Assembly: GCF_019931215.1 (NCBI RefSeq)
Contig: NZ_JAIOUB010000002.1
Location: forward strand, 124,001 to 188,000
Source of the DNA: Alcanivorax limicola
Lineage (GTDB): Bacteria > Pseudomonadota > Gammaproteobacteria > Pseudomonadales > Alcanivoracaceae
Direction of reading: 5' to 3'
DNA: 64,000 bases
The position numbers and the translations under genes were made by a program. The notes under the pieces are model-generated. The model saw nothing but the letters and a program-made list of their open reading frames with translations, made no database searches and was not told the origin of the DNA. Shown in pieces: positions 1-64,000 of this stretch. Each line of letters begins with the position of its first letter. The first letter of the stretch is position 1.

Positions 1-1
1 C

Positions 2-73
2 TGGCATCTGTTCGTGATGGGCGGCAGTGCCTGTCATTTCTTTGCGGTCTGGTATGGCGTCTTGCCGTACTGA
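2..73 (+). CDS. Hemolysin III family membrane protein, C-terminal end only
   Basis: Only the last 23 codons and the TGA stop (71-73) are inside the window. The readable tail (WHLFVMGGSACHFFAV...) has the pattern of the last membrane helix of the hemolysin III / YqfA (PAQR-like) family, in which a conserved H-x-F/L...G...H-F/Y ending carries metal-ligand histidines. The gene starts before the window, so length and start cannot be judged. The family assignment rests on a short tail and is moderately sure. Confidence 0.6.
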   Translation, partial: WHLFVMGGSACHFFAVWYGVLPY

Positions 74-133
74 ACATACGTCCCACCATGCGTCCCACCT
101 GACCAAAACTGACTGGCCTGTCTGATCCGGACA

Positions 134-162
134 TTGACCGGCCGCGCCGGGCTGCCTTAAAT
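134..162 (+). promoter_or_regulatory. Candidate sigma-70 promoter of the acyl-CoA dehydrogenase gene
   Basis: TTGACC (134-139) and TTAAAT (157-162) are separated by exactly 17 bases, about 110 bases before the start codon. No operator was recognised with confidence. Confidence 0.45.
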
Positions 163-270
163 GTAGCGCGCATGACCCTCGGGTCACTGGCCGAATCACT
201 GGCGCAGTGAGCCAGCTCAAAGAAGCCCGGGTCCGCCCTCCGACGCACACTCCGACAGGAAGCCTTCACC

Positions 271-1446
271 ATGGCAGCTATTCATATCCCCAAGCCGGTG
301 GCACCCATGATGCCCCGCACCCTTTTCGATTCGGACCATGAAGCCTTTCGCGCTACCGCGCGCCGCTTCTTCGAAACCGAAATCGCACCGTTCCACGAAA
401 AGTGGGAAACACAGCAGCACATTGATCGCGACCTGTGGAACAAGGCCGGCGAGCTGGGCATGCTCTGCCCGACCATGCCGGAAGAGTACGGCGGCTCCAA
501 CGTGGATCGCCTCTACAGCATGATCCTGATGGAAGAGCAGGCCCGCTCCGGCGATTCCGCCTGCGGTTTCTCCCTGCACTCCGACATCGTCGCCAATTAC
601 CTGCTCAATTTCGGCAACGAAGCACAAAAGCAGCACTGGCTGCCGAAGATGGCCACTGGCGAGGCGGTCACGGCCATTGCCATGACCGAGCCCGGCACCG
701 GCTCTGATCTGCAGGCCATCAAGACCACGGCCAAGGCTGACGGTGACGACTATATCGTCAACGGCTCGAAGATCTTCATCACCAACGGCTACCTGTGTGA
801 TATGGCCGTGGTGGCGGTACGCACCGGTGATTCCGGCAAGGGCGCGCAGGATGTGTCCCTGCTGATGATCGAGGCAGGCCGCGAAGGCTTCACCAAAGGC
901 AAGCCGCTGAAGAAAGTCGGCATGCGTGGCCAGGATACCTGCGAGCTGTTCTTCGACAATGTCCGCGTGCCGAAAAGCAACCTGCTGGGCGTGGAAGGCA
1001 TGGGCTTCATCATGCTGATGAAAGAGCTGGCCTGGGAGCGCATGATGATCGCCATCATGTGTGTCTCCGGGGCGGAAGCCGCGCTGGCCACCACGGTGGA
1101 ATACGTCAAGGACCGCAAGGCCTTCGGCAAACCCATCTCGGCATTCCAGAACACCCGCTTCAAGCTGGCTGAAATGCGTTCTGAAGTGCAGATTGCCCGG
1201 GTCTACGTGGACCGTTGCATGGAACTGGTGCTGAAGAATCAGCTCAGCCCGGAAGCCGCCTGTGCGGCCAAATACTGGGTGTCGGACCTGCTCAGCAAAG
1301 TCGTGGATGAGTGCGTGCAGCTGCACGGCGGCTACGGTTACATGCTCGAGTACCCGATTGCCCGGGCCTACATCGACAACCGCGCCAACCGTATCTACGG
1401 CGGCACCAACGAAATCATGAAAGAACTGATTTCGCGCAGTATCTAG
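271..1446 (+). CDS. Acyl-CoA dehydrogenase (long-chain / isovaleryl type)
   Basis: This 391-aa flavoprotein would catalyse alpha,beta-dehydrogenation of an acyl-CoA, passing electrons to electron-transfer flavoprotein in beta-oxidation or branched-chain catabolism. Family signatures are visible: AMTEPGTGSDL near residue 137, GLRGQDT-like GMRGQDTCEL near 217, and the C-terminal QLHGGYGYMLEYP and YGGTNEI. The C-terminal position that carries the catalytic Glu in medium-chain enzymes is Gly here. Instead Glu256 in ELAWER lies where long-chain and isovaleryl-CoA enzymes carry their base. The gene appears monocistronic; AGGA lies 10 bases before the ATG. The substrate cannot be read from the sequence. 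Hydrocarbon-degrading bacteria have many paralogues. Confidence 0.92.
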   Translation: MAAIHIPKPVAPMMPRTLFDSDHEAFRATARRFFETEIAPFHEKWETQQHIDRDLWNKAGELGMLCPTMPEEYGGSNVDRLYSMILMEEQARSGDSACGFSLHSDIVANYLLNFGNEAQKQHWLPKMATGEAVTAIAMTEPGTGSDLQAIKTTAKADGDDYIVNGSKIFITNGYLCDMAVVAVRTGDSGKGAQDVSLLMIEAGREGFTKGKPLKKVGMRGQDTCELFFDNVRVPKSNLLGVEGMGFIMLMKELAWERMMIAIMCVSGAEAALATTVEYVKDRKAFGKPISAFQNTRFKLAEMRSEVQIARVYVDRCMELVLKNQLSPEAACAAKYWVSDLLSKVVDECVQLHGGYGYMLEYPIARAYIDNRANRIYGGTNEIMKELISRSI

Positions 1447-1481
1447 CCCTTGCACCGAACCCTTGCAACACGCACCAGACC

Positions 1482-1505
1482 GGCCTGCCGCCCCTGCGGC
1501 AGGCC
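1482..1505 (+). terminator. GC-rich hairpin after the acyl-CoA dehydrogenase gene
   Basis: A perfect 10-bp stem (GGCCTGCCGC / GCGGCAGGCC) with a CCCT loop lies 35 bases after the stop codon. It has no U tract after it, so it may be a weak or Rho-assisted terminator, or only a 3'-stabilising hairpin. Confidence 0.35.
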
Positions 1506-1661
1506 GATTCATCTAAAAAACTGAACAATCCGCCCCGCCAGACCCCGTGTTTCGCCTCCGGCTCACCCCCTATTCTGCGGATTCGCATGTCTCAACAGAC
1601 TCTCAACAGTCTCTCAACGGACATGGACCCATTCAGGCATTTTCTCAAGGAGTAACAACGC

Positions 1662-2264
1662 ATGGCGAAAGTACTGGTTCTTTATTACAGCACCTGGGGG
1701 CACGTGGAGACCATGGCGGACGCCGTCGCCGAAGGCGCACGCGGGGTCGCAGGCACCGAGGTCACCATCAAGCGTGTACCGGAAACCATGCCGGAAGCCA
1801 CCGTCAAGGCGATGCACGCCAAGGTGGACCAGAAAGCGCCGCTGGCGACACCGGATGAGCTGGGGGACTACGACGCCATCATCTTCGGCACCCCGACCCG
1901 TTTCGGTAACATGGCCGGCCAGATGCGTAACTTCCTCGACCAGACCGGCGGCCTGTGGGCAGGCGGCAAGCTGGTGGGTAAGATCGGCAGCGTCTTCATT
2001 TCCACCGGCACCCAGCATGGCGGCCAGGAAACCACCATCACCTCATTCCACACCACACTGTTCCACCACGGCATGGTCGTGGTCGGCGTGCCTTATACCT
2101 GCCAGGCACTGACCAACATGAAAGAAATCACCGGCGGCACACCCTATGGCGCGTCCACACTGGCCGATGGCGATGGCAGCCGCCAGCCCAGCGCCAACGA
2201 GCTGGAAATCGCCCGTTTCCAGGGCAAGCATGTGGCGGAACTGGCGGCCAAGCTGACGCAGTAA
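1662..2264 (+). CDS. wrbA: NAD(P)H:quinone oxidoreductase, WrbA type
   Basis: The 200-aa flavodoxin-fold protein matches WrbA in length and layout. It starts [19 protein letters not shown], the FMN-phosphate loop, followed by the [24 protein letters not shown] block and the [12 protein letters not shown] block that builds the flavin site. WrbA makes two-electron reductions of quinones as a cytosolic tetramer, limiting semiquinone formation. AAGGAG lies just before the ATG (around 1649). It is a single gene between an acyl-CoA dehydrogenase and a convergent lipoprotein gene. The assignment is firm. Confidence 0.95.
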
Positions 2265-2289
2265 CTTGTGACAGCACCTTGAGCCCCAC

Positions 2290-2313
2290 ACCGGACGGGG
2301 CCACCCGTCCGGT
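2290..2313. terminator. Hairpin between convergent wrbA and the lipoprotein gene
   Basis: A perfect 10-bp stem (ACCGGACGGG / CCCGTCCGGT) with a 4-base loop lies between the two convergent genes and touches the stop codon of the minus-strand gene. No T tract follows on either side, so efficient intrinsic termination is doubtful. Confidence 0.3.
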
Positions 2314-3167
2314 TATCCCTCACTGTCGCTGCGCCGGGCGACACGCTGCAATGCATCACGGTAATCGTCCAGGCGCCCCAGCACACGCTCGCGCTGTCGT
2401 GTCGTCAACGTCGGATGCAACTGCACCAGGCAGCCCTGCATGACCGCAACCCCCTCACGCTGCAGCAGCGCAATCTCTTCAGGACGTTGATCCGGTCGTA
2501 ACTGATAGCGCGCCTGAAAGTAGGCCGTCAGCGCCGGCGCATCCGCCGCGTCGTCGAGCAGCGCGATCAACTGCGCATTCATGTCCGCGCGCCAGGCCCG
2601 CTGCCGGTGCCATGCCTCAGGCATCTGCGCAATGCAGTCATCGAGCAGGCGCTCCTGGGCGGTATCCAGCCTGCCCGTCCAGCGGCTGACTGCCTCGTAC
2701 AATCGCGACTGGCGCGCCGCCGTATCGCGCGCGGCTTCCTCCTCCAGCATCGCCTCCAGCTCGCCACTCAGATGACGGACCTGTTCAGGCCGCATAGTCG
2801 ACAGCACCGTCACCATGCCAGGAATCAGATCGCCACTGAGATCACGCCCGAAGTGGGCTAACGCAGCCCTCTGCACCGCCAATGCCTCAGAAGTCAGCTC
2901 GTCGGCGCTCAGGGTATCCCTCAATGCATCCAGCAGTGCTGCCAACTCACCGGCCCGGGCGCGGCCGGGGCCGTCCCGATAATCCTGGATCAAGGCCCGC
3001 GCAGCCTGTCGCTGGTCGCGATCCAGATCCAGCAACCCGCCCGCCCAGCGCGCGACAAACCAGTCGCCCCGCTCGTAGGCGATGTCCACCCGGTGACACC
3101 CCGCCAGCAACACGGCACAGCACAGCGCGGCCACGAGGTGCCACCACCAACCCGGGCGCTGTGTCAT
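2313..3167 (-). CDS. DUF6279-like lipoprotein
   Basis: The 284-aa product has a lipoprotein signal peptide ending LLAGC (Cys24). The mature part begins with a segment like YERGDWFVARWAGGLLDLDRDQR, which resembles DUF6279 family lipoproteins of gammaproteobacteria, where a WW-type motif is followed by a long all-helical domain. The rest is predicted helical and rich in Arg, Glu and Ala, with no catalytic motif. AGGAA lies 5 bases before the ATG. Function is unknown; it probably sits in the outer-membrane inner leaflet, since residue +2 is His rather than Asp. Confidence 0.7.
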   Translation of the reverse strand: MTQRPGWWWHLVAALCCAVLLAGCHRVDIAYERGDWFVARWAGGLLDLDRDQRQAARALIQDYRDGPGRARAGELAALLDALRDTLSADELTSEALAVQRAALAHFGRDLSGDLIPGMVTVLSTMRPEQVRHLSGELEAMLEEEAARDTAARQSRLYEAVSRWTGRLDTAQERLLDDCIAQMPEAWHRQRAWRADMNAQLIALLDDAADAPALTAYFQARYQLRPDQRPEEIALLQREGVAVMQGCLVQLHPTLTTRQRERVLGRLDDYRDALQRVARRSDSEG

Positions 3168-3266
3168 ACCGTTTCCTGATGAGGTATCCGCAACATGACG
3201 ACAGTGTCAGTCATGTCGCGTGAGGAATATGTTGCGTGAGGGACATGTTGCCGATCCCGACGACGA

Positions 3267-4043
3267 TCAGAAGCGCACCGCCAGACCGGCGTGGCCCGGT
3301 GCCAGCCACCACTGCCAGTCATACACCAGCTGGTCGTCACCCACGCGCAGCGTGTTGCGCGGTGCCGACGCATAGCGGTCTGCATAACGCGAGGTGTGAC
3401 GTGAGGCGTGACGCGGTTCGGTGCGGATGCGCACCTCGGTGACCAGCATGCCGGAGGCAAAATTCAGCCAGCCATCCCGCGGGCGATCATCACTGACGCC
3501 AATGGCCAGCCCCCCTGCCGCATTCACCAGCAGCGGGCCGATTCGGGCGCGCCAGCTTTGCCGGCGCTGTTCCTGGATCGCCAGCGTCGCCACGGCGGCC
3601 CGGGCCCGCGCCAGGTCAGGTGCCTGTTCGTCTGTGTCCATCGCACGACGCATCCGCTGGTGCGGCGGCGGGCTGATCAGGACATCAGCGAAAGCCAGCC
3701 CGGTCTTGATTGCCGTAACATGCGCATCGAAACGGGTTTCCCGGTTGTCCGTGCGCTCGGCCTCGCTGAGATAGAAGGCCGTCGCCAGGCCATAACCGCT
3801 GGCCCAGATCCCTTGCCAGTATCGGGCATGCCGGGCGCCATCATCCAGCGTCGCCTGCAGGCGCGCGGCCTCCGCCGTGCTCTCCACCGTACCTTGCGCA
3901 CTGACACCCCCGGCCCATGCCAGGCCCAGCACCAGTAGCGAGGCACAAATCAGGCGCGCAATACGGTCGGTAACAGGACTGCCGGTAACAGGATTGAGAG
4001 CACGGCGAGGGAGGCGCTGCTGAACGGGAGGGCGTTGCGTCAT
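3267..4043 (-). CDS. Unrecognised exported protein
   Basis: No family was recognised. The frame is open back to 4088, but the ATG at 4043 has AGGAA seven bases upstream, so it is preferred (258 aa). A basic N-terminus is followed by a hydrophobic stretch (ICASLLVLGLAWAGG) ending VSAQG, a plausible signal peptidase site. The mature part is soluble-looking and ends GLAVRF, an ending seen in outer-membrane barrels, although too few strands are evident to claim one. Around residues 215-235 the frame carries short Arg/Ser/Tyr repeats (RHASRHTSRYADRYAS). It lies upstream of the DUF6279-like gene on the same strand, about 100 bases away. Confidence 0.6.
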   Translation of the reverse strand: MTQRPPVQQRLPRRALNPVTGSPVTDRIARLICASLLVLGLAWAGGVSAQGTVESTAEAARLQATLDDGARHARYWQGIWASGYGLATAFYLSEAERTDNRETRFDAHVTAIKTGLAFADVLISPPPHQRMRRAMDTDEQAPDLARARAAVATLAIQEQRRQSWRARIGPLLVNAAGGLAIGVSDDRPRDGWLNFASGMLVTEVRIRTEPRHASRHTSRYADRYASAPRNTLRVGDDQLVYDWQWWLAPGHAGLAVRF

Positions 4044-4170
4044 GAGGCGATTCCTGCATTGTTGCACTGCACGCGTGTAGCGCTGCACGAGTGTTTGTTA
4101 TGAGGTCTACTATAACGAGCCCATCGCCGAGTGCCTTACACGGGTTGTAAAAATACCCGAATTGCCAAAA

Positions 4171-4617
4171 TCACGGCTCGTCGGCTGCTGCCAGACGCCG
4201 ATAGACCCACGCAAATTCGCCGCTCTCCAGGCGTTTCAACTCACGCGCATAGCGAATGCCCAGGCGTTCATAGCGATCCAGCCGCGCCAGTTCCCGAGGC
4301 GTCACCTCGAACACCAGGCCCGTCGTGCGGGCGCCCGCTTCCGGCATCACATCCAGTGCTTCACGGCGATAACCCGCCAGCGCGTCCGGGCTGGCTGCTC
4401 CGGCGCGCCCCATGACGATACGGCGCACCCAGGGGCGCGTCAGCGTGCCATAGGCGAACACCTGATGGGCGCGCTCACCATCCATGGTGGCTTCGATAGC
4501 CGGCAGGTCTGCCGGCGGATGGTAGCCCCAGGGACTGAGCAGCGTCAGCCAGAGGTAGCCCAACACACCGATGCTGGCCGCCAGCAGCACCAGCGCCGTG
4601 CGTTTCAGATGGCGCAT
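4171..4617 (-). CDS. Gamma-glutamylcyclotransferase (AIG2/GGCT-like) family protein, membrane anchored
   Basis: The 148-aa protein has the GGCT-fold entry motif FAYGTLTRPWVRR, the FEVTPRELARLDRYE block carrying the acidic catalytic position (Glu/Asp after a hydrophobic beta-strand), and the C-terminal AWVYR. GGCT enzymes convert gamma-glutamyl compounds to 5-oxoproline and free amino acid. Unlike the cytosolic enzymes, this one begins with a basic residue cluster and one hydrophobic helix (ALVLLAASIGVLGYLWLTLL), so it is probably anchored or exported. It lies 12 bases after the hydrolase gene's stop codon, in the same direction. The activity is inferred from the fold only. Confidence 0.75.
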   Translation of the reverse strand: MRHLKRTALVLLAASIGVLGYLWLTLLSPWGYHPPADLPAIEATMDGERAHQVFAYGTLTRPWVRRIVMGRAGAASPDALAGYRREALDVMPEAGARTTGLVFEVTPRELARLDRYERLGIRYARELKRLESGEFAWVYRRLAAADEP

Positions 4618-4629
4618 GACCGCCTCCTG

Positions 4630-5502
4630 TCAGAGCGCGTTGACCGGCACTTTCAGGTACACCGTACCGTTATCTTCGGCAGGTGGCATCTGCCCGGCGC
4701 GGATATTGACCTGAATGGACGGCAGAATCAGCCGTGGCATCCCCAGCGTGGCATCGCGCTTCGTGCGCATCGCCACGAACGCCGCTTCCGATATACCGTC
4801 ATGCACATGGATATTGCTGCGTTTCTGCTCCGCCACACTGGTTTCACAGGCGTGCGTGTCGCGACTTTCCGGCGGGTAGTCGTGGCACATGAACATGCGC
4901 GTCTCTGCCGGCAGCGCGAGCAAACGCTGCACAGACTGATACAAGGTGGCCGCATCCCCGCCGGGGAAATCACAGCGCGCTGTGCCGACATCCGGCATGA
5001 ACAGCGTATCCCCGACAAACAGCGCATCACCAATCAGCCAGGACATGTCCGCCGGGGTGTGCCCCGGGGTATAGATCACGCGCCCGACCAACTCACCGAT
5101 GTGGAAGGTCTCGTCCTCTTTGAACAGATGGTCGAAGTGACTGCCGTCGCAGAGAAACTGCTTCTCGAGATTGAACACCGCGCGGAAGATTTTCTGCACA
5201 TCGCGAATCTTCTCGCCAATGGCGATCTTGCCGCCGACCTGATCACGGATAAAGGGCGCCGCAGACAGATGATCGGCATGGGCATGGGTTTCCAGAATCC
5301 AGTCCACCGTCAGATCCTGTGCGCGCACAAAATCCACCAGCCGCTGCGCGCCGCCGGTGCTGGTGCGCCCCGAGGCGTTATCAAAATCCAGCACCGGGTC
5401 GATCACCGCTGCGTGCCCGCCGGGCCGGTCATAAACCACGTAGCTCCAGGTTTCCGTATCATCATCAAGAAACGGCGCGACCTGTGGGGTAGCCTTGCTC
5501 AT
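4630..5502 (-). CDS. MBL-fold hydrolase, persulfide dioxygenase / Blh type
   Basis: The start at 5502 (MSKATPQ, AGGAG six bases upstream) is preferred over an upstream in-frame codon, giving 290 aa. Metallo-beta-lactamase ligands are clear: ETHAHADHLSAA (HxHxDH), YTPGHTPADM, GDTLFMPDVGTARCDFPGG and MFMCHDYPP. This layout is that of ETHE1/SdoA and of Blh, the hydrolase controlled by BigR, which oxidise glutathione persulfide to sulfite. It is divergent from a BigR-type repressor gene and shares its operator, which supports sulfide or persulfide detoxification. One metal (iron) site is expected from the family; whether glutathione is the carrier was not determined. Confidence 0.85.
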   Translation of the reverse strand: MSKATPQVAPFLDDDTETWSYVVYDRPGGHAAVIDPVLDFDNASGRTSTGGAQRLVDFVRAQDLTVDWILETHAHADHLSAAPFIRDQVGGKIAIGEKIRDVQKIFRAVFNLEKQFLCDGSHFDHLFKEDETFHIGELVGRVIYTPGHTPADMSWLIGDALFVGDTLFMPDVGTARCDFPGGDAATLYQSVQRLLALPAETRMFMCHDYPPESRDTHACETSVAEQKRSNIHVHDGISEAAFVAMRTKRDATLGMPRLILPSIQVNIRAGQMPPAEDNGTVYLKVPVNAL

Positions 5503-5528
5503 ACTGTTCTCCTGCTCTGAGGCCATTT

Positions 5529-5570
5529 GAAATACAATATACTTGCAGATATATTGTATTTCAATATAAT
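5529..5570. promoter_or_regulatory. Divergent overlapping promoters with a 13-bp inverted-repeat operator
   Basis: GAAATACAATATA (5529-5541) and TATATTGTATTTC (5550-5562) form a perfect 13-bp inverted repeat with an 8-base spacer. Rightward promoter: TTGCAG (5543-5548), 16-base spacer, TATAAT (5565-5570). Leftward promoter: TTGAAA (complement of 5559-5564), 17-base spacer, TATATT (complement of 5536-5541). A repressor bound to the repeat would block both promoters. The AT-rich repeat resembles the operators described for BigR-type repressors, and the downstream gene is of that type. Confidence 0.8.
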
Positions 5571-5613
5571 GTTTGCGTGTGCCTGATATGACCTGACAAG
5601 TGAGCCCCTGATC

Positions 5614-5934
5614 ATGCCCGACACTTCGACAATCAGTATCGACAAGATGCGCGCAGCCGCCGGCGACGCTACCCAGCTATTACGCTCGCTGGCCCATCAG
5701 GACCGGCTGCTGCTGCTGTGCCAGCTGAGCCAGGAAGAAATGTGTGTCAGCGATCTCGAAGAGCGCCTGGGTATTTACCAGCCGACCCTGTCACAACAGC
5801 TGGGCGTACTGCGCCGCGAGGGGCTGGTGACAACCCGGCGCGAGGGCAAGCATATTTACTACAGCGTCGCCGATGCCAACGTGCTGGCGGTGCTGCAAAC
5901 GCTCTACACGCTGTACTGCGACAACGGCGCATGA
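5614..5934 (+). CDS. ArsR-family repressor of the BigR/SqrR persulfide-sensing type
   Basis: A 106-aa winged-helix protein with recognition helix IYQPTLSQQLGVLRREGLV and wing TTRREGKHIYYSV. It lacks the CVC metal motif of arsenic sensors, but has Cys44 (EEMCVSDL) and Cys102 (TLYTLYC). These are at the positions of the two cysteines that form a di- or tetrasulfide bridge in BigR and SqrR. It is the first gene of the rightward sulfur operon and lies next to its probable operator. By analogy it should repress both directions and release DNA when sulfide or persulfide is present. The residues are seen; the sensing chemistry is inferred. Confidence 0.88.
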   Translation: MPDTSTISIDKMRAAAGDATQLLRSLAHQDRLLLLCQLSQEEMCVSDLEERLGIYQPTLSQQLGVLRREGLVTTRREGKHIYYSVADANVLAVLQTLYTLYCDNGA

Positions 5935-5957
5935 GACAACAGATCACAGCAGGCATA

Positions 5958-5981
5958 AGGCCAATCATTAGGCCAATCATT
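5958..5981 (+). repeat. Twelve-base tandem duplication before the first permease gene
   Basis: AGGCCAATCATT occurs twice without a gap, ending just before the AGGAGAG ribosome binding site. It may alter spacing or leader folding; it is probably a small slippage duplication. Confidence 0.6.
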
Positions 5982-5992
5982 AGGAGAGCCCC

Positions 5993-6427
5993 ATGAACAT
6001 CGACTGGGCAGCATTCACCCCCTGGAGCGCGCTGATCGGCGGCGGCCTGATCGGCCTGGCCGCGGCAGCCATGATCCTGTTCAACGGCCGCATCACCGGG
6101 ATTTCCGGCATTACCGGCGGGCTGCTGGTGCCGCAACGGGGCGATACCGCCTGGCGCGCCGCCTTTGTGCTGGGCCTGATTCTGGCGCCCGTTGCCTGGC
6201 TGCTGACCGGGCCCTTGCCTGAACTGCGCATCGATGCCGACTACCCCTTGCTTGTGATTGCAGGACTTCTGGTGGGAGTAAGCACTCGCTATGGCGCCGG
6301 CTGCACCAGCGGTCATGGCGTCTGCGGCCTGTCCCGTCTGTCGCCGCGCTCGATCGTGGCCACCCTGCTGTTCATGGGCAGCGGCTTCGCCACGGTATTC
6401 ATCGTCCGTCATCTGCTGGGAGCCTGA
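5993..6427 (+). CDS. YeeE/YedE sulfur-transport family half-permease (PmpA-like)
   Basis: The 144-aa membrane protein has four hydrophobic segments and the YeeE/YedE signature VGVSTRYGAGCTSGHGVCGLSRLS, in which conserved cysteines are thought to relay thiosulfate or a sulfane sulfur species. It is the first of two half-size units that together correspond to one full-length YeeE-like transporter. The start is preceded by AGGAGAG. The next gene begins 4 bases after its stop, so the two are co-translated. In Serratia and other proteobacteria the equivalent pmpA-pmpB pair sits beside a bigR-like gene. The transported species is inferred. Confidence 0.88.
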   Translation: MNIDWAAFTPWSALIGGGLIGLAAAAMILFNGRITGISGITGGLLVPQRGDTAWRAAFVLGLILAPVAWLLTGPLPELRIDADYPLLVIAGLLVGVSTRYGAGCTSGHGVCGLSRLSPRSIVATLLFMGSGFATVFIVRHLLGA

Positions 6428-6430
6428 GCC

Positions 6431-6886
6431 ATGTCACGCACCTCATCCTTACCGGTTGTCGTATCCGCCTTTCTGATCGGCCTGCTGTTCGGCATCGGCC
6501 TGCTGGTCGCCGGCATGGCCAATCCGGCCAAGGTGCTGGCCTTTCTTGATCTCGCGGGTGCCTGGGACCCGTCACTGGCCCTGGTCATGGGCGGCGCCAT
6601 CGCCGTCGGGCTGGTCGCCTTTCGCGTGGCTGGCCAGCGCAAGCTCTCCCTCCTGGGCGAGCCCATGCGCCTGCCCGCCCGCCGTGATATCGACAAGCGC
6701 CTGGTGCTCGGTGGCCTGGGCTTCGGTATCGGCTGGGGGCTGGCGGGCTTCTGCCCCGGCCCGGCACTGGTCGCCCTCGGCGCCGGCCAGGCCAAGGCGC
6801 TGGTGTTTGTCATCGCGATGCTGGCCGGCATGGCCGTGTTTGAATTACTGGAACGTCGACCGGGCAAACGCCCCGCCGCATCCTGA
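6431..6886 (+). CDS. YeeE/YedE family half-permease (PmpB-like)
   Basis: The second half-permease (151 aa) has four hydrophobic segments and the family block GFGIGWGLAGFCPGPALVALG, with a single conserved Cys in FCPGP. It lies 3 bases after the first half and 25 bases before the SulP gene, inside the operon headed by the BigR-type repressor. The pair probably assembles as a heteromeric channel for a reduced sulfur compound in the inner membrane. Confidence 0.88.
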   Translation: MSRTSSLPVVVSAFLIGLLFGIGLLVAGMANPAKVLAFLDLAGAWDPSLALVMGGAIAVGLVAFRVAGQRKLSLLGEPMRLPARRDIDKRLVLGGLGFGIGWGLAGFCPGPALVALGAGQAKALVFVIAMLAGMAVFELLERRPGKRPAAS

Positions 6887-6911
6887 ACGTCAGGTCCGAG
6901 GACACCGCCCC

Positions 6912-8636
6912 ATGACCGACAACAACGTGCAGCGCAGACTCGCCGGCTGGTTGCCCGACTGGCTGCGCCACTACCGGCGCGCCGCCCTCACCGGCGATAT
7001 GACTGCTGCACTGGTTGCGACACTGCTGCTGATCCCCCAGGGGCTGGCTTATGCCGCGCTTGCAGGGCTGCCGCCCCATGTCGGTCTCTACGCGAGTCTG
7101 CTGCCGCTGGTGGCCTACGCCATCTTCGGCTCCAGCATGGTGCTCTCGGTGGGGCCCGTTGCGGTGCTCGCCCTGATGACCGCCGCGACCCTTACGCCCA
7201 TGTTCGCCCCCGGCAGCGCCGAATACGTGGCAGCCGCCGGCATGCTGGCGCTGCTCTCCGGCATCATGTTGTTTGTCTTCGGCCTGCTGCGGCTCGGCGC
7301 CCTGGCACAACTGCTCAGCCACCCGGTCATCAGTGGCTTTATTTCCGGCGCTGCGGTGCTGATCATCATCGGCCAGCTACGTCCTTTGCTGGGCATCGAC
7401 GTCAGCGGCGCCAGTGCCGTCACCCTGCTGATGGCGCTGGTGGCCAACCTGGATGACGCCCTGCCCCTGACCAGCATGATCGGCCTCGGCGCACTGGCCT
7501 TGCTGGTGCTGGCACGGCTGTTTCTTGCCCGGGGACTGATGCGCCTGGGCCTGCCCGCAGTGCGTGCCGCACTGGCTGCCCGTCTGGCACCGATGGTCGT
7601 GGTGCTGGGCGCGATCCTGCTGGTGGTGATGCAGGGCTGGCAACCCGATCTGCAGGTGGTGGGCGCGCTGCCCGGCGGCCTGCCCTCCCTGGCGCTGCCC
7701 ACCAGTGACTGGTCTGTGGTTCAGGCACTGTTGTTACCGGCGCTGGTGATCGGCCTGGTCGGCTTTGTGGAAAGCGTTTCCATGGGCCAGTCCATGGCCG
7801 CCCGGTACGGGCAACGGCTCAACCCGGATGCCGAACTGCGCGGCCTCGGCGCCGCCAATGTGGCCAGCGCCGTCAGCGGCGGCTTTCCGGTCACCGGCAG
7901 CTTCGCCCGCACCGTGGTCAACGCAGAGGGCGGCGCCCGCACGCCCATGGCCGGATTGTTCGCCGCCGCGCTCATGGCGCTGGTGTTGCTGGGGTTTACC
8001 GGCCTGTTCAGCGCACTGCCCCTGACCGTGCTCGCCGCCACCATCATTGTGGCCGCCGCCGGTCTGGTGGACCTGAACACCCTGCGGCATGCCTGGCGTT
8101 ACGACCGCACCGACGCCGTTGCCCTGTTGGGCACCTTTGCCGGTGTCGTCGTATTTGGCGTGGAGGCCGGTATCGCCGTCGGCATCGGCCTGTCACTCGC
8201 CACGCTGGTGTGGCGCGCCAGCCGGCCGCACATCGCCGTGGTCGGTCGGCTGCCCGGCACCGAGCATTTTCGCAATGTGAAGCGCTACGAGGTAGAAACA
8301 CATGACTCCGTGCTCTTCCTGCGCATTGATGAAAGCCTGTTCTTCGGCAATGTGCGTGCCGTGGAAGATCGCATCCTCAGCGAACTGAAACGCCAACCGG
8401 AAACCCGGCATCTGGTGTTGATCATGTCGTCGGTGAGTCGTGTGGACGGCACCGCGCTGGATACCCTGCATGGCCTGAACAAGGACTTGCAGCAGCGTAA
8501 TATTCAGCTGCATCTGGCGGAAGTGAAGGGGCCGGTGCTGGACCGCCTGGGCCGCTCAAGTCTGCTGGAGCAGTTGAGCGGCCAGGTGTTCATGTCCGCA
8601 TTTGAAGCGGAAGTATTTCTGGCAGACGTCGTCTAG
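6912..8636 (+). CDS. SulP family anion transporter with STAS domain
   Basis: The ATG at 6912 (GAGGA upstream) starts a 574-aa protein; the frame is open further upstream but only as an overlap with the previous gene. It shows the SulP core: an N-terminal LLIPQGLAYAALAGLPPHVGLYASLLP motif in transmembrane helix 1, about 12 hydrophobic segments to residue ~430, and a C-terminal STAS domain (~450-565, with LFLRIDESLFFGN and the SSVSRVDGTALDTL nucleotide-binding-like loop). SulP proteins carry sulfate, bicarbonate or dicarboxylates. As the last gene of a persulfide-responsive operon, export of sulfite or sulfate produced by the dioxygenase is the likeliest role; this is inferred from context. Confidence 0.9.
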   Translation: MTDNNVQRRLAGWLPDWLRHYRRAALTGDMTAALVATLLLIPQGLAYAALAGLPPHVGLYASLLPLVAYAIFGSSMVLSVGPVAVLALMTAATLTPMFAPGSAEYVAAAGMLALLSGIMLFVFGLLRLGALAQLLSHPVISGFISGAAVLIIIGQLRPLLGIDVSGASAVTLLMALVANLDDALPLTSMIGLGALALLVLARLFLARGLMRLGLPAVRAALAARLAPMVVVLGAILLVVMQGWQPDLQVVGALPGGLPSLALPTSDWSVVQALLLPALVIGLVGFVESVSMGQSMAARYGQRLNPDAELRGLGAANVASAVSGGFPVTGSFARTVVNAEGGARTPMAGLFAAALMALVLLGFTGLFSALPLTVLAATIIVAAAGLVDLNTLRHAWRYDRTDAVALLGTFAGVVVFGVEAGIAVGIGLSLATLVWRASRPHIAVVGRLPGTEHFRNVKRYEVETHDSVLFLRIDESLFFGNVRAVEDRILSELKRQPETRHLVLIMSSVSRVDGTALDTLHGLNKDLQQRNIQLHLAEVKGPVLDRLGRSSLLEQLSGQVFMSAFEAEVFLADVV

Positions 8637-8648
8637 GATTGGTCGCGC

Positions 8649-9128
8649 TCAGAGCAACTTCTCGATGTGCTTTTCCAGCGCTTCGGGTTTGTCGGTCGGC
8701 GCAAAACGCTTGACGACGTTGCCATCCTTGCCGATCAGGAATTTGGTGAAATTCCATTTGATGCCCTTGCTGCCCAACAGGCCCGGTGCCTCTTCCTTGA
8801 GATGCTTGTACAGCGGGTGAGCGCCGTCGCCGTTGACATCAATCTTGGCGAACATCGGAAAACTGACGCCGTAATTGATTTCGCAGAATTCACTGATCTG
8901 GGTTTCATCGCCCGGCTCCTGATGGCCGAACTGGTCGCAGGGAAAGCCGAGAATGACCAGGCCGCGATCCTGGTACTTTTCATGCAGCGCCTGCAACCCC
9001 TTGTACTGCGGTGTCAGGCCGCATTTGCTGGCGGTATTGACCACCAGCAGTACTTTGCCGCGATAGTCGGCCAGGGTGCGCTCTTCTCCGCGAATGGTGG
9101 TAGCGGAAAAACCATAGACATCAGCCAC
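8649..9128 (-). CDS. Glutathione peroxidase family thiol peroxidase
   Basis: A 159-aa thioredoxin-fold peroxidase. It has the peroxidatic Cys36 in NTASKCGLTPQY, the FPCDQFGHQEPG block with its Gln and a second Cys (the resolving residue in thioredoxin-linked members), and WNFTKFLIGKDG with the catalytic Trp and Asn. It lacks selenocysteine and the dimer loop, as is usual for bacterial enzymes that reduce hydroperoxides with thioredoxin rather than glutathione. It is convergent with the SulP gene, 12 bases apart. Assignment to the family is firm; the reductant is inferred. Confidence 0.93.
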   Translation of the reverse strand: MADVYGFSATTIRGEERTLADYRGKVLLVVNTASKCGLTPQYKGLQALHEKYQDRGLVILGFPCDQFGHQEPGDETQISEFCEINYGVSFPMFAKIDVNGDGAHPLYKHLKEEAPGLLGSKGIKWNFTKFLIGKDGNVVKRFAPTDKPEALEKHIEKLL

Positions 9129-9248
9129 GTCGTCCTACTCCTGAATAATGAAGGTGCATCAGTCTAGCCCACCCTGCCGGCATCGGACAGGGAGCGAGAA
9201 GGCGATGACTCACGGGTCGTCGGACCGTGCGGCTATTCGGGTTCACAG

Positions 9249-9914
9249 TCATTCGCCCAGTGCCGCAATCACCCGCTTTGCGGTCTGCTCACTGGAAGGC
9301 GGATTCTGCCCGGTAATGAGCTGGCCGTCCGCAATCACGAAATCCGAAAACTTTTCCGCCGTTTCCAGCTTGCCGCCCAACTCTTCCAGACGCGTCTGCA
9401 ACAAGAAGGGCATTGCCGCATCCAGCCCCACCTCGCGCTCTTCCTCGTTGGTAAAGCAGGTCAGCCGGTGGCCGGACACCACAGGCGAGCCATCCGGCTT
9501 TTTCGGACCGACGAAGGCGGCAGGGCCATGGCAGACGGCAGCCACAATCGCGCCGTTGGCATAGGCCTGCTCGATGGCGCCGGCAAGCAACGGGTTGTCG
9601 GGCATGTCGAACATGGTGCCGTGCCCGCCGGGAATGAAGATCGCGTCGACATCATGCTCCCAGACATCTTCCAGACTGGCAGCCGCGGCCAGCGCATCAA
9701 TGGCACCGGCCCATTGGCGGCGCTGCTCGTCATCCGGCGTGCTGCGCGGGTCGATGGGCGCCTCGCCGGGACGCATCGTCGCCACTGTCACCGTGAGACC
9801 CGCCGTTGTAAAAGCCTGCCAGGGCACAGCGAACTCCTCCAGCCACAACCCGGTGGCGTCACCGTCGGACATCGTGCTGGCGCTGGTAATGACCATCAGG
9901 ATACGTTTGCTCAT
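9249..9914 (-). CDS. DJ-1/PfpI superfamily protein (class I glutamine amidotransferase-like)
   Basis: The 221-aa protein has the Hsp31/DJ-1-like layout: an acidic residue in GLWLEEFAVPW (Glu26/27), the IPGGHGTMFDMPD loop, and the nucleophile elbow AAVCHGPAAFV with Cys128 followed by His129. Related proteins act as glyoxalase III, chaperone or protein deglycase. It is transcribed alone, divergent from the dGTPase gene. Which activity applies cannot be decided by reading. Confidence 0.88.
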   Translation of the reverse strand: MSKRILMVITSASTMSDGDATGLWLEEFAVPWQAFTTAGLTVTVATMRPGEAPIDPRSTPDDEQRRQWAGAIDALAAAASLEDVWEHDVDAIFIPGGHGTMFDMPDNPLLAGAIEQAYANGAIVAAVCHGPAAFVGPKKPDGSPVVSGHRLTCFTNEEEREVGLDAAMPFLLQTRLEELGGKLETAEKFSDFVIADGQLITGQNPPSSEQTAKRVIAALGE

Positions 9915-10092
9915 TGTGCCTCCTTATTCTGTGGTAGCCATGGCAAAGCACGCTACACTGTTGCTCTCGTTCTCACGTGAATATTGATGCATGGATGTAC
10001 GTGGATAGCATTGTCACGTCAGGACCACAACCGCAGACATACAACCTTTTACAGCCAGGCTTTGCGCCGGCGTTTACCCCCGGGAACCGGAT

Positions 10093-11448
10093 ATGGACTG
10101 GAGTACTCTGTTGAACAAGCGTCGTTTGGGCGACCGCGCAGCCAAAGACGAACGGGGACGTACTGCCTTTATCCGGGATCACGACAAGATTATTTTCTCC
10201 GGCGCATTCCGCCGGCTGGCCCGCAAGACGCAAGTGCATCCACTCGCCACCAACGATCACGTGCACAATCGGCTGACCCATTCACTGGAAGTATCCTGCG
10301 TCGGCCGCACCCTCGGCATTCGAGTCGGGGAGCGCCTGGAGCAGCAACGGCTTTTGCCCCGCGACACCAATCCGACGGATCTTGGCGATATCGTGCAATC
10401 AGCCTGCCTCGCTCACGATATCGGCAACCCGCCGTTCGGCCACACCGGTGAGCGCGCCATCCGCGCCTGGTTCGGCGAGCGCGGCAAGCACTACCTTCAG
10501 GAACTGGCACCGGAGCAGGCGTCGGACCTGGCCATCTTCGAAGGCAATGCCCAGGGCTTTCGCATCCTGACCAAGAGCGAGTACCACCAGTATGACGACG
10601 GCATGCGCCTCACCTATGCCACGCTGGCCGCGTTCCTCAAGTATCCGTGGCTGTCTGCCACCGGCCAGCAGCCCGCCTGCCCGCGCCCGGGGAAATACAG
10701 CACGTTTGTGGCGGAAGCCGCCGCATTCCGGGAAGTGGTGAGCGCCACAGGGCTGCTCCAGGAGAGCCAGGATGTCTTTGCACGACATCCGCTCGCTTAT
10801 CTGGTCGAAGCTGCGGATGATTTCTGCTACGCCATCATCGATCTGGAAGATGGCCTGGAAATGGACCTGCTGCACTGGGACGAGGTGCATGCGCTGTTGT
10901 CCCCGGTCATTCCGGACAATGATGAAGTGCGAACGCTGCTGCATTCCGATGTGCGCGTCGGCCGCAGGGCGGCGTTATTGCGCGGCAAGATTATCGAGCG
11001 TTTCATCGAAGCGGGTGTTGAAGCCTTCATGGCGAATCATGACCGTCTCCTCGCCGGGAAACTGCGCGGCGATCTGATTTCGCACTGCGAACCGGCGGTC
11101 CGCGACGTCGTGGAAAATGCCAAACAGCTGGCCCGCACCAAGGTGTTCGAACATCCGCGTAAAGTGGAGCTGGAAATCGGTGCCTTTGAAGTCATCGGCA
11201 AACTGCTGGAGGGACTGATTGAAGCCGCCGCAAGCCACGCGCGCGGTGATGAAAGCAATTTTCGGCATCAGCGCATCATTGATCTTATCGGTCGCCACAG
11301 TTTTCCGCCGAACCTGGACCAGTTGCCGCCACAGGAGCGCATGTATCAGTGCATGATGCGGGCGCTGGATTTTCTCTCAGGCATGACCGATGACTATGCC
11401 ACGTATCTGGCCAAGCAATTTTCCGGCATGGCCGTCACACGCTATTGA
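10093..11448 (+). CDS. dgt: Deoxyguanosinetriphosphate triphosphohydrolase (dGTPase-like HD protein)
   Basis: A 451-aa HD-domain hydrolase that cleaves dNTPs to nucleoside and triphosphate. Metal ligands are visible: His63 in NRLTHSLEV, His108-Asp109 in CLAHDIGNPPFGHTGE, and a downstream Asp in YLVEAADDFCYAIIDLEDG. The N-terminal block SGAFRRLARKTQV is diagnostic. The length fits the Pseudomonas-type branch rather than the 505-aa E. coli enzyme. GGGAA lies 6 bases before the ATG. It is monocistronic and convergent with the phospholipase-D-like gene. Substrate preference among dNTPs is not readable. Confidence 0.93.
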   Translation: MDWSTLLNKRRLGDRAAKDERGRTAFIRDHDKIIFSGAFRRLARKTQVHPLATNDHVHNRLTHSLEVSCVGRTLGIRVGERLEQQRLLPRDTNPTDLGDIVQSACLAHDIGNPPFGHTGERAIRAWFGERGKHYLQELAPEQASDLAIFEGNAQGFRILTKSEYHQYDDGMRLTYATLAAFLKYPWLSATGQQPACPRPGKYSTFVAEAAAFREVVSATGLLQESQDVFARHPLAYLVEAADDFCYAIIDLEDGLEMDLLHWDEVHALLSPVIPDNDEVRTLLHSDVRVGRRAALLRGKIIERFIEAGVEAFMANHDRLLAGKLRGDLISHCEPAVRDVVENAKQLARTKVFEHPRKVELEIGAFEVIGKLLEGLIEAAASHARGDESNFRHQRIIDLIGRHSFPPNLDQLPPQERMYQCMMRALDFLSGMTDDYATYLAKQFSGMAVTRY

Positions 11449-11465
11449 GATAAACCGGCCGCAAC

Positions 11466-13526
11466 TCAAAGCGGCCGGGAAAGCATGCCCGCGATATAGT
11501 CTTCCCAGGTCCACTCCAGCGGCTCCGTCAATTCGATACTCGCCGCAAAGTGCGGCGTAAAGAGCTGCCGATGAAGACGCGCCACGGCCTCCGCATCCGA
11601 CGTCGCCAGATTGATTTCCTGATTCATCTTGAAGCTCAGACGATCAAAGTTGGCTGAGCCAAAACTGGCCCAGCCGTCATACACCGCTGCTTTGACGTGG
11701 GTCATGCCGGGATAGATGAAGATGCGCACGCCGCCGGCCAGCAACTGATTTGCCGTAAACAGATTCGCGCTGTTCATGATGCCGTGATTGCCTTCACCGG
11801 GCAGCGCCACCCGCACATCCACGCCTCTGGCGCGCGCCCCCAACAATGCCTTGATGACATCCGGTTCGGTGAAGTAAGGCGTTGCAATATAGATATACTG
11901 TTGGCTGGCCTGAATCGCCGCCAGCTGGGCGCGCAGGATTTCCCGCTTGCCTGTGCGCGTGCGCAAGACGCGCAACGGCACCATGCCTTCCGGCATCTCG
12001 GTTTCCTCAATCCGCGGCAACCGCAAGGACCGCGCCAGGTACGCCAGGTCGCCCCCGGGGCCGGCGTGTGCCCAGGCACGATCAAATTCGTTCTGCAGAC
12101 GGCGCACCACCGGCCCCTCCACGCGCACCATCATGTCGTGCCAGTGATAGCGATACTCGGCGCCGTAGTTCATACCGCCCAGATAGGCGACCTCTTCATC
12201 GACGATGGTCAGCTTGGCATGGTCGCCGGTCAGCCAGGGGTTGCCCACCCGCCGTGACTGCACGTCAGAACCGCTGCGCAGGTAACGCACCATATCCGTC
12301 GGCGGCTGGAAGCCGGCACTGTAACCCTCCGGCGGCGGCGTCAACCCGGCCATCATCGAACCGAGATCATCCATCATCACCCGCACGCGCACGTCGTCAC
12401 TGCGCGCACGCAGCAGATCCGCCAGCTGCACAGCATATTCATCGTTGTCGAAGATATAGGTGCGGATATCGATGCTGTCACTGGCACCATGAAAGCGCTC
12501 GACAAGTTCAGGAAAAAAGGCGTCCCCGCCAATCAGGTAGGTCAACTCGCCCGGATAGCGGTGGCTGTGCGTCAGCCGATCCAGGTGCGACTCCCAGGCT
12601 ACGAGGTCCATGCCTGAACCTTCGTTCAGCGGCGCATCGGGATCGACATCCCGTGGCGCGCGGCGCACCGCGCTCACCACAGCATCTTCCACGTGACCGA
12701 ACAACCGCCGGACGGTGGTCACCGGGTTCTTGAAAAAGGTGATGATATGACTGCGCACCACGACGCGGTCCAGCGTCTTCAGCGAAACGCGCAGGATCGG
12801 CGCAGCAATGTCCGAGCCGGCGACCGGTGCGACAATGTAGTACAACTCGCCGGCCTCCACATCGGCATAAATCCAGCCCAGCGCGCCGGGTTGATCCGGC
12901 GTCAGGGTAAACAACATGGGGCCGAAGGCTGCCTCGTCGCTGTGGCGATTGAAGTCCTGCAGCAGCGTGAGCATGCGTGCCGAAAGCTGCCGGTCCGTGA
13001 TGCTGCCCGTGACGTTCACGGAGGACGGTACATCTACCCATGGTGCCACTTGCAGATCACTGTTGCTGTCTCGCCAACTCACCAACTCGCGACGGCGCAG
13101 ACGCAGGGAAAGCCCCTCCTCCGGGCCCAGCGGCGTGAGCAAGCTGAGCATGTCGTGGAGAATTGCCGCAAACTCGTCTTCATCCAGCGTGACAACCGCC
13201 TCGGCATAGCGTGGCGGGCGACGCAACCGCTCCCGCGTATTGAGTTCTGTGAGAATGATGTCCACACCTTCTTCGCGGAGACGCTCAAGCTCATTGACAG
13301 TAAACCAGAGATGTTCATTGTCATTGATAAAGCCCAGCCGCAGGGCGCCATCCACCCGCACAGCCTCGATCGTGGTATCTGCGATAGCCGCTTCCAGCGC
13401 CGGCATGCTGAGCCGGAACGTTTCGCCAGTCAGCGACGCACGGCTGGCGCAGCCCATCAGGCTCAGCACACACGCGCCCAACGCCACCCATTTCAATACA
13501 AACAAACGCGACTGCCGGTCGATCAT
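11466..13526 (-). CDS. Phospholipase D family lipoprotein with two HKD motifs
   Basis: The 686-aa protein has a lipoprotein signal peptide ending LSLMGC (Cys26). Residues ~30-300 form a domain that was not recognised. The second half is a bilobed phospholipase D / cardiolipin-synthase-like unit with HKD motifs at His436 (HAKLTIVDEEVAYLGGMN) and His610 (HVKAAVYDGWASFGSANFD). Such enzymes transfer or hydrolyse phosphatidyl groups through a phospho-histidine intermediate. The lipid anchor puts it on the periplasmic side of a membrane. Its start overlaps the stop of the upstream sensor-kinase gene by 4 bases, so the two are translationally coupled. The substrate is unknown. Confidence 0.88.
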   Translation of the reverse strand: MIDRQSRLFVLKWVALGACVLSLMGCASRASLTGETFRLSMPALEAAIADTTIEAVRVDGALRLGFINDNEHLWFTVNELERLREEGVDIILTELNTRERLRRPPRYAEAVVTLDEDEFAAILHDMLSLLTPLGPEEGLSLRLRRRELVSWRDSNSDLQVAPWVDVPSSVNVTGSITDRQLSARMLTLLQDFNRHSDEAAFGPMLFTLTPDQPGALGWIYADVEAGELYYIVAPVAGSDIAAPILRVSLKTLDRVVVRSHIITFFKNPVTTVRRLFGHVEDAVVSAVRRAPRDVDPDAPLNEGSGMDLVAWESHLDRLTHSHRYPGELTYLIGGDAFFPELVERFHGASDSIDIRTYIFDNDEYAVQLADLLRARSDDVRVRVMMDDLGSMMAGLTPPPEGYSAGFQPPTDMVRYLRSGSDVQSRRVGNPWLTGDHAKLTIVDEEVAYLGGMNYGAEYRYHWHDMMVRVEGPVVRRLQNEFDRAWAHAGPGGDLAYLARSLRLPRIEETEMPEGMVPLRVLRTRTGKREILRAQLAAIQASQQYIYIATPYFTEPDVIKALLGARARGVDVRVALPGEGNHGIMNSANLFTANQLLAGGVRIFIYPGMTHVKAAVYDGWASFGSANFDRLSFKMNQEINLATSDAEAVARLHRQLFTPHFAASIELTEPLEWTWEDYIAGMLSRPL

Positions 13527-15502
13527 TCTTGCAATCCACTACCATCGTTTGAAGAGCCATCATGCAAGGGAAAATCAACGTAAAAGGTCGCGCCCTTTCC
13601 CGGCGTTGAAACAAAATCGATATGGCCACCCATGCGCTGCACAAGCTCTCTGGATATGGCCAGCCCCAGCCCCGTACCCGCCTTGTACCGGCTGTCAGAG
13701 GAATCCGCCTGGGAAAACTTCTCGAAAATTCTGTCACGGAAGGCCTCGGGAACACCCTCGCCCTCATCGATCACACTGATGCGCACCGACGACGGCTTGC
13801 CCTCGGCCGGGTGGGTGACGGCCTGAATCACGACGTCGCCCTTCGGCGGAGAAAACTTCACCGCGTTGGACAGCAGGTTCGTCATGACCTGATGAAAGCG
13901 ATGTTCATCGACGCGAATCGCGCCGACATCCTCGCAACGCACTGTCAGGCTGACGTCATGCTGCTGCGAAAATGGCGTGATGGATCTCACCGCTTCATCA
14001 ATCAGCCCCCTCACACCTGCGACCTCCATCTGCAACGTCATTTTCCCGGCCAGCAGCTTTTCCATGTCCAGCAGATCATTCACGAGACGCGCCAGCCGCT
14101 CGCTGTTCTTGCTGGCCACATCCACCATTTTCCTGATGCCCTCGGGCAACTCCCCCATGGCACCGCCGGCCAGCAGGCCAAGTGCACCGGAGATGGATGT
14201 CAGCGGCGTACGCAGTTCATGGCTCACGGTGGCGATGAACTCGTCCTTGAGTTTTTCCATGAGTTTGCGCTCACCGATGTCATTCACGATCGACCAGACC
14301 AGCTTGCGCCCACCGGAATCTGTCAACAACACGCCACTGAGCATCACCGGATAACGCTGCCCCTTGAGACCGATAATTTCCTTCTCATAGGGTCCGTAGC
14401 GCCCGGTCTCTATCATCTGGCGCAGATAGAACGCATCAATCTCCTGATATTCCGGCGGCGTGATATCCGTATTCGAAAGTTGCAGGAGCTGACTCTCCGT
14501 GTAGCCGGAAGAGATCACCAACGACTGGTTGACCTCCACAAACTTTCCCGAGTAGAAATCACTGAGCGCGATGCCGATGGGTGACATCTCGAACAGGGCA
14601 CGCAATCGCTCTTCGCTGGTTTTCAGGGCCTGCTCGGCATTCTTCTGTTCTGAAATATCAGACAGTGTACCGAACATCATTTTCGCTTTGCCGTCCCGCG
14701 AGTGGCTCATGACTTTCCCGCGAGTACGCACCCAGACCCAATGCCCGTCCTTGTGCTTCATTCGGGTAACCGAATCGTAGAAATCCGTCTCCCCACGCAG
14801 ATGCTGCCGCAAAATGGCGCCCGACGCCTGAAAGTCCCCCGGGTGTGATAACTGGCGCCAGGTATCAATCGAGATCGGTGCCAACTCGGCAAGACTATAG
14901 CCGACAATATTGGCCCAACGCTCATTGAGCAGTGTTTCACCGGTCCGCAGATGCCACTCCCAGGTGCCGATGTGGGTACCTTCGATGGTCGCATTCAACC
15001 GCAAGCGGTCTTTTTCATATTCCCGGTTGATTTCCTGGGCCACGATGACGGCAAGATCTTCAAGGGCACGACGCTGCGGGTCGGTCAACTGCCGAGGACG
15101 TGTATCCAGAACACACAGGGTGCCGACAGCATAGCCGTCAACGGTTCTCAGCGGCACGCCGGCATAGGCGCGCACAAAGGGCTCACCCGTCACCAGCGGG
15201 TTATCACGGAAGCGTTCATCCTCAAGGGCGTCTGGCACTTCCAGCATCCGGTTATCAAGAATGGCGTGGCCGCAGAAGGAAATCCGCCGATCGGACTCGG
15301 TGACGTCCAGTCCCTGACAGGACTTGAACCACTGCCTGCTGCCATCCAGCAGTGTGACCAGCGCGATCGGCACATCACACACCTCCCGGGCAATACGGGT
15401 CAAACGATCAAACCGTGCCTCGGCCGGTGTATCGAGAATATCCAGCCTCTCCAGCGCCGCTTGTCTTAACGCCTCGTCCGCTGGCATCGCCGGCAGTTTC
15501 AT
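13523..15502 (-). CDS. Sensor histidine kinase, GAF-PAS-PAS-HisKA-HATPase
   Basis: A 659-aa protein without membrane segments. Order of domains: GAF (~25-160), PAS (~165-285, ending GTLSDISEQKNAE), second PAS (~295-415, ending WSIVNDIGERK), HisKA with His428 in FIATVSHELRTPLTS, and HATPase_c (~520-650, with NLLSNAVKFSP, DEGEGVP and GTGLGLAISREL). It is a soluble phosphotransfer kinase, probably sensing a cytosolic or redox signal. No receiver domain is attached and no response-regulator gene adjoins, so the partner is elsewhere. It is followed directly by the phospholipase-D-like gene, overlapping 4 bases. Confidence 0.92.
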   Translation of the reverse strand: MKLPAMPADEALRQAALERLDILDTPAEARFDRLTRIAREVCDVPIALVTLLDGSRQWFKSCQGLDVTESDRRISFCGHAILDNRMLEVPDALEDERFRDNPLVTGEPFVRAYAGVPLRTVDGYAVGTLCVLDTRPRQLTDPQRRALEDLAVIVAQEINREYEKDRLRLNATIEGTHIGTWEWHLRTGETLLNERWANIVGYSLAELAPISIDTWRQLSHPGDFQASGAILRQHLRGETDFYDSVTRMKHKDGHWVWVRTRGKVMSHSRDGKAKMMFGTLSDISEQKNAEQALKTSEERLRALFEMSPIGIALSDFYSGKFVEVNQSLVISSGYTESQLLQLSNTDITPPEYQEIDAFYLRQMIETGRYGPYEKEIIGLKGQRYPVMLSGVLLTDSGGRKLVWSIVNDIGERKLMEKLKDEFIATVSHELRTPLTSISGALGLLAGGAMGELPEGIRKMVDVASKNSERLARLVNDLLDMEKLLAGKMTLQMEVAGVRGLIDEAVRSITPFSQQHDVSLTVRCEDVGAIRVDEHRFHQVMTNLLSNAVKFSPPKGDVVIQAVTHPAEGKPSSVRISVIDEGEGVPEAFRDRIFEKFSQADSSDSRYKAGTGLGLAISRELVQRMGGHIDFVSTPGKGATFYVDFPLHDGSSNDGSGLQE

Positions 15503-15633
15503 ACCGTCTCTCCTGCAATGTCCTCATAGCTGAATGCCGTACCCCCGTGCGGCCAACACCTCTGTGTGTCATCACAACGCTACACCCTTATCATCGCCGT
15601 TGAACATATTCTTGTTGTTTTGCTGCAATCCCG

Positions 15634-17469
15634 TCATGACTCCCGGAGACGCTCCGCCAGCCCGGAACTGCGACGAACCTTGCGTGCCAACGTCAAGCGT
15701 AGCACCTCATCCGTACTCGCCACGCCCACAGACTCCCGGGCCCGTGTGATGGCGGTGTAGAGCAACTCTCGGCCCAGCAGTGGTGAGTCACTGTCCGGCA
15801 GCACCACCAGCACACGATCAAATTCACTGCCCTGACTTTTGTGGATCGTCATCGCCCAGGCATCCTCGAAGTCCGGCAACCGCACCGGTGGCACATAGCG
15901 CAACTCACCATCCGCCCCGGCGAAAACCACCTTCAACTGTCCGTCTGCCGGGTCCATGAGCGCGACGCCCGCATCGCCATTGAACAGACCCTGGCTCCAG
16001 TCATTACGCGTCAGCAGCACGGCACGTCCGGGAAACCAGGCATGCGGCCCACACAGGCCCCGTGCACGCAATGTACGCACGATCAGCGCGTTGAACGTCT
16101 CCATGCCCAGCGGCCCACGACGCTGGGCGCACAGCAGGCGAAAGCGGCCAAAGGCGGCCAACACGTCCCGGGCAGGCGCGCCCCGGGCGGCCAGCGTCAA
16201 CATCGGGGTCAGTGCAGTAATGGCATCCTCCACCAGCGCCGCACGATCTGGCGCGGGCCAGCTGAGGTTGGCCGGCGGCGCCTGCCGCAATGCATCAACC
16301 GCCGCCTGATCCCCCAGACGTACTGCCTCCGCGAGACGACCAATCCCGGACGCCGCATCAAAGCGATGCACCTGCTCCAGACGCACCACCTGATCATCCG
16401 GCAGTCCGGTTTGCCCATCCTGCGAGACACCCGCGAGGGATTCGCCAAGCAAGCGGCTGAACAGATTGGGTGAAAAGCGATTGCGTTGCCGCACGGCCGT
16501 GTCCGGTTGATCGGTATCCGCATGCCCGCACAGATCGGCAAACACACTGCCGGCCTCCACCGAGGCCAGCTGGTCCCTGTCACCCACCAGATACAGCGCC
16601 GCATGGTCCGGCAACGCCGCCACCAGTTGCGTCATCAGCCCCAGATCAATCATCGAGGCTTCGTCCACCACCACCACGTCCGCCGGCAAGGGCCGCCCGG
16701 CGTGATAACGCGGACGGCCATCGCGGCTGGCGCCGAGCAAACGATGCAGCGTCACCGCCTCCACCGGCATCGCGGCACGCAGTGCATCCGGTAACGGCAG
16801 GTCGGCCAGCGCGGCACGCAGGGATTCAGTCAAGCGGGCTGCCGCCTTGCCAGTGGGTGCCGCCAGTCGCAGCCGTGGCAGAGACAGTGGCGCGTGCTGT
16901 TGCGCCGCCAGCAGATGCAGGGCGAGCATGCGTGTCACCGTCCAGGTCTTGCCGGTACCCGGCCCGCCGGTAATGATGCCAAAGCCATGCAGCACACAAT
17001 TGATGGCCGCCACTTTCTGCCAATCGACTTGCCCGTCTGCGACCGGCGGGAACAGCGGCGCCGCGAGGCTGCCCAACAGCCCCACGGGCCAGTCACGCAG
17101 TTGGCAACGCTGCCGCACCGCATGCACCACCCGGCCCTCCGCCTGAAAGTGCCGTGACAGGTAAAGACGGTTGCCCTCCAGAATCAGCGGCGCGATGTCA
17201 TCCGGCGCGCCAATAATCACGCCATCGGCCAGCGGCGCGACGGTCGGCACCAGCCAGGGGCAGTCGTCCGCATCAAAGGGACGTGGCATCGGCAGACTCA
17301 GGTCCAGACACACATGCCCCTGCCCGGCCAGATGGCTGATCAGTGCCATCAGCCATACCGGCTCGTCGTCGTCCGGGCTGTGCTGCGCCACCAGGCGCGC
17401 CAGGCTCATGTCCAGCGGCCGCAGCAGCCCCTTGTCGAGACGATGCTCCAGCCAGCGCAGGGCGCTCAT
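15634..17469 (-). CDS. recD: Exodeoxyribonuclease V subunit alpha (RecD helicase)
   Basis: The 611-aa subunit is a 5'-3' superfamily 1B helicase. Walker A is GGPGTGKT at 168-175, followed by motifs such as AAPTGKAAARLTESL, VVDEASMIDLGLM (Walker B), LVGDRDQLASVEAG and the C-terminal TIHKSQGSEFDRVLVVLP and YTAITRARE. RecD acts with RecB and RecC at double-strand ends in recombination repair and degradation of foreign DNA. The gene is last in the recC-recB-recD set and overlaps the recB stop by 4 bases. Confidence 0.96.
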   Translation of the reverse strand: MSALRWLEHRLDKGLLRPLDMSLARLVAQHSPDDDEPVWLMALISHLAGQGHVCLDLSLPMPRPFDADDCPWLVPTVAPLADGVIIGAPDDIAPLILEGNRLYLSRHFQAEGRVVHAVRQRCQLRDWPVGLLGSLAAPLFPPVADGQVDWQKVAAINCVLHGFGIITGGPGTGKTWTVTRMLALHLLAAQQHAPLSLPRLRLAAPTGKAAARLTESLRAALADLPLPDALRAAMPVEAVTLHRLLGASRDGRPRYHAGRPLPADVVVVDEASMIDLGLMTQLVAALPDHAALYLVGDRDQLASVEAGSVFADLCGHADTDQPDTAVRQRNRFSPNLFSRLLGESLAGVSQDGQTGLPDDQVVRLEQVHRFDAASGIGRLAEAVRLGDQAAVDALRQAPPANLSWPAPDRAALVEDAITALTPMLTLAARGAPARDVLAAFGRFRLLCAQRRGPLGMETFNALIVRTLRARGLCGPHAWFPGRAVLLTRNDWSQGLFNGDAGVALMDPADGQLKVVFAGADGELRYVPPVRLPDFEDAWAMTIHKSQGSEFDRVLVVLPDSDSPLLGRELLYTAITRARESVGVASTDEVLRLTLARKVRRSSGLAERLRES

Positions 17470-20400
17470 GTGCCCTCCCCGTCGGCCGTCGCGCCGAACA
17501 GCTGATCAATACGTGTGAGCATCGCCACATCGGGCTGCGCAAACCAGACCCCCTGCCCGGGCGCCGCATCCGGCGCTGCCATGCCGCGCAGAAACAGATA
17601 ACCGATGCCGCCAAAATGCCGGGCCGGATCATAATCCGGCAAGGTCTGCCGCAGATGGCGATGCAAAGCCAGGGCATACAACATGGCCTGCACATCGTAG
17701 CGGTGCTCCGCCATCGCAGCGTCCAGCGCAGCGGGGTGATAGTCGCGACCCTGCGGCCCCAGCCAGTTGCTCTTGAAATCCACCAGGAAGTAGCGCTCGT
17801 CGGCGACAAAAACCAGATCAATAAAGCCCCGCAGCATGCCTGCGACCCGCTCGAACCCCAGGGTCGGGCGCGGCAACGCGGCGGGCAGCAGTTGCACCGC
17901 CTGTTCCAGCGCCACCGCATCCAGCCCGGCGACCGGCAGCATGAATTCCATCTCGGCCTGCCAGGCCGCCGCATCACCCAGGGCGGGCGCATCCGGCGCC
18001 AGCGGCAAACGGCAAACCGCCTCTGCCATGCGTGTCACCACATGCGTCCAGTCACTGCTGATGCCATGCCGGGAAAGTTGCTCTCCCACCATCTCCGGAT
18101 TGACCGTCCGGGCGCGAAAATCAATGCGCTCGAAAATACCGTGCAGGCAGATCCCCGGCGCCGCGCCACGGGGGAAACCATGAATACCCTGCTGCAAAAC
18201 GGGCGCACCCGAACCCGGCGCACCGGGACCGGGCACACTGATTTCCGCCGGTTCAAAATGCTCCGCCTGCGGGTGCTCAAGATTCCGCGTCAGGCCGCTG
18301 TAGCTGGTCAGCCGCCAGTCATCCTGCAATACGCCACTAAACGTGCGCACGCCGCGCGCCGAGACGCGCTCGGCGGCCGGCAGCGGGCCGCTGACGCGTG
18401 GCATGTCGCTACACCAGGCCACCGTGCGATTCTCCGCCAGGGCATCCATGCAGCGCCGGTAATCCGCCACATCGGTCTCGTCGGCGCCCAGCCCCAACAG
18501 GTGATGCAATGCCGCTTCACTGCGCCCCTGCCCCACCGGAGCGAACATCACGTAACAACGGTGGATGCTGCGAGTCAGTGCCACGTACAGCAGGCGCATG
18601 TCCTCACCCAAACGTTCGCTGCGCGCCTTGTCGCGCACCTCCGCCAACGCCGCCTCATCCAGCAGGCGTTCCGCATCCAGCGCCACGCAGGGACCCTCGT
18701 CGTCGGTATAACCGATATCCATCGCCGCCCGGGACGGTGCATGCCACATGCCCGCCACAAAGGTCACCGGATACTGCAGGCCCTTGCTGGTATGGATGGT
18801 CACCACCTGCACCAGATTGTCTTCACTTTCGAGACGCAACTGGCGACCGTCCTGGTCGCTGCCGGTCTGGCGCTGGCGCGCAAACCAGTGCAGCAACTCA
18901 CGCGGGCCGCCCTGACTGCCTGCAGCCTGTTGCAGCAATTCGCACAGATGCAGCAGGTCTGTGAGCTGGCGCTCTCCGTCGCGGGTCGCGCGCAAACGCA
19001 CCAGCACGTGCTCCTGCTCGAACAGGTGGTACAGCGCCGGCATCACACCCCGGGTGCGCCACTGGCGCGCCAGTTCGTGGAACAGGTTCAGGGTTCTCGG
19101 CCACTCCTGCGGATGCTGGAAACGCTGGTACAGCGTGGCCGGCGGCTGGGCAAACAACGCCGTGCCCAGCGCGCTGCGCACCAGGCTTTCATTTTCCGGT
19201 TCCGCGAGCGCCGCCAGCACCTGTTCCAGGTCCGCCGCGATGGCCGTATCGAACACGCTTTGCCGCCCGCGATACACACAGCCCAGGCCTTGCTCCGCCA
19301 GCGCATCGCGCACCTGGCGCGCCTCGGCATGCCCGCGCACCAGCACGGCAATGTCCCGCGCCACCAGCGGTTGCTCGCCGATGGCCGCGCCGCCCGCGGC
19401 GGCCAGGCCGAGCAGGCGGCGGATTTCGGCAGCAATCCACTGCGCCTGCCATAACTGACCGCGCCCCTTGCTGTCGCCAAGTGCCTCGGCGTCCGGGTCC
19501 GCCAGCACCATCGTCAGTGCGGCGCGCTTGTCGTCCGTCACCAGCGGCATGGCATCGGCCCGCCCTGCGGCCCGCGCGTTGTGGAAGCGAATGCCCGGCA
19601 GCACGAACGGATCGTCATGGCTGGCAAACAGCTTGTTCACTGCCCGCACCATGGGCGTGCCCGAACGCCAGTTGACGCCCAGCGTAAAGCGGCGCTCTGG
19701 AGCACAGTCTTCCCGGGCGGCAAGGTAGGCGTGAATGTCGGCGCCCCGGAAGCGATAGATCGCCTGCTTGGGGTCACCGATCATGAACAGCGCGGTATCC
19801 GCTCGCCCGTGGTAGAGCGTGCGGAAAATCCGGTATTGCATCGGGTCGGTGTCCTGGAATTCATCTACCAGCGCGACCGGGTACTGTGTCGCCAGTACGC
19901 TGGCCAATGTGTCGCCGCCCTCGCCCTGTAATGCGCGCGCCACATCGGAGAGCAAATCATCCATCCCGCGCTGGCCAGCGTTTTCTTTCAGCCGGGCCAT
20001 GCGCGCCAGCACCTGCTCACGGGCGTGGCTGAGCAGGCCGGCGCGTTCCAGCGCCGGGGCCAGCTCATCAGCGCGCACAATATCCGGCAGCAGATCCAGC
20101 AACTCGTGGCCGGGCACGTCGGCAAGCCGTTCCGGTTTCGCCGCAGCGCGCAACTCCTCCGGATACAGGCGACGGCTCTGCAACTCGCCATTACCGGTGC
20201 GCGCCACCGGGCTGTCCGCCTCACCCGCGACCCAGGCGTCCAGCTGGTTCAGGGCGGGCTGCAACCAGCGCCATTGCAACTTGCGGCCATTGAATACCTT
20301 GTCGTCACAGGCCTGTTGCAGGTGCCGACTCACCACACTGCCGTGGGTTTGCCAGGCGACACGCAGCTCCGACAACATGGCATCCCGATGCCGGGCCTGC

Positions 20401-21068
20401 TTCTCCAGCCCCGGCATATCCAGCGCCGGTCGCAAGCGCGGCAGCGGTTCACGCAGCAAGGGCCGCAGCTGTTGCTGCAAGCCGTCCGGCGTGCCAAAGC
20501 AGGCCACCAGGCGGGCGCCGTCCAACTGCCCACGCACCGGGCCGCCATAGACAAAGCGACGCCAGAAATCTGCCACGGCTTGCTGCACCAGGGCGCTGTC
20601 GTCTTCCACGAACGCCACCTCCATGGGCGCCCCCAGATCCAGCGCGTGCTGCCGCAACAGGCGCTGGCAGAAACCATGAATGGTGAAAATCGCGGCGTTG
20701 TCCATGCTGGTCAGCGCGCGCTCCAGCAACAGCAGGGCCTGGTCGGCGCTGATGTGCTGCAACAGGTAACGCTCGAACGCATCATCACTGGCGCCGCGCT
20801 GGAACAGCTGCCGCGCGTCGCTGAGGCGCGCGCGGATGCGGCCGCGCAACTCCGCCACCGCCGCCCGGGTAAAGGTCACCACCAGAATGCTTTCCACCGG
20901 TATCGGCGCGCTCTGACCCACCCCCAACACCAGACGCAGATACAGCCCGGCAATGGAGAATGTCTTGCCGGTACCGGCGCTGGCTTCAATCAGATTGAAG
21001 CCGTCCAGCGTGATACTGGTCAGATCCAGCGGCTGCGGCAGGTTCAGGCTGTGCGTCACTTTATTCAT
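17466..21068 (-). CDS. recB: Exodeoxyribonuclease V subunit beta (RecB helicase-nuclease)
   Basis: The chosen start (MNKVTHSLNL, AGGTG seven bases upstream) overlaps the recC stop codon by 8 bases; an in-frame start 24 bases further up is less likely. The 1200-aa protein is a UvrD-like 3'-5' helicase with EASAGTGKT near residue 35, VDEFQDTDPMQYRIF, and MIGDPKQAIYRFRGADI. The C-terminal nuclease domain has GFIDLVF followed by FLVDFKSNWLG, matching the Asp and Lys of the RecB nuclease centre. A full-length, intact subunit. Confidence 0.96.
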   Translation of the reverse strand: MNKVTHSLNLPQPLDLTSITLDGFNLIEASAGTGKTFSIAGLYLRLVLGVGQSAPIPVESILVVTFTRAAVAELRGRIRARLSDARQLFQRGASDDAFERYLLQHISADQALLLLERALTSMDNAAIFTIHGFCQRLLRQHALDLGAPMEVAFVEDDSALVQQAVADFWRRFVYGGPVRGQLDGARLVACFGTPDGLQQQLRPLLREPLPRLRPALDMPGLEKQARHRDAMLSELRVAWQTHGSVVSRHLQQACDDKVFNGRKLQWRWLQPALNQLDAWVAGEADSPVARTGNGELQSRRLYPEELRAAAKPERLADVPGHELLDLLPDIVRADELAPALERAGLLSHAREQVLARMARLKENAGQRGMDDLLSDVARALQGEGGDTLASVLATQYPVALVDEFQDTDPMQYRIFRTLYHGRADTALFMIGDPKQAIYRFRGADIHAYLAAREDCAPERRFTLGVNWRSGTPMVRAVNKLFASHDDPFVLPGIRFHNARAAGRADAMPLVTDDKRAALTMVLADPDAEALGDSKGRGQLWQAQWIAAEIRRLLGLAAAGGAAIGEQPLVARDIAVLVRGHAEARQVRDALAEQGLGCVYRGRQSVFDTAIAADLEQVLAALAEPENESLVRSALGTALFAQPPATLYQRFQHPQEWPRTLNLFHELARQWRTRGVMPALYHLFEQEHVLVRLRATRDGERQLTDLLHLCELLQQAAGSQGGPRELLHWFARQRQTGSDQDGRQLRLESEDNLVQVVTIHTSKGLQYPVTFVAGMWHAPSRAAMDIGYTDDEGPCVALDAERLLDEAALAEVRDKARSERLGEDMRLLYVALTRSIHRCYVMFAPVGQGRSEAALHHLLGLGADETDVADYRRCMDALAENRTVAWCSDMPRVSGPLPAAERVSARGVRTFSGVLQDDWRLTSYSGLTRNLEHPQAEHFEPAEISVPGPGAPGSGAPVLQQGIHGFPRGAAPGICLHGIFERIDFRARTVNPEMVGEQLSRHGISSDWTHVVTRMAEAVCRLPLAPDAPALGDAAAWQAEMEFMLPVAGLDAVALEQAVQLLPAALPRPTLGFERVAGMLRGFIDLVFVADERYFLVDFKSNWLGPQGRDYHPAALDAAMAEHRYDVQAMLYALALHRHLRQTLPDYDPARHFGGIGYLFLRGMAAPDAAPGQGVWFAQPDVAMLTRIDQLFGATADGEGT

Positions 21069-24000
21069 AGGGCAGCACCTGGGCCACATCACGCAGCGGC
21101 GCCAGAATACGACGGCCGTGGCGGATAAATTCGCGCATCACGGGTTCGGGAAACAGCCGTGCAACCGCGGCGTCAGCCGCCTCGCCCGCGACGCGGTCAC
21201 TGCCCAGCAACACGCTTTCCACGCGCTCCACATCCTCCGGCCAGACCAGCGCGGCCCAGCCGGTTTGCGGCATGAACGGCAACGGCGCCGCCAGGCCCTG
21301 CCGGTACAGCGCCAACAGTTCGCGCAGATGTTCCTGTGCCACCTCCGCAGGCAGCGCCGGCAGATGCAGGCGCACATCCCGGAAGAACGCTGTACTGCGC
21401 CGGGCCGACTCATTCAGCGGCAACGTATTGAGTGCCAGATGATTGAGCCACAGCGCCAGCATATGCCGGACCTTGGGCAGCTTTGCCGAGGCATTCAGTG
21501 CTGTTTCCTTGCGTGGTGCGTCCGCGCTGCTGAACAACCGCGAGGCCGAACTGATCTGCACACCACAGCTGGCCAACTCCTGAAAATGCCCGCCCAGCCG
21601 CACATCCGACGCCGCGCCGGTGCCAGCAATATCGAACGCCATGGGAGAGAGCAGTTCGCCTTTGGCCCAGAGCCGTCGCACCCGCCGGGCATGCTCCGCC
21701 GCTGACGTGACGTGGGCTTGCACCAACGCTTCCCCCGGCGCCCCCGGCGGCAGCTGGCCGCTGCCTTGCCAACGCGTGATCAACGGTTCCAGTGCCTCAC
21801 CGGCCAACACACGTTCCAGCACCTGTTGCTCCAGCTGCCAGATTTCCAGGCCGCCGGCAGCAAACGGTTCGTCATCCTCCAGCACCCGCGTGGTGTCACC
21901 CAGGTAGACACCCAGCCGCCATTCCAGAAACGCGCGGGCGGGGTTACGCAAGAAGCGATTCAGCTCAACGGTGCTGATATCCAGCAACCGCTCACTGAGC
22001 CCGGCATCGGCCGGCAAGGGCGGATTCAGGCAGCTCAACTTGCGCGCCGCCGCCACATCCGCCCAGTGACGTGCGTAGGAGAACAGGGCGTCACCGCCCT
22101 GTTGCGAGAAATAACGGGGACTGAAGGGTTGCAGCGGATGGACCACGGTCAAGGCCCTGGCCAGGCCGGGATCAAGAAATGCCTGATCCAGATAATCCGT
22201 CAGCTCCGCCAGGACCACGGACGGCGGCCGCTCGCTGTTGTCCTGGGCGTCGCGGCCGCACCAGCTGATATAGAGATGGTCACGCGCCGACAACAGCGCT
22301 TCGAGAAACAGGTAGCGGTCCTCGGCGCGCCGGGAACGATCCCCCGGCAATGGCTTGAGACGCATCAGGTCGTGCCCGGCCGGATGCTCCGGGCGCGGGT
22401 AGGCATCATCCTGCATGCCCAGCAGACAGACCACGCGAAACGGCACGCTGCGCATGGGCATCAGGGTGCAGAAGTTGACGCGCCCGGCGAGGAAGCGCTG
22501 CCCGCCCGCACTGCCGGACAGCGTCTGTCGCAGCCAGCTGTGAATCATCTCGACATCAAGAGGTTGATCCTGGAGCGCCTGGGTCGCGCCCCGGGCCAGC
22601 TCATCCAGCGCTGTGCGCAGCTGATCCAGTTCCGCGTCCCAGGCCGGATCGGCGGCGTAGCAATCATCCAGCAGACGGTTAAGCCGCTGCTGCCAGTGCG
22701 CCGCGCTGCACGGCTCGCCCAGCTCGGCCTCGAAACGTTGCAGCCGATGCAGACACTCGCCCAGGCGCCCGGCCAGCTCGGCCTGGCCCTGGGTCAGACC
22801 GGCGAGGCTGGGAACCGCTTCCCAGAGCACTTCATCTTCGCCCAGCGCCACCCCCAGCAGGATACGTTCCAGGCCGGCGGCCCAGCTGTTTTCCCGGAAC
22901 GCCGGCAAGTCCAGCCGCGCCCGGTGGCTGCCATCCAGCCCCCAGCGAATTCCAGCCTGCTCGATCCAGCTGCGCAGCAGCGGCAGATCATCCACGACAA
23001 AACCGAAACGCTGCCGAATCGCTGGCACATCCAGCAGGTCCATCACCTCATTGGCGGTAAAGCGACTGACCCGCGGCTGCAACAATTGCAGCACACTGCG
23101 CAACAGCGGCGCTTCATCCGCGAGGGAGCGATCTGCGATGGCCCAGGGAATACTGCTGTCACGTTCGCCCTGCCGCTGGGCACCGAACACCGCCTCGATC
23201 AGCGGCGCATACTCCCCGACATCCGGCATCATCACCACAACATCCCGAGGCGTCAGGGTGGCATCCTCGTCAAACAGGGCCAGCAGGCGGTCGTGCAGCA
23301 CCTCCACTTCTCGCATCGGGCTGTGACAGTCATGCAGCTGGATATGGTGCGACGCGCTGGCCGGCCGGGGCGCCTCGCGGCCATCGCGCAGATGAAAAAT
23401 ATCGGCCTGCACCTGACCCAGCAGGGTGTCTTCTGTCGGCGCATCGAAGGCATCCACCTCCTGCGCCGCAGGCCACAGGCCACCCAGCAACAGTTCCAGC
23501 AGTTCACGCCCCTGGCCACCCAGCGAGGCCAGTAGCGGATTGCCCACTTCGCCGGGCAATTCTTCCCACACCTGTCCGGCGCGCAGTGCATTGACGCGGC
23601 TGCGCGCCAGTTGCCGGTCGCTCTGCACATGGCCCCAGTATTCGGCACTGGGATTGAGCAAAAACAGATGCACATCGCACTGTTCGCCCAGCGCGCCCAG
23701 CGCTTCCAGCTGTGCGGCGGGCTGGGTCGTGGGTCCGAACAGAAACACACGCTCAGGCAGATGCCGCGCGCTGAGATTGCTCGCCAGACGTCGGGCGTCC
23801 ATCAACTCACCCCGGTGCAGATCATCCGGCGCCAGGGCGCGTATGCGCCGGGCCAGGCGTTGCCAGAGCAGCGGCTGCCAGTGACGGCTGGCCGGCACGC
23901 CCTGCCAGTCACCCCGCTCCCAGGCCACCAGCCAGGCCGGGCGGTAGACCAGATACTGGTCGAACAGATCGGCAATCTGCTGGCATAGCTGGTAGCGCCG

Positions 24001-24375
24001 CAAAGGGCGCTGGCTCGATGATCGTCCGTCACCGAGATAAGCCAACAACGGCGCGCCGTCCGGTTCCTCCAGCAAGGCAGGCAGTTCGGCCAGCAGATGC
24101 CAGAGAAGATGCTCCTTGCTCCAGGCAGACTGCTCCGGCAGCTCAGGATGCAGACGACGATGCAATTGCCAGAAAAAGGACGACGGCAGGGGGAAGGCGA
24201 TATTGGCGGCAATGCCGCGCTCGGCGGCCAGATACAGTCGCAACCAGGTGGCCATGCCCGGGCTGTGCACCAGCACCTGCTCGGGCACCAGCGGCGACGA
24301 CGGGCGCGCCGCCATGACGGCAGCCAGCATGGCAGCAAGATGTTCGAGACGGTTGGACTGATAGAGATAGTGCAT
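21061..24375 (-). CDS. recC: Exodeoxyribonuclease V subunit gamma (RecC)
   Basis: A 1104-aa protein with RecC-typical N-terminus (MHYLYQSNRLEHLAAML), the LVPEQVLVHSPGMATWLRLYLAAERGIAAN block, VFLFGPTTQPA, and the inactive-helicase and inactive-nuclease regions (CLLGMQDDAYPRPEHPAGHDLM; RYLFLEALLSARDHLYISW). RecC holds the complex together and recognises the Chi sequence. It is the first gene of the recCBD run; the order recC-recB-recD without ptrA between matches Pseudomonas-type loci. Confidence 0.95.
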   Translation of the reverse strand: MHYLYQSNRLEHLAAMLAAVMAARPSSPLVPEQVLVHSPGMATWLRLYLAAERGIAANIAFPLPSSFFWQLHRRLHPELPEQSAWSKEHLLWHLLAELPALLEEPDGAPLLAYLGDGRSSSQRPLRRYQLCQQIADLFDQYLVYRPAWLVAWERGDWQGVPASRHWQPLLWQRLARRIRALAPDDLHRGELMDARRLASNLSARHLPERVFLFGPTTQPAAQLEALGALGEQCDVHLFLLNPSAEYWGHVQSDRQLARSRVNALRAGQVWEELPGEVGNPLLASLGGQGRELLELLLGGLWPAAQEVDAFDAPTEDTLLGQVQADIFHLRDGREAPRPASASHHIQLHDCHSPMREVEVLHDRLLALFDEDATLTPRDVVVMMPDVGEYAPLIEAVFGAQRQGERDSSIPWAIADRSLADEAPLLRSVLQLLQPRVSRFTANEVMDLLDVPAIRQRFGFVVDDLPLLRSWIEQAGIRWGLDGSHRARLDLPAFRENSWAAGLERILLGVALGEDEVLWEAVPSLAGLTQGQAELAGRLGECLHRLQRFEAELGEPCSAAHWQQRLNRLLDDCYAADPAWDAELDQLRTALDELARGATQALQDQPLDVEMIHSWLRQTLSGSAGGQRFLAGRVNFCTLMPMRSVPFRVVCLLGMQDDAYPRPEHPAGHDLMRLKPLPGDRSRRAEDRYLFLEALLSARDHLYISWCGRDAQDNSERPPSVVLAELTDYLDQAFLDPGLARALTVVHPLQPFSPRYFSQQGGDALFSYARHWADVAAARKLSCLNPPLPADAGLSERLLDISTVELNRFLRNPARAFLEWRLGVYLGDTTRVLEDDEPFAAGGLEIWQLEQQVLERVLAGEALEPLITRWQGSGQLPPGAPGEALVQAHVTSAAEHARRVRRLWAKGELLSPMAFDIAGTGAASDVRLGGHFQELASCGVQISSASRLFSSADAPRKETALNASAKLPKVRHMLALWLNHLALNTLPLNESARRSTAFFRDVRLHLPALPAEVAQEHLRELLALYRQGLAAPLPFMPQTGWAALVWPEDVERVESVLLGSDRVAGEAADAAVARLFPEPVMREFIRHGRRILAPLRDVAQVLPYE

Positions 24376-24418
24376 CGCCGGATGATACGGCGCGCAGGGC
24401 TGCGCCGCCAGCGAGGGG

Positions 24419-25318
24419 TTACCGGTCTGATTTCTCCAGGGGCCATTCGCGGCTGGCGGTGAGCACTTCGCCGGGAATGACGATTTCGGTGGCCACAGGC
24501 AGGTGATCCGAAAGCAGGCAACTGTTCAGTACCGCCGTTTCCACCGCCTGCAGGCCGCTGCTGACCAGAATATGATCAAGATGCTTTTCCGGCGCCCAGC
24601 TGGGATAGGTGCGATGCTCGCCATCCATCAGCCGCAGATCCAGCTCGGAGAGTGGCGAGTTGAGCAGTTCGTGGGGCAGGCAATTGAAATCACCCATGAT
24701 CACCACGTACCGGTATTGCTTGAGCAGCCCCGCCAGGTACGCCAACTGCGCGTTGCGGTGTTTGCCGCCCAGCGCCAGATGCACCCCCACGACCACCAGC
24801 GGCATGTCCGGGTGGCCGTACTTGGCGATAAACGCGCCGCGCCCGGGCAGCCCCGGCAGGCGATGGTCTTCCACGTGATAGGGCACCACACGGCTGAGCA
24901 TGCCGTTGCTGAACTGGCCGAAACGACCCAGATTGCGATTGAGCTGCTGGTGCCAGAAGGGAAACTCGGCCAACGAGGCCAGATGCACCAGCTGATTGGT
25001 AAAGCGCGAACGCAGGCTGCCGCCATCCACTTCCTGCAGGGCCACCATGTCGTAACTCTGCAGCACGCTGGCAATGTTGCGGATATTGTCGACGCTGTCC
25101 GGGTGCGCCACCAGATGCTTCCAGCTACCGGTGACATACTCACGAAAATTACTGGTGCCGATCCCGGCCTGGATGTTGAAGCTCATCAGACGCAAACGAT
25201 CATCCGGCAGGGCGATGCTGCGTGGCCGCCGGGTACGGCGGCGCAGCCCCTCCCGCACCAGGGAGAAGCCACCTTTCGGTTTTACCAGCGAGAAGGTGTC
25301 TTCACCTGCCTGCGTCAT
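24419..25318 (-). CDS. Endonuclease/exonuclease/phosphatase family protein
   Basis: From the ATG at 25318 the protein has 299 aa; a TTG at 25348, overlapping the dsbA stop, is an alternative start. The DNase I-like fold motifs are seen in order: LRLMSFNIQAG, VALQEVDGG (metal-binding Glu), VVVGVHLALGGKHRNAQLAYL, VIMGDFNCLP (Asp, Asn), and the C-terminal LDHILVSSGL and LLSDHLPVATEI (catalytic SDH). These enzymes cleave phosphodiesters in nucleic acids or lipids. It lies 27 bases after dsbA on the same strand and has no signal peptide. The substrate is unknown. Confidence 0.85.
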   Translation of the reverse strand: MTQAGEDTFSLVKPKGGFSLVREGLRRRTRRPRSIALPDDRLRLMSFNIQAGIGTSNFREYVTGSWKHLVAHPDSVDNIRNIASVLQSYDMVALQEVDGGSLRSRFTNQLVHLASLAEFPFWHQQLNRNLGRFGQFSNGMLSRVVPYHVEDHRLPGLPGRGAFIAKYGHPDMPLVVVGVHLALGGKHRNAQLAYLAGLLKQYRYVVIMGDFNCLPHELLNSPLSELDLRLMDGEHRTYPSWAPEKHLDHILVSSGLQAVETAVLNSCLLSDHLPVATEIVIPGEVLTASREWPLEKSDR

Positions 25319-25344
25319 ACCAGATTGCCCCGATCCAGGTTGCC

Positions 25345-25998
25345 TCAATGCGTCTCGCGCTCGAGATTGACCAGATAATCGATGACCTCGAAGGTCTCCC
25401 GGTCGTTACGCAGGTTATTGCGCAGCACCACGTATTTGCCATTCACGGTGAAGGACGGCACGCCGGTCAGGCGGTAATCCCGTGACGCGGTATCCGCCTG
25501 ACGCACCTTGGTCGAAACGCCGAAAGACGAGTACAGCTCGTTGAACTCATCCGGGTCAACGCCGTACTTGCGGAAGAAATTCGCCAGGGCCGGCACGCTG
25601 AACAGCGGCTCGCGGTGTTTGTGGATGGCATCGAAAATCGGCTGATGAATTTCGTCCAGAATGCCTTTGGCCTCTGCGACAAAATAGGCGCGTGCCAGCG
25701 GCTCTGCACCACGAATGAACAGCACCGGGCTGCGCACGAAGTCCACATCATCGCTTGCGTTGGCCTTCCAGTCGTTGACGGTGGGCTCCACGTTGTAGCA
25801 GGCCGGGCAACCATAGAAGAAGAACTCCCGCACTTCGATCTTGTCCGGGTCCGCCACGCTGACCGGCTCACTGAGCACCTGGTAATGGGTGCCTTCCGCG
25901 AAACGGCTGTGTTTGCCGTCTGCCAGTGCCTGATTGGCCACGCTGGCGCTGAAAGCAAGGCCCAGCAGGGCAACTGCCCCGGCTATCTGTCGCAACAT
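25345..25998 (-). CDS. dsbA: Thiol:disulfide interchange protein DsbA
   Basis: The ATG at 25998 has AGGAGA seven bases upstream and starts a signal peptide (LLGLAFSASVANQALA); the open frame extends further but without support. The 217-aa periplasmic oxidase has the thioredoxin fold with helical insert. Its active site reads CPAC (Cys64, Cys67) rather than the usual CPHC, and the cis-proline loop is TGVPSF. DsbA inserts disulfides into exported proteins and is recycled by DsbB. It sits next to cytochrome c4 as in Pseudomonas. The missing active-site His would be expected to make the disulfide less oxidising. Confidence 0.92.
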   Translation of the reverse strand: MLRQIAGAVALLGLAFSASVANQALADGKHSRFAEGTHYQVLSEPVSVADPDKIEVREFFFYGCPACYNVEPTVNDWKANASDDVDFVRSPVLFIRGAEPLARAYFVAEAKGILDEIHQPIFDAIHKHREPLFSVPALANFFRKYGVDPDEFNELYSSFGVSTKVRQADTASRDYRLTGVPSFTVNGKYVVLRNNLRNDRETFEVIDYLVNLERETH

Positions 25999-26114
25999 CG
26001 GGAATCTCCTTGATTCGGTTCTGATTAGGGGCTTTGACCGACAGATTCGGCAAATGCTCCCCGATAACAGGAGGATATACGATTTTAGTGAGGCTTGCGT
26101 GCAGGCCGCCAAAC

Positions 26115-26138
26115 AAAAAAGGCGGCCCGAGGGCCGCC
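26115..26138 (-). terminator. Rho-independent terminator of the cytochrome c4 gene
   Basis: On the minus strand GGCGGCCC, a 2-base gap, GGGCCGCC and then six U residues (26115-26120) form a strong intrinsic terminator 35 bases after the cytochrome c4 stop. It separates the cytochrome unit from dsbA. Confidence 0.85.
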
Positions 26139-26172
26139 CTTTTCCGGTGCCAGGCACCCCATCCGGACCGTC

Positions 26173-26817
26173 TTACTTCGACAGACCCGAGATGAAGCTG
26201 GCGACCGCCTTGATTTCGCGGTCCGACATCTTCGCAGCAATGGCCTGCATCATGCCCGGCTCGTCACTGGTGGTGTCGTTACGACGGTAGGCCGCCGCGC
26301 CGAGATCATCACGACCCGCCGCGCGGAAGGCGCGCAGCTGCTCTTCGATGTAGCGTGCGTGCTGGCCGCTCAGCGCCGGGAAGCCCGCCGCCGCGATGCC
26401 GTCACCTGCCGGGCCGTGGCAGCCTGAACAGGCGGCCAGCCCGGTATCCATGTTGCCACCGCGATACAGACGCTCACCGGCTTCCACCAGATCAGGGTCC
26501 GCAGCACCCACTTCGATGGGCTGGGCGGCGTAGAAGGCTGCCAGATCCTTCATGTCCTGCTCGGACAGTCCCGCGACCTGACCACGCATGATCGCGTTTT
26601 CCCGGGCGCCGCTCTTGTAATCCATGAGCTGCTTGACGAAGTACTTCTCGCCCTGGCCGGCAATTTTCGGGAAGTCGGCAGCCGGACTGTTACCGTCCGG
26701 GCCATGGCACGCCGCACACACAGCGGCTTTGGCTTCGCCCGCCGCCGCATCACCGGCGTGGGCCTGGCCGGCGAGAACACCCGCCAGTACAAGAGCAAAC
26801 AGCTTCAGGGATTTCAT
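26173..26817 (-). CDS. Diheme cytochrome c4
   Basis: Two in-frame ATGs compete (26823 and 26817); AAGGA is directly against the first and six bases from the second, so 26817 is preferred (214 aa). A signal peptide ends QAHAG. Two CxxCH sites, CAACH (34-38) and CSGCH (130-134), lie in two similar domains, each followed by Met ligands, the standard cytochrome c4 layout. The protein carries electrons in the periplasm from the bc1 complex toward terminal oxidases, often cbb3. It follows the cytochrome c5 gene on the same strand. Confidence 0.95.
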   Translation of the reverse strand: MKSLKLFALVLAGVLAGQAHAGDAAAGEAKAAVCAACHGPDGNSPAADFPKIAGQGEKYFVKQLMDYKSGARENAIMRGQVAGLSEQDMKDLAAFYAAQPIEVGAADPDLVEAGERLYRGGNMDTGLAACSGCHGPAGDGIAAAGFPALSGQHARYIEEQLRAFRAAGRDDLGAAAYRRNDTTSDEPGMMQAIAAKMSDREIKAVASFISGLSK

Positions 26818-26831
26818 GGCCATTCCTTACA

Positions 26832-27128
26832 TTACTTGGTCATGTATTCGATCAGAGCGCGGTACTCGTCATCACTGCAGTCGCCACACATACCCCGCGG
26901 CGGCATCGCATTAAGCCCCTCACGGGTATGCTTGACCAGCGTCTCCATGCCTTTCTCGAGACGAGGCGCCCAGGCAGCTTCATCACCCGTCTTCGGGGCG
27001 CCTGCGGCACCGCTGGCATGGCAAAACACGCAGCTGGAGTTGTAGCGCTCTTCCACCGTGGCCGCACTGGCCGCGCTGCTGAGTGCCAACACTGAAACTG
27101 CTGCAATTACTGCTGTCTTCCACTTCAT
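26832..27128 (-). CDS. Cytochrome c5 family monoheme protein
   Basis: The ATG at 27128 (GGAG eight bases upstream) gives a 98-aa precursor with signal peptide ending ASAAT. It has one heme site CVFCH (33-37), the axial Met in NAMPPRGM, and the extra cysteine pair Cys81/Cys84 (MCGDC) that forms a disulfide typical of cytochrome c5. It probably works with the cytochrome c4 encoded next, 15 bases downstream. Confidence 0.92.
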   Translation of the reverse strand: MKWKTAVIAAVSVLALSSAASAATVEERYNSSCVFCHASGAAGAPKTGDEAAWAPRLEKGMETLVKHTREGLNAMPPRGMCGDCSDDEYRALIEYMTK

Positions 27129-27330
27129 AGTCCGCGCTCCTGTGACCACACTCGGCAAATCGGCGTGGCTGAGGTCCAATCGGGATAAAGTTACCATTCA
27201 GGCAGCTCAGCACCCCTCGGGGTTTCGCGAAGCGCTGGCGGCGCGCATTATATACTACCGTTGTGTCGCATCATACCTATTCTGCGAGACACCCCAATGA
27301 CCCGCAGCCTTCACGGGATTGACCGATATT

Positions 27331-28056
27331 ATGCGCCAGACGACGCCCCGATCAGCATCAACCACCATGCACCCTGCGGAGCGCCTGCTGCGCCAGGCCA
27401 GCTTCAGCATCAGTGCCCCGAAGCTGAGCCAGTGCCCCCCGGATGAGGGCTTCGAGGTCGCCTTTGCCGGCCGCTCCAACGCCGGCAAGTCCAGTGCCAT
27501 CAACCGCCTGACGGACCAGAAGAGCCTGGCGCGCACCTCCAAGACGCCGGGCCGCACCCAGCTGCTCAACTTCTTCACGCTGGATGAAACCCGCCGTCTT
27601 GTTGATCTGCCCGGCTACGGCTACGCCAAGGTCAACAAGGGCATGCGCGAGCAGTGGCAGCGCGACCTGGACGCCTATCTGGCCGGGCGCCAGTGCCTGC
27701 GTGGCCTGGTGCTGCTCATGGACATCCGCCACCCGCTCAAGGATTACGACCTGATGCTGGTGGACTGGGCCGCCAAGGCGCGCATGCCGCTGCACATCCT
27801 GCTTACCAAAGCTGACAAGCTCAGCCACGGGGCAGCCAAGACCACCCTGCTCAAAACCCGCCAGGCCCTGAAGAGCCACCCCGGGGAGCTCACGGTGCAG
27901 CTGTTTTCCGCCACCGCCAGCACCGGGCTGACCGACGCCTGGGACAAGCTGGCCGAATGGCTGGCGGTCACCGATGCCGCCGACACGCCTGAGGACACCC
28001 TTGTCGAAAGGGTCGAAAGCACTGCTGCCGAGCATGCCCCGCAAAAAAAACCCTGA
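27331..28056 (+). CDS. engB: Ribosome biogenesis GTP-binding protein EngB/YihA
   Basis: From the ATG at 27331 the protein has 241 aa; a TTG four codons earlier and an ATG at 27367 are alternatives, none with a strong ribosome binding site. GTPase motifs: GRSNAGKS (P loop), the switch region [20 protein letters not shown], and FSAT. EngB/YsxC proteins assist 50S subunit assembly. The last codons include three overlapping A-rich codons (QKKP) that coincide with the U tract of an antisense small-RNA terminator. The gene is divergent from cytochrome c5 as in Pseudomonas. Confidence 0.94.
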
Positions 28057-28188
28057 CAGCGCATATCGAGGGGGGATTGATGCTGCTGCCAGGGTAGCTT
28101 GCTGCCACCGGCGCGAGGGGAACGCGCCAGCGCTATCCACTGCAGCCCGGCAGAGATCGGGGGGGGATCGGGGGAACCGCGCCGCAGT
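28043..28188 (-). ncRNA. Candidate small RNA 2 (downstream copy) in the polA-engB gap
   Basis: On the minus strand, about 146 nt: (1) a bulged stem closing CCCCC-GAT-CCCCCCCC (complement of 28159-28174); (2) GGCGCG/CGCGCC (28110-28128) with loop TTCCCCT; (3) GGTGGC/GCTACC (28093-28109) with loop AGCAA; (4) terminator stem (28051-28060 with 28085-28094, one G-U pair), 24-nt loop holding CCCCCC, followed by U8 (28043-28050). A -10-like AATAAT is at the complement of 28195-28200; no good -35 was found (TTGACG lies 21 bases upstream of it). The order and loops match the other copy at 28459-28610. The 3' end overlaps the engB stop region antisense. Confidence 0.78.
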
Positions 28189-28458
28189 AATTGGATTATT
28201 GCCCCAGCGCCGTGAAACACTCGTCAAACCTGCGTTTACCCCACCGCAACGGCCTCCGGCGGAGCAATCGTCGCGCAGCGTCAGACAGTGTCACAGCAGG
28301 TCACCTGATCGATGCCACAGCGGGGCATACGCGGGGCACTCACTCGAGCACTCGGGCAGATCCGGGCAGCAAACATGCGGGTGACGTGATCTTGGCACGG
28401 CTTTTGCTGCATCTATAACAGCCAGCCTGTGGAACTCCCGGGGAGGAAATCTGCAGGC
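28189..28458. other. Spacer between the two candidate small RNAs
   Basis: No gene is seen in these 270 bases. They contain the palindrome CAGGTCACCTG (28297-28307), GC-rich imperfect repeats around CGGGGCA (28320-28340), and the sigma-54 promoter listed separately. The palindrome and repeats could be activator sites for that promoter, but no known motif was matched. Confidence 0.4.
28392..28408 (+). promoter_or_regulatory. Sigma-54 (RpoN) -24/-12 promoter
   Basis: TTGGCACGGCTTTTGCT matches the RpoN consensus (TGGCAC, five bases, TTGCT), with the invariant GG (28394-28395) and GC (28406-28407) exactly 10 bases apart. Transcription would start near 28420 and run rightward, antisense to the candidate small RNA at 28459-28610. 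No open reading frame follows closely. Confidence 0.7.
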
Positions 28459-28610
28459 AAAAAAAATCCCTGGCAGCAAATCGGGGGAAGGGAACGACTG
28501 CGCTGCCAGGGAGGCTTGCCGCCTCCAGTTCTTTGGGGGAAGAACCAGAGACTAAAAAAGCTACGGACCGGCGAGGGTTACTGGGGGATCGGGGGGTACC
28601 GCTCCGTAGC
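28459..28610 (-). ncRNA. Candidate small RNA 1 (upstream copy) in the polA-engB gap
   Basis: On the minus strand, about 152 nt: (1) perfect 8-bp stem GCTACGGA/TCCGTAGC (28603-28610 with 28560-28567) enclosing CCCCCC-GAT-CCCCC; (2) GTTCTT/AAGAAC with loop CCCCCA (28528-28545); (3) GGAGGC/GCCTCC with loop GGCAA (28510-28526); (4) terminator stem CCTGGCAGC/GCTGCCAGG (28468-28477 with 28502-28511), 24-nt loop with CCCTTCCCCC, then U8 (28459-28466). The predicted start coincides with the first stem. Position and orientation relative to polA and engB match spf/csrC of E. coli and ersA of Pseudomonas. No protein is encoded. Confidence 0.82.
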
Positions 28611-28615
28611 TGTTG

Positions 28616-28645
28616 TTATGATGCACCGAACCGGCGTTAAGTTCC
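28616..28645 (-). promoter_or_regulatory. Candidate AlgU/RpoE-type promoter of small RNA 1
   Basis: On the minus strand GGAACTT (complement of 28639-28645), 17 bases, TCATAA (complement of 28616-28621). The first element is a perfect extracytoplasmic sigma-E/AlgU -35; the second is a partial match to the TCTGA/TCAAA -10. The start would fall near 28610, the first base of the small RNA's first stem. Confidence 0.5.
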
Positions 28646-28939
28646 TGCTTTTCGGTGAGACCGCGTTCAATATTTTGCGACTTTTACAGATTTTACCTCA
28701 GCACACTTATCCAACCGCTTGTTTGTTCATCCGCACCGACATTCCCGCCGTGCAATCTGCCAACTCGATCACGCTTCGCCTCCTGCTCTCTCATCCAAAC
28801 AGGTGACTGGCCTCCCCCATACAGGGGATCAGCGCCGCTATCGCATTGTGCCCCCACCGACAGCCACCTACTCTCGCTGTCGCGCCGCAGCGGCCCCTCG
28901 ATTGCGGCCATACCCTGACAAAACATAAGGACATACACC
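28646..28939. other. Non-coding stretch before the exported-protein gene
   Basis: About 290 bases with lower GC than its surroundings. No convincing gene, repeat or promoter was seen apart from the small-RNA promoter at its left end; AAGGA lies 7 bases before the next start codon. Confidence 0.4.
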
Positions 28940-29449
28940 ATGTTGAACCGATTGCTTGCATTGATCACCGCCGCCCTGCTGCTGTCCGCCACCGCCCACG
29001 CCGCCGAACAGCCCGGCGAAGGCGACTTCGCGCTTTTTCTGACACAGCCTTTCAGCAGCAACAGCCTGGAGAGCTTTGGCGCCTCCGGCCCGACCTATAA
29101 CCTCGGCATGTTCCTGAGCGATGATCTGATGGCCTACGGCAGCCTGCGCATCGTCAACGCTGACGGCAATACCAACCTGGGCCTGGGCGGCGGCGCGCGC
29201 ATCTATCAGGATTTCGGCGCGCCTTACCTGCGCACCTTTTTCGACGGCAGCCTGAGCTACACCTCGCTGGACGATGGTGACGGCAGCTTCAACATCCTGC
29301 AGCTCGGTGGTTTCTTCGGTACCGAATTCAACCTGGCGCCGCGCGCCAGCCTCGCGGTACGTGTCGGCGCCACCTTCACCGACGTGGATGGCGATTTCAA
29401 CATCCTGGATCTGGGCGCCGCAGATGTGTTGCTGAGCGTCTACTTCTGA
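28940..29449 (+). CDS. Unrecognised small exported protein, probably outer-membrane barrel-like
   Basis: The 169-aa protein has a signal peptide (MLNRLLALITAALLLSATAHA, cleavage after AHA). The mature part alternates short polar turns with amphipathic strands (NLGMFLSDDLMAYGSL, NLGLGGGARIY, YLRTFFDGSLSYTSL, ASLAVRVGATFT) and ends in aromatic Phe after Tyr (LLSVYF). This suggests a small beta-barrel of the outer membrane. It shows an internal echo: GDGSFNILQLGG and GDFNILDLGA. No named family was recognised. It stands alone between the small-RNA region and polA. Confidence 0.65.
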   Translation: MLNRLLALITAALLLSATAHAAEQPGEGDFALFLTQPFSSNSLESFGASGPTYNLGMFLSDDLMAYGSLRIVNADGNTNLGLGGGARIYQDFGAPYLRTFFDGSLSYTSLDDGDGSFNILQLGGFFGTEFNLAPRASLAVRVGATFTDVDGDFNILDLGAADVLLSVYF

Positions 29450-29470
29450 GCAACTGACACTGCACGGCAG

Positions 29471-29494
29471 GCCGCCGACTGAACAGTCGGCGGC
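29471..29494. terminator. Hairpin between the barrel-like protein gene and polA
   Basis: A perfect 10-bp stem (GCCGCCGACT / AGTCGGCGGC) with loop GAAC lies midway between the two convergent stops. A T tract is absent, so it is a weak bidirectional terminator candidate. Confidence 0.45.
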
Positions 29495-29500
29495 GCCGTA

Positions 29501-32302
29501 TCAGTGGGCCTGATCCCAGTTGTCACCGACGCCGGGGTCTACCACCAGCGGCACACGCAAGTCGGCCGCGTTGCACATCAGCGCCGACACCTCCTTGATC
29601 AGCGCCTCCACATCCTGCTCCGCCACTTCAAATACCAGCTCATCATGCACCTGCATGATCATCAGCGCTTTCAGTTCACTCTTCGCCAGCCAGGCATCGA
29701 CAGCAATCATGGCGCGCTTGATGATGTCCGCAGCAGTGCCCTGCATGGGCGCGTTGATCGCCGTCCGCTCCGCCGCCTGTCGCATGGCGCCGTTACGGCT
29801 GTTTATTTCCGGCAAATACAGCCGGCGACCGTAGAGCGTTTCCACATAGCCTTTTTCACCCGCATGCGCACGGGTGTTGTCCATGTACGCCTTGACGCCG
29901 GGGTAGCGCTGAAAATACAGATCGATATATTCCTGGGCTTCGCCCCGGGGAATACCCAACTGCCGCGCCAGACCAAACGCACTCATGCCATAGATCAGGC
30001 CGAAGTTGATCGCCTTGGCATTGCGGCGCTCATTATCACTGACCTCATCCGGCGTCTTGCCCCACACTTCTGCGGCGGTGGCGCGGTGAATATCCAGGCC
30101 TTTTGCGAACGCATCCAGCAGCCCTTTGTCGCCGCTGAGGTGCGCCATGATGCGCAGCTCGATCTGGGAATAATCCGCCGCGACTATTTTGCGGCCCGGC
30201 GGCGCCCGGAATGCCTGCCTGATGCGCCGGCCTTCCTCGCTGCGAATCGGAATATTCTGCAAATTGGGATCACTGGAAGACAAACGCCCCGTTGCCGCGA
30301 CAGCCTGATGATAAGACGTGTGCACGCGCCCCGTGCGCGGACGCACCATTTCAGGCAGGCGATCCGTATAGGTACTCTTGAGCTTCGACAGCTCACGGTA
30401 ATCCATGATGATCTGCGGCAGGGTGTGCCCGTCCAGCGCCAGCTCCTGCAACACCGCTTCTGCGGTAGAGGGCGCGCCTTTCGGTGTTTTCTTGATTACC
30501 GGAATCCCTTGCTCTTCATAAAGAATCGCACCGAGCTGTTTGGGGGAGCTGAGATTGAATTTTCGGCCGGCCTCGCTGAAGGCGTTTGCTTCCAGCTCGC
30601 CCATGCGCTTGGCCAGCTCCTGACTGTGCCGGCGCAGCATATCGACATCGACATAACAGCCGTTGCGCTCCAGCCGCGACAACACGCTGACCAGCGGCAT
30701 TTCGATATCGTGGAGTACGCTGACCAACGTCGGTATCGCTTCGAGCTTCGGCCACAGAGTGTCGTGCAGGCGCAGCGTAATATCTGCATCTTCGGCCGCA
30801 TAGGGCGCCGCATCGTCGATGGCGATCTGGTTGAAGGTCAACTGCTTGGCACCCTTGCCGGCAATATCCTTGAACGCAATATTCTTGTGCCCCAGATATT
30901 TCAGTGCCAGTGAATCCATATCATGACGGGTCGCCACCGAATCCAGCACATAGGACTCGAGCATGGTGTCAAACGCCACGCCTCCCAGATGCAGATCGTA
31001 CTGCGCCAGTACGCTCATATCGTATTTCAGGTTCTGGCCGACTTTCCTGTGCGCGTCGCTTTCCAGCAGTGGCTTGAGTTTTGCCAGCACCTCGTCACGA
31101 TCAAGCTGATCCGGCGCGCCGGGATAATCATGCGCCACCGGCACATAAGCGGCCTCGCCCGGGGCCACCGCAAACGACACCCCGACCAGTTCGGCGCGCA
31201 TGTAATCCAGACTGGTGGTTTCGGTATCAAAGGCAAACAGCGGCGCTTTTTTCAGTTTTTCTATCCATGCGTCCAGCGCCGCCATATCGGTAATGGTGTC
31301 ATAGTCTTCGCGACTGATAGCAGACGTTTCGTCGAGATTGCTCGTCTCTCCTGGCACGCCTCCCGACACCGCGCCCGAAGCCTCTTCTGCTGCCTGCGTC
31401 TCCCCGTCCTGCAATTCAGCAATCCAGCTCTTGAATTCCAGTGCGCGGTACTGCTCAATCAACGACGCCTTGTCGGGCGCCCCAAGCTTCAGATCATCCA
31501 GTGTTTCGTTGAGTGCGCAATCTACCTTGATGGTTGCCAGCTGATACGACAGGAACGCCTGCTCGCGGTGCTCTTCAAGCTTCTTCGCCAAGGTCTTGGC
31601 ACCGCGAATCGTCAGCCCGGACACCTTGTCCAGGTTGGCATAAATCGCATCCATGGAACCGATGCCCTGGAGCAGACCGAGCGCGGTTTTTTCGCCGACA
31701 CCGGGCACGCCCGGGATGTTGTCTACCTTGTCGCCCATCAGCGCCAGCAGGTCGATGATCAACTCGGGGCCCACACCGAACTTGTCCACCACCGTGTCCT
31801 GGTTCAGGACTGTCCCGGTCATGGTGTTGACCAGTGTGATGCGCGCATCCACCAGCTGCGCCATATCCTTGTCGCCCGTGGAGATCACCACAGGTTGCCC
31901 GTTCGCCGCCGCCTGGCGCGCCAGCGTGCCGATCACGTCATCCGCCTCGACACCCTCTTCAACGATCAGCGGCAATCCCATGGCGCGGATCACGTCATAT
32001 AACGGCTCGACCTGCGCGCGCAGCTCATCCGGCATCGGCGGGCGCTGCGCCTTGTACTGTTCGAACAGCTCGTCACGGAAGGTCTTGCCCTTGGCATCGA
32101 ACACCACCGCCATCTGCTCGGGCTGATAATCCGCCAGCAGTTTGCGCAACATGCTGATCACGCCTCGAATAGCGCCTGTGGGCTGGCCAGAGGACGCCAT
32201 TAACGGCGGCAGAGCATGGAAGGCCCGGTAAAGGTAGGAGGAGCCGTCCACCAGAACGACGGCTTTTTGATCAGGCTGCTGGCCAGATTCGTGATCAGAC
32301 AT
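29501..32302 (-). CDS. polA: DNA polymerase I
   Basis: The start at 32302 (MSDHESGQQ) gives 933 aa, close to 928 in E. coli; the frame is open 16 codons further. All three domains are present: 5'-3' exonuclease/flap domain ([18 protein letters not shown] through the helix-hairpin-helix [13 protein letters not shown]), 3'-5' proofreading domain with intact [13 protein letters not shown], and the polymerase with [16 protein letters not shown] (motif A), [16 protein letters not shown] (motif B) and [10 protein letters not shown] (motif C). It works in Okazaki fragment maturation and excision repair. It is divergent from thrB. Confidence 0.97.
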
Positions 32303-32398
32303 GAGCTGGGGTGTCCGCAGTTTTATTGAGGGAGCATATGGATAGAGCATCTTGCCGCAGTGCCGACAGAATGCAAAGGCGGCCCCCGTGCCCCGGTT

Positions 32399-32416
32399 GT
32401 TGCTATACTCCGTCCA
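32399..32416 (+). promoter_or_regulatory. Extended -10 element abutting the thrB start
   Basis: TGCTATACT (32401-32409) is an extended -10 whose expected start point falls within a base or two of the ATG at 32416. No ribosome binding site and no -35 are evident, so thrB may be read from a leaderless message. Confidence 0.4.
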
Positions 32417-33330
32417 TGACAGTTTTTACCCCACTCAGTAATGATCAGATACAGCAGCTGCTGTCCCGGGATGGCCTGACGCTGGTGCGCCAGCGCCCGA
32501 TCGTCGAGGGCATCGAGAACAGCAATTTCATGCTCGAAGCCCGGCGCGCCAACGGCATACCCGTGGCACTGGTGCTGACCGTCTTCGAGACATTGACCGC
32601 CGAAGCCCTGCCCTGGTTTATCGATTTGCTGCAACAGCTTGCCCACCAGGGCCTGCCTGTTGCCGCACCGCTGGGCGGCAAGACCGCGCTGATGACTGTT
32701 GCCGACAAGCCGGCACTGCTGGTGCCCCGACTGTCCGGCAGCCATATTCAGAGCCCGGACACCAGCCATTGCGCCACTGTTGGTGCCTTGCTCGCGCGGC
32801 TGCACTCGCAGCCACTCCCCCCGCCGGGCCCGGCGCCGGACCCGAACGCACAACTCTCGCAACTGGTCACGGACCATCTGGACAAGCTGCCCACCGCCCA
32901 GCAGGAGGTTGCCGGCAAGCTGTTGCAGCGCTGGCACCAGCACGAGCCAGCACCGGTGCTGTGCCATGGCGATCTGTTCCGGGATAACGTGCTGTTCAAC
33001 GGCGAGCAATTGACCGGCATGCTGGATTTTTACAATGCCGGGGCCGCCAGTGCGGAATTCGATATCGCCATTGCCATGAACGACTGGTGCGTAGACGCGA
33101 CAGGCCGACCCGACCCGACACTGGAAACCGCATTACTGGATGGCTATCAACACGAGCGGCCGCTGGGCACTGCCGCGCGCATGCGTCTGCCGCTGGCACT
33201 GGCCATCGCGGCGCTGCGTTTCTGGCTGTCCCGCCTCGGCGCTCCGCCGTCAGAGCAGGCCATTGGTCAGGGCAGTAAAGATCCGGAAGAATTTGCGCGT
33301 CTGTTCGCGCGCCGTGCGGCCGCCCTGTAA
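32416..33330 (+). CDS. thrB: Homoserine kinase, aminoglycoside-phosphotransferase fold
   Basis: The 304-aa protein (start [11 protein letters not shown]) belongs to the APH-fold homoserine kinases used by Pseudomonas instead of the GHMP-type ThrB of E. coli. Visible motifs: GIENSNFML (nucleotide loop), the Brenner motif [14 protein letters not shown] with catalytic Asp, and [24 protein letters not shown] with the metal-binding Asp. It phosphorylates homoserine in threonine synthesis. Its place beside polA matches the Pseudomonas aeruginosa order polA-x-thrB, which supports the name. Confidence 0.87.
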
Positions 33331-33351
33331 CACGTTCAGAGAAGCGCGCAC

Positions 33352-34518
33352 TCAGCCCTCGCGAATCATCGCAGTAATGCGGCGGTGCCAGGCGGCATCG
33401 TCCCAGAAACCCGGGCTGTGAGGGCGGGCGTGCAGGCCAACGTTGACGACCTGTACACCTTCATCCAGCGCTGCCACCACCATGTGCTCCGACACCAGGC
33501 GCACCCAGTCCCAGTCCAGACTGCTTTCCCGGGCGTTACGCACATACCCTTCGCCCAGCACCGGCAGCAACCGCCGTAAACGACCGAACTCCGCCTGTTC
33601 GTGCAAACGCTTGCGCAGGCGCTCCGCCCACTGGCTCTGGCGGCTGCGATACAGCAACGCGGCCACGCGCCCCTGGATGCGCTCACCCAACGCCGTCGGC
33701 GCCATGCGCAGCAACTCGGCGCTACCGATACGGAAACGCGGGTCATCGCTGAGCCAGACATGGTGATCAATGAAATCCAGCTCGCTGGTGTCCAGTTGCC
33801 GCAGGTTGCCTTCCTGCCCGGCGGCGGACACACCAAACTGAATGCGGGGGTGCAGCGCGCGCAACGCTCTGGGCACCTCGATGAGATACTCCTCCACCCG
33901 GCGCGCGGTGGACGGCGACCAGTTCAGTAACTGGGGCAGAGGGTTCAGCGGATGGGTATTGAAGATGCGCCGGTAAGCGCCGTGGGCCCAGGGCGCCTGA
34001 GGGAACTCATGGCAGAAATCCACCGCCAGTATCTGGTCGCTGAACCCTTCGGTCTCGATAAAGGCCAGTGTCTCGGCCCAGACGCGCACATAGTCCCCGG
34101 GGCGTCGCACAAAGGAGCGGCGCGCCTGACTGTCGGGCACGAACCAGCTGCTCAGCCACAGTTGAATGCCGTGATCCCGCGCGCGGCGCAGCAATTCCGG
34201 CAGGACGCGACGCGGCTGCACCTGTACCGGTCGGCGTGCGCCACGGCGCAGATCGCCCCCCTCGGGCAGCACATCGAAGCGGTCGCTGATCAGACCACTT
34301 TCGCCGCGTGCCAGCAGGTGCGGAAACGGGTCCACCCGCAGCGCGTTGTAGCCGCGCTCTGCCAGTTCGGCAAACACGCGATCCAGATCCCGATATTCGC
34401 AAGCGCGGCCATCACGGCGGGTCAGCCAGGAATAATCCCAGCACGCCAGCGCCAACCGCTGATTACCAGGCAGACGGCGACTGTTGGCTTGTTGTTCGGG
34501 CAGGCCTGCATGACTCAT
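33352..34518 (-). CDS. Cellulase-like (TIM-barrel) protein of unknown substrate
   Basis: A 388-aa protein from the ATG at 34518 (AGGAG 13 bases upstream; a GTG at 34548 is an alternative). It opens LALACWDYSWLTRRDGR and continues YNALRVDPFPHLLARGE, LWLSSWFVPDSQ, AVDFCHEFPQAPW (an Asn/His-Glu pair like a glycosidase acid/base), FGVSAAGQ and DFIDHHVWLSDD. These read as strand ends of a glycoside-hydrolase-like (beta/alpha)8 barrel, as in the sugar-binding cellulase-like family. No signal peptide is seen, so it may act on a cytosolic sugar. It is convergent with thrB. Confidence 0.6.
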   Translation of the reverse strand: MSHAGLPEQQANSRRLPGNQRLALACWDYSWLTRRDGRACEYRDLDRVFAELAERGYNALRVDPFPHLLARGESGLISDRFDVLPEGGDLRRGARRPVQVQPRRVLPELLRRARDHGIQLWLSSWFVPDSQARRSFVRRPGDYVRVWAETLAFIETEGFSDQILAVDFCHEFPQAPWAHGAYRRIFNTHPLNPLPQLLNWSPSTARRVEEYLIEVPRALRALHPRIQFGVSAAGQEGNLRQLDTSELDFIDHHVWLSDDPRFRIGSAELLRMAPTALGERIQGRVAALLYRSRQSQWAERLRKRLHEQAEFGRLRRLLPVLGEGYVRNARESSLDWDWVRLVSEHMVVAALDEGVQVVNVGLHARPHSPGFWDDAAWHRRITAMIREG

Positions 34519-34800
34519 GAAGCGCGGCAAACTCCTTTGGCCGGGCACGCTTGCGACGACGTTTGCCCTGATTCATCTGCACTATATCCCCGGCTCATGG
34601 GCACCCCGTTCAGGAAAACAGCCGTTCAGCCTGCCGGGCGCATTGCCTTGGCAGCCACAGGTTAACAAAGCCCTTCACGGGCAGCGCTTCAGCATACGCA
34701 TTTGCCGGCCGACGACAATGGCCCGACAGATATCGGCCCGATGTGCCTGCCGCCAGCCCGGACCTCGTACGCAGGACTATGCAAGAAACCGACCCGTTAC

Positions 34801-35718
34801 TCACTGCGCGTCAGGGCCACCCAGACATTCGCTGAACAAGCCGGCCAGATGCGTCAGCAAGGCCGTGTAGTGGGCGGCCGGGTCGGCGCTGGCAAGGTGG
34901 CGCCCCATCGGATCCGCTTCGACCAGCCGGCAATCATCACGGCACAAGCGCTCCAGCAGCGCCCGGCGCCCCTCCGGCTCGGCCATGACACAGCGCACCT
35001 CGCGCACCGCCATGGTGCGATGGATCTCGGCAAACCGTCGACTGCTGGCAGAGGCTTCAATGTTATGGCTGATGATCAGGGGGCGCTGGACGCCAAATGC
35101 GTCGGCAAAGTAGGCCCATGGATCGTGGTGGCTGAGGTACAGCCGCTCTGACAGTGGCTCAAGCCGCGCACGCTGCCGGGCCACGGTGTCACTCAGGCGG
35201 GCGTCGAAGGCCGCCAGCCGCGCCGGCCAGTCCGGCACATTGGCCAGGACGGCCTGATCAGGCAGGGCCTGCGCCAGGCGCAGCATGTTTTCCGGATACA
35301 GCCACAAATGCGGGTCGAGCAGGTCGGCATGGTGATGCCCGTCATCGTCATCATGGTCGTCCGTGTGCAGATGCCCATCGTCACCGTCGCGCCGGTAAAT
35401 CATTGGCAAATCCGTCAACGCCAGGGCCGCCCCGGCGTGCCGCTGCACCATTTGCGCGATCTGCGGTTCGGCCTCCGGGCCCAGCCAGATCACCAGATCC
35501 GCGTCCCTCAATGCGCGAGCCTGCCCGGGGGTAAACGATACCTGATGGGGGTTCTGCTGCGGCAGCAACAGGGTGCTGACCCGGGCATCGTCACCCAACA
35601 CCTCGCGCAGCAGCATGGCAAGTGGCTCGACACTGGCAACAATGCGCGGTGTCTCGGCGGCGGCGGGCAGGGCCTGCAGCAGCGGCGCGATCAAGATCAG
35701 GGAAAGCAAAACACGCAT
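34801..35718 (-). CDS. znuA: Zinc ABC transporter, periplasmic zinc-binding protein ZnuA
   Basis: The 305-aa protein has a signal peptide (LLSLILIAPLLQALPAAA) and the cluster A-1 metal-binding fold. It has an early His in NPHQVSF, the flexible His/Asp loop GHLHTDDHDDDDGHHH that is a ZnuA hallmark, DPHLWLYP directly after it, and LSHHDPWAYFADAFGV in the second lobe. It delivers zinc to the ZnuB channel. It is divergent from znuC-znuB, sharing an AT-rich control region. Confidence 0.93.
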   Translation of the reverse strand: MRVLLSLILIAPLLQALPAAAETPRIVASVEPLAMLLREVLGDDARVSTLLLPQQNPHQVSFTPGQARALRDADLVIWLGPEAEPQIAQMVQRHAGAALALTDLPMIYRRDGDDGHLHTDDHDDDDGHHHADLLDPHLWLYPENMLRLAQALPDQAVLANVPDWPARLAAFDARLSDTVARQRARLEPLSERLYLSHHDPWAYFADAFGVQRPLIISHNIEASASSRRFAEIHRTMAVREVRCVMAEPEGRRALLERLCRDDCRLVEADPMGRHLASADPAAHYTALLTHLAGLFSECLGGPDAQ

Positions 35719-35763
35719 TGGCGAACTTCCGACAGGCTGACTGCCCGGATGCGGGAACCCGGG

Positions 35764-35792
35764 CGCGTTACAAAGCGTAATAGTATATCATC
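35764..35792. promoter_or_regulatory. AT-rich znuA/znuC control region, possible Zur site
   Basis: Between the divergent genes the only AT-rich stretch is around 35770-35791. It contains GTAATAGTATATCA, a degenerate palindrome that loosely resembles gammaproteobacterial Zur boxes (TGTTATANTATAACA), and TATACT on the minus strand as a -10 for znuA. The match is partial. Confidence 0.35.
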
Positions 35793-35884
35793 GGCGGCGT
35801 TGCAGCAGCCCACAGACGGCACCCGGTGGCGCGCTGACGACTGGCCCTGACGACCGCCCCTGAAGAACAGCGTTGAGCGTACCC

Positions 35885-36697
35885 ATGACCGACACATCAC
35901 TGCGATCAGCGCCTCCGGCGGCACGGCCCCTGATCACGCTGGAGGATGTTGCCGTGCGCTTCGCGGGCGAAGCCGTGCTATCCCGTATCAGCCTGACTCT
36001 CAGCGCCGGCCGCATCGTTACCCTGATCGGCCCCAACGGCGCCGGCAAATCCACACTGGCCCGCGTCGTACTGGGCATCATCAAACCGGATACCGGCCGC
36101 GTACAGCGCCACGGATCACTGCGCATCGGGTACATGCCCCAGCGCATCAAGGTGGATGACAGCCTGCCGCTGACGGCGGACGGTTTTCTGGCGCTGGCGA
36201 TGCCGGGCCGCTCCCGCGAGCGCCGGGCAGCACTGGCCCGCGTCGGCGTAAAACATCTGCACAAGCGCCCGGTTCAACAACTCTCCGGCGGTGAAATGCA
36301 GCGCGTGCTCCTGGCCCGGGCGCTGCTGCGCAAACCCGATTTGCTGGTGCTGGACGAGCCCGCCCAGGGCGTCGACGTCGCCGGTCAGAATGCCCTGTAT
36401 GGCCTGCTGGACGAAGTGCGTCAGGAATTCGGTTGCGGCATTCTGCTGATCTCTCATGATCTGCATCTGGTGATGGCCGCCACCGACGAAGTGATCTGCC
36501 TGCACCACCATATCTGCTGCTCCGGCACGCCCGAGGCGGTCACCCGGGACCCGGTGTTTCACGACATGTTTGCCGGTCATCCCGCCGCCAATCTGGCGCT
36601 GTATACCCACGAGCACGATCACGAGCACACGCTGCACGGTGATATCGATGCGCGCGGCGACGCAACCACCTGCGACGGTGATCACCATGATCATTGA
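35885..36697 (+). CDS. znuC: Zinc ABC transporter ATP-binding protein ZnuC
   Basis: The ATG at 35885 is preferred over a TTG four codons earlier; 270 aa. Walker A GPNGAGKST, signature LSGGEMQRVLLARALL, Walker B LLVLDEPAQGVD, and the switch His in LLISHDLHLVM. The C-terminal extension is rich in His and Asp (HEHDHEHTLHGD ... DGDHHDH) and may bind zinc. Its stop overlaps znuB by 11 bases. In Pseudomonas the zur gene precedes znuC; here it does not. Confidence 0.94.
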   Translation: MTDTSLRSAPPAARPLITLEDVAVRFAGEAVLSRISLTLSAGRIVTLIGPNGAGKSTLARVVLGIIKPDTGRVQRHGSLRIGYMPQRIKVDDSLPLTADGFLALAMPGRSRERRAALARVGVKHLHKRPVQQLSGGEMQRVLLARALLRKPDLLVLDEPAQGVDVAGQNALYGLLDEVRQEFGCGILLISHDLHLVMAATDEVICLHHHICCSGTPEAVTRDPVFHDMFAGHPAANLALYTHEHDHEHTLHGDIDARGDATTCDGDHHDH

Positions 36698-37475
36698 GCT
36701 GTTACTTGCCCCCCTGGCGGCAGGGCTGGCCGTGGCCGTCGTGGCCGGGCCCATGGGGTCTTTCGTGGTCTGGCGACGCATGGCGTTTTTCGGTGACACT
36801 CTCGCCCACGGCGCCCTGCTGGGCGCCGCCTTCGGCCTCGCCGTGGGTATCAGCCTGTACCCCGCCGTGGTGCTGTGCTGCCTGATACTGGCGCTGACGC
36901 TGGTCGCCTTGCAGCAACAGCAGCACCTGGCCGGGGACACCCTGCTGGGCATCGTCGCCCATACCACGCTGGCGCTGGGCATCATCGCGGTCAGCCTGCT
37001 GCCCACCGTGCAGGTAGACCTGTTCGGCTTTCTGTTCGGTGACTTGCTGGCGGTGAGCGGGCGCGACGTCGCCTGGCTGTGGGGCGGCACGCTCTTCATC
37101 CTGCTGCTCACCGCGCTGAACTGGCGGCGCCTGCTGAGCATCACCGTCAATGAAGAGCTGGCACGCATCGAAGGCATCAACATCACGGCGACGCGCACCC
37201 TGCTGATGCTGATGCTGGCACTGCTGATCGCCGGGGCCATTCGCACTGTGGGTGTGCTACTGATTACTTCATTACTGATCATCCCCGCCGCCAGCGCCCG
37301 CCGCCTGGTCCGCACGCCGGTGCAGATGGCCGTGCTGGCCAGCCTGCTCGGCGCAGTTTCCGTGTTCGGCGGCCTGCTGCTGAGCTGGTACGCCGACACG
37401 CCCGTCGGCCCCTCTATTGTCGTCTCTGCAGCGGCCCTGTTCGTCATCACACTGCTGTTACCCAAGCGCCGCTGA
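36687..37475 (+). CDS. znuB: Zinc ABC transporter permease ZnuB
   Basis: The start at 36687 lies inside the znuC end, an 11-base overlap. The 262-aa protein has about eight hydrophobic segments and the metal-type ABC permease blocks RRMAFFGDTLAHGALLGAAFG and LLITSLLIIPAASARRLV. It forms the inner-membrane channel with ZnuC as the motor. Confidence 0.94.
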   Translation: MIIELLLAPLAAGLAVAVVAGPMGSFVVWRRMAFFGDTLAHGALLGAAFGLAVGISLYPAVVLCCLILALTLVALQQQQHLAGDTLLGIVAHTTLALGIIAVSLLPTVQVDLFGFLFGDLLAVSGRDVAWLWGGTLFILLLTALNWRRLLSITVNEELARIEGINITATRTLLMLMLALLIAGAIRTVGVLLITSLLIIPAASARRLVRTPVQMAVLASLLGAVSVFGGLLLSWYADTPVGPSIVVSAAALFVITLLLPKRR

Positions 37476-37740
37476 CCCCTCTCTCGCAACCCGGCGCTCG
37501 ACCTGAATGACATTGTCGCCGAGGCAAGCGTCCACCGGGCACTTACCTATTGCCTGCACTCTCGCCCCTCCCTTAACCCCATCATCACACCGGCAGCATT
37601 TCCCACACCGAATATTGCTGAACCGTTACATGACGTAAATCAGTGCCTACATATTTCACGACCATCCTCTCCTTATAGTCGAAATGGGCGGGAATCGTCC
37701 CGCATATGGGATGCGACAACATATATAAGAGGATTTTCCA
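37476..37740. other. Intergenic stretch before the repeat lipoprotein gene
   Basis: No gene is seen. A -10-like TATAGT is at 37674-37679; the expected message would begin with the hairpin GCGGGA-atcg-TCCCGC (37688-37703). AGAGGA before the ATG is the ribosome binding site. A good -35 is missing, so an activator may be required. Confidence 0.45.
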
Positions 37741-39702
37741 ATGAACGGATGGCTATCCAGAAGCGCCTTGCTGGCAGCTCTGGCTTTGGTACTTGCCGCC
37801 TGTGGGGGCAGCAATACCCAGCCAACAGCAGCACCTGGCGGCAGCGGTGCCCCCGGCAGCAGCGACCAACCGCTACTGACGGTTGTAGACACCAACAACG
37901 AGTTCTCCATTGCCTTTTGTCCGAATACCGCGTCAATGGGCACCATCGGCGAGGTCATTGACCGCATCGCCTGCGAAAACGAAGCATTGCAGGGCATTTC
38001 AGCGGCGGACGCTGACCTGCTGAGCGTCTTCTGCCCGAACGCGGCAGAGGGCTTTTCGGTGATCGGCGTTTCCGATGAGGAAGGCGGCAGCAACGTCGGC
38101 ATCTTGCCGCTGGATTTCGGCCCTGCCTGCCTGGCAGAAACCACCGAGACACTGCAGAACATCCAGTCCCTGCTGGGCAACAACCCGCTGACCGCGGCAC
38201 TGTGCCCGATTGCGGCCATGCAGAGCGACTTCGACCCTGCGGGCTGTTTCACAGAAGCCGCCAGCATGTTCAGCGACTTCACGCCGCCAAGCCCGGCGGT
38301 CCTGACCGACCTGCTGGGCGACCTTTGCCCCGTCGCAGCGCTCGGCCCGCTTGGCCCGACCACCCCGGTGGACTGCCTCACCGAAGTGGGCGGTAGCCTG
38401 GCCAACGCACAGGAACTGCTGCTCGGCCCCAACGTGATTACGGTAGCAATCTGCCCGGTGGCAGCGATGGCGGAAGAATTCGATCCGGCCGCGTGCATCA
38501 GTGAAACGGCCAGCGCCTTTATTCCTGGCGGCACAGGCGGCGGCGGATTCGACGGCCTGCCCGGGTTCGATCAACTGCCAGGTATTGGCGACCTCTGTGA
38601 TGCGGACAGTGACCCGCTGACCTGCCTGCTGGCACTGGGCGACGAACTCGCGCCACTGCTGGAAATGGCTGATGGCATTCCTGTTCTGGGTGATATCCTT
38701 GCCGCCATTCTGGGCGGCGGCGACGGCGGCGCGCCAGGCGGCGATATCCCCGAACTGCCTGGCTTTGACGCCTGCGATCCCGCCGACCCGGCGAGCTGCC
38801 TGAGCGCACTCACCGAGCTGCTGGCACCGCTGGCCGACCTGCTGGATAACGTGCCGGTGCTCGGCGACATCATCAACGGCATCCTGTCCGGTGAGTTGCC
38901 AGAATTTCCGGGCGGTGACGGCGGCGAGCTGCCAGCGTTTCCGGGCTTCGATGACTGCGACCCCACCGATCCGGCCGGCTGCCTGAGCGCACTGACCGAT
39001 CTGCTGGCGCCCTTGTCTGATGCCCTGGCACAGATTCCGGTACTCGGCGATGTGGTCAACAGCATCCTCTCCGGTGAACTGCCAGAGTTCCCGGGCGGTG
39101 ACGGCGGCATGCCCGAACTCCCGGGCTTTGACGCCTGCGATCCGGCAGACCCCGCCAGCTGCCTGGCCATCCTCACTGACGCCCTCGCGCCCCTGAGCGA
39201 TGCCCTCGGCCAGATCCCGGTGCTCGGCGATATCATCAACGGTTTGCTCGCCGGTGAAGTCCCCGAGTTCCCGGGCGGCGACGGCGGACTGCCGGAACTC
39301 CCGGGCTTTGACGCCTGCGACCCGGCAGACCCTGCCAGTTGCCTGGCCGCCCTCGCCGGCCTGGCAGACCAGCTGGGGCCCCTCACCGAGTTGCTGGCGG
39401 ATATCCCGGTACTCGGCGACCTGATCAATGCGCTGCTGGCAGGCGAAGCACCTGAGTTCCCCGGCGGCGACCTGCCCGGCGGTGACTTCGGCGACTTCTG
39501 TGATCCGACTGATCCGGCCAGCTGTCTGGCTCTGCTGACCGATGCCCTGGCACCGGTGACCGATGGCCTCAGCGCCATTCCGGGTCTGGGCGATGCGCTG
39601 GACACGTTGCTGGGCGCCCTGGAGGGTGGTGACACCTCCGGCATCGAGGACATCCCGATCATCGGCCCGATCCTTGGTGCGCTCTTTGGCCTGTTCCCCT
39701 AG
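37741..39702 (+). CDS. Cysteine-repeat lipoprotein of unknown function
   Basis: The 653-aa protein starts with a lipoprotein signal peptide ending LAAC (Cys21) and a Gly/Ser/Pro linker. Residues ~55-260 hold about five loose units of the form CP(N/I/V)AA followed ~15-45 residues later by DPA-x-C or similar. Residues ~335-620 hold four or five well-conserved units of 60-61 residues: PELPGFDACDPADPASCL, a Leu/Ala-rich segment, IPVLGDIINGLLAGE, then PEFPGGDGG. Each unit has two cysteines seven residues apart. The product is very acidic and would be on the cell surface or in the periplasm. No known family was recognised. Cysteines probably form disulfides. Confidence 0.75.
   Translation: MNGWLSRSALLAALALVLAACGGSNTQPTAAPGGSGAPGSSDQPLLTVVDTNNEFSIAFCPNTASMGTIGEVIDRIACENEALQGISAADADLLSVFCPNAAEGFSVIGVSDEEGGSNVGILPLDFGPACLAETTETLQNIQSLLGNNPLTAALCPIAAMQSDFDPAGCFTEAASMFSDFTPPSPAVLTDLLGDLCPVAALGPLGPTTPVDCLTEVGGSLANAQELLLGPNVITVAICPVAAMAEEFDPAACISETASAFIPGGTGGGGFDGLPGFDQLPGIGDLCDADSDPLTCLLALGDELAPLLEMADGIPVLGDILAAILGGGDGGAPGGDIPELPGFDACDPADPASCLSALTELLAPLADLLDNVPVLGDIINGILSGELPEFPGGDGGELPAFPGFDDCDPTDPAGCLSALTDLLAPLSDALAQIPVLGDVVNSILSGELPEFPGGDGGMPELPGFDACDPADPASCLAILTDALAPLSDALGQIPVLGDIINGLLAGEVPEFPGGDGGLPELPGFDACDPADPASCLAALAGLADQLGPLTELLADIPVLGDLINALLAGEAPEFPGGDLPGGDFGDFCDPTDPASCLALLTDALAPVTDGLSAIPGLGDALDTLLGALEGGDTSGIEDIPIIGPILGALFGLFP
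38754..39480 (+). repeat. Tandem in-frame repeats of about 180-183 bases
   Basis: The C-terminal units of the lipoprotein gene are also alike at DNA level (for example CCGGGCTTTGACGCCTGCGA recurs at 39121 and 39301). They are therefore prone to recombination and copy-number change. Four full units and one degenerate unit can be counted. Confidence 0.7.
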
Positions 39703-39742
39703 GCCACACCGCTGACGTCCCACCGTCAGCACCATAGAAAAA

Positions 39743-39768
39743 GCCCGGTCATGTGACCGGGCTTTTTT
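39743..39768 (+). terminator. Rho-independent terminator after the repeat lipoprotein
   Basis: GCCCGGTC, ATGT loop, GACCGGGC and six T residues (39763-39768), with a matching A run on the left. It should act in both directions between the two convergent genes. Confidence 0.88.
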
Positions 39769-39793
39769 ATGCGTCGCTTTCTTGTCTGCCAGG

Positions 39794-40183
39794 CTACTTG
39801 CCAGGCTGCTTCTTCTTGCCCGGCGCGATGAACTTCATCAGCGTCATGAACCACATCAGCTGCCCCGGATCGCCTTCAATGCGAATCTTGCCCTGCTGCA
39901 TGCCTTCCATGAACGCCATCTGGTTCTTGCCCGCTGCCTTCAATGTCGCAAAGGCATACGCCGCATCCTCGAAGCTCAGGCTGACCGTCGGCGCCGGATG
40001 AATACCGCCGACCGCACGCACCTGGTGTGGCTGAAAATGAAACCAGCGCGCTGGCGCCCCCGCCTTGGTGCGCCATTGCATCAGCACATTGCGGTTTTCC
40101 AGCTGCTTGCGGAAATCGGCATTGCGCCACGCCAGCCAGCGCAACCGCCAGCCAAGAACCAGTAGTACCAAGCGGAATCTCAT
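39794..40183 (-). CDS. SCP2-like sterol-carrier domain protein
   Basis: A 129-aa protein with a short hydrophobic N-terminus (LVLLVLGWRLRWLAW). The rest fits an SCP2-like lipid-binding fold: FHFQPHQVRAVGGIHPAPTVSLSFEDAAYAFATLKAAGKNQMAFMEGMQQGKIRIEGD, where the closing GKIRIEGD-like strand is typical. SCP2 domains hold hydrophobic ligands such as acyl-CoA or sterols. It precedes the rubredoxin reductase gene's end by about 100 bases in the same direction but has its own terminator. The ligand is unknown. Confidence 0.65.
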   Translation of the reverse strand: MRFRLVLLVLGWRLRWLAWRNADFRKQLENRNVLMQWRTKAGAPARWFHFQPHQVRAVGGIHPAPTVSLSFEDAAYAFATLKAAGKNQMAFMEGMQQGKIRIEGDPGQLMWFMTLMKFIAPGKKKQPGK

Positions 40184-40285
40184 AATCAGTCACCGTCGTC
40201 GGTTGCGTCGTTACGTCATCTTAAACAAAACAGGGCCGGAAGGTATGCCCCGCCAGCCCCGTTCTGTACTGCACCCCGCCTGGAC

Positions 40286-41434
40286 TTATGCCAGCAGCGG
40301 TGGCAGTTCCTTGTTGAGTTTCATTTTTTCGCTGCAGGCCTCGCCGGTGAGGGCATAGCCGCGCAACTGACCGTCGGCATCATGGAACAGGGCCTTGACG
40401 TTATGCCCGTCCACATCCACCTGCCACTCGCCCTGCACGTCCTGCGGCGGCACCATGCACACCACCGGACAGGCAGGCGTCTTGATGGTGACCGGCATGA
40501 CACCGTAGCTGACCGGTGTGTCCTGGCCAGCAAGTGTCTGCGCCAGCGCACGCGCGGCGGACATCAGCGGCAGCACATACAACAGCACATGGCCGTCAAC
40601 TTCGGCACAGTCACCCAGGGCATAAATGTCCGGGTCGCTGGTACACAGGGAACGGTCCGTGCAGATACCCCGGTTGACGCGCAGACCGGCGGCCTCTGCC
40701 AGGGCAATGCGCGGGCGCAGGCCCACAGCGGAGAGCACCAGATCGGCTTCCACGGTGCTGCCATCCGATAAGGTAGCGCGCACGCCGTCGCCGGACTGAT
40801 CCACACGCTGCACAAACGGGCCGAAATGGAACACCACGCCCAGATCGGACAACGCCGAGGACACCGCCAGCGACGCCGGCTCCGGCAGGAAGGTCGGCAG
40901 GCAACGGCCTACCGGCTCCACCACATGCACCTTGAAGCCACCATTGGTGAGATCGTTGGCAAACTCGCAGCCGATCAGACCACCACCGACAACCAATACG
41001 GTCTTCTTGCCCGCCAGGGCCTCGCGGAAGCGTCCGTAATCCATCAGGTCGTTGACAGTGTAGACACGATCCAGCGCATCGCCTTCCAACGGCGGGCGGA
41101 ACACATCAGCGCCCCAGGCCAGCACCAGCTTGCTGTAACGCAGAGTCTCGTCACCGATCTGCACGGCGTGGGCCGCCGGGTCGATGGCCGTTACCGTCAC
41201 GCCAGTGCGCAGCGTGATATCAAAGGTCTCAGCGGTTTTTTCCGGGCCCGCCAGCGCCAGATCATCGGCGCCCTTGTCCTTGGTAAAGCCGGTGGAGAGC
41301 ATGGGTTTTGAATAATTGCGGCCATCGTCGGCCGTCAGCATGACCACCGGCGTCGCCTTGTCATGCTTGCGCAATTCCTTGACCAGATTGAAGCCGGCCA
41401 GGCCCGTTCCGATGACAACGATGGGAGCCGTCAT
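40286..41434 (-). CDS. rubB: Rubredoxin reductase (NAD(P)H:rubredoxin oxidoreductase)
   Basis: A 382-aa two-dinucleotide-binding flavoprotein: GTGLAGFNLVKELRK (FAD), VVGGGLIGCEFANDL (NADH), and YALGDCAEVDGHVLLYVLP (second FAD contact). Such reductases move electrons from NADH to rubredoxin, which feeds alkane hydroxylase AlkB or CYP153 in alkane users. The start overlaps the rubredoxin stop by one base (TGATG), so the two are coupled. No alkB or CYP153 gene lies in this window. Confidence 0.92.
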   Translation of the reverse strand: MTAPIVVIGTGLAGFNLVKELRKHDKATPVVMLTADDGRNYSKPMLSTGFTKDKGADDLALAGPEKTAETFDITLRTGVTVTAIDPAAHAVQIGDETLRYSKLVLAWGADVFRPPLEGDALDRVYTVNDLMDYGRFREALAGKKTVLVVGGGLIGCEFANDLTNGGFKVHVVEPVGRCLPTFLPEPASLAVSSALSDLGVVFHFGPFVQRVDQSGDGVRATLSDGSTVEADLVLSAVGLRPRIALAEAAGLRVNRGICTDRSLCTSDPDIYALGDCAEVDGHVLLYVLPLMSAARALAQTLAGQDTPVSYGVMPVTIKTPACPVVCMVPPQDVQGEWQVDVDGHNVKALFHDADGQLRGYALTGEACSEKMKLNKELPPLLA

Positions 41435-41598
41435 CAGATTTCGACCATTTCGAAGTCATCCTTGGAGACGCCACAATCCGGGCACACCCAGTCATCGGGC
41501 ACGTCATCCCAGGCAGTGCCCGGCGCGATGCCTTCTTCCGGCAAGCCTTCGGCTTCGTCATAGATAAAGCCGCAAACGACACATTCCCACTTCTTCAT
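41434..41598 (-). CDS. rubA: Rubredoxin
   Basis: The start at 41598 (AGAGGG upstream) gives a 54-aa iron protein with both Cys-x-x-Cys knuckles, CVVCG (6-9) and CPDCG (39-42), and the conserved core [21 protein letters not shown]. It is the single-domain type. It is an electron carrier between RubB and a hydroxylase or oxidase. Confidence 0.96.
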
Positions 41599-41914
41599 GG
41601 TTTGCCCTCTCTGATAATCGGGGGATCTGTCTGCAGGGACTGCCTGCAGGGGACAGGGCGACGGCAACGACAGAGGCCGCCCCGCGCGCGAAGGGGCTTA
41701 AACTAGCCATGCAGGCGTGAAAAATCAATGACGCTACGGGTGTGATATCGCAACAGATCAATGCCTGTCTGACAAAAAAGCAAAAATGGCCTCCAAAGAG
41801 CCTGATTCTGCACCGCCGGCAAGCGCCTTGCCAAGCGCCAGGGCCTGCCGCATAGTGCCCCGGCAATCGACGTGCGCTGGCGCCCGTCGCTTTGCCACGC
41901 CGTGGGAGACCCGA
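41599..41914. other. Intergenic stretch between divergent rubA and ubiC
   Basis: About 316 bases. On the minus strand TTGATT (complement of 41723-41728), 17 bases, TAGTTT (complement of 41700-41705) form a likely rubA promoter, with an approximately 100-base leader. The leader contains an inverted pair around CTGCAGG (41630-41650). An open frame from an ATG at 41786 runs into ubiC but has no ribosome binding site. Confidence 0.5.
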
Positions 41915-42499
41915 TTGAAACGCTTCACACCCAGCCCGATCCTTGCCCCTGCGCCACGCTGGCGCCCCCTGGCACATCTGGCGGCCCCCGCCGCTGTAAC
42001 CGATTGGCTGGCGGATGACGGCTCTCTGACCCACCGCCTGAAGAAGCATGGCCGCTTTGCGGTCACACCGCTGCGCCAGATGGTAGCGCCCCCCCGCCAC
42101 GATGAAGCACGCCTGCTGGGCCTGCGCCCGCGCCGGGCTGCACTGATTCGCGAAGTCATCCTGACCCTCGACGGAGAACCCGCCGTCTTTGCCCGCAGCG
42201 TATTGCCCCTGCGCACGCTCACCGGCGCCAACCGCGTACTCGGCCATATGGCACGCCGCTCGCTTGGCGCGGAGCTGTTTCGCCGCCCGCCAGCACGCCG
42301 CAGTGCGGTATGGGGCACCTGTATGCCCGCCTCCGCACTGCCACGTCATGCCAATGCGTCACAACAGATCCAACTGCCGGGTAACAGCATGCTCTGGGGT
42401 CGACAGTCCCTGTTTCTGAAACGTCGCAAGCCGCTGCTGGTGGCGGAAATATTCCTGCCGCACTTCTGGTCGCTGCAAGGCGTGTTGCAGACCCGGTAA
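41915..42499 (+). CDS. ubiC: Chorismate lyase
   Basis: The TTG at 41915 with GGGAG six bases upstream is chosen because the homologous part (FTPSPILAPAPRWRPL) begins right after it, giving 194 aa; the ATG at 41786 would add 43 low-complexity residues. UbiC converts chorismate to 4-hydroxybenzoate and pyruvate, the first step of ubiquinone synthesis. Family features: VTDWLADDGSLTHRLKK, IREVILTLDGEPAVFARSVLP (substrate Arg), LGAELF, LWGRQSLFLKRRKPLLVAEIFLP (Arg and catalytic Glu). It lies 112 bases before ubiA. Confidence 0.87.
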   Translation: MKRFTPSPILAPAPRWRPLAHLAAPAAVTDWLADDGSLTHRLKKHGRFAVTPLRQMVAPPRHDEARLLGLRPRRAALIREVILTLDGEPAVFARSVLPLRTLTGANRVLGHMARRSLGAELFRRPPARRSAVWGTCMPASALPRHANASQQIQLPGNSMLWGRQSLFLKRRKPLLVAEIFLPHFWSLQGVLQTR

Positions 42500-42611
42500 G
42501 AATGCCGCGGTACAGATGCGACGCGGCGCCGTGCACCGTATCATGACGCAAACCGCGCGCTCAGTGATGAGCCCGGCGACGCCACCAACGATACTGCACA
42601 CAAGGATCTCC

Positions 42612-43487
42612 ATGCTGGAAGCCCTGCAACACCGCTACCCCGCCCTGTGGCCCTGGATTCAACTGATGCGCCTGGATCGCCCCATCGGCACCTTGCTGCT
42701 GCTGTGGCCGACCCTGTGGGCGGTATGGGTCGCCGGGGACGGTTCGCCGTCTGTCCGGGTCGTGATTGTCTTTACGCTGGGGGTGATCGTGATGCGCGCG
42801 GCGGGTTGCGTGATCAACGATTATGCCGACCGTAATTTTGACGGCGAGGTCTCGCGCACGCGGAATCGTCCGCTGGCCACTGGCGCGCTGCGCGGGCGTG
42901 ATGCGCTGATGCTGTTTGCCGGCTTGATGGCGGTGGCGCTGGTGCTGGTGCTGCTGCTGAACCGCTTCACCTTTTATCTGGCCTTCGTGGGCGCCGCGCT
43001 GGCCATCATCTACCCGTTCATGAAGCGCTTCACCTTCCTGCCACAACTGTTCCTCGGGGCTGCCTTTGCCTGGGCCATTCCCATGGCGTTTGCCGCCGAG
43101 ACCGGCAGCCTGCCTGCCGCCGCCTGGCTGATCTTTGTCGCCAAGCTGCTGTGGACGGTCGCTTACGACACGCAATACGCCATGTGCGACCGCGAGGACG
43201 ATCTCAAGGTGGGCATCAAGAGCACCGCCATCCTGTTCGGCGAGGCGGACCGGCTGATTATCGGGATCCTGCAATTACTGGCGCTGTGGCCGCTGTGGCT
43301 GCTGGGCCAGGGGCTGGGCTTCGGCTGGCCCTGGTATCTGGCCATGGCTGTAGCGGCGGGGCTGTTTATATACCAGCAGTGGCTGATCCGTGACCGCGAG
43401 CCCGCGGCCTGCTTTCGGGCCTTTCTGAATAATCAGTGGGTTGGCGCGGTGTTGTTTGCCGGTATCTTCCTGCAATATCTGCTGTGA
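42612..43487 (+). CDS. ubiA: 4-hydroxybenzoate octaprenyltransferase
   Basis: The ATG at 42612 (AAGGA six bases upstream) starts a 291-aa membrane prenyltransferase. Both Asp-rich motifs are present: CVINDYADRNFDGEVSRTRNRPL and TQYAMCDREDDLKVGIKSTAILFG. They bind Mg-prenyl-diphosphate. It has eight to nine hydrophobic segments. It attaches the polyprenyl tail to 4-hydroxybenzoate made by UbiC, encoded just upstream. Confidence 0.95.
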   Translation: MLEALQHRYPALWPWIQLMRLDRPIGTLLLLWPTLWAVWVAGDGSPSVRVVIVFTLGVIVMRAAGCVINDYADRNFDGEVSRTRNRPLATGALRGRDALMLFAGLMAVALVLVLLLNRFTFYLAFVGAALAIIYPFMKRFTFLPQLFLGAAFAWAIPMAFAAETGSLPAAAWLIFVAKLLWTVAYDTQYAMCDREDDLKVGIKSTAILFGEADRLIIGILQLLALWPLWLLGQGLGFGWPWYLAMAVAAGLFIYQQWLIRDREPAACFRAFLNNQWVGAVLFAGIFLQYLL

Positions 43488-43494
43488 TGGCGCA

Positions 43495-43530
43495 CTGTCA
43501 TATCCCTGTCACGAAATGGCCATCTAATAG
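43495..43530 (+). promoter_or_regulatory. Pho box and promoter of phoB-phoR
   Basis: CTGTCAT (43495-43501), four bases, CTGTCAC (43506-43512): a near-perfect Pho box (two 7-bp direct repeats) placed 12 bases before the -10-like TAATAG (43525-43530). PhoB therefore probably activates its own operon under phosphate limitation. Confidence 0.85.
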
Positions 43531-43575
43531 GCACCATGACACTGACGGGAAATGACAGCCGGGAATGAGAGCGCC

Positions 43576-44277
43576 ATGAGCCGACACAGAATATTGATAG
43601 TGGACGATGAACCCGCCATCCGCGAGATGGTCGCGGTAGCCCTGGAAATGGCCGATTTCGAGGTGCTGGAGGCGGACAACGCCCAGAGCGCCCACGAGAT
43701 CATCGTGGATGAGCGGCCGGAACTGGTGCTGATGGACTGGATGCTGCCGACGGTAAGCGGTATCGAGCTGGCGCGCCGCCTCAAGCGTGACGAGAGCACC
43801 AATGAGATTCCCATCATCATGCTCACCGCCAAGGGCGAGGAAGATAACAAGATCCAGGGCCTGGATGTGGGCGCAGACGACTACATCACCAAGCCGTTCT
43901 CCACACGCGAGCTGATTTCCCGCATCAAGGCCGTGCTGCGCCGCACCTCTGCCGGCGCCGCCGAGAAAGCCATTGAAGTGGAAGGGTTGTGCCTGGACCC
44001 GGTGAGCCATCGCATCACGGCGAACGATGAGCCGGTGGACATGGGGCCCACGGAATACCGCCTGCTGGAATTCTTCATGAGCCACCAGGAACGTGCCTAC
44101 TCCCGCACCCAGCTGCTGGATCAGGTCTGGGGCGCCAACGTCTACGTGGAAGACCGCACCATCGATGTGCATATCCGGCGACTGCGCAAGGCGCTGTCGC
44201 CCTATGAGTTCGACCGTTTTATCCAGACCGTGCGCGGCACCGGGTATCGCTTCTCGACCAAGACGGCGCGGGCCTGA
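43576..44277 (+). CDS. phoB: Phosphate regulon response regulator PhoB
   Basis: The 233-aa OmpR-type regulator starts [18 protein letters not shown]. The phosphoacceptor is Asp54 in [13 protein letters not shown], the conserved Lys is in [12 protein letters not shown], and the C-terminal winged helix shows [26 protein letters not shown] and [14 protein letters not shown]. It binds Pho boxes as a dimer. It lies downstream of its own Pho box and 78 bases before phoR. Confidence 0.97.
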
Positions 44278-44355
44278 CAGTCTTTACAACTGCTATACTT
44301 CAGATCCGCCATAGATCCGCTATGTTGTCCCGAGCATGAAGGCAACGGAGAGCCC

Positions 44356-45675
44356 GTGACGCCCACACTCCGCAATGAAATACGCCGGCTTGCGCTGATT
44401 CTGATCGCTGCACTGGTGCTGTCGTTGCTGATCGACAGCATCTGGCCCGCCTTCATCGCCATGCTTGGCTGTGTCATGTTCAGCACCCGGCAGCTGATTC
44501 GTCTGAGCCGATGGCTGATCTCCTACGAGCGCGACCAGTCCGCACCGCCAGAAAGCAAAGGCGCCTGGGGCGACCTGTTTGACCGCCTGTATCACCTGCT
44601 GCGCCGGGAGAAGAGCGCCCGAAACGAACTGGAATTCCTGATGACCCGGGCCGAGAGCTCCATCACGGCCCTGCGCGATGCCATCGTGGTGGTCGACCGG
44701 CAGGGGCGTCTGGAGTACTGGAACCGCGCGGCGGACAAGCTGCTGGGTTTCAAGGCGCCCCATGACAAGCAACAGACGCTGACCAATCTGGTGCGCGACC
44801 CGCGTTTCGCCAGCTACCTGAAAGAGGGCAGTTTTGACCACCCGCTGACACTGCCCTCACCCGCCGACGAACACCGCATGCTGGAGTTCACCATCACCCG
44901 CTTCGGCGCCGGCGACTGGCTGGTGATCGTGCGCGATGTGACGCGGCTGCATAATCTGGAGCAGATGCGCAAAGACTTCGTCGGCAATGTCAGCCACGAA
45001 CTCAAGACCCCGCTGACCGTCCTCAAGGGCTATCTGGAAACCCTGATGGATTCGGTGCCCGCAGAGCAGAAGCGGATTCACCGGGCGCTGTTGCAGATGA
45101 ACCAGCAAAGCCAGCGCATGGAAGCGCTGGTCAATGACCTGCTGTTGCTGGCCCGGCTGGAAGGCACTGAAGCGGATCTGGACACCCAGCGCCTGGCCCT
45201 GGCCCCGATGCTGCGGCGGCTGCGCCAGGACGGCCTGGCCATGGCCACGGACAAGCAACAGGACATCCAGCTGGAAGTGGCACCCGGCGCCGCGCTGCTG
45301 GGCAACCCGGCGGAGCTGCACAGTGCCTTCGCCAATCTGGTGACCAATGCCGTCAAGTACACCCCGGCGGGCGGGAAGATCAGCATCCGCTGGTGGGAGG
45401 ACGCCAGCGGCGGCCATCTGGCGGTCAGTGACGATGGCATCGGCATCGACGCCGAACATATTCCCCGGCTGACGGAGCGCTTCTACCGGCCGGACGCCAG
45501 CCGCGTCACCCAGACCGGGGGCACCGGGCTGGGTCTGGCCATCGTCAAGCATGTGCTGCTGCGCCACGACGCCACCCTGACCATACAAAGCCAACCCAAC
45601 CACGGCAGCACCTTCACCTGCCACTTCCCCGGCCATCGGCTGGCCAGCGAAGACGCGGCGGCGATGACATCATGA
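44356..45675 (+). CDS. phoR: Phosphate regulon sensor kinase PhoR
   Basis: The start codon is GTG at 44356 with GGAG upstream; 439 aa. Two hydrophobic segments at the N-terminus (LALILIAALVLSLLI, AFIAMLGCVMF) form a small membrane anchor without a periplasmic sensor. A cytosolic PAS domain (~95-195), HisKA with His214 in FVGNVSHELKTPL, and HATPase (NLVTNAVKYTP, DDGIGID, GTGLGLAIVKHV) follow. Lack of a periplasmic domain fits signalling through PstSCAB-PhoU, encoded further on in the window. Confidence 0.96.
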   Translation: MTPTLRNEIRRLALILIAALVLSLLIDSIWPAFIAMLGCVMFSTRQLIRLSRWLISYERDQSAPPESKGAWGDLFDRLYHLLRREKSARNELEFLMTRAESSITALRDAIVVVDRQGRLEYWNRAADKLLGFKAPHDKQQTLTNLVRDPRFASYLKEGSFDHPLTLPSPADEHRMLEFTITRFGAGDWLVIVRDVTRLHNLEQMRKDFVGNVSHELKTPLTVLKGYLETLMDSVPAEQKRIHRALLQMNQQSQRMEALVNDLLLLARLEGTEADLDTQRLALAPMLRRLRQDGLAMATDKQQDIQLEVAPGAALLGNPAELHSAFANLVTNAVKYTPAGGKISIRWWEDASGGHLAVSDDGIGIDAEHIPRLTERFYRPDASRVTQTGGTGLGLAIVKHVLLRHDATLTIQSQPNHGSTFTCHFPGHRLASEDAAAMTS

Positions 45676-45784
45676 TGGCGAGCGCTTGATCTGCTAGGCT
45701 GATTCCAGACACGAGCATGCCGGGTTCAGCGGCCACCGTGTCAGGGAGAGCACTTTCCGGAGAGCACCACATGGAGCGCACCGC

Positions 45785-46729
45785 ATGATGACAGGAACCA
45801 CCCGCCTCATCCTGCGTTGCCTGCGCATCCGCGCAATCACCTGCACACTCGCCTGCGCACTCACCTGCATCATGCTGCTGCCTGTCACCGCCTTACAGGC
45901 GAATGACAACCAGGCGGATGACAGCAACGGCACTGCACCGCTGATTGATACCGACACCGTACTTGCTGCCATCCGCAATGCGGGTTTCGACGCGCCGGTC
46001 CACGTTGAGTCACGCCAGGACAATGACACGGTGGCAGGCGGCATCCATGTGCTTCTCGACACGCCCTTCGAAACACTTCGCAGCACGCTGTCGGACAAAC
46101 GGGTCTGGTGTGAAATCATTTTTCTGCATTTCAACATCAAGGCCTGCGTCATGGATCTCGGTAACGATCCGACCACTGTCAGCCTCTATACCGGGCGTCT
46201 GTACTACCAGAGCCCGGACGATGCGCACCGCAATGATTATGTCTTTGAAACATTCAGCTTTCAGGATGATTATCTCAACACCGTCCTGTACGGCCCTGAA
46301 GGTCCGTTTGGCACCCGGGATTACCGCATCGTGATCCAGGCGGTGCCCGTCGATGCGAACACCAGCCTCGTGCACGTCAGCTACTCCCTGCGCCACAGCA
46401 TGGTCACCCGCGTCGCGCAGCGCATCTATTTTGCCTCGGCCGGGCGCCACCGCATCGGCTTCAGCCTTGATGACAATGGCGAGGAGCCAGTGCGAGGTGT
46501 ACGCGGCATGGTGGAGCGCAACACCATGCGCTTTTATCTGGCGCTGGAATCCTTCCTGCAGGCCCCCGCACAGGACGACCATATCCAGCGACTGAAGCAC
46601 TGGCATGCGCTCACGGAACAATACCCGGACCAGCTCCGCGAGCTGGATCTCGAGACCTACCTTGATTACAAGGCCCGGGAACGGGCGAACCAGAACACGC
46701 TACAGCGCGCAGCCAATGAGCAGGGCTGA
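45785..46729 (+). CDS. Unrecognised exported protein
   Basis: No family was recognised. The 314-aa product begins with a basic segment and a hydrophobic stretch rich in Cys and Thr (CTLACALTCIMLLPVTALQA), a plausible signal peptide ending ALQAN. The mature part contains FETLRSTLSDKRVWCEIIFLHFNIKAC, GRLYYQSPDD, YLNTVLYGPEGPFGTRDYRIVIQAVPVD and TSLVHVSYSLRHS. This strand-rich pattern reminds of START/SRPBCC-like lipid pockets, but the resemblance is weak. It stands alone after phoR, about 110 bases away. Confidence 0.65.
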   Translation: MMTGTTRLILRCLRIRAITCTLACALTCIMLLPVTALQANDNQADDSNGTAPLIDTDTVLAAIRNAGFDAPVHVESRQDNDTVAGGIHVLLDTPFETLRSTLSDKRVWCEIIFLHFNIKACVMDLGNDPTTVSLYTGRLYYQSPDDAHRNDYVFETFSFQDDYLNTVLYGPEGPFGTRDYRIVIQAVPVDANTSLVHVSYSLRHSMVTRVAQRIYFASAGRHRIGFSLDDNGEEPVRGVRGMVERNTMRFYLALESFLQAPAQDDHIQRLKHWHALTEQYPDQLRELDLETYLDYKARERANQNTLQRAANEQG

Positions 46730-46783
46730 CATGCCGGACTGACATGCAGGGTCGGCATGCAAGGCCGGCATGCAACCACCGCA
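46730..46783. repeat. Short GGCATGCA repeats
   Basis: ACATGC occurs twice and GGCATGCA twice within 54 bases between two convergent genes, the latter as CGGCATGCAAGGC followed by CGGCATGCAACCA. The core GCATGC is self-complementary. No function is evident. Confidence 0.5.
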
Positions 46784-47149
46784 TCAGGTGGCGCGTGTCA
46801 CGATGTCCACTCCGATTCCGTTGGGATCAATGACGGAAAAATGCCGATCCCCCCAGTCCTCATCCCGCAGTGACACAGCGATGGGCACACCCAGTGCGCT
46901 CAGGCGCGCATGTTCGGCATCCACATCGTCCACATCCAGCGTGAACCAGACGCCCTGCCCGGGATACGCCCCGCGAAACACCGGCGCCTGTTGCGGCAAC
47001 TCCGGCTGCATGAAGCCCACTTCGCTATCACCAAAGCGCAGCACCACACACCAGGGCTCATCGAACAACACATCGCAGCCAAACAGCCGCACATAAAAAT
47101 CTCTGCTTTCTGTGACTTTTTCCGTGATGATACCGCTCCAGAGATGCAT
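46784..47149 (-). CDS. VOC (glyoxalase/bleomycin-resistance) family protein
   Basis: A 121-aa vicinal-oxygen-chelate fold protein: SGIITEKVTESRDFYVRLFGCDVLFDEPWCVVLRFGDSEVGFMQ (first half) and GVWFTLDVDDVDAEHARLSALGVPIAVSLRDEDWGDRHFSVIDPNGIGVDIV (second half with the His and Glu-like metal positions). Members bind metals or small toxic molecules. It lies 47 bases downstream of an AraC-type regulator gene on the same strand. The substrate is unknown. Confidence 0.85.
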   Translation of the reverse strand: MHLWSGIITEKVTESRDFYVRLFGCDVLFDEPWCVVLRFGDSEVGFMQPELPQQAPVFRGAYPGQGVWFTLDVDDVDAEHARLSALGVPIAVSLRDEDWGDRHFSVIDPNGIGVDIVTRAT

Positions 47150-47196
47150 AGCTTGCCTCCTGTTATCCGGGTTATATCGGTATCACCATGATGCCG

Positions 47197-47994
47197 TCAG
47201 GATGGATCAGGCTCTTGCACAAATGCGACATCGGGCCGGCGCAAGTGGGCGGGTGTCACACCCAACAGCCGGACACAATCCCGATTCATATGACTCTGGT
47301 CGCTGTAACCTGCACTGCAGGCCAGCGCCGCCAGCGAAATCCGGTGTGCGGTATCCGCGGCGAGCTGCCGGGCCGTCCAGCGCACGCGCTGGATGGCGCT
47401 CAGGGTTTTGGGGGAGACACCGACTGCCTCATGAAACAGGCGCTGCAACTGGCGCACGCTGATGCCAGTGTCTGCCGCCAACGTGGCCACCTGCCGTGGC
47501 GGGGCAGTACGACTGCAACGGGGCGCTTCCCAGGGCTGGCTCAGCTGGCGCAGCGCCTTGTCCAGCCGCGTCGGCAACGGGCAATCATGGCGCAGCTGAT
47601 CGAGCAGGGCGTTATCCAGCCGCTGGAAAACATCGACAGCACCGGCCTCCGCTTCATCGATCTGTTCAACCAAGGGCGATAACGGAAATCGCGTCAGCGT
47701 CTCTGCCGGCAAGGCGGTATTGGTCAACGCACCGGCCGGCGCCGTAAAAAAATGCCGCGCCTGACCGGGGCGAAAACAGATACCCAGATAATCGTGCCCT
47801 GGTGCCAGCGCAATCGTGACCGGGGCCGTGGTGGTGCCATACAGCAGTGCATGCCACTGGCCACCATGCAGCGCCAGCACCAGATCCACACAGCCGTCCG
47901 GCAGCACGCTGAAATGCGGCGCGCTGTTGTTGCGGCTGAGCCAGTAATGGCTGACAAATTGCCGCAGACGCGGATCAGGCAGGTGTGCGTACAT
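47197..47994 (-). CDS. AraC-family transcriptional regulator
   Basis: The 265-aa protein has an N-terminal DUF6597-like ligand domain (LPDPRLRQFVSHYW ... VLPDGCVDLVL ... PGQARHFF) and a C-terminal double helix-turn-helix (SVRQLQRLFHEAVGVSPKTLSAIQRVRW ... SLAALACSAGYSDQSHMNRDCVRLLGVTP). The second helix pair fits the AraC signature. It may control the VOC gene 47 bases downstream. The effector is unknown. Confidence 0.88.
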   Translation of the reverse strand: MYAHLPDPRLRQFVSHYWLSRNNSAPHFSVLPDGCVDLVLALHGGQWHALLYGTTTAPVTIALAPGHDYLGICFRPGQARHFFTAPAGALTNTALPAETLTRFPLSPLVEQIDEAEAGAVDVFQRLDNALLDQLRHDCPLPTRLDKALRQLSQPWEAPRCSRTAPPRQVATLAADTGISVRQLQRLFHEAVGVSPKTLSAIQRVRWTARQLAADTAHRISLAALACSAGYSDQSHMNRDCVRLLGVTPAHLRRPDVAFVQEPDPS

Positions 47995-48019
47995 GGCGTG
48001 CTAATGGTTCAGCAATGAC

Positions 48020-48235
48020 TCAGTAATGCGGCGGCGCTTCGTCTTCCGGCGCCTGCATGCTTTTTACCACCTCGGACATGTCGCTGAAGTGCTCGATCAG
48101 CCCCCGGCAGGCTTTCTCCAGCTGGTCGATCTTGTGCTGCTGCGCCGCGACGATGTCATTGAGGGCCTGCACCAGGTCTTCCTGATAGGCCAGTTTGGTT
48201 TCGATGTCTACCAGACGGGTCGCGTCCATGGGCAT
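48020..48235 (-). CDS. slyX: SlyX family protein
   Basis: A 71-aa highly charged protein with a heptad-repeat coiled coil (LVDIETKLAYQEDLVQALNDIVAAQQHKIDQLEKACRGL) and the usual Pro-rich C-terminus ending APPHY. Length and ending match SlyX. Function is unknown; the family forms small cytosolic helical oligomers. Confidence 0.9.
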   Translation of the reverse strand: MPMDATRLVDIETKLAYQEDLVQALNDIVAAQQHKIDQLEKACRGLIEHFSDMSEVVKSMQAPEDEAPPHY

Positions 48236-48279
48236 GCCTCCAGCATGAGTCAGATAACCCCATTATGCCTGAGCAGGGG

Positions 48280-48309
48280 TTGGCCTGCGGCACGGTTTGC
48301 CGGTATATT
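48280..48309 (+). promoter_or_regulatory. Candidate promoter of the manganese riboswitch message
   Basis: TTGGCC (48280-48285), 18 bases, TATATT (48304-48309). The expected start near 48316 lies directly before the riboswitch core. Confidence 0.5.
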
Positions 48310-48319
48310 GCGATCCGTT

Positions 48320-48410
48320 CCGGGGGAGTAGTCGCTGCCTCGATCGTATTGCAGAGAGCCGTCAACATACTTGCCCCACAGGGCATGGCGTCTCTACCCC
48401 GTCGGCCACG
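48320..48410 (+). ncRNA. yybP-ykoY manganese riboswitch
   Basis: Conserved core elements are present in order: GGGGGAGTAGTCGCT (from 48322), the GTCAACATACTTG block (48361-48373), and GGCGTCTCTACCCCG (48387-48402), whose bases form the two loops that clamp Mn2+. It lies upstream of a UPF0016/TMEM165-type exporter, a usual target. A 15-bp perfect stem follows (48432-48475), listed separately as the possible expression platform. Confidence 0.88.
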
Positions 48411-48431
48411 GCCGCCGGGACTGACAAGACC

Positions 48432-48475
48432 CGGGACACAGGCACCGCTCCGGCGGGACGGGTGCCTGTGTCCCG
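48432..48475 (+). other. Long perfect hairpin between riboswitch and exporter gene
   Basis: CGGGACACAGGCACC (48432-48446) pairs fully with GGTGCCTGTGTCCCG (48461-48475) around a 14-base loop. It is very stable but lacks a U tract, so it is not a standard terminator. It ends 36 bases before the ATG and could act as an anti-Rho element or a processing site. Confidence 0.55.
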
Positions 48476-48511
48476 TGTCCATCATTCAGTCCCGCCTCTG
48501 GATAGATCATC

Positions 48512-49075
48512 ATGCTGGCCGAAGCCTTTGTTATCTCTACTGCGCTGATTGCTATCGGTGAAATCGGCGACAAGACACAACTCCTCTCGTTCGCCCTGGC
48601 CCAGCGCTATCGCGCACCCTGGCTGATTCTGGCCGGTATCTTGCTGGCCACGCTGCTGAACCATGGCCTGTCGGTCTGGCTGGGCGCCGCATTGGCCGGG
48701 CTGTTACCCACACAGATGCTGATCTGGCTGCTCGGTGGCAGCTTCATTCTGCTGGGCCTGTGGATGCTGATCCCGGACAAGGACGAGGAGGTCGGCAACG
48801 GTCGCCGCTGGGGCGCCTTTACCGCCGCCTTTGTGCTGTTCTTTCTGGCAGAGATTGGCGACAAGACCCAGGTGGCCACCATCGCCCTGGCGGCACGCTT
48901 CCCCGAGGACTACTGGGCCGTGCTCAGCGGCTCCACCCTGGGCATGGTGGCCGCCAATGTGCCGGTGATCTGGCTCGGCGCCCGCCTGACCAACCCGCGT
49001 ATCGAAACCTGGGCCCACCGCATCAGCGCCGCCCTGTTCATCCTGTTCGGTGTGCTGACGTTAACGGGGTTGTAG
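48512..49075 (+). CDS. UPF0016/TMEM165-GDT1 family manganese exporter
   Basis: A 187-aa membrane protein with six hydrophobic segments in two repeated halves. Each half carries the family motif: AIGEIGDKTQLLSF near residue 12 and FLAEIGDKTQVATI near 110 (E-x-G-D-K-T). The acidic residues form the cation path. Bacterial members, such as MneA of Vibrio, export Mn2+. Placement behind a manganese riboswitch strongly supports manganese export. Confidence 0.92.
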   Translation: MLAEAFVISTALIAIGEIGDKTQLLSFALAQRYRAPWLILAGILLATLLNHGLSVWLGAALAGLLPTQMLIWLLGGSFILLGLWMLIPDKDEEVGNGRRWGAFTAAFVLFFLAEIGDKTQVATIALAARFPEDYWAVLSGSTLGMVAANVPVIWLGARLTNPRIETWAHRISAALFILFGVLTLTGL

Positions 49076-49095
49076 TACGCTCTCCTGCCACAACC

Positions 49096-49154
49096 TGTAC
49101 AGAAGGCTGGACATGTTTTGCCCATGCGCTAAACTGGTACAACTTTCCGTACAG
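49096..49154 (+). promoter_or_regulatory. yefM-yoeB promoter and TGTACA-type operators
   Basis: TGGACA (49108-49113), 16 bases, TAAACT (49130-49135) form a likely promoter. Palindrome cores TGTACA (49096), GGTACA (49137) and CGTACA (49149) surround it; YefM-YoeB complexes are known to bind TGTACA cores. Confidence 0.6.
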
Positions 49155-49165
49155 GTAGACACGCC

Positions 49166-49432
49166 ATGAAAATCATCTCGTTTACTGAAGCCCGCAATGG
49201 CCTCAAAAGCGTTCTGGATGGTGTGGTGAACGATGCGGACACCACCATCATCGCCCGCCGCGACGCCGAGGATGCCGTGGTCATGTCGCTGGAGTACTAC
49301 AACAGCCTCATGGAAACCGTGCACCTGCTGCGCTCCCCCGCCAACGCGGCTCACCTGAGCGAATCCATTGCCCAGTACCGCGCCGGCCAGGCACGCCAGC
49401 GCACGCCCTCAGGAGAAGCACTGGATGACTGA
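49166..49432 (+). CDS. yefM: YefM antitoxin (Phd/YefM family)
   Basis: The 88-aa protein opens MKIISFTEARNGLKSVLDGVVND and has the ADTTIIARRDAEDAVVMSLEYYNSLMETVHLL core of YefM, the DNA-binding dimerisation half. The acidic, flexible C-terminus would wrap the toxin. Its stop overlaps the yoeB start by 8 bases. It autorepresses the operon together with the toxin. Confidence 0.94.
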   Translation: MKIISFTEARNGLKSVLDGVVNDADTTIIARRDAEDAVVMSLEYYNSLMETVHLLRSPANAAHLSESIAQYRAGQARQRTPSGEALDD

Positions 49433-49688
49433 CCGCCTGTTGTCATGGACTGACGAAGCCTGGGCCGACTATCTCTACTGGCAGGGCCAGGACAGGAAAA
49501 CCCTGAAACGCATCAACAGACTGATCCACGAGGTCTTGCGAACACCCTTCGAGGGCATCGGCAAACCCGAACCTCTGCGGGAAAACCTGTCAGGGTTCTG
49601 GTCACGCCGCATCGATGACACGCACCGGCTGGTCTATGCGGTGGATGATGCGGCCATCACGATCATTTCCTGCCGTTACCATTACTGA
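49425..49688 (+). CDS. yoeB: YoeB toxin, ribosome-dependent mRNA interferase
   Basis: The ATG at 49425 lies within the yefM end; 87 aa. The sequence is close to E. coli YoeB, with PFEGIGKPEPLRENLSGFWSRRID (catalytic Glu and Arg), HRLVYAV, and the C-terminal CRYHY with the catalytic His. YoeB cuts messages at the ribosomal A site. The pair is intact and is the only toxin-antitoxin system in the window. Confidence 0.95.
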   Translation: MTDRLLSWTDEAWADYLYWQGQDRKTLKRINRLIHEVLRTPFEGIGKPEPLRENLSGFWSRRIDDTHRLVYAVDDAAITIISCRYHY

Positions 49689-49700
49689 AACGCCATCCGC

Positions 49701-50417
49701 TCAAAGCGCTCGCTGGTTGACGCGGGCCATCAGTTGTTCGGCGCTTTCCTTGCGCTCGGAATAGCGGTCAGTGAAATAATCCACGCGGTCGCGGGTCAGC
49801 AGGGTGAACTTCATCAGCTCCTCCATGACATCCACGATGCGATCGTAGAAGGGGGACGGCTTCATGCGATCGTTGGCGTCGAACTCCAGATACGCCTTGG
49901 GCACCGACGACTGGTTCGGAATCGTCAGCATGCGCATCCAGCGGCCCAGCACGCGCAGCTGATTCACCGCGTTGAACGATTGCGAGCCACCACACACCTG
50001 CATCACCGCCAGGGTCTTGCCCTGGGTCGGGCGCACCGCACCCAGCGACAATGGAATCCAGTCGATCTGCGCCTTCATGATGCCGGTCATGGCGCCATGG
50101 CGTTCCGGCGAGCACCAGACCATGCCTTCGCTCCAGCTCACCATCTCGCGCAGCTCGGCCACTTTCGGGTGGCTGGCGTCTTCGCTGTCCGGCAACGGCA
50201 GACCGGACGGATCGAAGAGGCGCGTCTCAGCCCCCATGGTCTCCAGCAAACGCGCGGCTTCTTCCGTCACCAGGCGACTGAAAGACCGTTGCCGCAACGA
50301 GCCGTAGAGCAACAGGATGCGCGGCTTGTGTTGGCCGGGCGCGGCCGCGAAAACCTGTTCGTTATCCGGCAGCCGGAAGCTGTCACTCGCCAGATTGGGC
50401 AACTCTGCATTACTCAT
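49701..50417 (-). CDS. arsH: ArsH, NADPH-dependent FMN reductase of the arsenic operon
   Basis: A 238-aa flavodoxin-like protein: [25 protein letters not shown] (FMN loop), [27 protein letters not shown] and [26 protein letters not shown]. ArsH oxidises trivalent organoarsenicals and reduces quinones or chromate in different species. It is last in the arsR-arsC-acr3-arsH run and overlaps the acr3 stop by 8 bases. Confidence 0.93.
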
Positions 50418-51480
50418 GCTCTCTTACTCCTTCAACGACACCCTTGCCGGATACCGACGGCGCGCCGTCGAACCAGTGACGGGTGCGGTTGGCAAACGCC
50501 ACCAGGGTGAGCATGACCGGCACTTCCACCAGCACGCCCACGACGGTCGCCAGCGCGGCGCCGCTGTGCAGACCAAACAGGGAGATCGCCACAGCGACCG
50601 CCATCTCGAAAAAATTGGACGTGCCGATCAGCCCCGCCGGCGCCGCCACATTGTGCGGCAGCTTGAGCGCCCTGGCGCCGCCATAGGCGATAATGAACAC
50701 GCCATAGCTCTGTATCAGCAGCGGCACAGCAATCAGCAGAATAACGAAGGGGTCACTGACAATGGTCGGTGCCTGCAAGCCAAACAACAGCACCACGGTG
50801 CCGACCAGCCCCATGATGGACAGCGGCTTTACCCGGGACAGGAACAGGTTGACGCCGTTGACACCTCCCCGCTGGGTGAGCAGGCGGCGCGTATAGACAC
50901 CGGCAATCAACGGCAGCACCACATACAGGCCCACCGAGAGCAGCAGGGTTTCCCAGGGCACCGTGATGTCGGTCATGCCCAGCAGCAACGCCGCCAGCGG
51001 CGCAAACGCAAAGATCATGATGATGTCGTTGATCGACACCTGCACCAAGGTGTAATTCGGATCACCCTTGGTGAGCTGGCTCCAGACAAACACCATGGCG
51101 GTACAGGGGGCAACGCCCAGCAGGATCATGCCCGCGATATATTCCGTGGCGGAAGCCGGATCAACCAGATCGGCAAACAGCACGCGGAAAAACAGCCAGC
51201 CCAGAGCGGCCATGGTGAAGGGCTTGATCAGCCAGTTCACCACCAGCGTCAGCCAGATGCCCTGAGGGCGTTTGCGGATATCCTTGATGGCGGTGAAATC
51301 CACTTGCACCATCATCGGGTAGATCATCGCCCAGATCAGCACCGCCACGACCAGGTTGACGTGGGCGTATTCGATCCCCGCCACGGCAGAAAATACGCCG
51401 GGGATCGCCAGCCCGAGACTGATGCCGACCAGAATGCCCAGCCCGACCCAGACGCTCAGAAAACGTTCGAAAACACCCAT
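50410..51480 (-). CDS. acr3: Arsenite efflux permease, ACR3 type
   Basis: The ATG at 51480 overlaps the arsC stop by one base; 356 aa. Ten hydrophobic segments, with the ACR3 hallmark [33 protein letters not shown], where the Cys is required for As(III) transport. It exports arsenite produced by ArsC, driven by the proton gradient. Confidence 0.95.
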
Positions 51481-51977
51481 CAGTCGCACCGCCGTTGAAT
51501 CGCGTCCAGTTCACCGGCCAGCTCTGTCGGACTGAGCTGTGCCAGCGGCAGCGCCAGCAAGGCCTCAATGCGGCGGGCCATCTGCTGATAGGTCAGTTCG
51601 AACGCGCGCTCGATCACCGCCGCGTCCGCACCGGAGTCTGCAACATGCGCCGGGTCCGGCACCCCCCAGTGCGCCTTGACGGTGTCGCCAAGCCAGACAG
51701 GGCAGCTCTCGCCGGCCGCGTTGTCGCAGACGGTAATCACCAGATCCAGCGGCTGGTCCTCGAAGGCATCCCAGGACTGGGAGCGCGGGTCCTGCACCGG
51801 CACATCGTGGCGCGCCAGCACCGACAGTGCATGGGGATTGACCTGCCCCGTGGGCGCGCTGCCCGCACTGAATGCCTGCAGGCGCCCTGCACCCAGATGA
51901 TTGGCCAGCGCCTCCGCAATGATCGAGCGGCACGAGTTGCCGGTACACAGGACGAGTATTTTCAGGGGCAGCTGCAT
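51480..51977 (-). CDS. arsC: Arsenate reductase, low-molecular-weight phosphatase (thioredoxin) type
   Basis: A 165-aa protein with the phosphatase loop LCTGNSCRS (Cys11 nucleophile, Cys16) and the cysteine pair in [13 protein letters not shown]. These make the three-cysteine relay of thioredoxin-coupled ArsC. The C-terminal ~30 residues exceed the usual ~130-140 aa. It lies 24 bases after arsR and one base into acr3. Confidence 0.93.
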
Positions 51978-52001
51978 GAAGGCTCCTTGTAGTGCGACAG
52001 G

Positions 52002-52349
52002 CTATGACAGGGCGACGGGGGGCGGACAACAGCCCTGGGCGCGGCGTATCAGATCAGGATGCGCCAGCGTCGCGGCGGCACACAGTTCGCCGATGACCCG
52101 GCCTGCCCACTCCGGCAGCTCCGGATTGAGGCGGTAATGCACCCACTGTCCGGCGCGTCGACCGCTGAGCAGGCCACAACTGCGCAACTGCGCCAGATGC
52201 CGCGACACCGTGGATTGCGGTGCGTCGAGGGCCGCCACCAGATCACACACGCACAGCTCGCCGAAGCGCGCCACCAGCAGGGTGGCCTGCAGGCGGGTCT
52301 CGTCGCTGAGGCATTTGCACAGCATCGCCGGGCTGAGTGACAGGCTCAT
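52002..52349 (-). CDS. arsR: ArsR arsenic-responsive repressor
   Basis: A 115-aa winged-helix protein with the type 1 As(III) motif ELCVCDL (Cys-Val-Cys in the DNA-binding helix region) and the recognition helix PQSTVSRHLAQLRSCGLL. It ends with a Cys pair (GCCPPP) that may add a ligand. It heads the ars operon and should be released from its operator by arsenite. Confidence 0.94.
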   Translation of the reverse strand: MSLSLSPAMLCKCLSDETRLQATLLVARFGELCVCDLVAALDAPQSTVSRHLAQLRSCGLLSGRRAGQWVHYRLNPELPEWAGRVIGELCAAATLAHPDLIRRAQGCCPPPVALS

Positions 52350-52374
52350 GGTCTGAAGGCTCCCGCGTTATTTG

Positions 52375-52408
52375 ATCCGTATATTCGGATAAGCGGATAT
52401 ATAAATCA
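52375..52408 (-). promoter_or_regulatory. arsR promoter and operator
   Basis: On the minus strand TTGATT followed at 17-18 bases by GAATATA gives a promoter. It is overlapped by the palindrome ATCCGTATATTCGGAT (52375-52390) and a further CGGATAT copy (52394-52400). These are the likely ArsR binding site. Confidence 0.6.
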
Positions 52409-52413
52409 AGCCC

Positions 52414-52457
52414 CTGCCCCGACCAACGCTGTCGGTCAGGGCAATCGGTCGGGGCAG
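52414..52457 (-). terminator. Hairpin after phoU
   Basis: CTGCCCCGACC (52414-52424) pairs with GGTCGGGGCAG (52447-52457), about 28 bases after the phoU stop. The U content after it is poor, so termination is uncertain; it also insulates the arsR promoter. Confidence 0.45.
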
Positions 52458-52484
52458 TGAATCAGGGCATGCAACCCGGGGCGC

Positions 52485-53210
52485 TTAGCGCTTGCCGGGC
52501 TTGCGCACTTCTTCCTGCATCTTCTCGCTGGTGATGTGCCGCACGTCCTTGCCCTGCACCAGGTAGACCACCTGTTCGCAGATGTTGCGGGCGTGGTCAC
52601 CAATCCGCTCCAGCGAGCGCAGGGTCCACATGACGTTCAGCACGCGGGTGATGGAGCGCGGATCTTCCATCATGAAGGTCACCAGCGAGCGCATCGCGGA
52701 ACGGTACTCCAGGTCCACCTGGTCATCTTCCGCCGCGACTTCCACGGCCTTGTCCACGTCAAAACGGGCAAAGGCGTCCAGTGCATCGTGCAGCATGCGG
52801 CGCACATGCGCGCCGATATGCCGTGCCTCGACGTAGCCGCGCGGGGATTCACCCTCTTCCGCCAACTGAATCGCCATGCGGGCGATCTTGGCCGATTCAT
52901 CACCGATGCGCTCAAGGTCGGCAACCGCTTTGGAAATGGCCACGATCATGCGCAAGTCCGACGCTGCCGGCTGACGCAGGACGATAATGCGCGAGCATTC
53001 CTCGTCGATCATCATTTCCAGCTTGTTGATGCGGTCCTCGACCTTGAGCACGTTCTCCGCCATGCCGGTGTCGCCTTTCAGCAACGCGTCCAGAGAGTCG
53101 GCGGCCTGCTTCTCCACCAGTCCGCCCATTTCCATCAGATGGTTGCGCACCGCCGTCAGGTCCTTGTTGAACTGCTGTGATATGTGATGCTGATAATTAT
53201 CCTTGTCCAT
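52485..53210 (-). CDS. phoU: PhoU, phosphate signalling protein
   Basis: A 241-aa helical protein with the two PhoU repeats and their metal-binding E/D-x-x-x-D motifs: IDEECSRIIVLRQPAASDLRMIVAISKAVADLERIGDESAKIA and LNVMWTLRSLERIGDHARNICE. PhoU links PstSCAB to PhoR and dampens phosphate uptake. It is the last gene of the pst operon. Confidence 0.96.
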   Translation of the reverse strand: MDKDNYQHHISQQFNKDLTAVRNHLMEMGGLVEKQAADSLDALLKGDTGMAENVLKVEDRINKLEMMIDEECSRIIVLRQPAASDLRMIVAISKAVADLERIGDESAKIARMAIQLAEEGESPRGYVEARHIGAHVRRMLHDALDAFARFDVDKAVEVAAEDDQVDLEYRSAMRSLVTFMMEDPRSITRVLNVMWTLRSLERIGDHARNICEQVVYLVQGKDVRHITSEKMQEEVRKPGKR

Positions 53211-53236
53211 GATCTGGCTCTCTCTGTGTGCTGCGC

Positions 53237-54130
53237 TTAACCGTAGCGACCGGTAATGTAATCTTCGGTGCGCTTCTTCTGCGGATTGGTGAACAGGCTG
53301 TCGGTATCGCTGTACTCGACCATCTCGCCCATGTACATGAAGGCGGTATAGTCGGACACCCGCGCGGCCTGCTGCATGTTGTGGGTCACGATCACGATGG
53401 TGTACTGATCCTTGAGCTCGTTGATCAGCTCCTCGATCTTGAGCGTGGAGATCGGATCCAGCGCCGACGCCGGCTCATCCAGCAGAATGACCTCAGGCTC
53501 AATGGCGATAGCGCGGGCAATCACCAGACGCTGCTGCTGGCCACCGGAAAGGCCGAAGGCGTTGTCTTCCAGACGATCCTTCACCTCATCCCACAGTGCC
53601 GCACCGCGCAGGGACTTCTCCACCACTTCATCCAGCACACGCTTGGATTTGCCCCCCTGCAAGCGCAGGCCGTAAGCCACATTCTCGTAAATGGATTTCG
53701 GGAAAGGGTTGGGCTTCTGGAATACCATGCCGATCTGGCGACGCAGCTCTGCCACGTCCACGCCGCGGGCATAGATATCCTTGTCATCCAGCATGATCTT
53801 GCCTTCGATACGGCAGATATCCACCAGATCATTCATGCGGTTGAAGCAGCGCAGCAGCGTGGATTTACCGCAACCGGACGGCCCGATGAACGCCGTGACT
53901 TTTTTCTCGGGAATGACCAGATTGATGTCCTTGAGCGCCTGGTCATTGCCATAGAACAGATTCAGATGCTGGACATCCATCTTCAGTTTTTCGTTGGCCA
54001 GATTCAGCTGCGGCGCGCCACTCTGGCGCAGCTGGCTGGCGTCGAACCCGTGACTGCTCTGCTCTGTGGATGTCATGGCATCATTTCCATTCTGTTTGCG
54101 ATGTGTATCTGATGTGCTTGATTCGGACAT
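53237..54130 (-). CDS. pstB: Phosphate ABC transporter ATP-binding protein PstB
   Basis: A 297-aa ATPase with a long hydrophilic N-terminal extension of ~40 residues before [18 protein letters not shown]. Walker [13 protein letters not shown]-loop [18 protein letters not shown], signature [14 protein letters not shown], Walker [13 protein letters not shown], and switch His in VTHNMQQA. It powers PstC-PstA. It lies 45 bases after pstA and 26 bases before phoU. Confidence 0.96.
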
Positions 54131-54175
54131 TTGTCTGCTCCTGTCTGCGCGGCGACCTTGCGCTTGAACATATAC

Positions 54176-55852
54176 TTAGTCGGATTCCGCGCGGTACTTT
54201 TCGCGCAACCGGTTTCGAATGCTGATCGCCGTGAGATTCAGCACCACGATAATGCCCACCAGCACCAGAGCGGTGGCATATACCAGCGGCCGCGCCGCCT
54301 CGGCATTCGGGCTCTGGAAGCCGACATCATAAATGTGGAAGCCCAGGTGCATGATCTTGCGGTCGAGATGAATGAACGGGAAGTAGCTGTCCACCGGCAA
54401 CGTCGGTGCCAGCTTCACCACCCCGACCAGCATCAGCGGCGCCACTTCACCGGCAGCCCGTGCAATCGCCAGAATCATGCCGGTCATCATCGCCGGTGTC
54501 GCCAGCGGCACGACCACCCGCCACAGGGTTTCAGCCTTGGTCGCACCCAGCGCCAGCGAGCCCTGGCGAATGGTGCTGGGAATCCGCGACAAGCCTTCTT
54601 CGGTGGATACGATAACCACCGGCAGTGTCAGCAGCGCCAGCGTCAATGACGCCCACATCAGGCCGGGCGTACCGAATGTCGGCGCCGGCAAGGATTCAGG
54701 GTAGAACAGCTGATCAATGCTGCCACCAATGGTGTAGACAAAGAAGCCCAGACCAAACACCCCGTACACAATGGACGGCACACCCGCCAGGTTGTACACG
54801 GAGATTCTGATGGCGCGCAACAACGGCCCTTGTCTGGCGTACTCGCGCAGGTAAATAGCCGCCAGCACACCGAACGGCGTCACCACCAGGCTCATGATGA
54901 AGACCATGGTGACGGTGCCAAAAATGGCCGGGAAAATACCGCCTTCAGTGTTCGCCTCCCGTGGATTGCCGCTCATGAATTCCCAGAAGCGATCCACATA
55001 ATTGGCCATCTTGCCGAACAGGGACAATTGATTGGGCTGCGTAACGCGCACGATATCGCGCAGACTGATACGCATCTCCCTGCCATCTGCCGTCAACGCC
55101 AGCAGGGTATCCCGGCTGGCTTCGACATTCAGTTGATCCAGACGCTGCTGAATCACCGCGTACTCATCATCCAGCGCCTGGCGGCCACTCTCCAGTTCAG
55201 CAACCCGTGCCGCTTTTTCCTCTTCCGAGAGGCGATCATTGAGTGCGATGCGGCGGGAGCCCAGCCGGATCTGTTCCATGCGGTAGTTGATGTCGCCGAT
55301 ATCGCTGCGTTCGATCTTGTTGATCTCATCACGGATGCTCAGCGCGCGCGCCATGCGGTTGCGCAGTTCGACCATGACTGCGTCGCCCTCGGCCACGATG
55401 ACATCGCCTTCCAGCACCGCCCGGGGCAGGCCATAGAAATTGCCCCACTCGCGCCGCTCTATCACTACAGCGTCAGCCGGCCTGCTCATCTCGCCCATGG
55501 CGGGCTGCAGGTACCACATGAAATCACGGCTGGTCACATCCCGGTTACCGCGTTTGATCAGGAAGCGGGTAACCAGATCATCCGGCTGCGCCAGATCCGG
55601 GCGGCCGGAATCAATCACGATAGTGCCGGCCAGTGTCTGACTGCGCACCACCTCGCCCATGACCACTTCCTGCGTGCCATCACGCTGCGTGTAGTCAAAC
55701 TGCACAATGGGTGCCGGCCAGAAATGCGCCAGACCGCGTACCGCAATCAACCCCAACAACCCGGCGACCATCACGATACTGAGCGCGACCGCCCCGCCGT
55801 TCAGCCAGATCCAGGGGGTGCCACTTTTAAACCAGCCTTGTTTCTTGCTCAT
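54176..55852 (-). CDS. pstA: Phosphate ABC transporter permease PstA, long type
   Basis: At 558 aa this is far longer than the ~296 aa of E. coli PstA. After the first membrane helix (ALSIVMVAGLLGLIAVRG) comes an approximately 240-residue periplasmic insert with a heptad-like middle (ARVAELESGRQALDDEYAVIQQRLDQLN). The standard permease part then begins at GIFPAIFGTVTMVFIMSLVVTPFGVLAAIYL, with the EAA-type loop LGATKAETLWRVVVPLATPAMMTG. Pseudomonas has similarly long PstA. Confidence 0.93.
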   Translation of the reverse strand: MSKKQGWFKSGTPWIWLNGGAVALSIVMVAGLLGLIAVRGLAHFWPAPIVQFDYTQRDGTQEVVMGEVVRSQTLAGTIVIDSGRPDLAQPDDLVTRFLIKRGNRDVTSRDFMWYLQPAMGEMSRPADAVVIERREWGNFYGLPRAVLEGDVIVAEGDAVMVELRNRMARALSIRDEINKIERSDIGDINYRMEQIRLGSRRIALNDRLSEEEKAARVAELESGRQALDDEYAVIQQRLDQLNVEASRDTLLALTADGREMRISLRDIVRVTQPNQLSLFGKMANYVDRFWEFMSGNPREANTEGGIFPAIFGTVTMVFIMSLVVTPFGVLAAIYLREYARQGPLLRAIRISVYNLAGVPSIVYGVFGLGFFVYTIGGSIDQLFYPESLPAPTFGTPGLMWASLTLALLTLPVVIVSTEEGLSRIPSTIRQGSLALGATKAETLWRVVVPLATPAMMTGMILAIARAAGEVAPLMLVGVVKLAPTLPVDSYFPFIHLDRKIMHLGFHIYDVGFQSPNAEAARPLVYATALVLVGIIVVLNLTAISIRNRLREKYRAESD

Positions 55853-55864
55853 GGGATCCCCCGA

Positions 55865-58162
55865 TCAAAGATTGCTGTAGCGTGCGCGCAGACGCTGGCG
55901 CACGATTTCGGCAATGGTGTTGACGACAAAGGTCATCACCAGCAACACCAGCGCAGCCAGGAACAGGACGCGGAAGTGGGTGCTGCCGACCGCCGTTTCC
56001 GGCAGCTCTACCGCCACGTTGGCGGACAGGGTGCGCATACCTTCGAAGATATTGAAGTTCACCACCGGGCTGTTACCGGTGGCCATGACAACGATCATCG
56101 TCTCACCGACAGCTCGGCCGAAACCGATCATCACCGCGGAAAAAATGCCCGGGCTGGCCGTAGGCAGCACCACACCCATCACCGTCTGCCAGGACGTGGC
56201 GCCCAATGCCAGCGAGCCCTGGGTCAGATGTTTCGGCACGTTGAATACCGCGTCTTCGGCAATCGAGAAGATGGTCGGGATCACGGCAAAGCCCATGGCG
56301 ATACCCACCACCAGCGCATTACGCTGGTCATAGTTGATGCCCTGGTCCGTAAACCACTGGCGCATGGAACCATCGAAGAAGTACAGCTGAATGTACGGGC
56401 TGGACGCCACACACAACCAGCCGATGCCGAGCACGACAGGGATCAGCACTGCGGCTTCCCAGCCTGCCGGGACATAGTTCTTGTACTCCTGCGGCAGGCG
56501 GTACCAGATATAGCCGGCCAGCAACATGCCCAGCGGTAAACCGAACAACATGGTGAACACCACCGGCAAGTTATCTTCCACAAACGGCGCCAGCCAGAGG
56601 CCTGCCAGGAAACCGAGAATCACCGTGGGCAATGCTTCCATGATTTCGATGCTGGGCTTGACCACACCACGCATGCGCGGCGTCATGAAATAGGCCGAGT
56701 AAATGGCGCCCATGACGGCTACCGGCATGGCGATCAGCATGGCAAAGAATGCTGCCTTGAGCGTGCCCACCGTCAGCGGCACCAGACTCATTTTCGGCTC
56801 GAATTCATCGGTGGCGGAGGACGCCTGCCAGACATAATCCGGCGCGCCACGCCCCTCGTACCAGACTTTTTGCCACAGCGCACGGAACGAGATCTGCGGA
56901 TGGGGGTTGTCCACCAGGTGCGGGTGCACACCATCAAACTGATCCACCACCAGCATTCGGCCGTTGATCGGCGAGATGGCAATGCGGCCTATCGGCGCGT
57001 CGATCACACGCTCCTGCAGCAGCGTGCGGCTGGACGTGCCGAAGTGGATACCGAGGGAGCCATCCGCCGCACCACTCAGGAAGCCCTTGCGGGTGTACTC
57101 GGTATCGATAAATGTCACCGGCGCATCGTGCGGTATGAAGCTGCGCATCCGCGCGAGGCTGTACCGATTCTGATCGTCCCGCACCAGTTGCCACTGCGCC
57201 AGCGAACCGTCTTCACCACCAATCACCAGTGATACGGTGCCCACCATGAACGCCATGCTGGTCAGTTGCTTTCCGCTGTCGATGACCCGGCGGCGCTCCA
57301 CCATGGACGGGTTGTTGACGTCGGAAATATTGTAGTAGGCCACATAGCCCGCCGGGTCGGCGATAAACACGTTGCGCTGGCTGTTATCCACCAGAATCCG
57401 CGTCACCGCATGCGGATAGGTCGGCATTTCGGTGCGGGTGGCAGACACGCGCACATCACCGGAGAAGATATTGCGCTGGGTCCGGTAGGCATTCACCAGC
57501 AACCGCTGATCAGCGGTGCGGGCGACTGCTACCGTACCGCGGCTGCTTTCCTGGATGGCGATCTGGGTCAGTGCCTGGCCCTGTTCATCCACATCCACGG
57601 GCGCCTCGCCCAGCGGGTAGGTGACCTTGGGCACTGTTACCCGGAAGTCCTGCGGATAGGTCAACTCGTATTCGATCTTGGCGACCATCAGCTGGCCATT
57701 GCTCAGCCCGAACGCCAGCACGCCATCACGCTTCTCGCCGTAACCGAAGCTGGTCACCTCGGTGCCTTCCGGTAGCGGCACCGAGAACTCGCTGCGCACT
57801 TCACCGGAGTCTGCTTCGAAGAAGATGATGCGGCCATCGCGGGTGACCTGCGTGCCGATTTCCTGGTAACGGTCCAGGGTCACGTGCAGGGTTTCCGTTT
57901 CCGGGCCGGCCGCCGGCAGGGCATAGCCCAGCTGCGGTGTCACCGAGACGGAACGCAGCAAGGGGGTCACTTCACTGAACAGGTAAACGAAGATCAGCGC
58001 CAGCGCGCCAACCACACCCATCCCGGCCATGGAAATGCCGAACGCAGAGAGTTTGTCATTGATCATGCGCCGTCGGCGCTGCTTCTTGCGCGCATCAGCA
58101 TCGGGCAGCAGATGGCGAAAGCCTCTGTTTTCCGGAGCGTGGGCGTTCTGGGAATCGGTCAT
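55865..58162 (-). CDS. pstC: Phosphate ABC transporter permease PstC, long type
   Basis: Start at 58162 (MTDSQNAHAPEN) gives 765 aa; the frame is open 27 codons further. A first membrane helix (ISMAGMGVVGALALIFVYLFS) is followed by an approximately 380-residue periplasmic domain whose repeating strands (YGEKRDGVLAFGLSNGQLMVAK, GRIAISPINGRMLVVDQ) look like a beta-propeller. The permease core then follows, with LGATSWQTVMGVVLPTASPGI. It is separated from pstS by a terminator-like hairpin. The ribosome binding site is weak. Confidence 0.92.
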   Translation of the reverse strand: MTDSQNAHAPENRGFRHLLPDADARKKQRRRRMINDKLSAFGISMAGMGVVGALALIFVYLFSEVTPLLRSVSVTPQLGYALPAAGPETETLHVTLDRYQEIGTQVTRDGRIIFFEADSGEVRSEFSVPLPEGTEVTSFGYGEKRDGVLAFGLSNGQLMVAKIEYELTYPQDFRVTVPKVTYPLGEAPVDVDEQGQALTQIAIQESSRGTVAVARTADQRLLVNAYRTQRNIFSGDVRVSATRTEMPTYPHAVTRILVDNSQRNVFIADPAGYVAYYNISDVNNPSMVERRRVIDSGKQLTSMAFMVGTVSLVIGGEDGSLAQWQLVRDDQNRYSLARMRSFIPHDAPVTFIDTEYTRKGFLSGAADGSLGIHFGTSSRTLLQERVIDAPIGRIAISPINGRMLVVDQFDGVHPHLVDNPHPQISFRALWQKVWYEGRGAPDYVWQASSATDEFEPKMSLVPLTVGTLKAAFFAMLIAMPVAVMGAIYSAYFMTPRMRGVVKPSIEIMEALPTVILGFLAGLWLAPFVEDNLPVVFTMLFGLPLGMLLAGYIWYRLPQEYKNYVPAGWEAAVLIPVVLGIGWLCVASSPYIQLYFFDGSMRQWFTDQGINYDQRNALVVGIAMGFAVIPTIFSIAEDAVFNVPKHLTQGSLALGATSWQTVMGVVLPTASPGIFSAVMIGFGRAVGETMIVVMATGNSPVVNFNIFEGMRTLSANVAVELPETAVGSTHFRVLFLAALVLLVMTFVVNTIAEIVRQRLRARYSNL

Positions 58163-58303
58163 AGGTGATAATCCGGCAAGCTGAATCCGAGACCCGCAGA
58201 CTAGACGCCTTAAATGACAGCAATGTGACAGCCGCTGTAACAAATGAATATCGCGTCATGATTGTTGGCCAGGCACGGCATCCACAACAGACACGGCACC
58301 CAC

Positions 58304-58337
58304 AAAAAAAGCGCCGGGCATCACGCCCGGCGCTTTT
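58304..58337 (-). terminator. Intrinsic terminator between pstS and pstC
   Basis: On the minus strand GCGCCGGGC, loop GTGAT, GCCCGGCGC, then seven U residues: a strong terminator 30 bases after the pstS stop. It would lower transcription of pstCAB-phoU relative to pstS. Confidence 0.88.
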
Positions 58338-58364
58338 ACTTGTACTTCTTTTCAGATCAGAGAC

Positions 58365-59336
58365 TTACAGGCCCAGCGCCTTACGGTGCCTGGCAGCCTC
58401 AGACTCAGGCAGGGGCACGTAGCCGTCACGCAGAACCACTTCCTGGCCTTCTTTTGACAGGATCAGTTTGACGAACTCGCGGGTGATCGGGTCCAGCTCA
58501 CCGTTGGGCGCCTTGTTCACGTAGACGTAGAGGAAGCGCGCCAGCGGGTAGTCACCGGTTGCCGCATTCTCGGCCGTCGTGTCAGCGAAGGCATCGCCCT
58601 CTTCACGCGCCAGCGGGACAGTCCGCACACCGGAAGTGATGTAGCCGATACCGGAGTAGCCAATGCCGTTGATGGACTCGGCAACACCCTGCACGACAGC
58701 GGAAGAACCCGGCTGCTCATTGATGGTGGGCTTGAAGTCGCCATCGCACAGTGCGTTCTGCTTGAAGTAGCCGTAGGTGCCGGATACTGCGTTACGGCTG
58801 TAGACGGTGAAATCACGGTTTGCCCAGGCGCCGGTCAGGCCCAGCTGGCCCCAGCGGGTGATGTCTTCCTTGTAACCACAACGACGGGTCGCAGAAAACA
58901 CAGCGTCAACCTGCGCCAGCGTCATGCCTTCGATGGGGTTGTCCTTGTTGACATAGACCGCCACCATGTCGATCGCAACCGGTACCGCGTAAGGCTTGTG
59001 GCCGTGACGGTTCTCGAAAGACTGGATCTCGGAGTCACGCATGGCGCGGCTCATCGGCGCCAGGTTGGCAGTGCCTTCGGTGATGGCCGGCGGTGCGGTG
59101 GAAGAACCAGCGCCCTGCACCTGAACGCGCACGTTCGGGTAGAACTTGTTGTATTCCTCAGCCCACAGGGTCATGAGGTTGTTCAGGGTATCGGAACCGA
59201 TGCTGTTCACGTTACCGGAAATGCCACCCACGCGCTGGTAGGCTGGCAGTTTCGGATCGACGTCCGCCACGGCAAAGCCGCTGAAAGTGGTGGTGATGGC
59301 TACCGCAGCAGCGGTAAGAGCCGTACGCAGTTTCAT
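58365..59336 (-). CDS. pstS: Phosphate-binding protein PstS
   Basis: A 323-aa periplasmic protein with signal peptide ([19 protein letters not shown]). Phosphate-binding segments: [30 protein letters not shown] and [12 protein letters not shown], then [18 protein letters not shown]. This is the DING/Pseudomonas-like PstS branch. It is the first gene of the operon behind a Pho box, 174 bases before pstC. Confidence 0.95.
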
Positions 59337-59395
59337 AGTGATCTCCAGGTTTCCCCAATCGTTTAGGCACGCAGATGCCCTGCGCTTGATCCGGG

Positions 59396-59429
59396 ACTAT
59401 AGGGGGCCATTATGAAGATTCCATGACAC
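59396..59429 (-). promoter_or_regulatory. Pho box and promoter of the pst operon
   Basis: On the minus strand GTGTCAT, four bases, TCTTCAT (complement of 59412-59429), then 10 bases and TATAGT (complement of 59396-59401). Spacing is exactly that of PhoB-activated promoters. The adjacent CCGGACATAATCCGG (59430-59444) is an extra palindrome upstream of the box. Confidence 0.82.
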
Positions 59430-59560
59430 CCGGACATAATCCGGGCGCACGACATTATTTATGCCGGGATGTATGCCGGGCAGACGTCGGGCCGGGTTGA
59501 GATATACTGCGCCGTTGCCGCACGGCACACGACACGATCATCAGAAAAGGCGGGGGGCGC

Positions 59561-60142
59561 ATGTTGGCGGGAGGATTGCGGGCAGCACTGGCGTTGCTGG
59601 AAGGCATCAGCCTGCTCACCGGCCGGTTGGTCAGCTGGCTGGCACTGGGCGTGGTCGCCGTCATGATGGTCATCGTGGTGCTGCGCTATGGCTTTGATAT
59701 CGGCGGCATCGCCTTGCAGGAATCTGCCCTGTACCTGCACGCAGCGCTGTTCGTGCTGGGCGCGGGCTACACCCTGGCGCGGGACGAGCATGTGCGCGTC
59801 GACATCTTTTACCAGCGCCTGGGGCCACAGGGGCGTGCTCGCATCGATCTGCTGGGCAGCCTTCTGTTGTTGCTGCCGCTGGCCATTACGCTGTTCGTCA
59901 TGAGCCTGGATTATGTGCTGCTCAGCTGGGCGCGTGGCGAGGGCTCACAGGAAGCTGGCGGCCTGCCCTTCCTGTATCTGCTCAAGAGCCTGTTACTGGT
60001 GCTCCCCACCGTGCTGCTGATTCAGGCGGCCGCCGAAATGCTGCGCGCGCTGCTGGTGCTGACCGGGCACCCGGTGCCGCCGCGCGATGGCCGGCCCACC
60101 ACGCCACAGCAGCCACAGCAGGAGAGCGAACCATGGCAATAA
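59561..60142 (+). CDS. TRAP transporter small permease (DctQ type)
   Basis: A 193-aa protein with four hydrophobic helices and the DctQ-like order: LVSWLALGVVAVMMVIVVLRYGFD, LQESALYLHAALFVLGAGYTLARDEHVRVDIFYQRL, RARIDLLGSLLLLLPLAITLFV. It pairs with the large permease, whose start overlaps its stop by 10 bases. TRAP systems take up organic acids using a sodium gradient and a periplasmic binding protein. No DctP gene adjoins. Confidence 0.92.
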   Translation: MLAGGLRAALALLEGISLLTGRLVSWLALGVVAVMMVIVVLRYGFDIGGIALQESALYLHAALFVLGAGYTLARDEHVRVDIFYQRLGPQGRARIDLLGSLLLLLPLAITLFVMSLDYVLLSWARGEGSQEAGGLPFLYLLKSLLLVLPTVLLIQAAAEMLRALLVLTGHPVPPRDGRPTTPQQPQQESEPWQ

Positions 60143-61515
60143 TCGCCCTGCTGATGTTCGTCACGGTCTGTCTGGTGCTGATGGCGGGTTACCCGGTGGC
60201 GTTTACGCTGGGCGGGGTGGCATTGCTGTTCGCCTTTGCCGGCATGCTCGCTGGCGTGTTTGATCCCGGCGAGCTGGGGCTGATTCCCAACCGGTTGTTC
60301 GGCATTGTCAGCAACACCACCCTGATCGCCGTGCCGTTATTCGTGTTCATGGGCATGATGCTGGAGAAATCCCGCATCGCCGAAGACCTGCTGGGCACCT
60401 TGTCCCGTTTGTTCGGGCCACTGCCCGGCGGCATGGGCATCGCCATCATCCTGGTCGGCGCCCTGCTGGCCGCCAGCACCGGCATCGTCGGCGCCACCGT
60501 GGTGACCATGGGCCTGATTGCCCTCCCCACAATGCTACGCCAGGGCTACCACCCCGGCATCGCCAGCGGCCTGATCTGCGCCACCGGCACGCTGGGCCAG
60601 ATCATTCCACCCTCCATTGCCCTGATTCTGCTGGGCGACGTGCTGGCCACCGCCTATCAGCAGGCGCAGCTGCGCCAGGGCCTGTGGTCCTTCGACAGTG
60701 TGTCCGTGGGTGATCTTTTTGCCGGGGCTGTGGTGCCCGGGCTGGTGCTGGTCGGGCTTTATGCGGCTTACATCCTGGCGGTCGCGCTGTGGCGCCCGCA
60801 CTATTTGCCGCGCGTCACCCCCGCAGCCGCCGGCGACGCCCCGCAGCCCCCGCTGGCCCGCGCGCTGATTACCAGCCTGCTGCCGCCCTTGTTGCTGATC
60901 GTGGCGGTGCTCGGCGCCATTCTGACCGGCAAGGCCACACCCACCGAGGCCGCCGCCGTGGGCGCCACCGGCGCCACGCTGCTGGCCATACTGCGGCGCC
61001 AGCTGAGCCTGGGCCGCTTGCAAGACGTGATGCGCGGCACCGTCCGCGTCACCAGCATGGTCTTCATGATCCTGATCGGCGCGTCGGTGTTTTCCCTGGT
61101 GTTTCACGGCTACGGCGGCGGTGACGCCGTGGAGCGGCTGCTCACCGGCCTGCCGGGCGGCGCCTTCGGGGCCATGTTGATGGTGATGCTGCTGATTTTC
61201 CTGCTCGGCTTCATTCTCGACTTTATCGAGATCACCTTCGTGGTGGTGCCCATCGTCGCCCCGGCCCTGCTGATGCTGGGCCTGGACCCGATCTGGCTGG
61301 GCGTGATGATCGCTCTCAACCTGCAAACGTCCTTTCTGACGCCGCCGTTCGGCTTCGCGCTGTTCTATCTGCGCGGTGTCGCCCCCGCGACGGTGAACAC
61401 AGCAGATATCTATCGCGGCGTGATACCCTTTATCCTTATACAACTGCTGATGCTGCTCCTGCTCGCGGTGTGGCCAGCGCTGGCCACCTGGCTGCCAGGG
61501 CTGGTATCTCGCTGA
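60133..61515 (+). CDS. TRAP transporter large permease (DctM type)
   Basis: A 460-aa protein with about 12-13 membrane segments and DctM blocks: YPVAFTLGGVALLFAF, NTTLIAVPLFVFMGMMLEKS, ASTGIVGATVVTMGLIALPTMLRQGYHPGIASGLICATGTLGQIIPPSIALILLGD, and a C-terminal LQTSFLTPPFGFALFYLRG. The long loop between the halves (PHYLPRVTPAAAGDAPQPP) is typical. The substrate is not readable; C4-dicarboxylates, alpha-keto acids or taurine-like sulfonates are all possible. Confidence 0.94.
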   Translation: MAIIALLMFVTVCLVLMAGYPVAFTLGGVALLFAFAGMLAGVFDPGELGLIPNRLFGIVSNTTLIAVPLFVFMGMMLEKSRIAEDLLGTLSRLFGPLPGGMGIAIILVGALLAASTGIVGATVVTMGLIALPTMLRQGYHPGIASGLICATGTLGQIIPPSIALILLGDVLATAYQQAQLRQGLWSFDSVSVGDLFAGAVVPGLVLVGLYAAYILAVALWRPHYLPRVTPAAAGDAPQPPLARALITSLLPPLLLIVAVLGAILTGKATPTEAAAVGATGATLLAILRRQLSLGRLQDVMRGTVRVTSMVFMILIGASVFSLVFHGYGGGDAVERLLTGLPGGAFGAMLMVMLLIFLLGFILDFIEITFVVVPIVAPALLMLGLDPIWLGVMIALNLQTSFLTPPFGFALFYLRGVAPATVNTADIYRGVIPFILIQLLMLLLLAVWPALATWLPGLVSR

Positions 61516-61544
61516 CCCGACGACTGCACAACCGGAACAGAACA

Positions 61545-61943
61545 ATGACTGAAGAGCGCGACGACGAACCACAACCGACCGGCGAGCTGGCCATCCAGAC
61601 CATCGCCATGCCCCAGGACGCCAACTGGAACGGTGACATCTTCGGCGGCTGGCTGGTGTCCCAGATGGATCTGGCGGGCGCCGTCTGTGCCCGCAAAGCA
61701 GCCCGGGGCCGCGTCGCCACCGTGGCCATTGACGGCATGTCCTTCCTGCGCCCGGTGCCCATCGGTGCCGTTGTCAGCTGTTACACCGACCTGCTGGATG
61801 TGGGGCGCAGCTCCATGCGCATTCGCGTGGAAGTCTGGATTCGCAGCCTGGGCGAAGTGGCCAAGGTCACCGAAGGCCTGTTCACCTTTGTCGCCATCGA
61901 CGAAACCGGCCGCACCCGCACCGTACTGCAGGAGAACACCTGA
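61545..61943 (+). CDS. Acyl-CoA thioesterase, YciA-like hotdog fold
   Basis: The ATG at 61545 gives a 132-aa protein: LAIQTIAMPQDANWNGDIFGGWLVSQMDLAGAVCARKAARGRVATVAIDGMSFLRPVPIGAVVSCYTDLLDVGRSSMRIRVEVWIRS. The NGDIFGGWLVSQMD helix with its catalytic Asp is the YciA/acyl-CoA hydrolase signature. It hydrolyses acyl-CoA to free acid and CoA. It lies 29 bases after the TRAP permease gene and 13 bases before the next gene. Confidence 0.92.
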   Translation: MTEERDDEPQPTGELAIQTIAMPQDANWNGDIFGGWLVSQMDLAGAVCARKAARGRVATVAIDGMSFLRPVPIGAVVSCYTDLLDVGRSSMRIRVEVWIRSLGEVAKVTEGLFTFVAIDETGRTRTVLQENT

Positions 61944-61956
61944 CCGGGAGATCCCC

Positions 61957-62898
61957 ATGCGCAGGCAGATGTTGTACCGAATGACCGCTCTGCTGCTACT
62001 TGCCGGACTGCCACACACGTCCGCCCTGGCCGAGGCCTTGCCCGAGCCGGCGGACAACTCCACCCACAACACCACCCACATCCGCCACATCGCGGTCGAG
62101 AACAGCCGCGACCAGCGCAACAGCTACTTCATCGCCATGCTGACGCTGGCGCTGGAAAAGACCCGCGACAGCCATGGCGCCTTTACGCTCAGCGCCACCC
62201 CGACACCCATGCCCCAGAGCCGCGCCCTCAGCGAGTTGGCCACCGGCCGCTCACTGGATGTTGTGTGGACCATGACCTCACAGGAGCGCGAAGCCGCGCT
62301 GACGCCGATTCGCATTCCCCTGGCCCGCGGGCTCGGCGGCTATCGCCTGTTGCTGATCCGCAGTGACGACGCCCCGCGCTTTGCCGAGATCAACGATCTG
62401 GCAGGGCTGCGACATATGCAGGCCGGGCAGGGACACGACTGGCCCGACACCGATATTCTTGCCGCCAATGGCATCCCGGTGCAGCGCGTTGCGGGCTATG
62501 AGCCGCTGTTCTTGATGCTGCAGCAACGGCGCTTCGATTTTCTTCCCCGCATGCTCAACGAGCCCTGGCAGGAAGTGGCACAGCGGCCCGACATGAATCT
62601 GATGGTCGAGCCTGAGCTACTGCTTTATTACCCCACCGCCACCTACTTCTTCGTCGCCCGGGATAACAGCGCACTCGCTGAACGTCTGACGGCAGGGCTG
62701 GAGCGCGCGCTTGCCGACGGCAGCTTCATGCGGTTGTTCCACGAGCACCCGGTCAACCGGCAGGCACTGGCGCAAGCCAATCCGGGCCAGCGGCGCCTGC
62801 TGGTGCTGGAAAATCCGCTGTTGCCGCCAGAGACACCGCTGGACGATCCACGGTTATGGTTCAGCACGGCGCACGGCCACCCGGCGGGCGCACCATGA
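61957..62898 (+). CDS. Periplasmic solute-binding-like (PBPb/SBP_bac_3 fold) protein
   Basis: The ATG at 61957 with GGGAG six bases upstream begins a 313-aa protein with signal peptide (MTALLLLAGLPHTSALAEA). The mature part follows a type 2 solute-binding layout: SYFIAMLTLALEKTRDSHGAFTLSATPTPMPQSRALSELATGRSLDVVWTMTSQERE (lobe 1), LARGLGGYRLLLIRSDDAPRFAEINDLAGLRHMQAG, and a lobe 2 ending FVARDNSALAERLTAGLERALADGSFMRLF. The repeated Met/Gln-rich pocket residues do not reveal a ligand. It could be an orphan receptor or the binding partner of a transporter. Confidence 0.75.
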   Translation: MRRQMLYRMTALLLLAGLPHTSALAEALPEPADNSTHNTTHIRHIAVENSRDQRNSYFIAMLTLALEKTRDSHGAFTLSATPTPMPQSRALSELATGRSLDVVWTMTSQEREAALTPIRIPLARGLGGYRLLLIRSDDAPRFAEINDLAGLRHMQAGQGHDWPDTDILAANGIPVQRVAGYEPLFLMLQQRRFDFLPRMLNEPWQEVAQRPDMNLMVEPELLLYYPTATYFFVARDNSALAERLTAGLERALADGSFMRLFHEHPVNRQALAQANPGQRRLLVLENPLLPPETPLDDPRLWFSTAHGHPAGAP

Positions 62899-63069
62899 CA
62901 CGGGGCGCGCCAGGCTGGCGCCCGAGATTGGCACCCGGCATTGATACTCGACATTGGCACTCTGCACGCGGGCGTGACATTCTCTGTGGCTGCATTGCAG
63001 CACTCCCGGGCGCTGTTTAGACTTGCGCTCTTTGCTGTTGCCTGACCGGACACACTTAACCGGATAACG
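62899..63069. promoter_or_regulatory. metX upstream region with candidate promoter
   Basis: TTGCAG (62995-63000), 17 bases, TAGACT (63018-63023) form a good sigma-70 promoter about 45 bases before the start. No SAM riboswitch core was recognised. ATTGGCAC occurs twice upstream (62926, 62953) without evident function. Confidence 0.5.
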
Positions 63070-64000
63070 ATGCCCGACACACCTGCACATGACACCCCTG
63101 CACACGACTCCGTTGGCCTGGTAAAGCCCTCCGTGATGCATTTTGACCAGCCTCTGGAGCTGGAATGCCGTCGCGTGCTGCCGGCCTACGACCTGATCTA
63201 TGAGACCTATGGCACCCTGAACACCGACGCGACCAACGCGGTGCTGATTTGCCATGCGCTCTCCGGGCATCACCATGCCGCCGGCTACCACAGCGAAGAG
63301 GATCGCAGACCCGGCTGGTGGGACGGCTGCATTGGCCCGGGAAAGCCCATTGATACCAACCGTTTCTTTGTGGTGTCACTGAACAATCTCGGTGGCTGCC
63401 ATGGCTCTACCGGCCCGGCCAGCATCAACCCGGAAACCGGCCAGCCCTGGGGGCCGGATTTCCCCATGGTCACGGTGAAGGACTGGGTCAACAGCCAGGC
63501 CCGCCTGGCGGATCGCCTCGGCATCCAGAAGTGGGCGGCGGTGATCGGCGGCAGCCTCGGCGGCATGCAGGCGCTGCAATGGTCCATTGATTACCCGGAG
63601 CGCATTGCCCATGCCGCCGTGATCGCCTCGGCGTCGAAATTGTCGGCCCAGAATATTGCGTTCAACGAAGTCGCCCGGCAATCCATTCTCACCGACCCGA
63701 ATTTCCATGGCGGCCACTATTATCTGCACGACACCTATCCCCGGCAGGGGCTGATTCTGGCGCGCATGGTCGGCCACATCACCTACCTGAGTGACGACGC
63801 CATGCGCGCCAAGTTTGGTCGCGACCTGCGCAGCGGTCGCTTCCATTTCGGTTTCGATGTCGAGTTCCAGGTGGAAAGTTATTTGCGTCATCAGGGCGAG
63901 ACGTTTTCGCGCAATTTCGACGCCAACACTTATCTGCTCATGACCAAGGCGCTGGATTATTTTGATCCGGCACGGGACTTTGACCATTCCCTTGAGCGCG
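63070..64000 (+). CDS. metX: Homoserine O-succinyl/acetyltransferase MetX, 5' part
   Basis: The frame opens at the ATG (63070) and runs past the window end: 310 codons are visible of the usual ~375-385. It is an alpha/beta-hydrolase acyltransferase with [15 protein letters not shown] (oxyanion region), [20 protein letters not shown], and the nucleophile elbow [15 protein letters not shown] with its Ser. The Asp and His of the triad lie beyond the end. It acylates homoserine for methionine synthesis. In Pseudomonas the MetX homologue uses succinyl-CoA; which donor applies here is not decided. The N-terminus has a short PAHD repeat. Confidence 0.93.

Follow-up and report, generated by a model that had tools for sequence, protein, structure and literature searches.

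What is encoded between polA and engB in Alcanivorax limicola, and are its products related to small RNAs known from other bacteria? In the stretch of DNA analysed here (64,000 nt, hereafter the window), two non-coding segments on the minus strand, copies A and B, lie in tandem in the direction of polA and converge with engB. This gene layout, as well as the position of both segments, agrees with the first-pass annotation. Copies A and B are structured RNAs of one family, for which a covariance model of its own (R1) was built. The features of the locus are as follows.

29501..32350, minus strand: polA, neighbour gene upstream of the RNAs and in the same direction
28681..28697, minus strand: conserved element GGTAAAATCTGTAAAAG upstream of the distal copy, from flank alignments
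28639..28645, minus strand: predicted -35 region of copy A, GGAACTT, sigma-E/AlgU type
28616..28621, minus strand: predicted -10 region of copy A, TCATAA, spacer 17
28459..28611, minus strand: copy A small RNA, 152.4 bits with R1, U8 ending at 28459
28560..28610, minus strand: SL1 of copy A with CCCCCC-GAT-CCCCC in the loop, from fold and covariation
28521..28552, minus strand: SL2 of copy A with a C5 loop, from fold and covariation
28467..28512, minus strand: SL3 of copy A, the terminator stem with a C-tract loop, followed by U8, from fold and covariation
28043..28188, minus strand: copy B small RNA, 104.3 bits with R1, U8 ending at 28043
28139..28188, minus strand: SL1 of copy B with CCCCC-GAT-CCCCCCCC in the loop, from the fold
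28106..28132, minus strand: SL2 of copy B with a C4 loop, from the fold
28050..28095, minus strand: SL3 of copy B, the terminator stem with C6 in the loop region, from the fold
27403..28056, plus strand: engB (PF01926), convergent with the RNAs and beside the RNA across the family

At its 3' end (28043-28056), copy B overlaps the final codons of engB with its U-run and the end of its stem. In the R1 search no third copy was detected in the window's genome, the next match reaching 16.5 bits; a stray match within the window scored 13.2 bits.

Copy A has a predicted folding energy of -65.9 kcal/mol (z -6.24) and copy B one of -68.1 kcal/mol (z -3.78), and for each copy none of 200 shuffles was as low. 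Both predicted folds contain the elements described earlier, i.e., a first stem with two C-tracts split by GAT, a second stem with a C loop whose arms differ between the copies and still pair, and a terminator stem that has a C-tract in its loop and is followed by U8. RNAalifold on 45 aligned copies yielded 33 consensus pairs, of which 26 show two-sided compensatory change. Among the 42 distinct rows, 93.7% of the cells pair in the three-hairpin structure, and none of 500 shuffles attained any of five measures for it. Slid versions reached a pairing of only 29-49%, a comparison in which the three-hairpin structure has the advantage of being derived from the same alignment. Invariant across the aligned copies are most C residues of the SL1 tracts together with GAT, and three C residues of the SL2 loop. 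Thus the stems covary among relatives, and selected RNA structure with conserved loops on changing stems, as originally proposed, is confirmed by the 45 copies. Weaker support exists for a further proposed stem with a GCAA loop (GGAGGC-GGCAA-GCCTCC): its arms can pair (75.8% of cells in 45 relatives), but 70.3% pair with the partner slid by +3, two of six pairs changed on both sides, a count equalled by 85 of 500 shuffles, and in the predicted folds these arms are mostly taken up by SL2 and the terminator.

The RNA itself is already known. In 2022, sRNA4758272 was detected by RNA sequencing in Alcanivorax dieselolei B-5 between a GTP-binding protein gene and the gene of antiporter subunit G, and the sRNAs of this strain take their names from their 5' ends (PMC9788540). 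In genome G019, SL1 is predicted to begin at C1:4758272, and antiporter subunit G (PF03334) is encoded by the adjacent gene. Since the coordinates agree to the base, we take G019 to be B-5. By position, first base and neighbours, sRNA4758272 is the same RNA as the window family, but it occurs as a single copy in its genome versus two in the window. Homology to this mapped start sets the 5' end of copy A at 28611, previously given as 28610. The occurrence of two copies in some species was already noted, and in a looser BLASTN comparison against the Oceanospirillales most intergenic B-5 sRNAs stayed Alcanivorax-specific (PMC9788540). The published orthologous transcript, beginning at the homologous base, strengthens the proposal of two selected structured RNAs. 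The remark that the layout was not a recognised one holds for the fold, which was not seen in the accessible text of the B-5 study, and fails for the RNA and its two-copy state, both printed in 2022 (PMC9788540). The same text gives no structure, promoter class or link to ErsA for sRNA4758272. A literature search, with subscription papers mostly outside its reach, returned no paper joining Alcanivorax with ErsA, and by title only the B-5 study was relevant for Alcanivorax, sRNA and polA. As far as these sources go, the fold, the promoter class and the likely kin of the RNA are new here.

How widely the RNA occurs was followed through EngB, which was matched in 57 of 57 relatives at E <=0.001, the RNA then being sought beside engB; judged by E-value, the matches in G037, G042 and G046 are other GTPases. 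The family of the window (Alcanivorax and kin) comprises 36 genomes here, and 33 of them have the RNA beside engB, with 46 copies in total. In the remaining three (G012, G013, G023) engB lies at a contig end, and the R1 search located the copy of G013 at the end of a different contig. Counted within the stretches read beside engB, two copies occur in four and one copy in three of the seven genomes of the window genus, one copy in all 10 genomes of genus g3, two in all eight of g8, and one in all six of g4, g5 and g6. In genus g2, G007 has two copies; G014 has one, and its contig stops soon after it. Among named genomes, a DNA pattern of the RNA was found in 26 stretches, assigned to Alcanivorax, Alloalcanivorax, Alcanivoracaceae and, once, Pseudomonadales. 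The RNA lies between polA and engB in the window and in six other genomes of the window genus. In the other genera of the family, polA was not found within the stretches read, which are no longer than about 2.8 kb, and engB alone adjoins the RNA. In G009 and G017 the RNA is co-oriented with engB. In G011 (L067 2255-2443, z -6.90) the RNA is 189 nt long and has an extra C-loop hairpin, as if that hairpin were a working unit. In the tree, near copies fall next to the other copies of the same genus, with low support in most cases, and the hypothesis that all second copies form one clade is not rejected (p 0.305; p 0.11 including the g2 rows). The tree thus leans towards separate duplications within the family, with one origin not rejected.

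Upstream of the RNAs, a promoter score out of 10 was composed of GGAACTT and TC..A. All copies except one (45 of 46) score 9 or 10 with a spacing of 16 or 17, the TC being situated 8-11 bases ahead of the RNA as bounded in this analysis; among 1840 shuffled flanks, 0.65% scored at least 9. Judged by these motifs, 45 of the 46 copies are preceded by a predicted sigma-E/AlgU-type promoter, GGAACTT-N16/17-TC, which would answer to sigma-E. The window's genome encodes one RpoE above the curated cut-off (312.7 bits), and an Hfq gene is present as well. Further upstream, GGTAAAATCTGTAAAAG is kept amid otherwise poorly conserved flanks. TGTAAAA occurs upstream of all 10 g3 copies, all eight distal copies of g8 and five of the seven distal copies of the window genus, the remaining two having TGAAAAA; it is absent from all 12 second copies found in g1 and g8, as well as from the nine copies of other genera. 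The distance from the start of TGTAAAA to the -35 region is 41-43 bases in the window genus and 20-21 in both g3 and g8 (an outlying 37 for G028 represents a second match of TGTAAAA); the genera differ by about two turns of the helix, which would suit binding of an activator.

The sole exception among the 46 copies is copy B of the window, with a promoter score of 5. In three relatives of the same genus (G001, G004, G005) the B copies retain the sigma-E-type promoter. A TTGACG...TTCAC box is common to all four B copies and lies 23 bases upstream of SL1 in the window, and 84, 72 and 72 bases upstream in G001, G004 and G005, respectively; judging from these distances, the leader of the window's copy B lacks 49-61 bases, promoter included. 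With the promoter-bearing stretch gone in the window genome, copy B would be either under another promoter or poorly expressed. A promoter scan returned no sigma-70 promoter for copy B; by eye, TTGACG-N18-GGCAAT ahead of it would place a weak start near 28190. The missing promoter and leader bases, a long branch in the tree and an R1 score of 104.3 versus 152.4 bits for copy A may be read as signs that copy B is a decaying leftover without function. We consider this doubtful, because its three stems are intact, both arms of SL2 have been rewritten relative to G001 with the stem still pairing, and its score is near those of the other B copies (111.4-128.6 bits).

Regarding the origin of the family, the earlier comparison with ErsA (Pseudomon-1, RF01719) proved the useful one. 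Copy A matches RF01719 with 19.8 bits (E 0.33) and does not reach the gathering cut-off of 50 bits, and the best score in the family, 37.6 bits in G007, is likewise below it. Among 194 genomes of the order searched with RF01719, 17 gave a match, seven of them above the cut-off and taken to be Pseudomonadaceae; the one match in the family is the near copy of G007 (E 1.2e-5 for that genome). In a scan of 15 family loci against the whole of Rfam, RF01719 appeared at three, namely G007 (E 7e-4 and 0.66), G014 (E 0.0086) and G025 (E 0.28), and 12 were without a match to it at E <=1. At G007 and G014 the alignment spans the C-loop SL2, the C-loop terminator and the tail. As competitors, anti-hemB recurs weakly at four of the 15 loci (E 0.034 to 0.99) and ar14 occurs at one (E 0.2). 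At copies A and B, minus-strand matches to Scr3202, tfoR, mir-23 and anti-hemB (E 0.26 to 2.4) were dismissed as chance likeness of C-rich hairpins.

Outside the family, 12 of the 16 genomes with RF01719 were read, giving 14 ErsA-type copies, all of which have GAACTT upstream by eye; polA is present in nine and engB in seven of these 12 stretches. Like ErsA, the family RNA occupies the polA-engB slot (in the window genus), follows a GAACTT...TC promoter, and has a C-loop SL2 and a C-loop terminator, followed by a U-run and GCCTG. Unlike ErsA, it scores below the gathering cut-off, often occurs in two copies, and lacks the U-rich single-stranded block TGTGTTnAGTGTTGGCA, in place of which it has a large 5' hairpin with two C-tracts. 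This block is present in all 12 RF01719 loci read in other families (in one by eye, with an inserted base) and in none of the 46 family copies with up to three substitutions allowed. The promoter of ErsA is of the sigma-22 (AlgU) type, and its targets include the algC, oprD, amrZ and anr mRNAs. As far as the accessible texts go, pairing with amrZ is predicted to involve the U-rich region of ErsA, which was tested via mRNA changes (PMC5819304), and pairing with anr is predicted there as well (PMC8575079), with regulation of amrZ being independent of Hfq (PMC5819304) and activation of anr dependent on it (PMC8575079).

In the reverse direction, R1 was run over the same 194 genomes and matched eight outside the family at E <=0.01 (G133, G210, G109, G137, G142, G164, G208, and G036). 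The match in G133, from another family, coincides with that of RF01719, and the match in G210 lies between polA and engB. In case of G109 (L110 2037-2136), the match is situated between engB and polA on the strand opposite to polA and shows no clear GAACTT promoter by eye. For G137, G142, G164, and G208, neither polA nor engB occurs in the stretches read. Weak E-values of R1 are rough, since it also matches away from polA and engB (G003 C7, 24.2 bits). On the 12 chosen RF01719 loci, R1 scored 16.2-26.7 bits at nine and gave no match at E <=1 at three. Tandem pairs of RF01719 matches were also observed in family f8 (G193, L115 1986-2306; G214, L116 2006-2329), each copy with its own GGAACTT promoter. 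These pairs have retained the U-rich block and thus probably arose by a duplication of their own.

The absence of that block from all 46 copies, the low score of copy A and an R1 noise level of up to 24 bits would fit an unrelated C-loop RNA that replaced ErsA and has only the slot, the promoter class and a generic C-loop terminator in common with it. Such convergence appears rather unlikely, given the significant RF01719 matches that cover SL2, terminator and tail in G007 and G014, the coincidence of both models at one place in G133, and the same promoter type in 14 of 14 ErsA-type copies. As slot, promoter and 3' half agree, we regard the family RNA as kin of ErsA, though not as a member of RF01719 as curated.

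Spot 42 and CsrC of E. coli are encoded in the same polA-yihA neighbourhood, and their comparison with the present RNAs had been suggested as well. It was abandoned, since neither Spot 42 (RF00021) nor CsrC, nor RsmZ, is among the 11 Rfam matches of the window up to E 10. Several like hairpins per RNA, increased by duplication and by one extra in G011, might indicate a sponge that titrates CsrA/RsmA or another protein in the manner of CsrB/CsrC or RsmZ, without pairing, but this was rejected as highly improbable since, besides the missing CsrC and RsmZ matches, no hairpin loop of A or B contains GGA (in copy A, GGA occurs three times, always within a stem, and in copy B once, within a linker). 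A likeness by description exists to LhrC1-5 of Listeria and NgncR_162/163 of Neisseria, which according to the available accounts are multicopy sibling sRNAs, LhrC being induced by cell envelope stress; no kinship in sequence, slot or promoter is claimed. LhrC and NgncR_162/163 have C-rich single strands.

Taken together, copies A and B are probably ErsA-related trans-acting sRNAs with C loops that pair with G-rich ribosome-binding sites, copy A being driven by envelope stress. For copy A, transcription would depend on a sigma-E/AlgU-type promoter of its own and most likely occur during envelope stress. The three hairpins would keep the C-rich loops open, the last one doubling as terminator, and its U8 tail would suit Hfq. 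Pairing of the C loops with G-rich ribosome-binding sites may then alter translation or stability of target mRNAs, and copy B would be a duplicate that has diverged and retains loops of the same type. Sigma-E control, use of Hfq, pairing of the C loops, the targets and expression in the window organism are inferred here.

Candidate targets were sought by complementarity to the loops in a limited set of searches, whose outcomes were negative or ambiguous and revealed no target. Complements of the SL3 loop are no commoner than those of a backward control (10 versus 10, one being the RNA gene itself). Ahead of ATG, GGGGGAAG or GGGGGATC gave 49 matches in two genomes; the controls gave 3 and 6 for GGGGGAAG, and 0 and 0 for GGGGGATC, whose backward form contains CTAG, which is generally rare. 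GGGGGATC is retained in one orthologue pair. GGGGGATCATAATG lies where a protein of 468 aa that has no Pfam match begins (L216-L221); it is identical in six of six same-genus orthologues and kept in none of 10 from other genera, four paralogues being set aside. It could pair with GAUCCCCC of SL1 and is a lead only, as it was chosen from 49 matches and is perhaps a plain Shine-Dalgarno sequence. Within the window, duplex energies with the C loops were computed for 55 crudely defined ORF leaders. Third strongest is the leader with GATCGGGGGATCCC at window position 55852 (minus strand), directly ahead of the ATG of a transport permease gene (PF00528). Between polA and the RNAs, 28940-29449 (plus strand) encodes a 169-aa protein without Pfam match that is outer-membrane-like by eye. 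Related frames occur in G001, G004 and G005, all with copy B, and were not found in the stretches of G002, G003 and G006, all without it. As a target this neighbour was discarded (-7.1 versus a median of -12.4 kcal/mol).

It is tempting to speculate, at a strength that remains tentative, that an ErsA-type RNA exchanged its single-stranded target block for reusable C-loop hairpins, with the duplicated genes then placed under different control. The hairpin would be the unit of change, added inside the RNA in G011 and multiplied by tandem doubling of whole genes, and the control of the copies would differ through the distal-only TGTAAAA and the loss of the near-copy promoter in the window. If this exchange took place, two different signals could be answered by the twins with a single set of loops directed at ribosome-binding sites.

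Alcanivorax-type bacteria are known marine alkane degraders, and in them an RNA that had been published under a number alone gains a fold, a promoter class and likely kin. The lineage of ErsA is extended beyond the Rfam model, and the family offers a natural series for the use of C loops, comprising one copy, two copies, an extra hairpin and a lost promoter. If the kinship is true, a stress RNA has here received a new part in place of the one that binds targets, with its slot and promoter kept.
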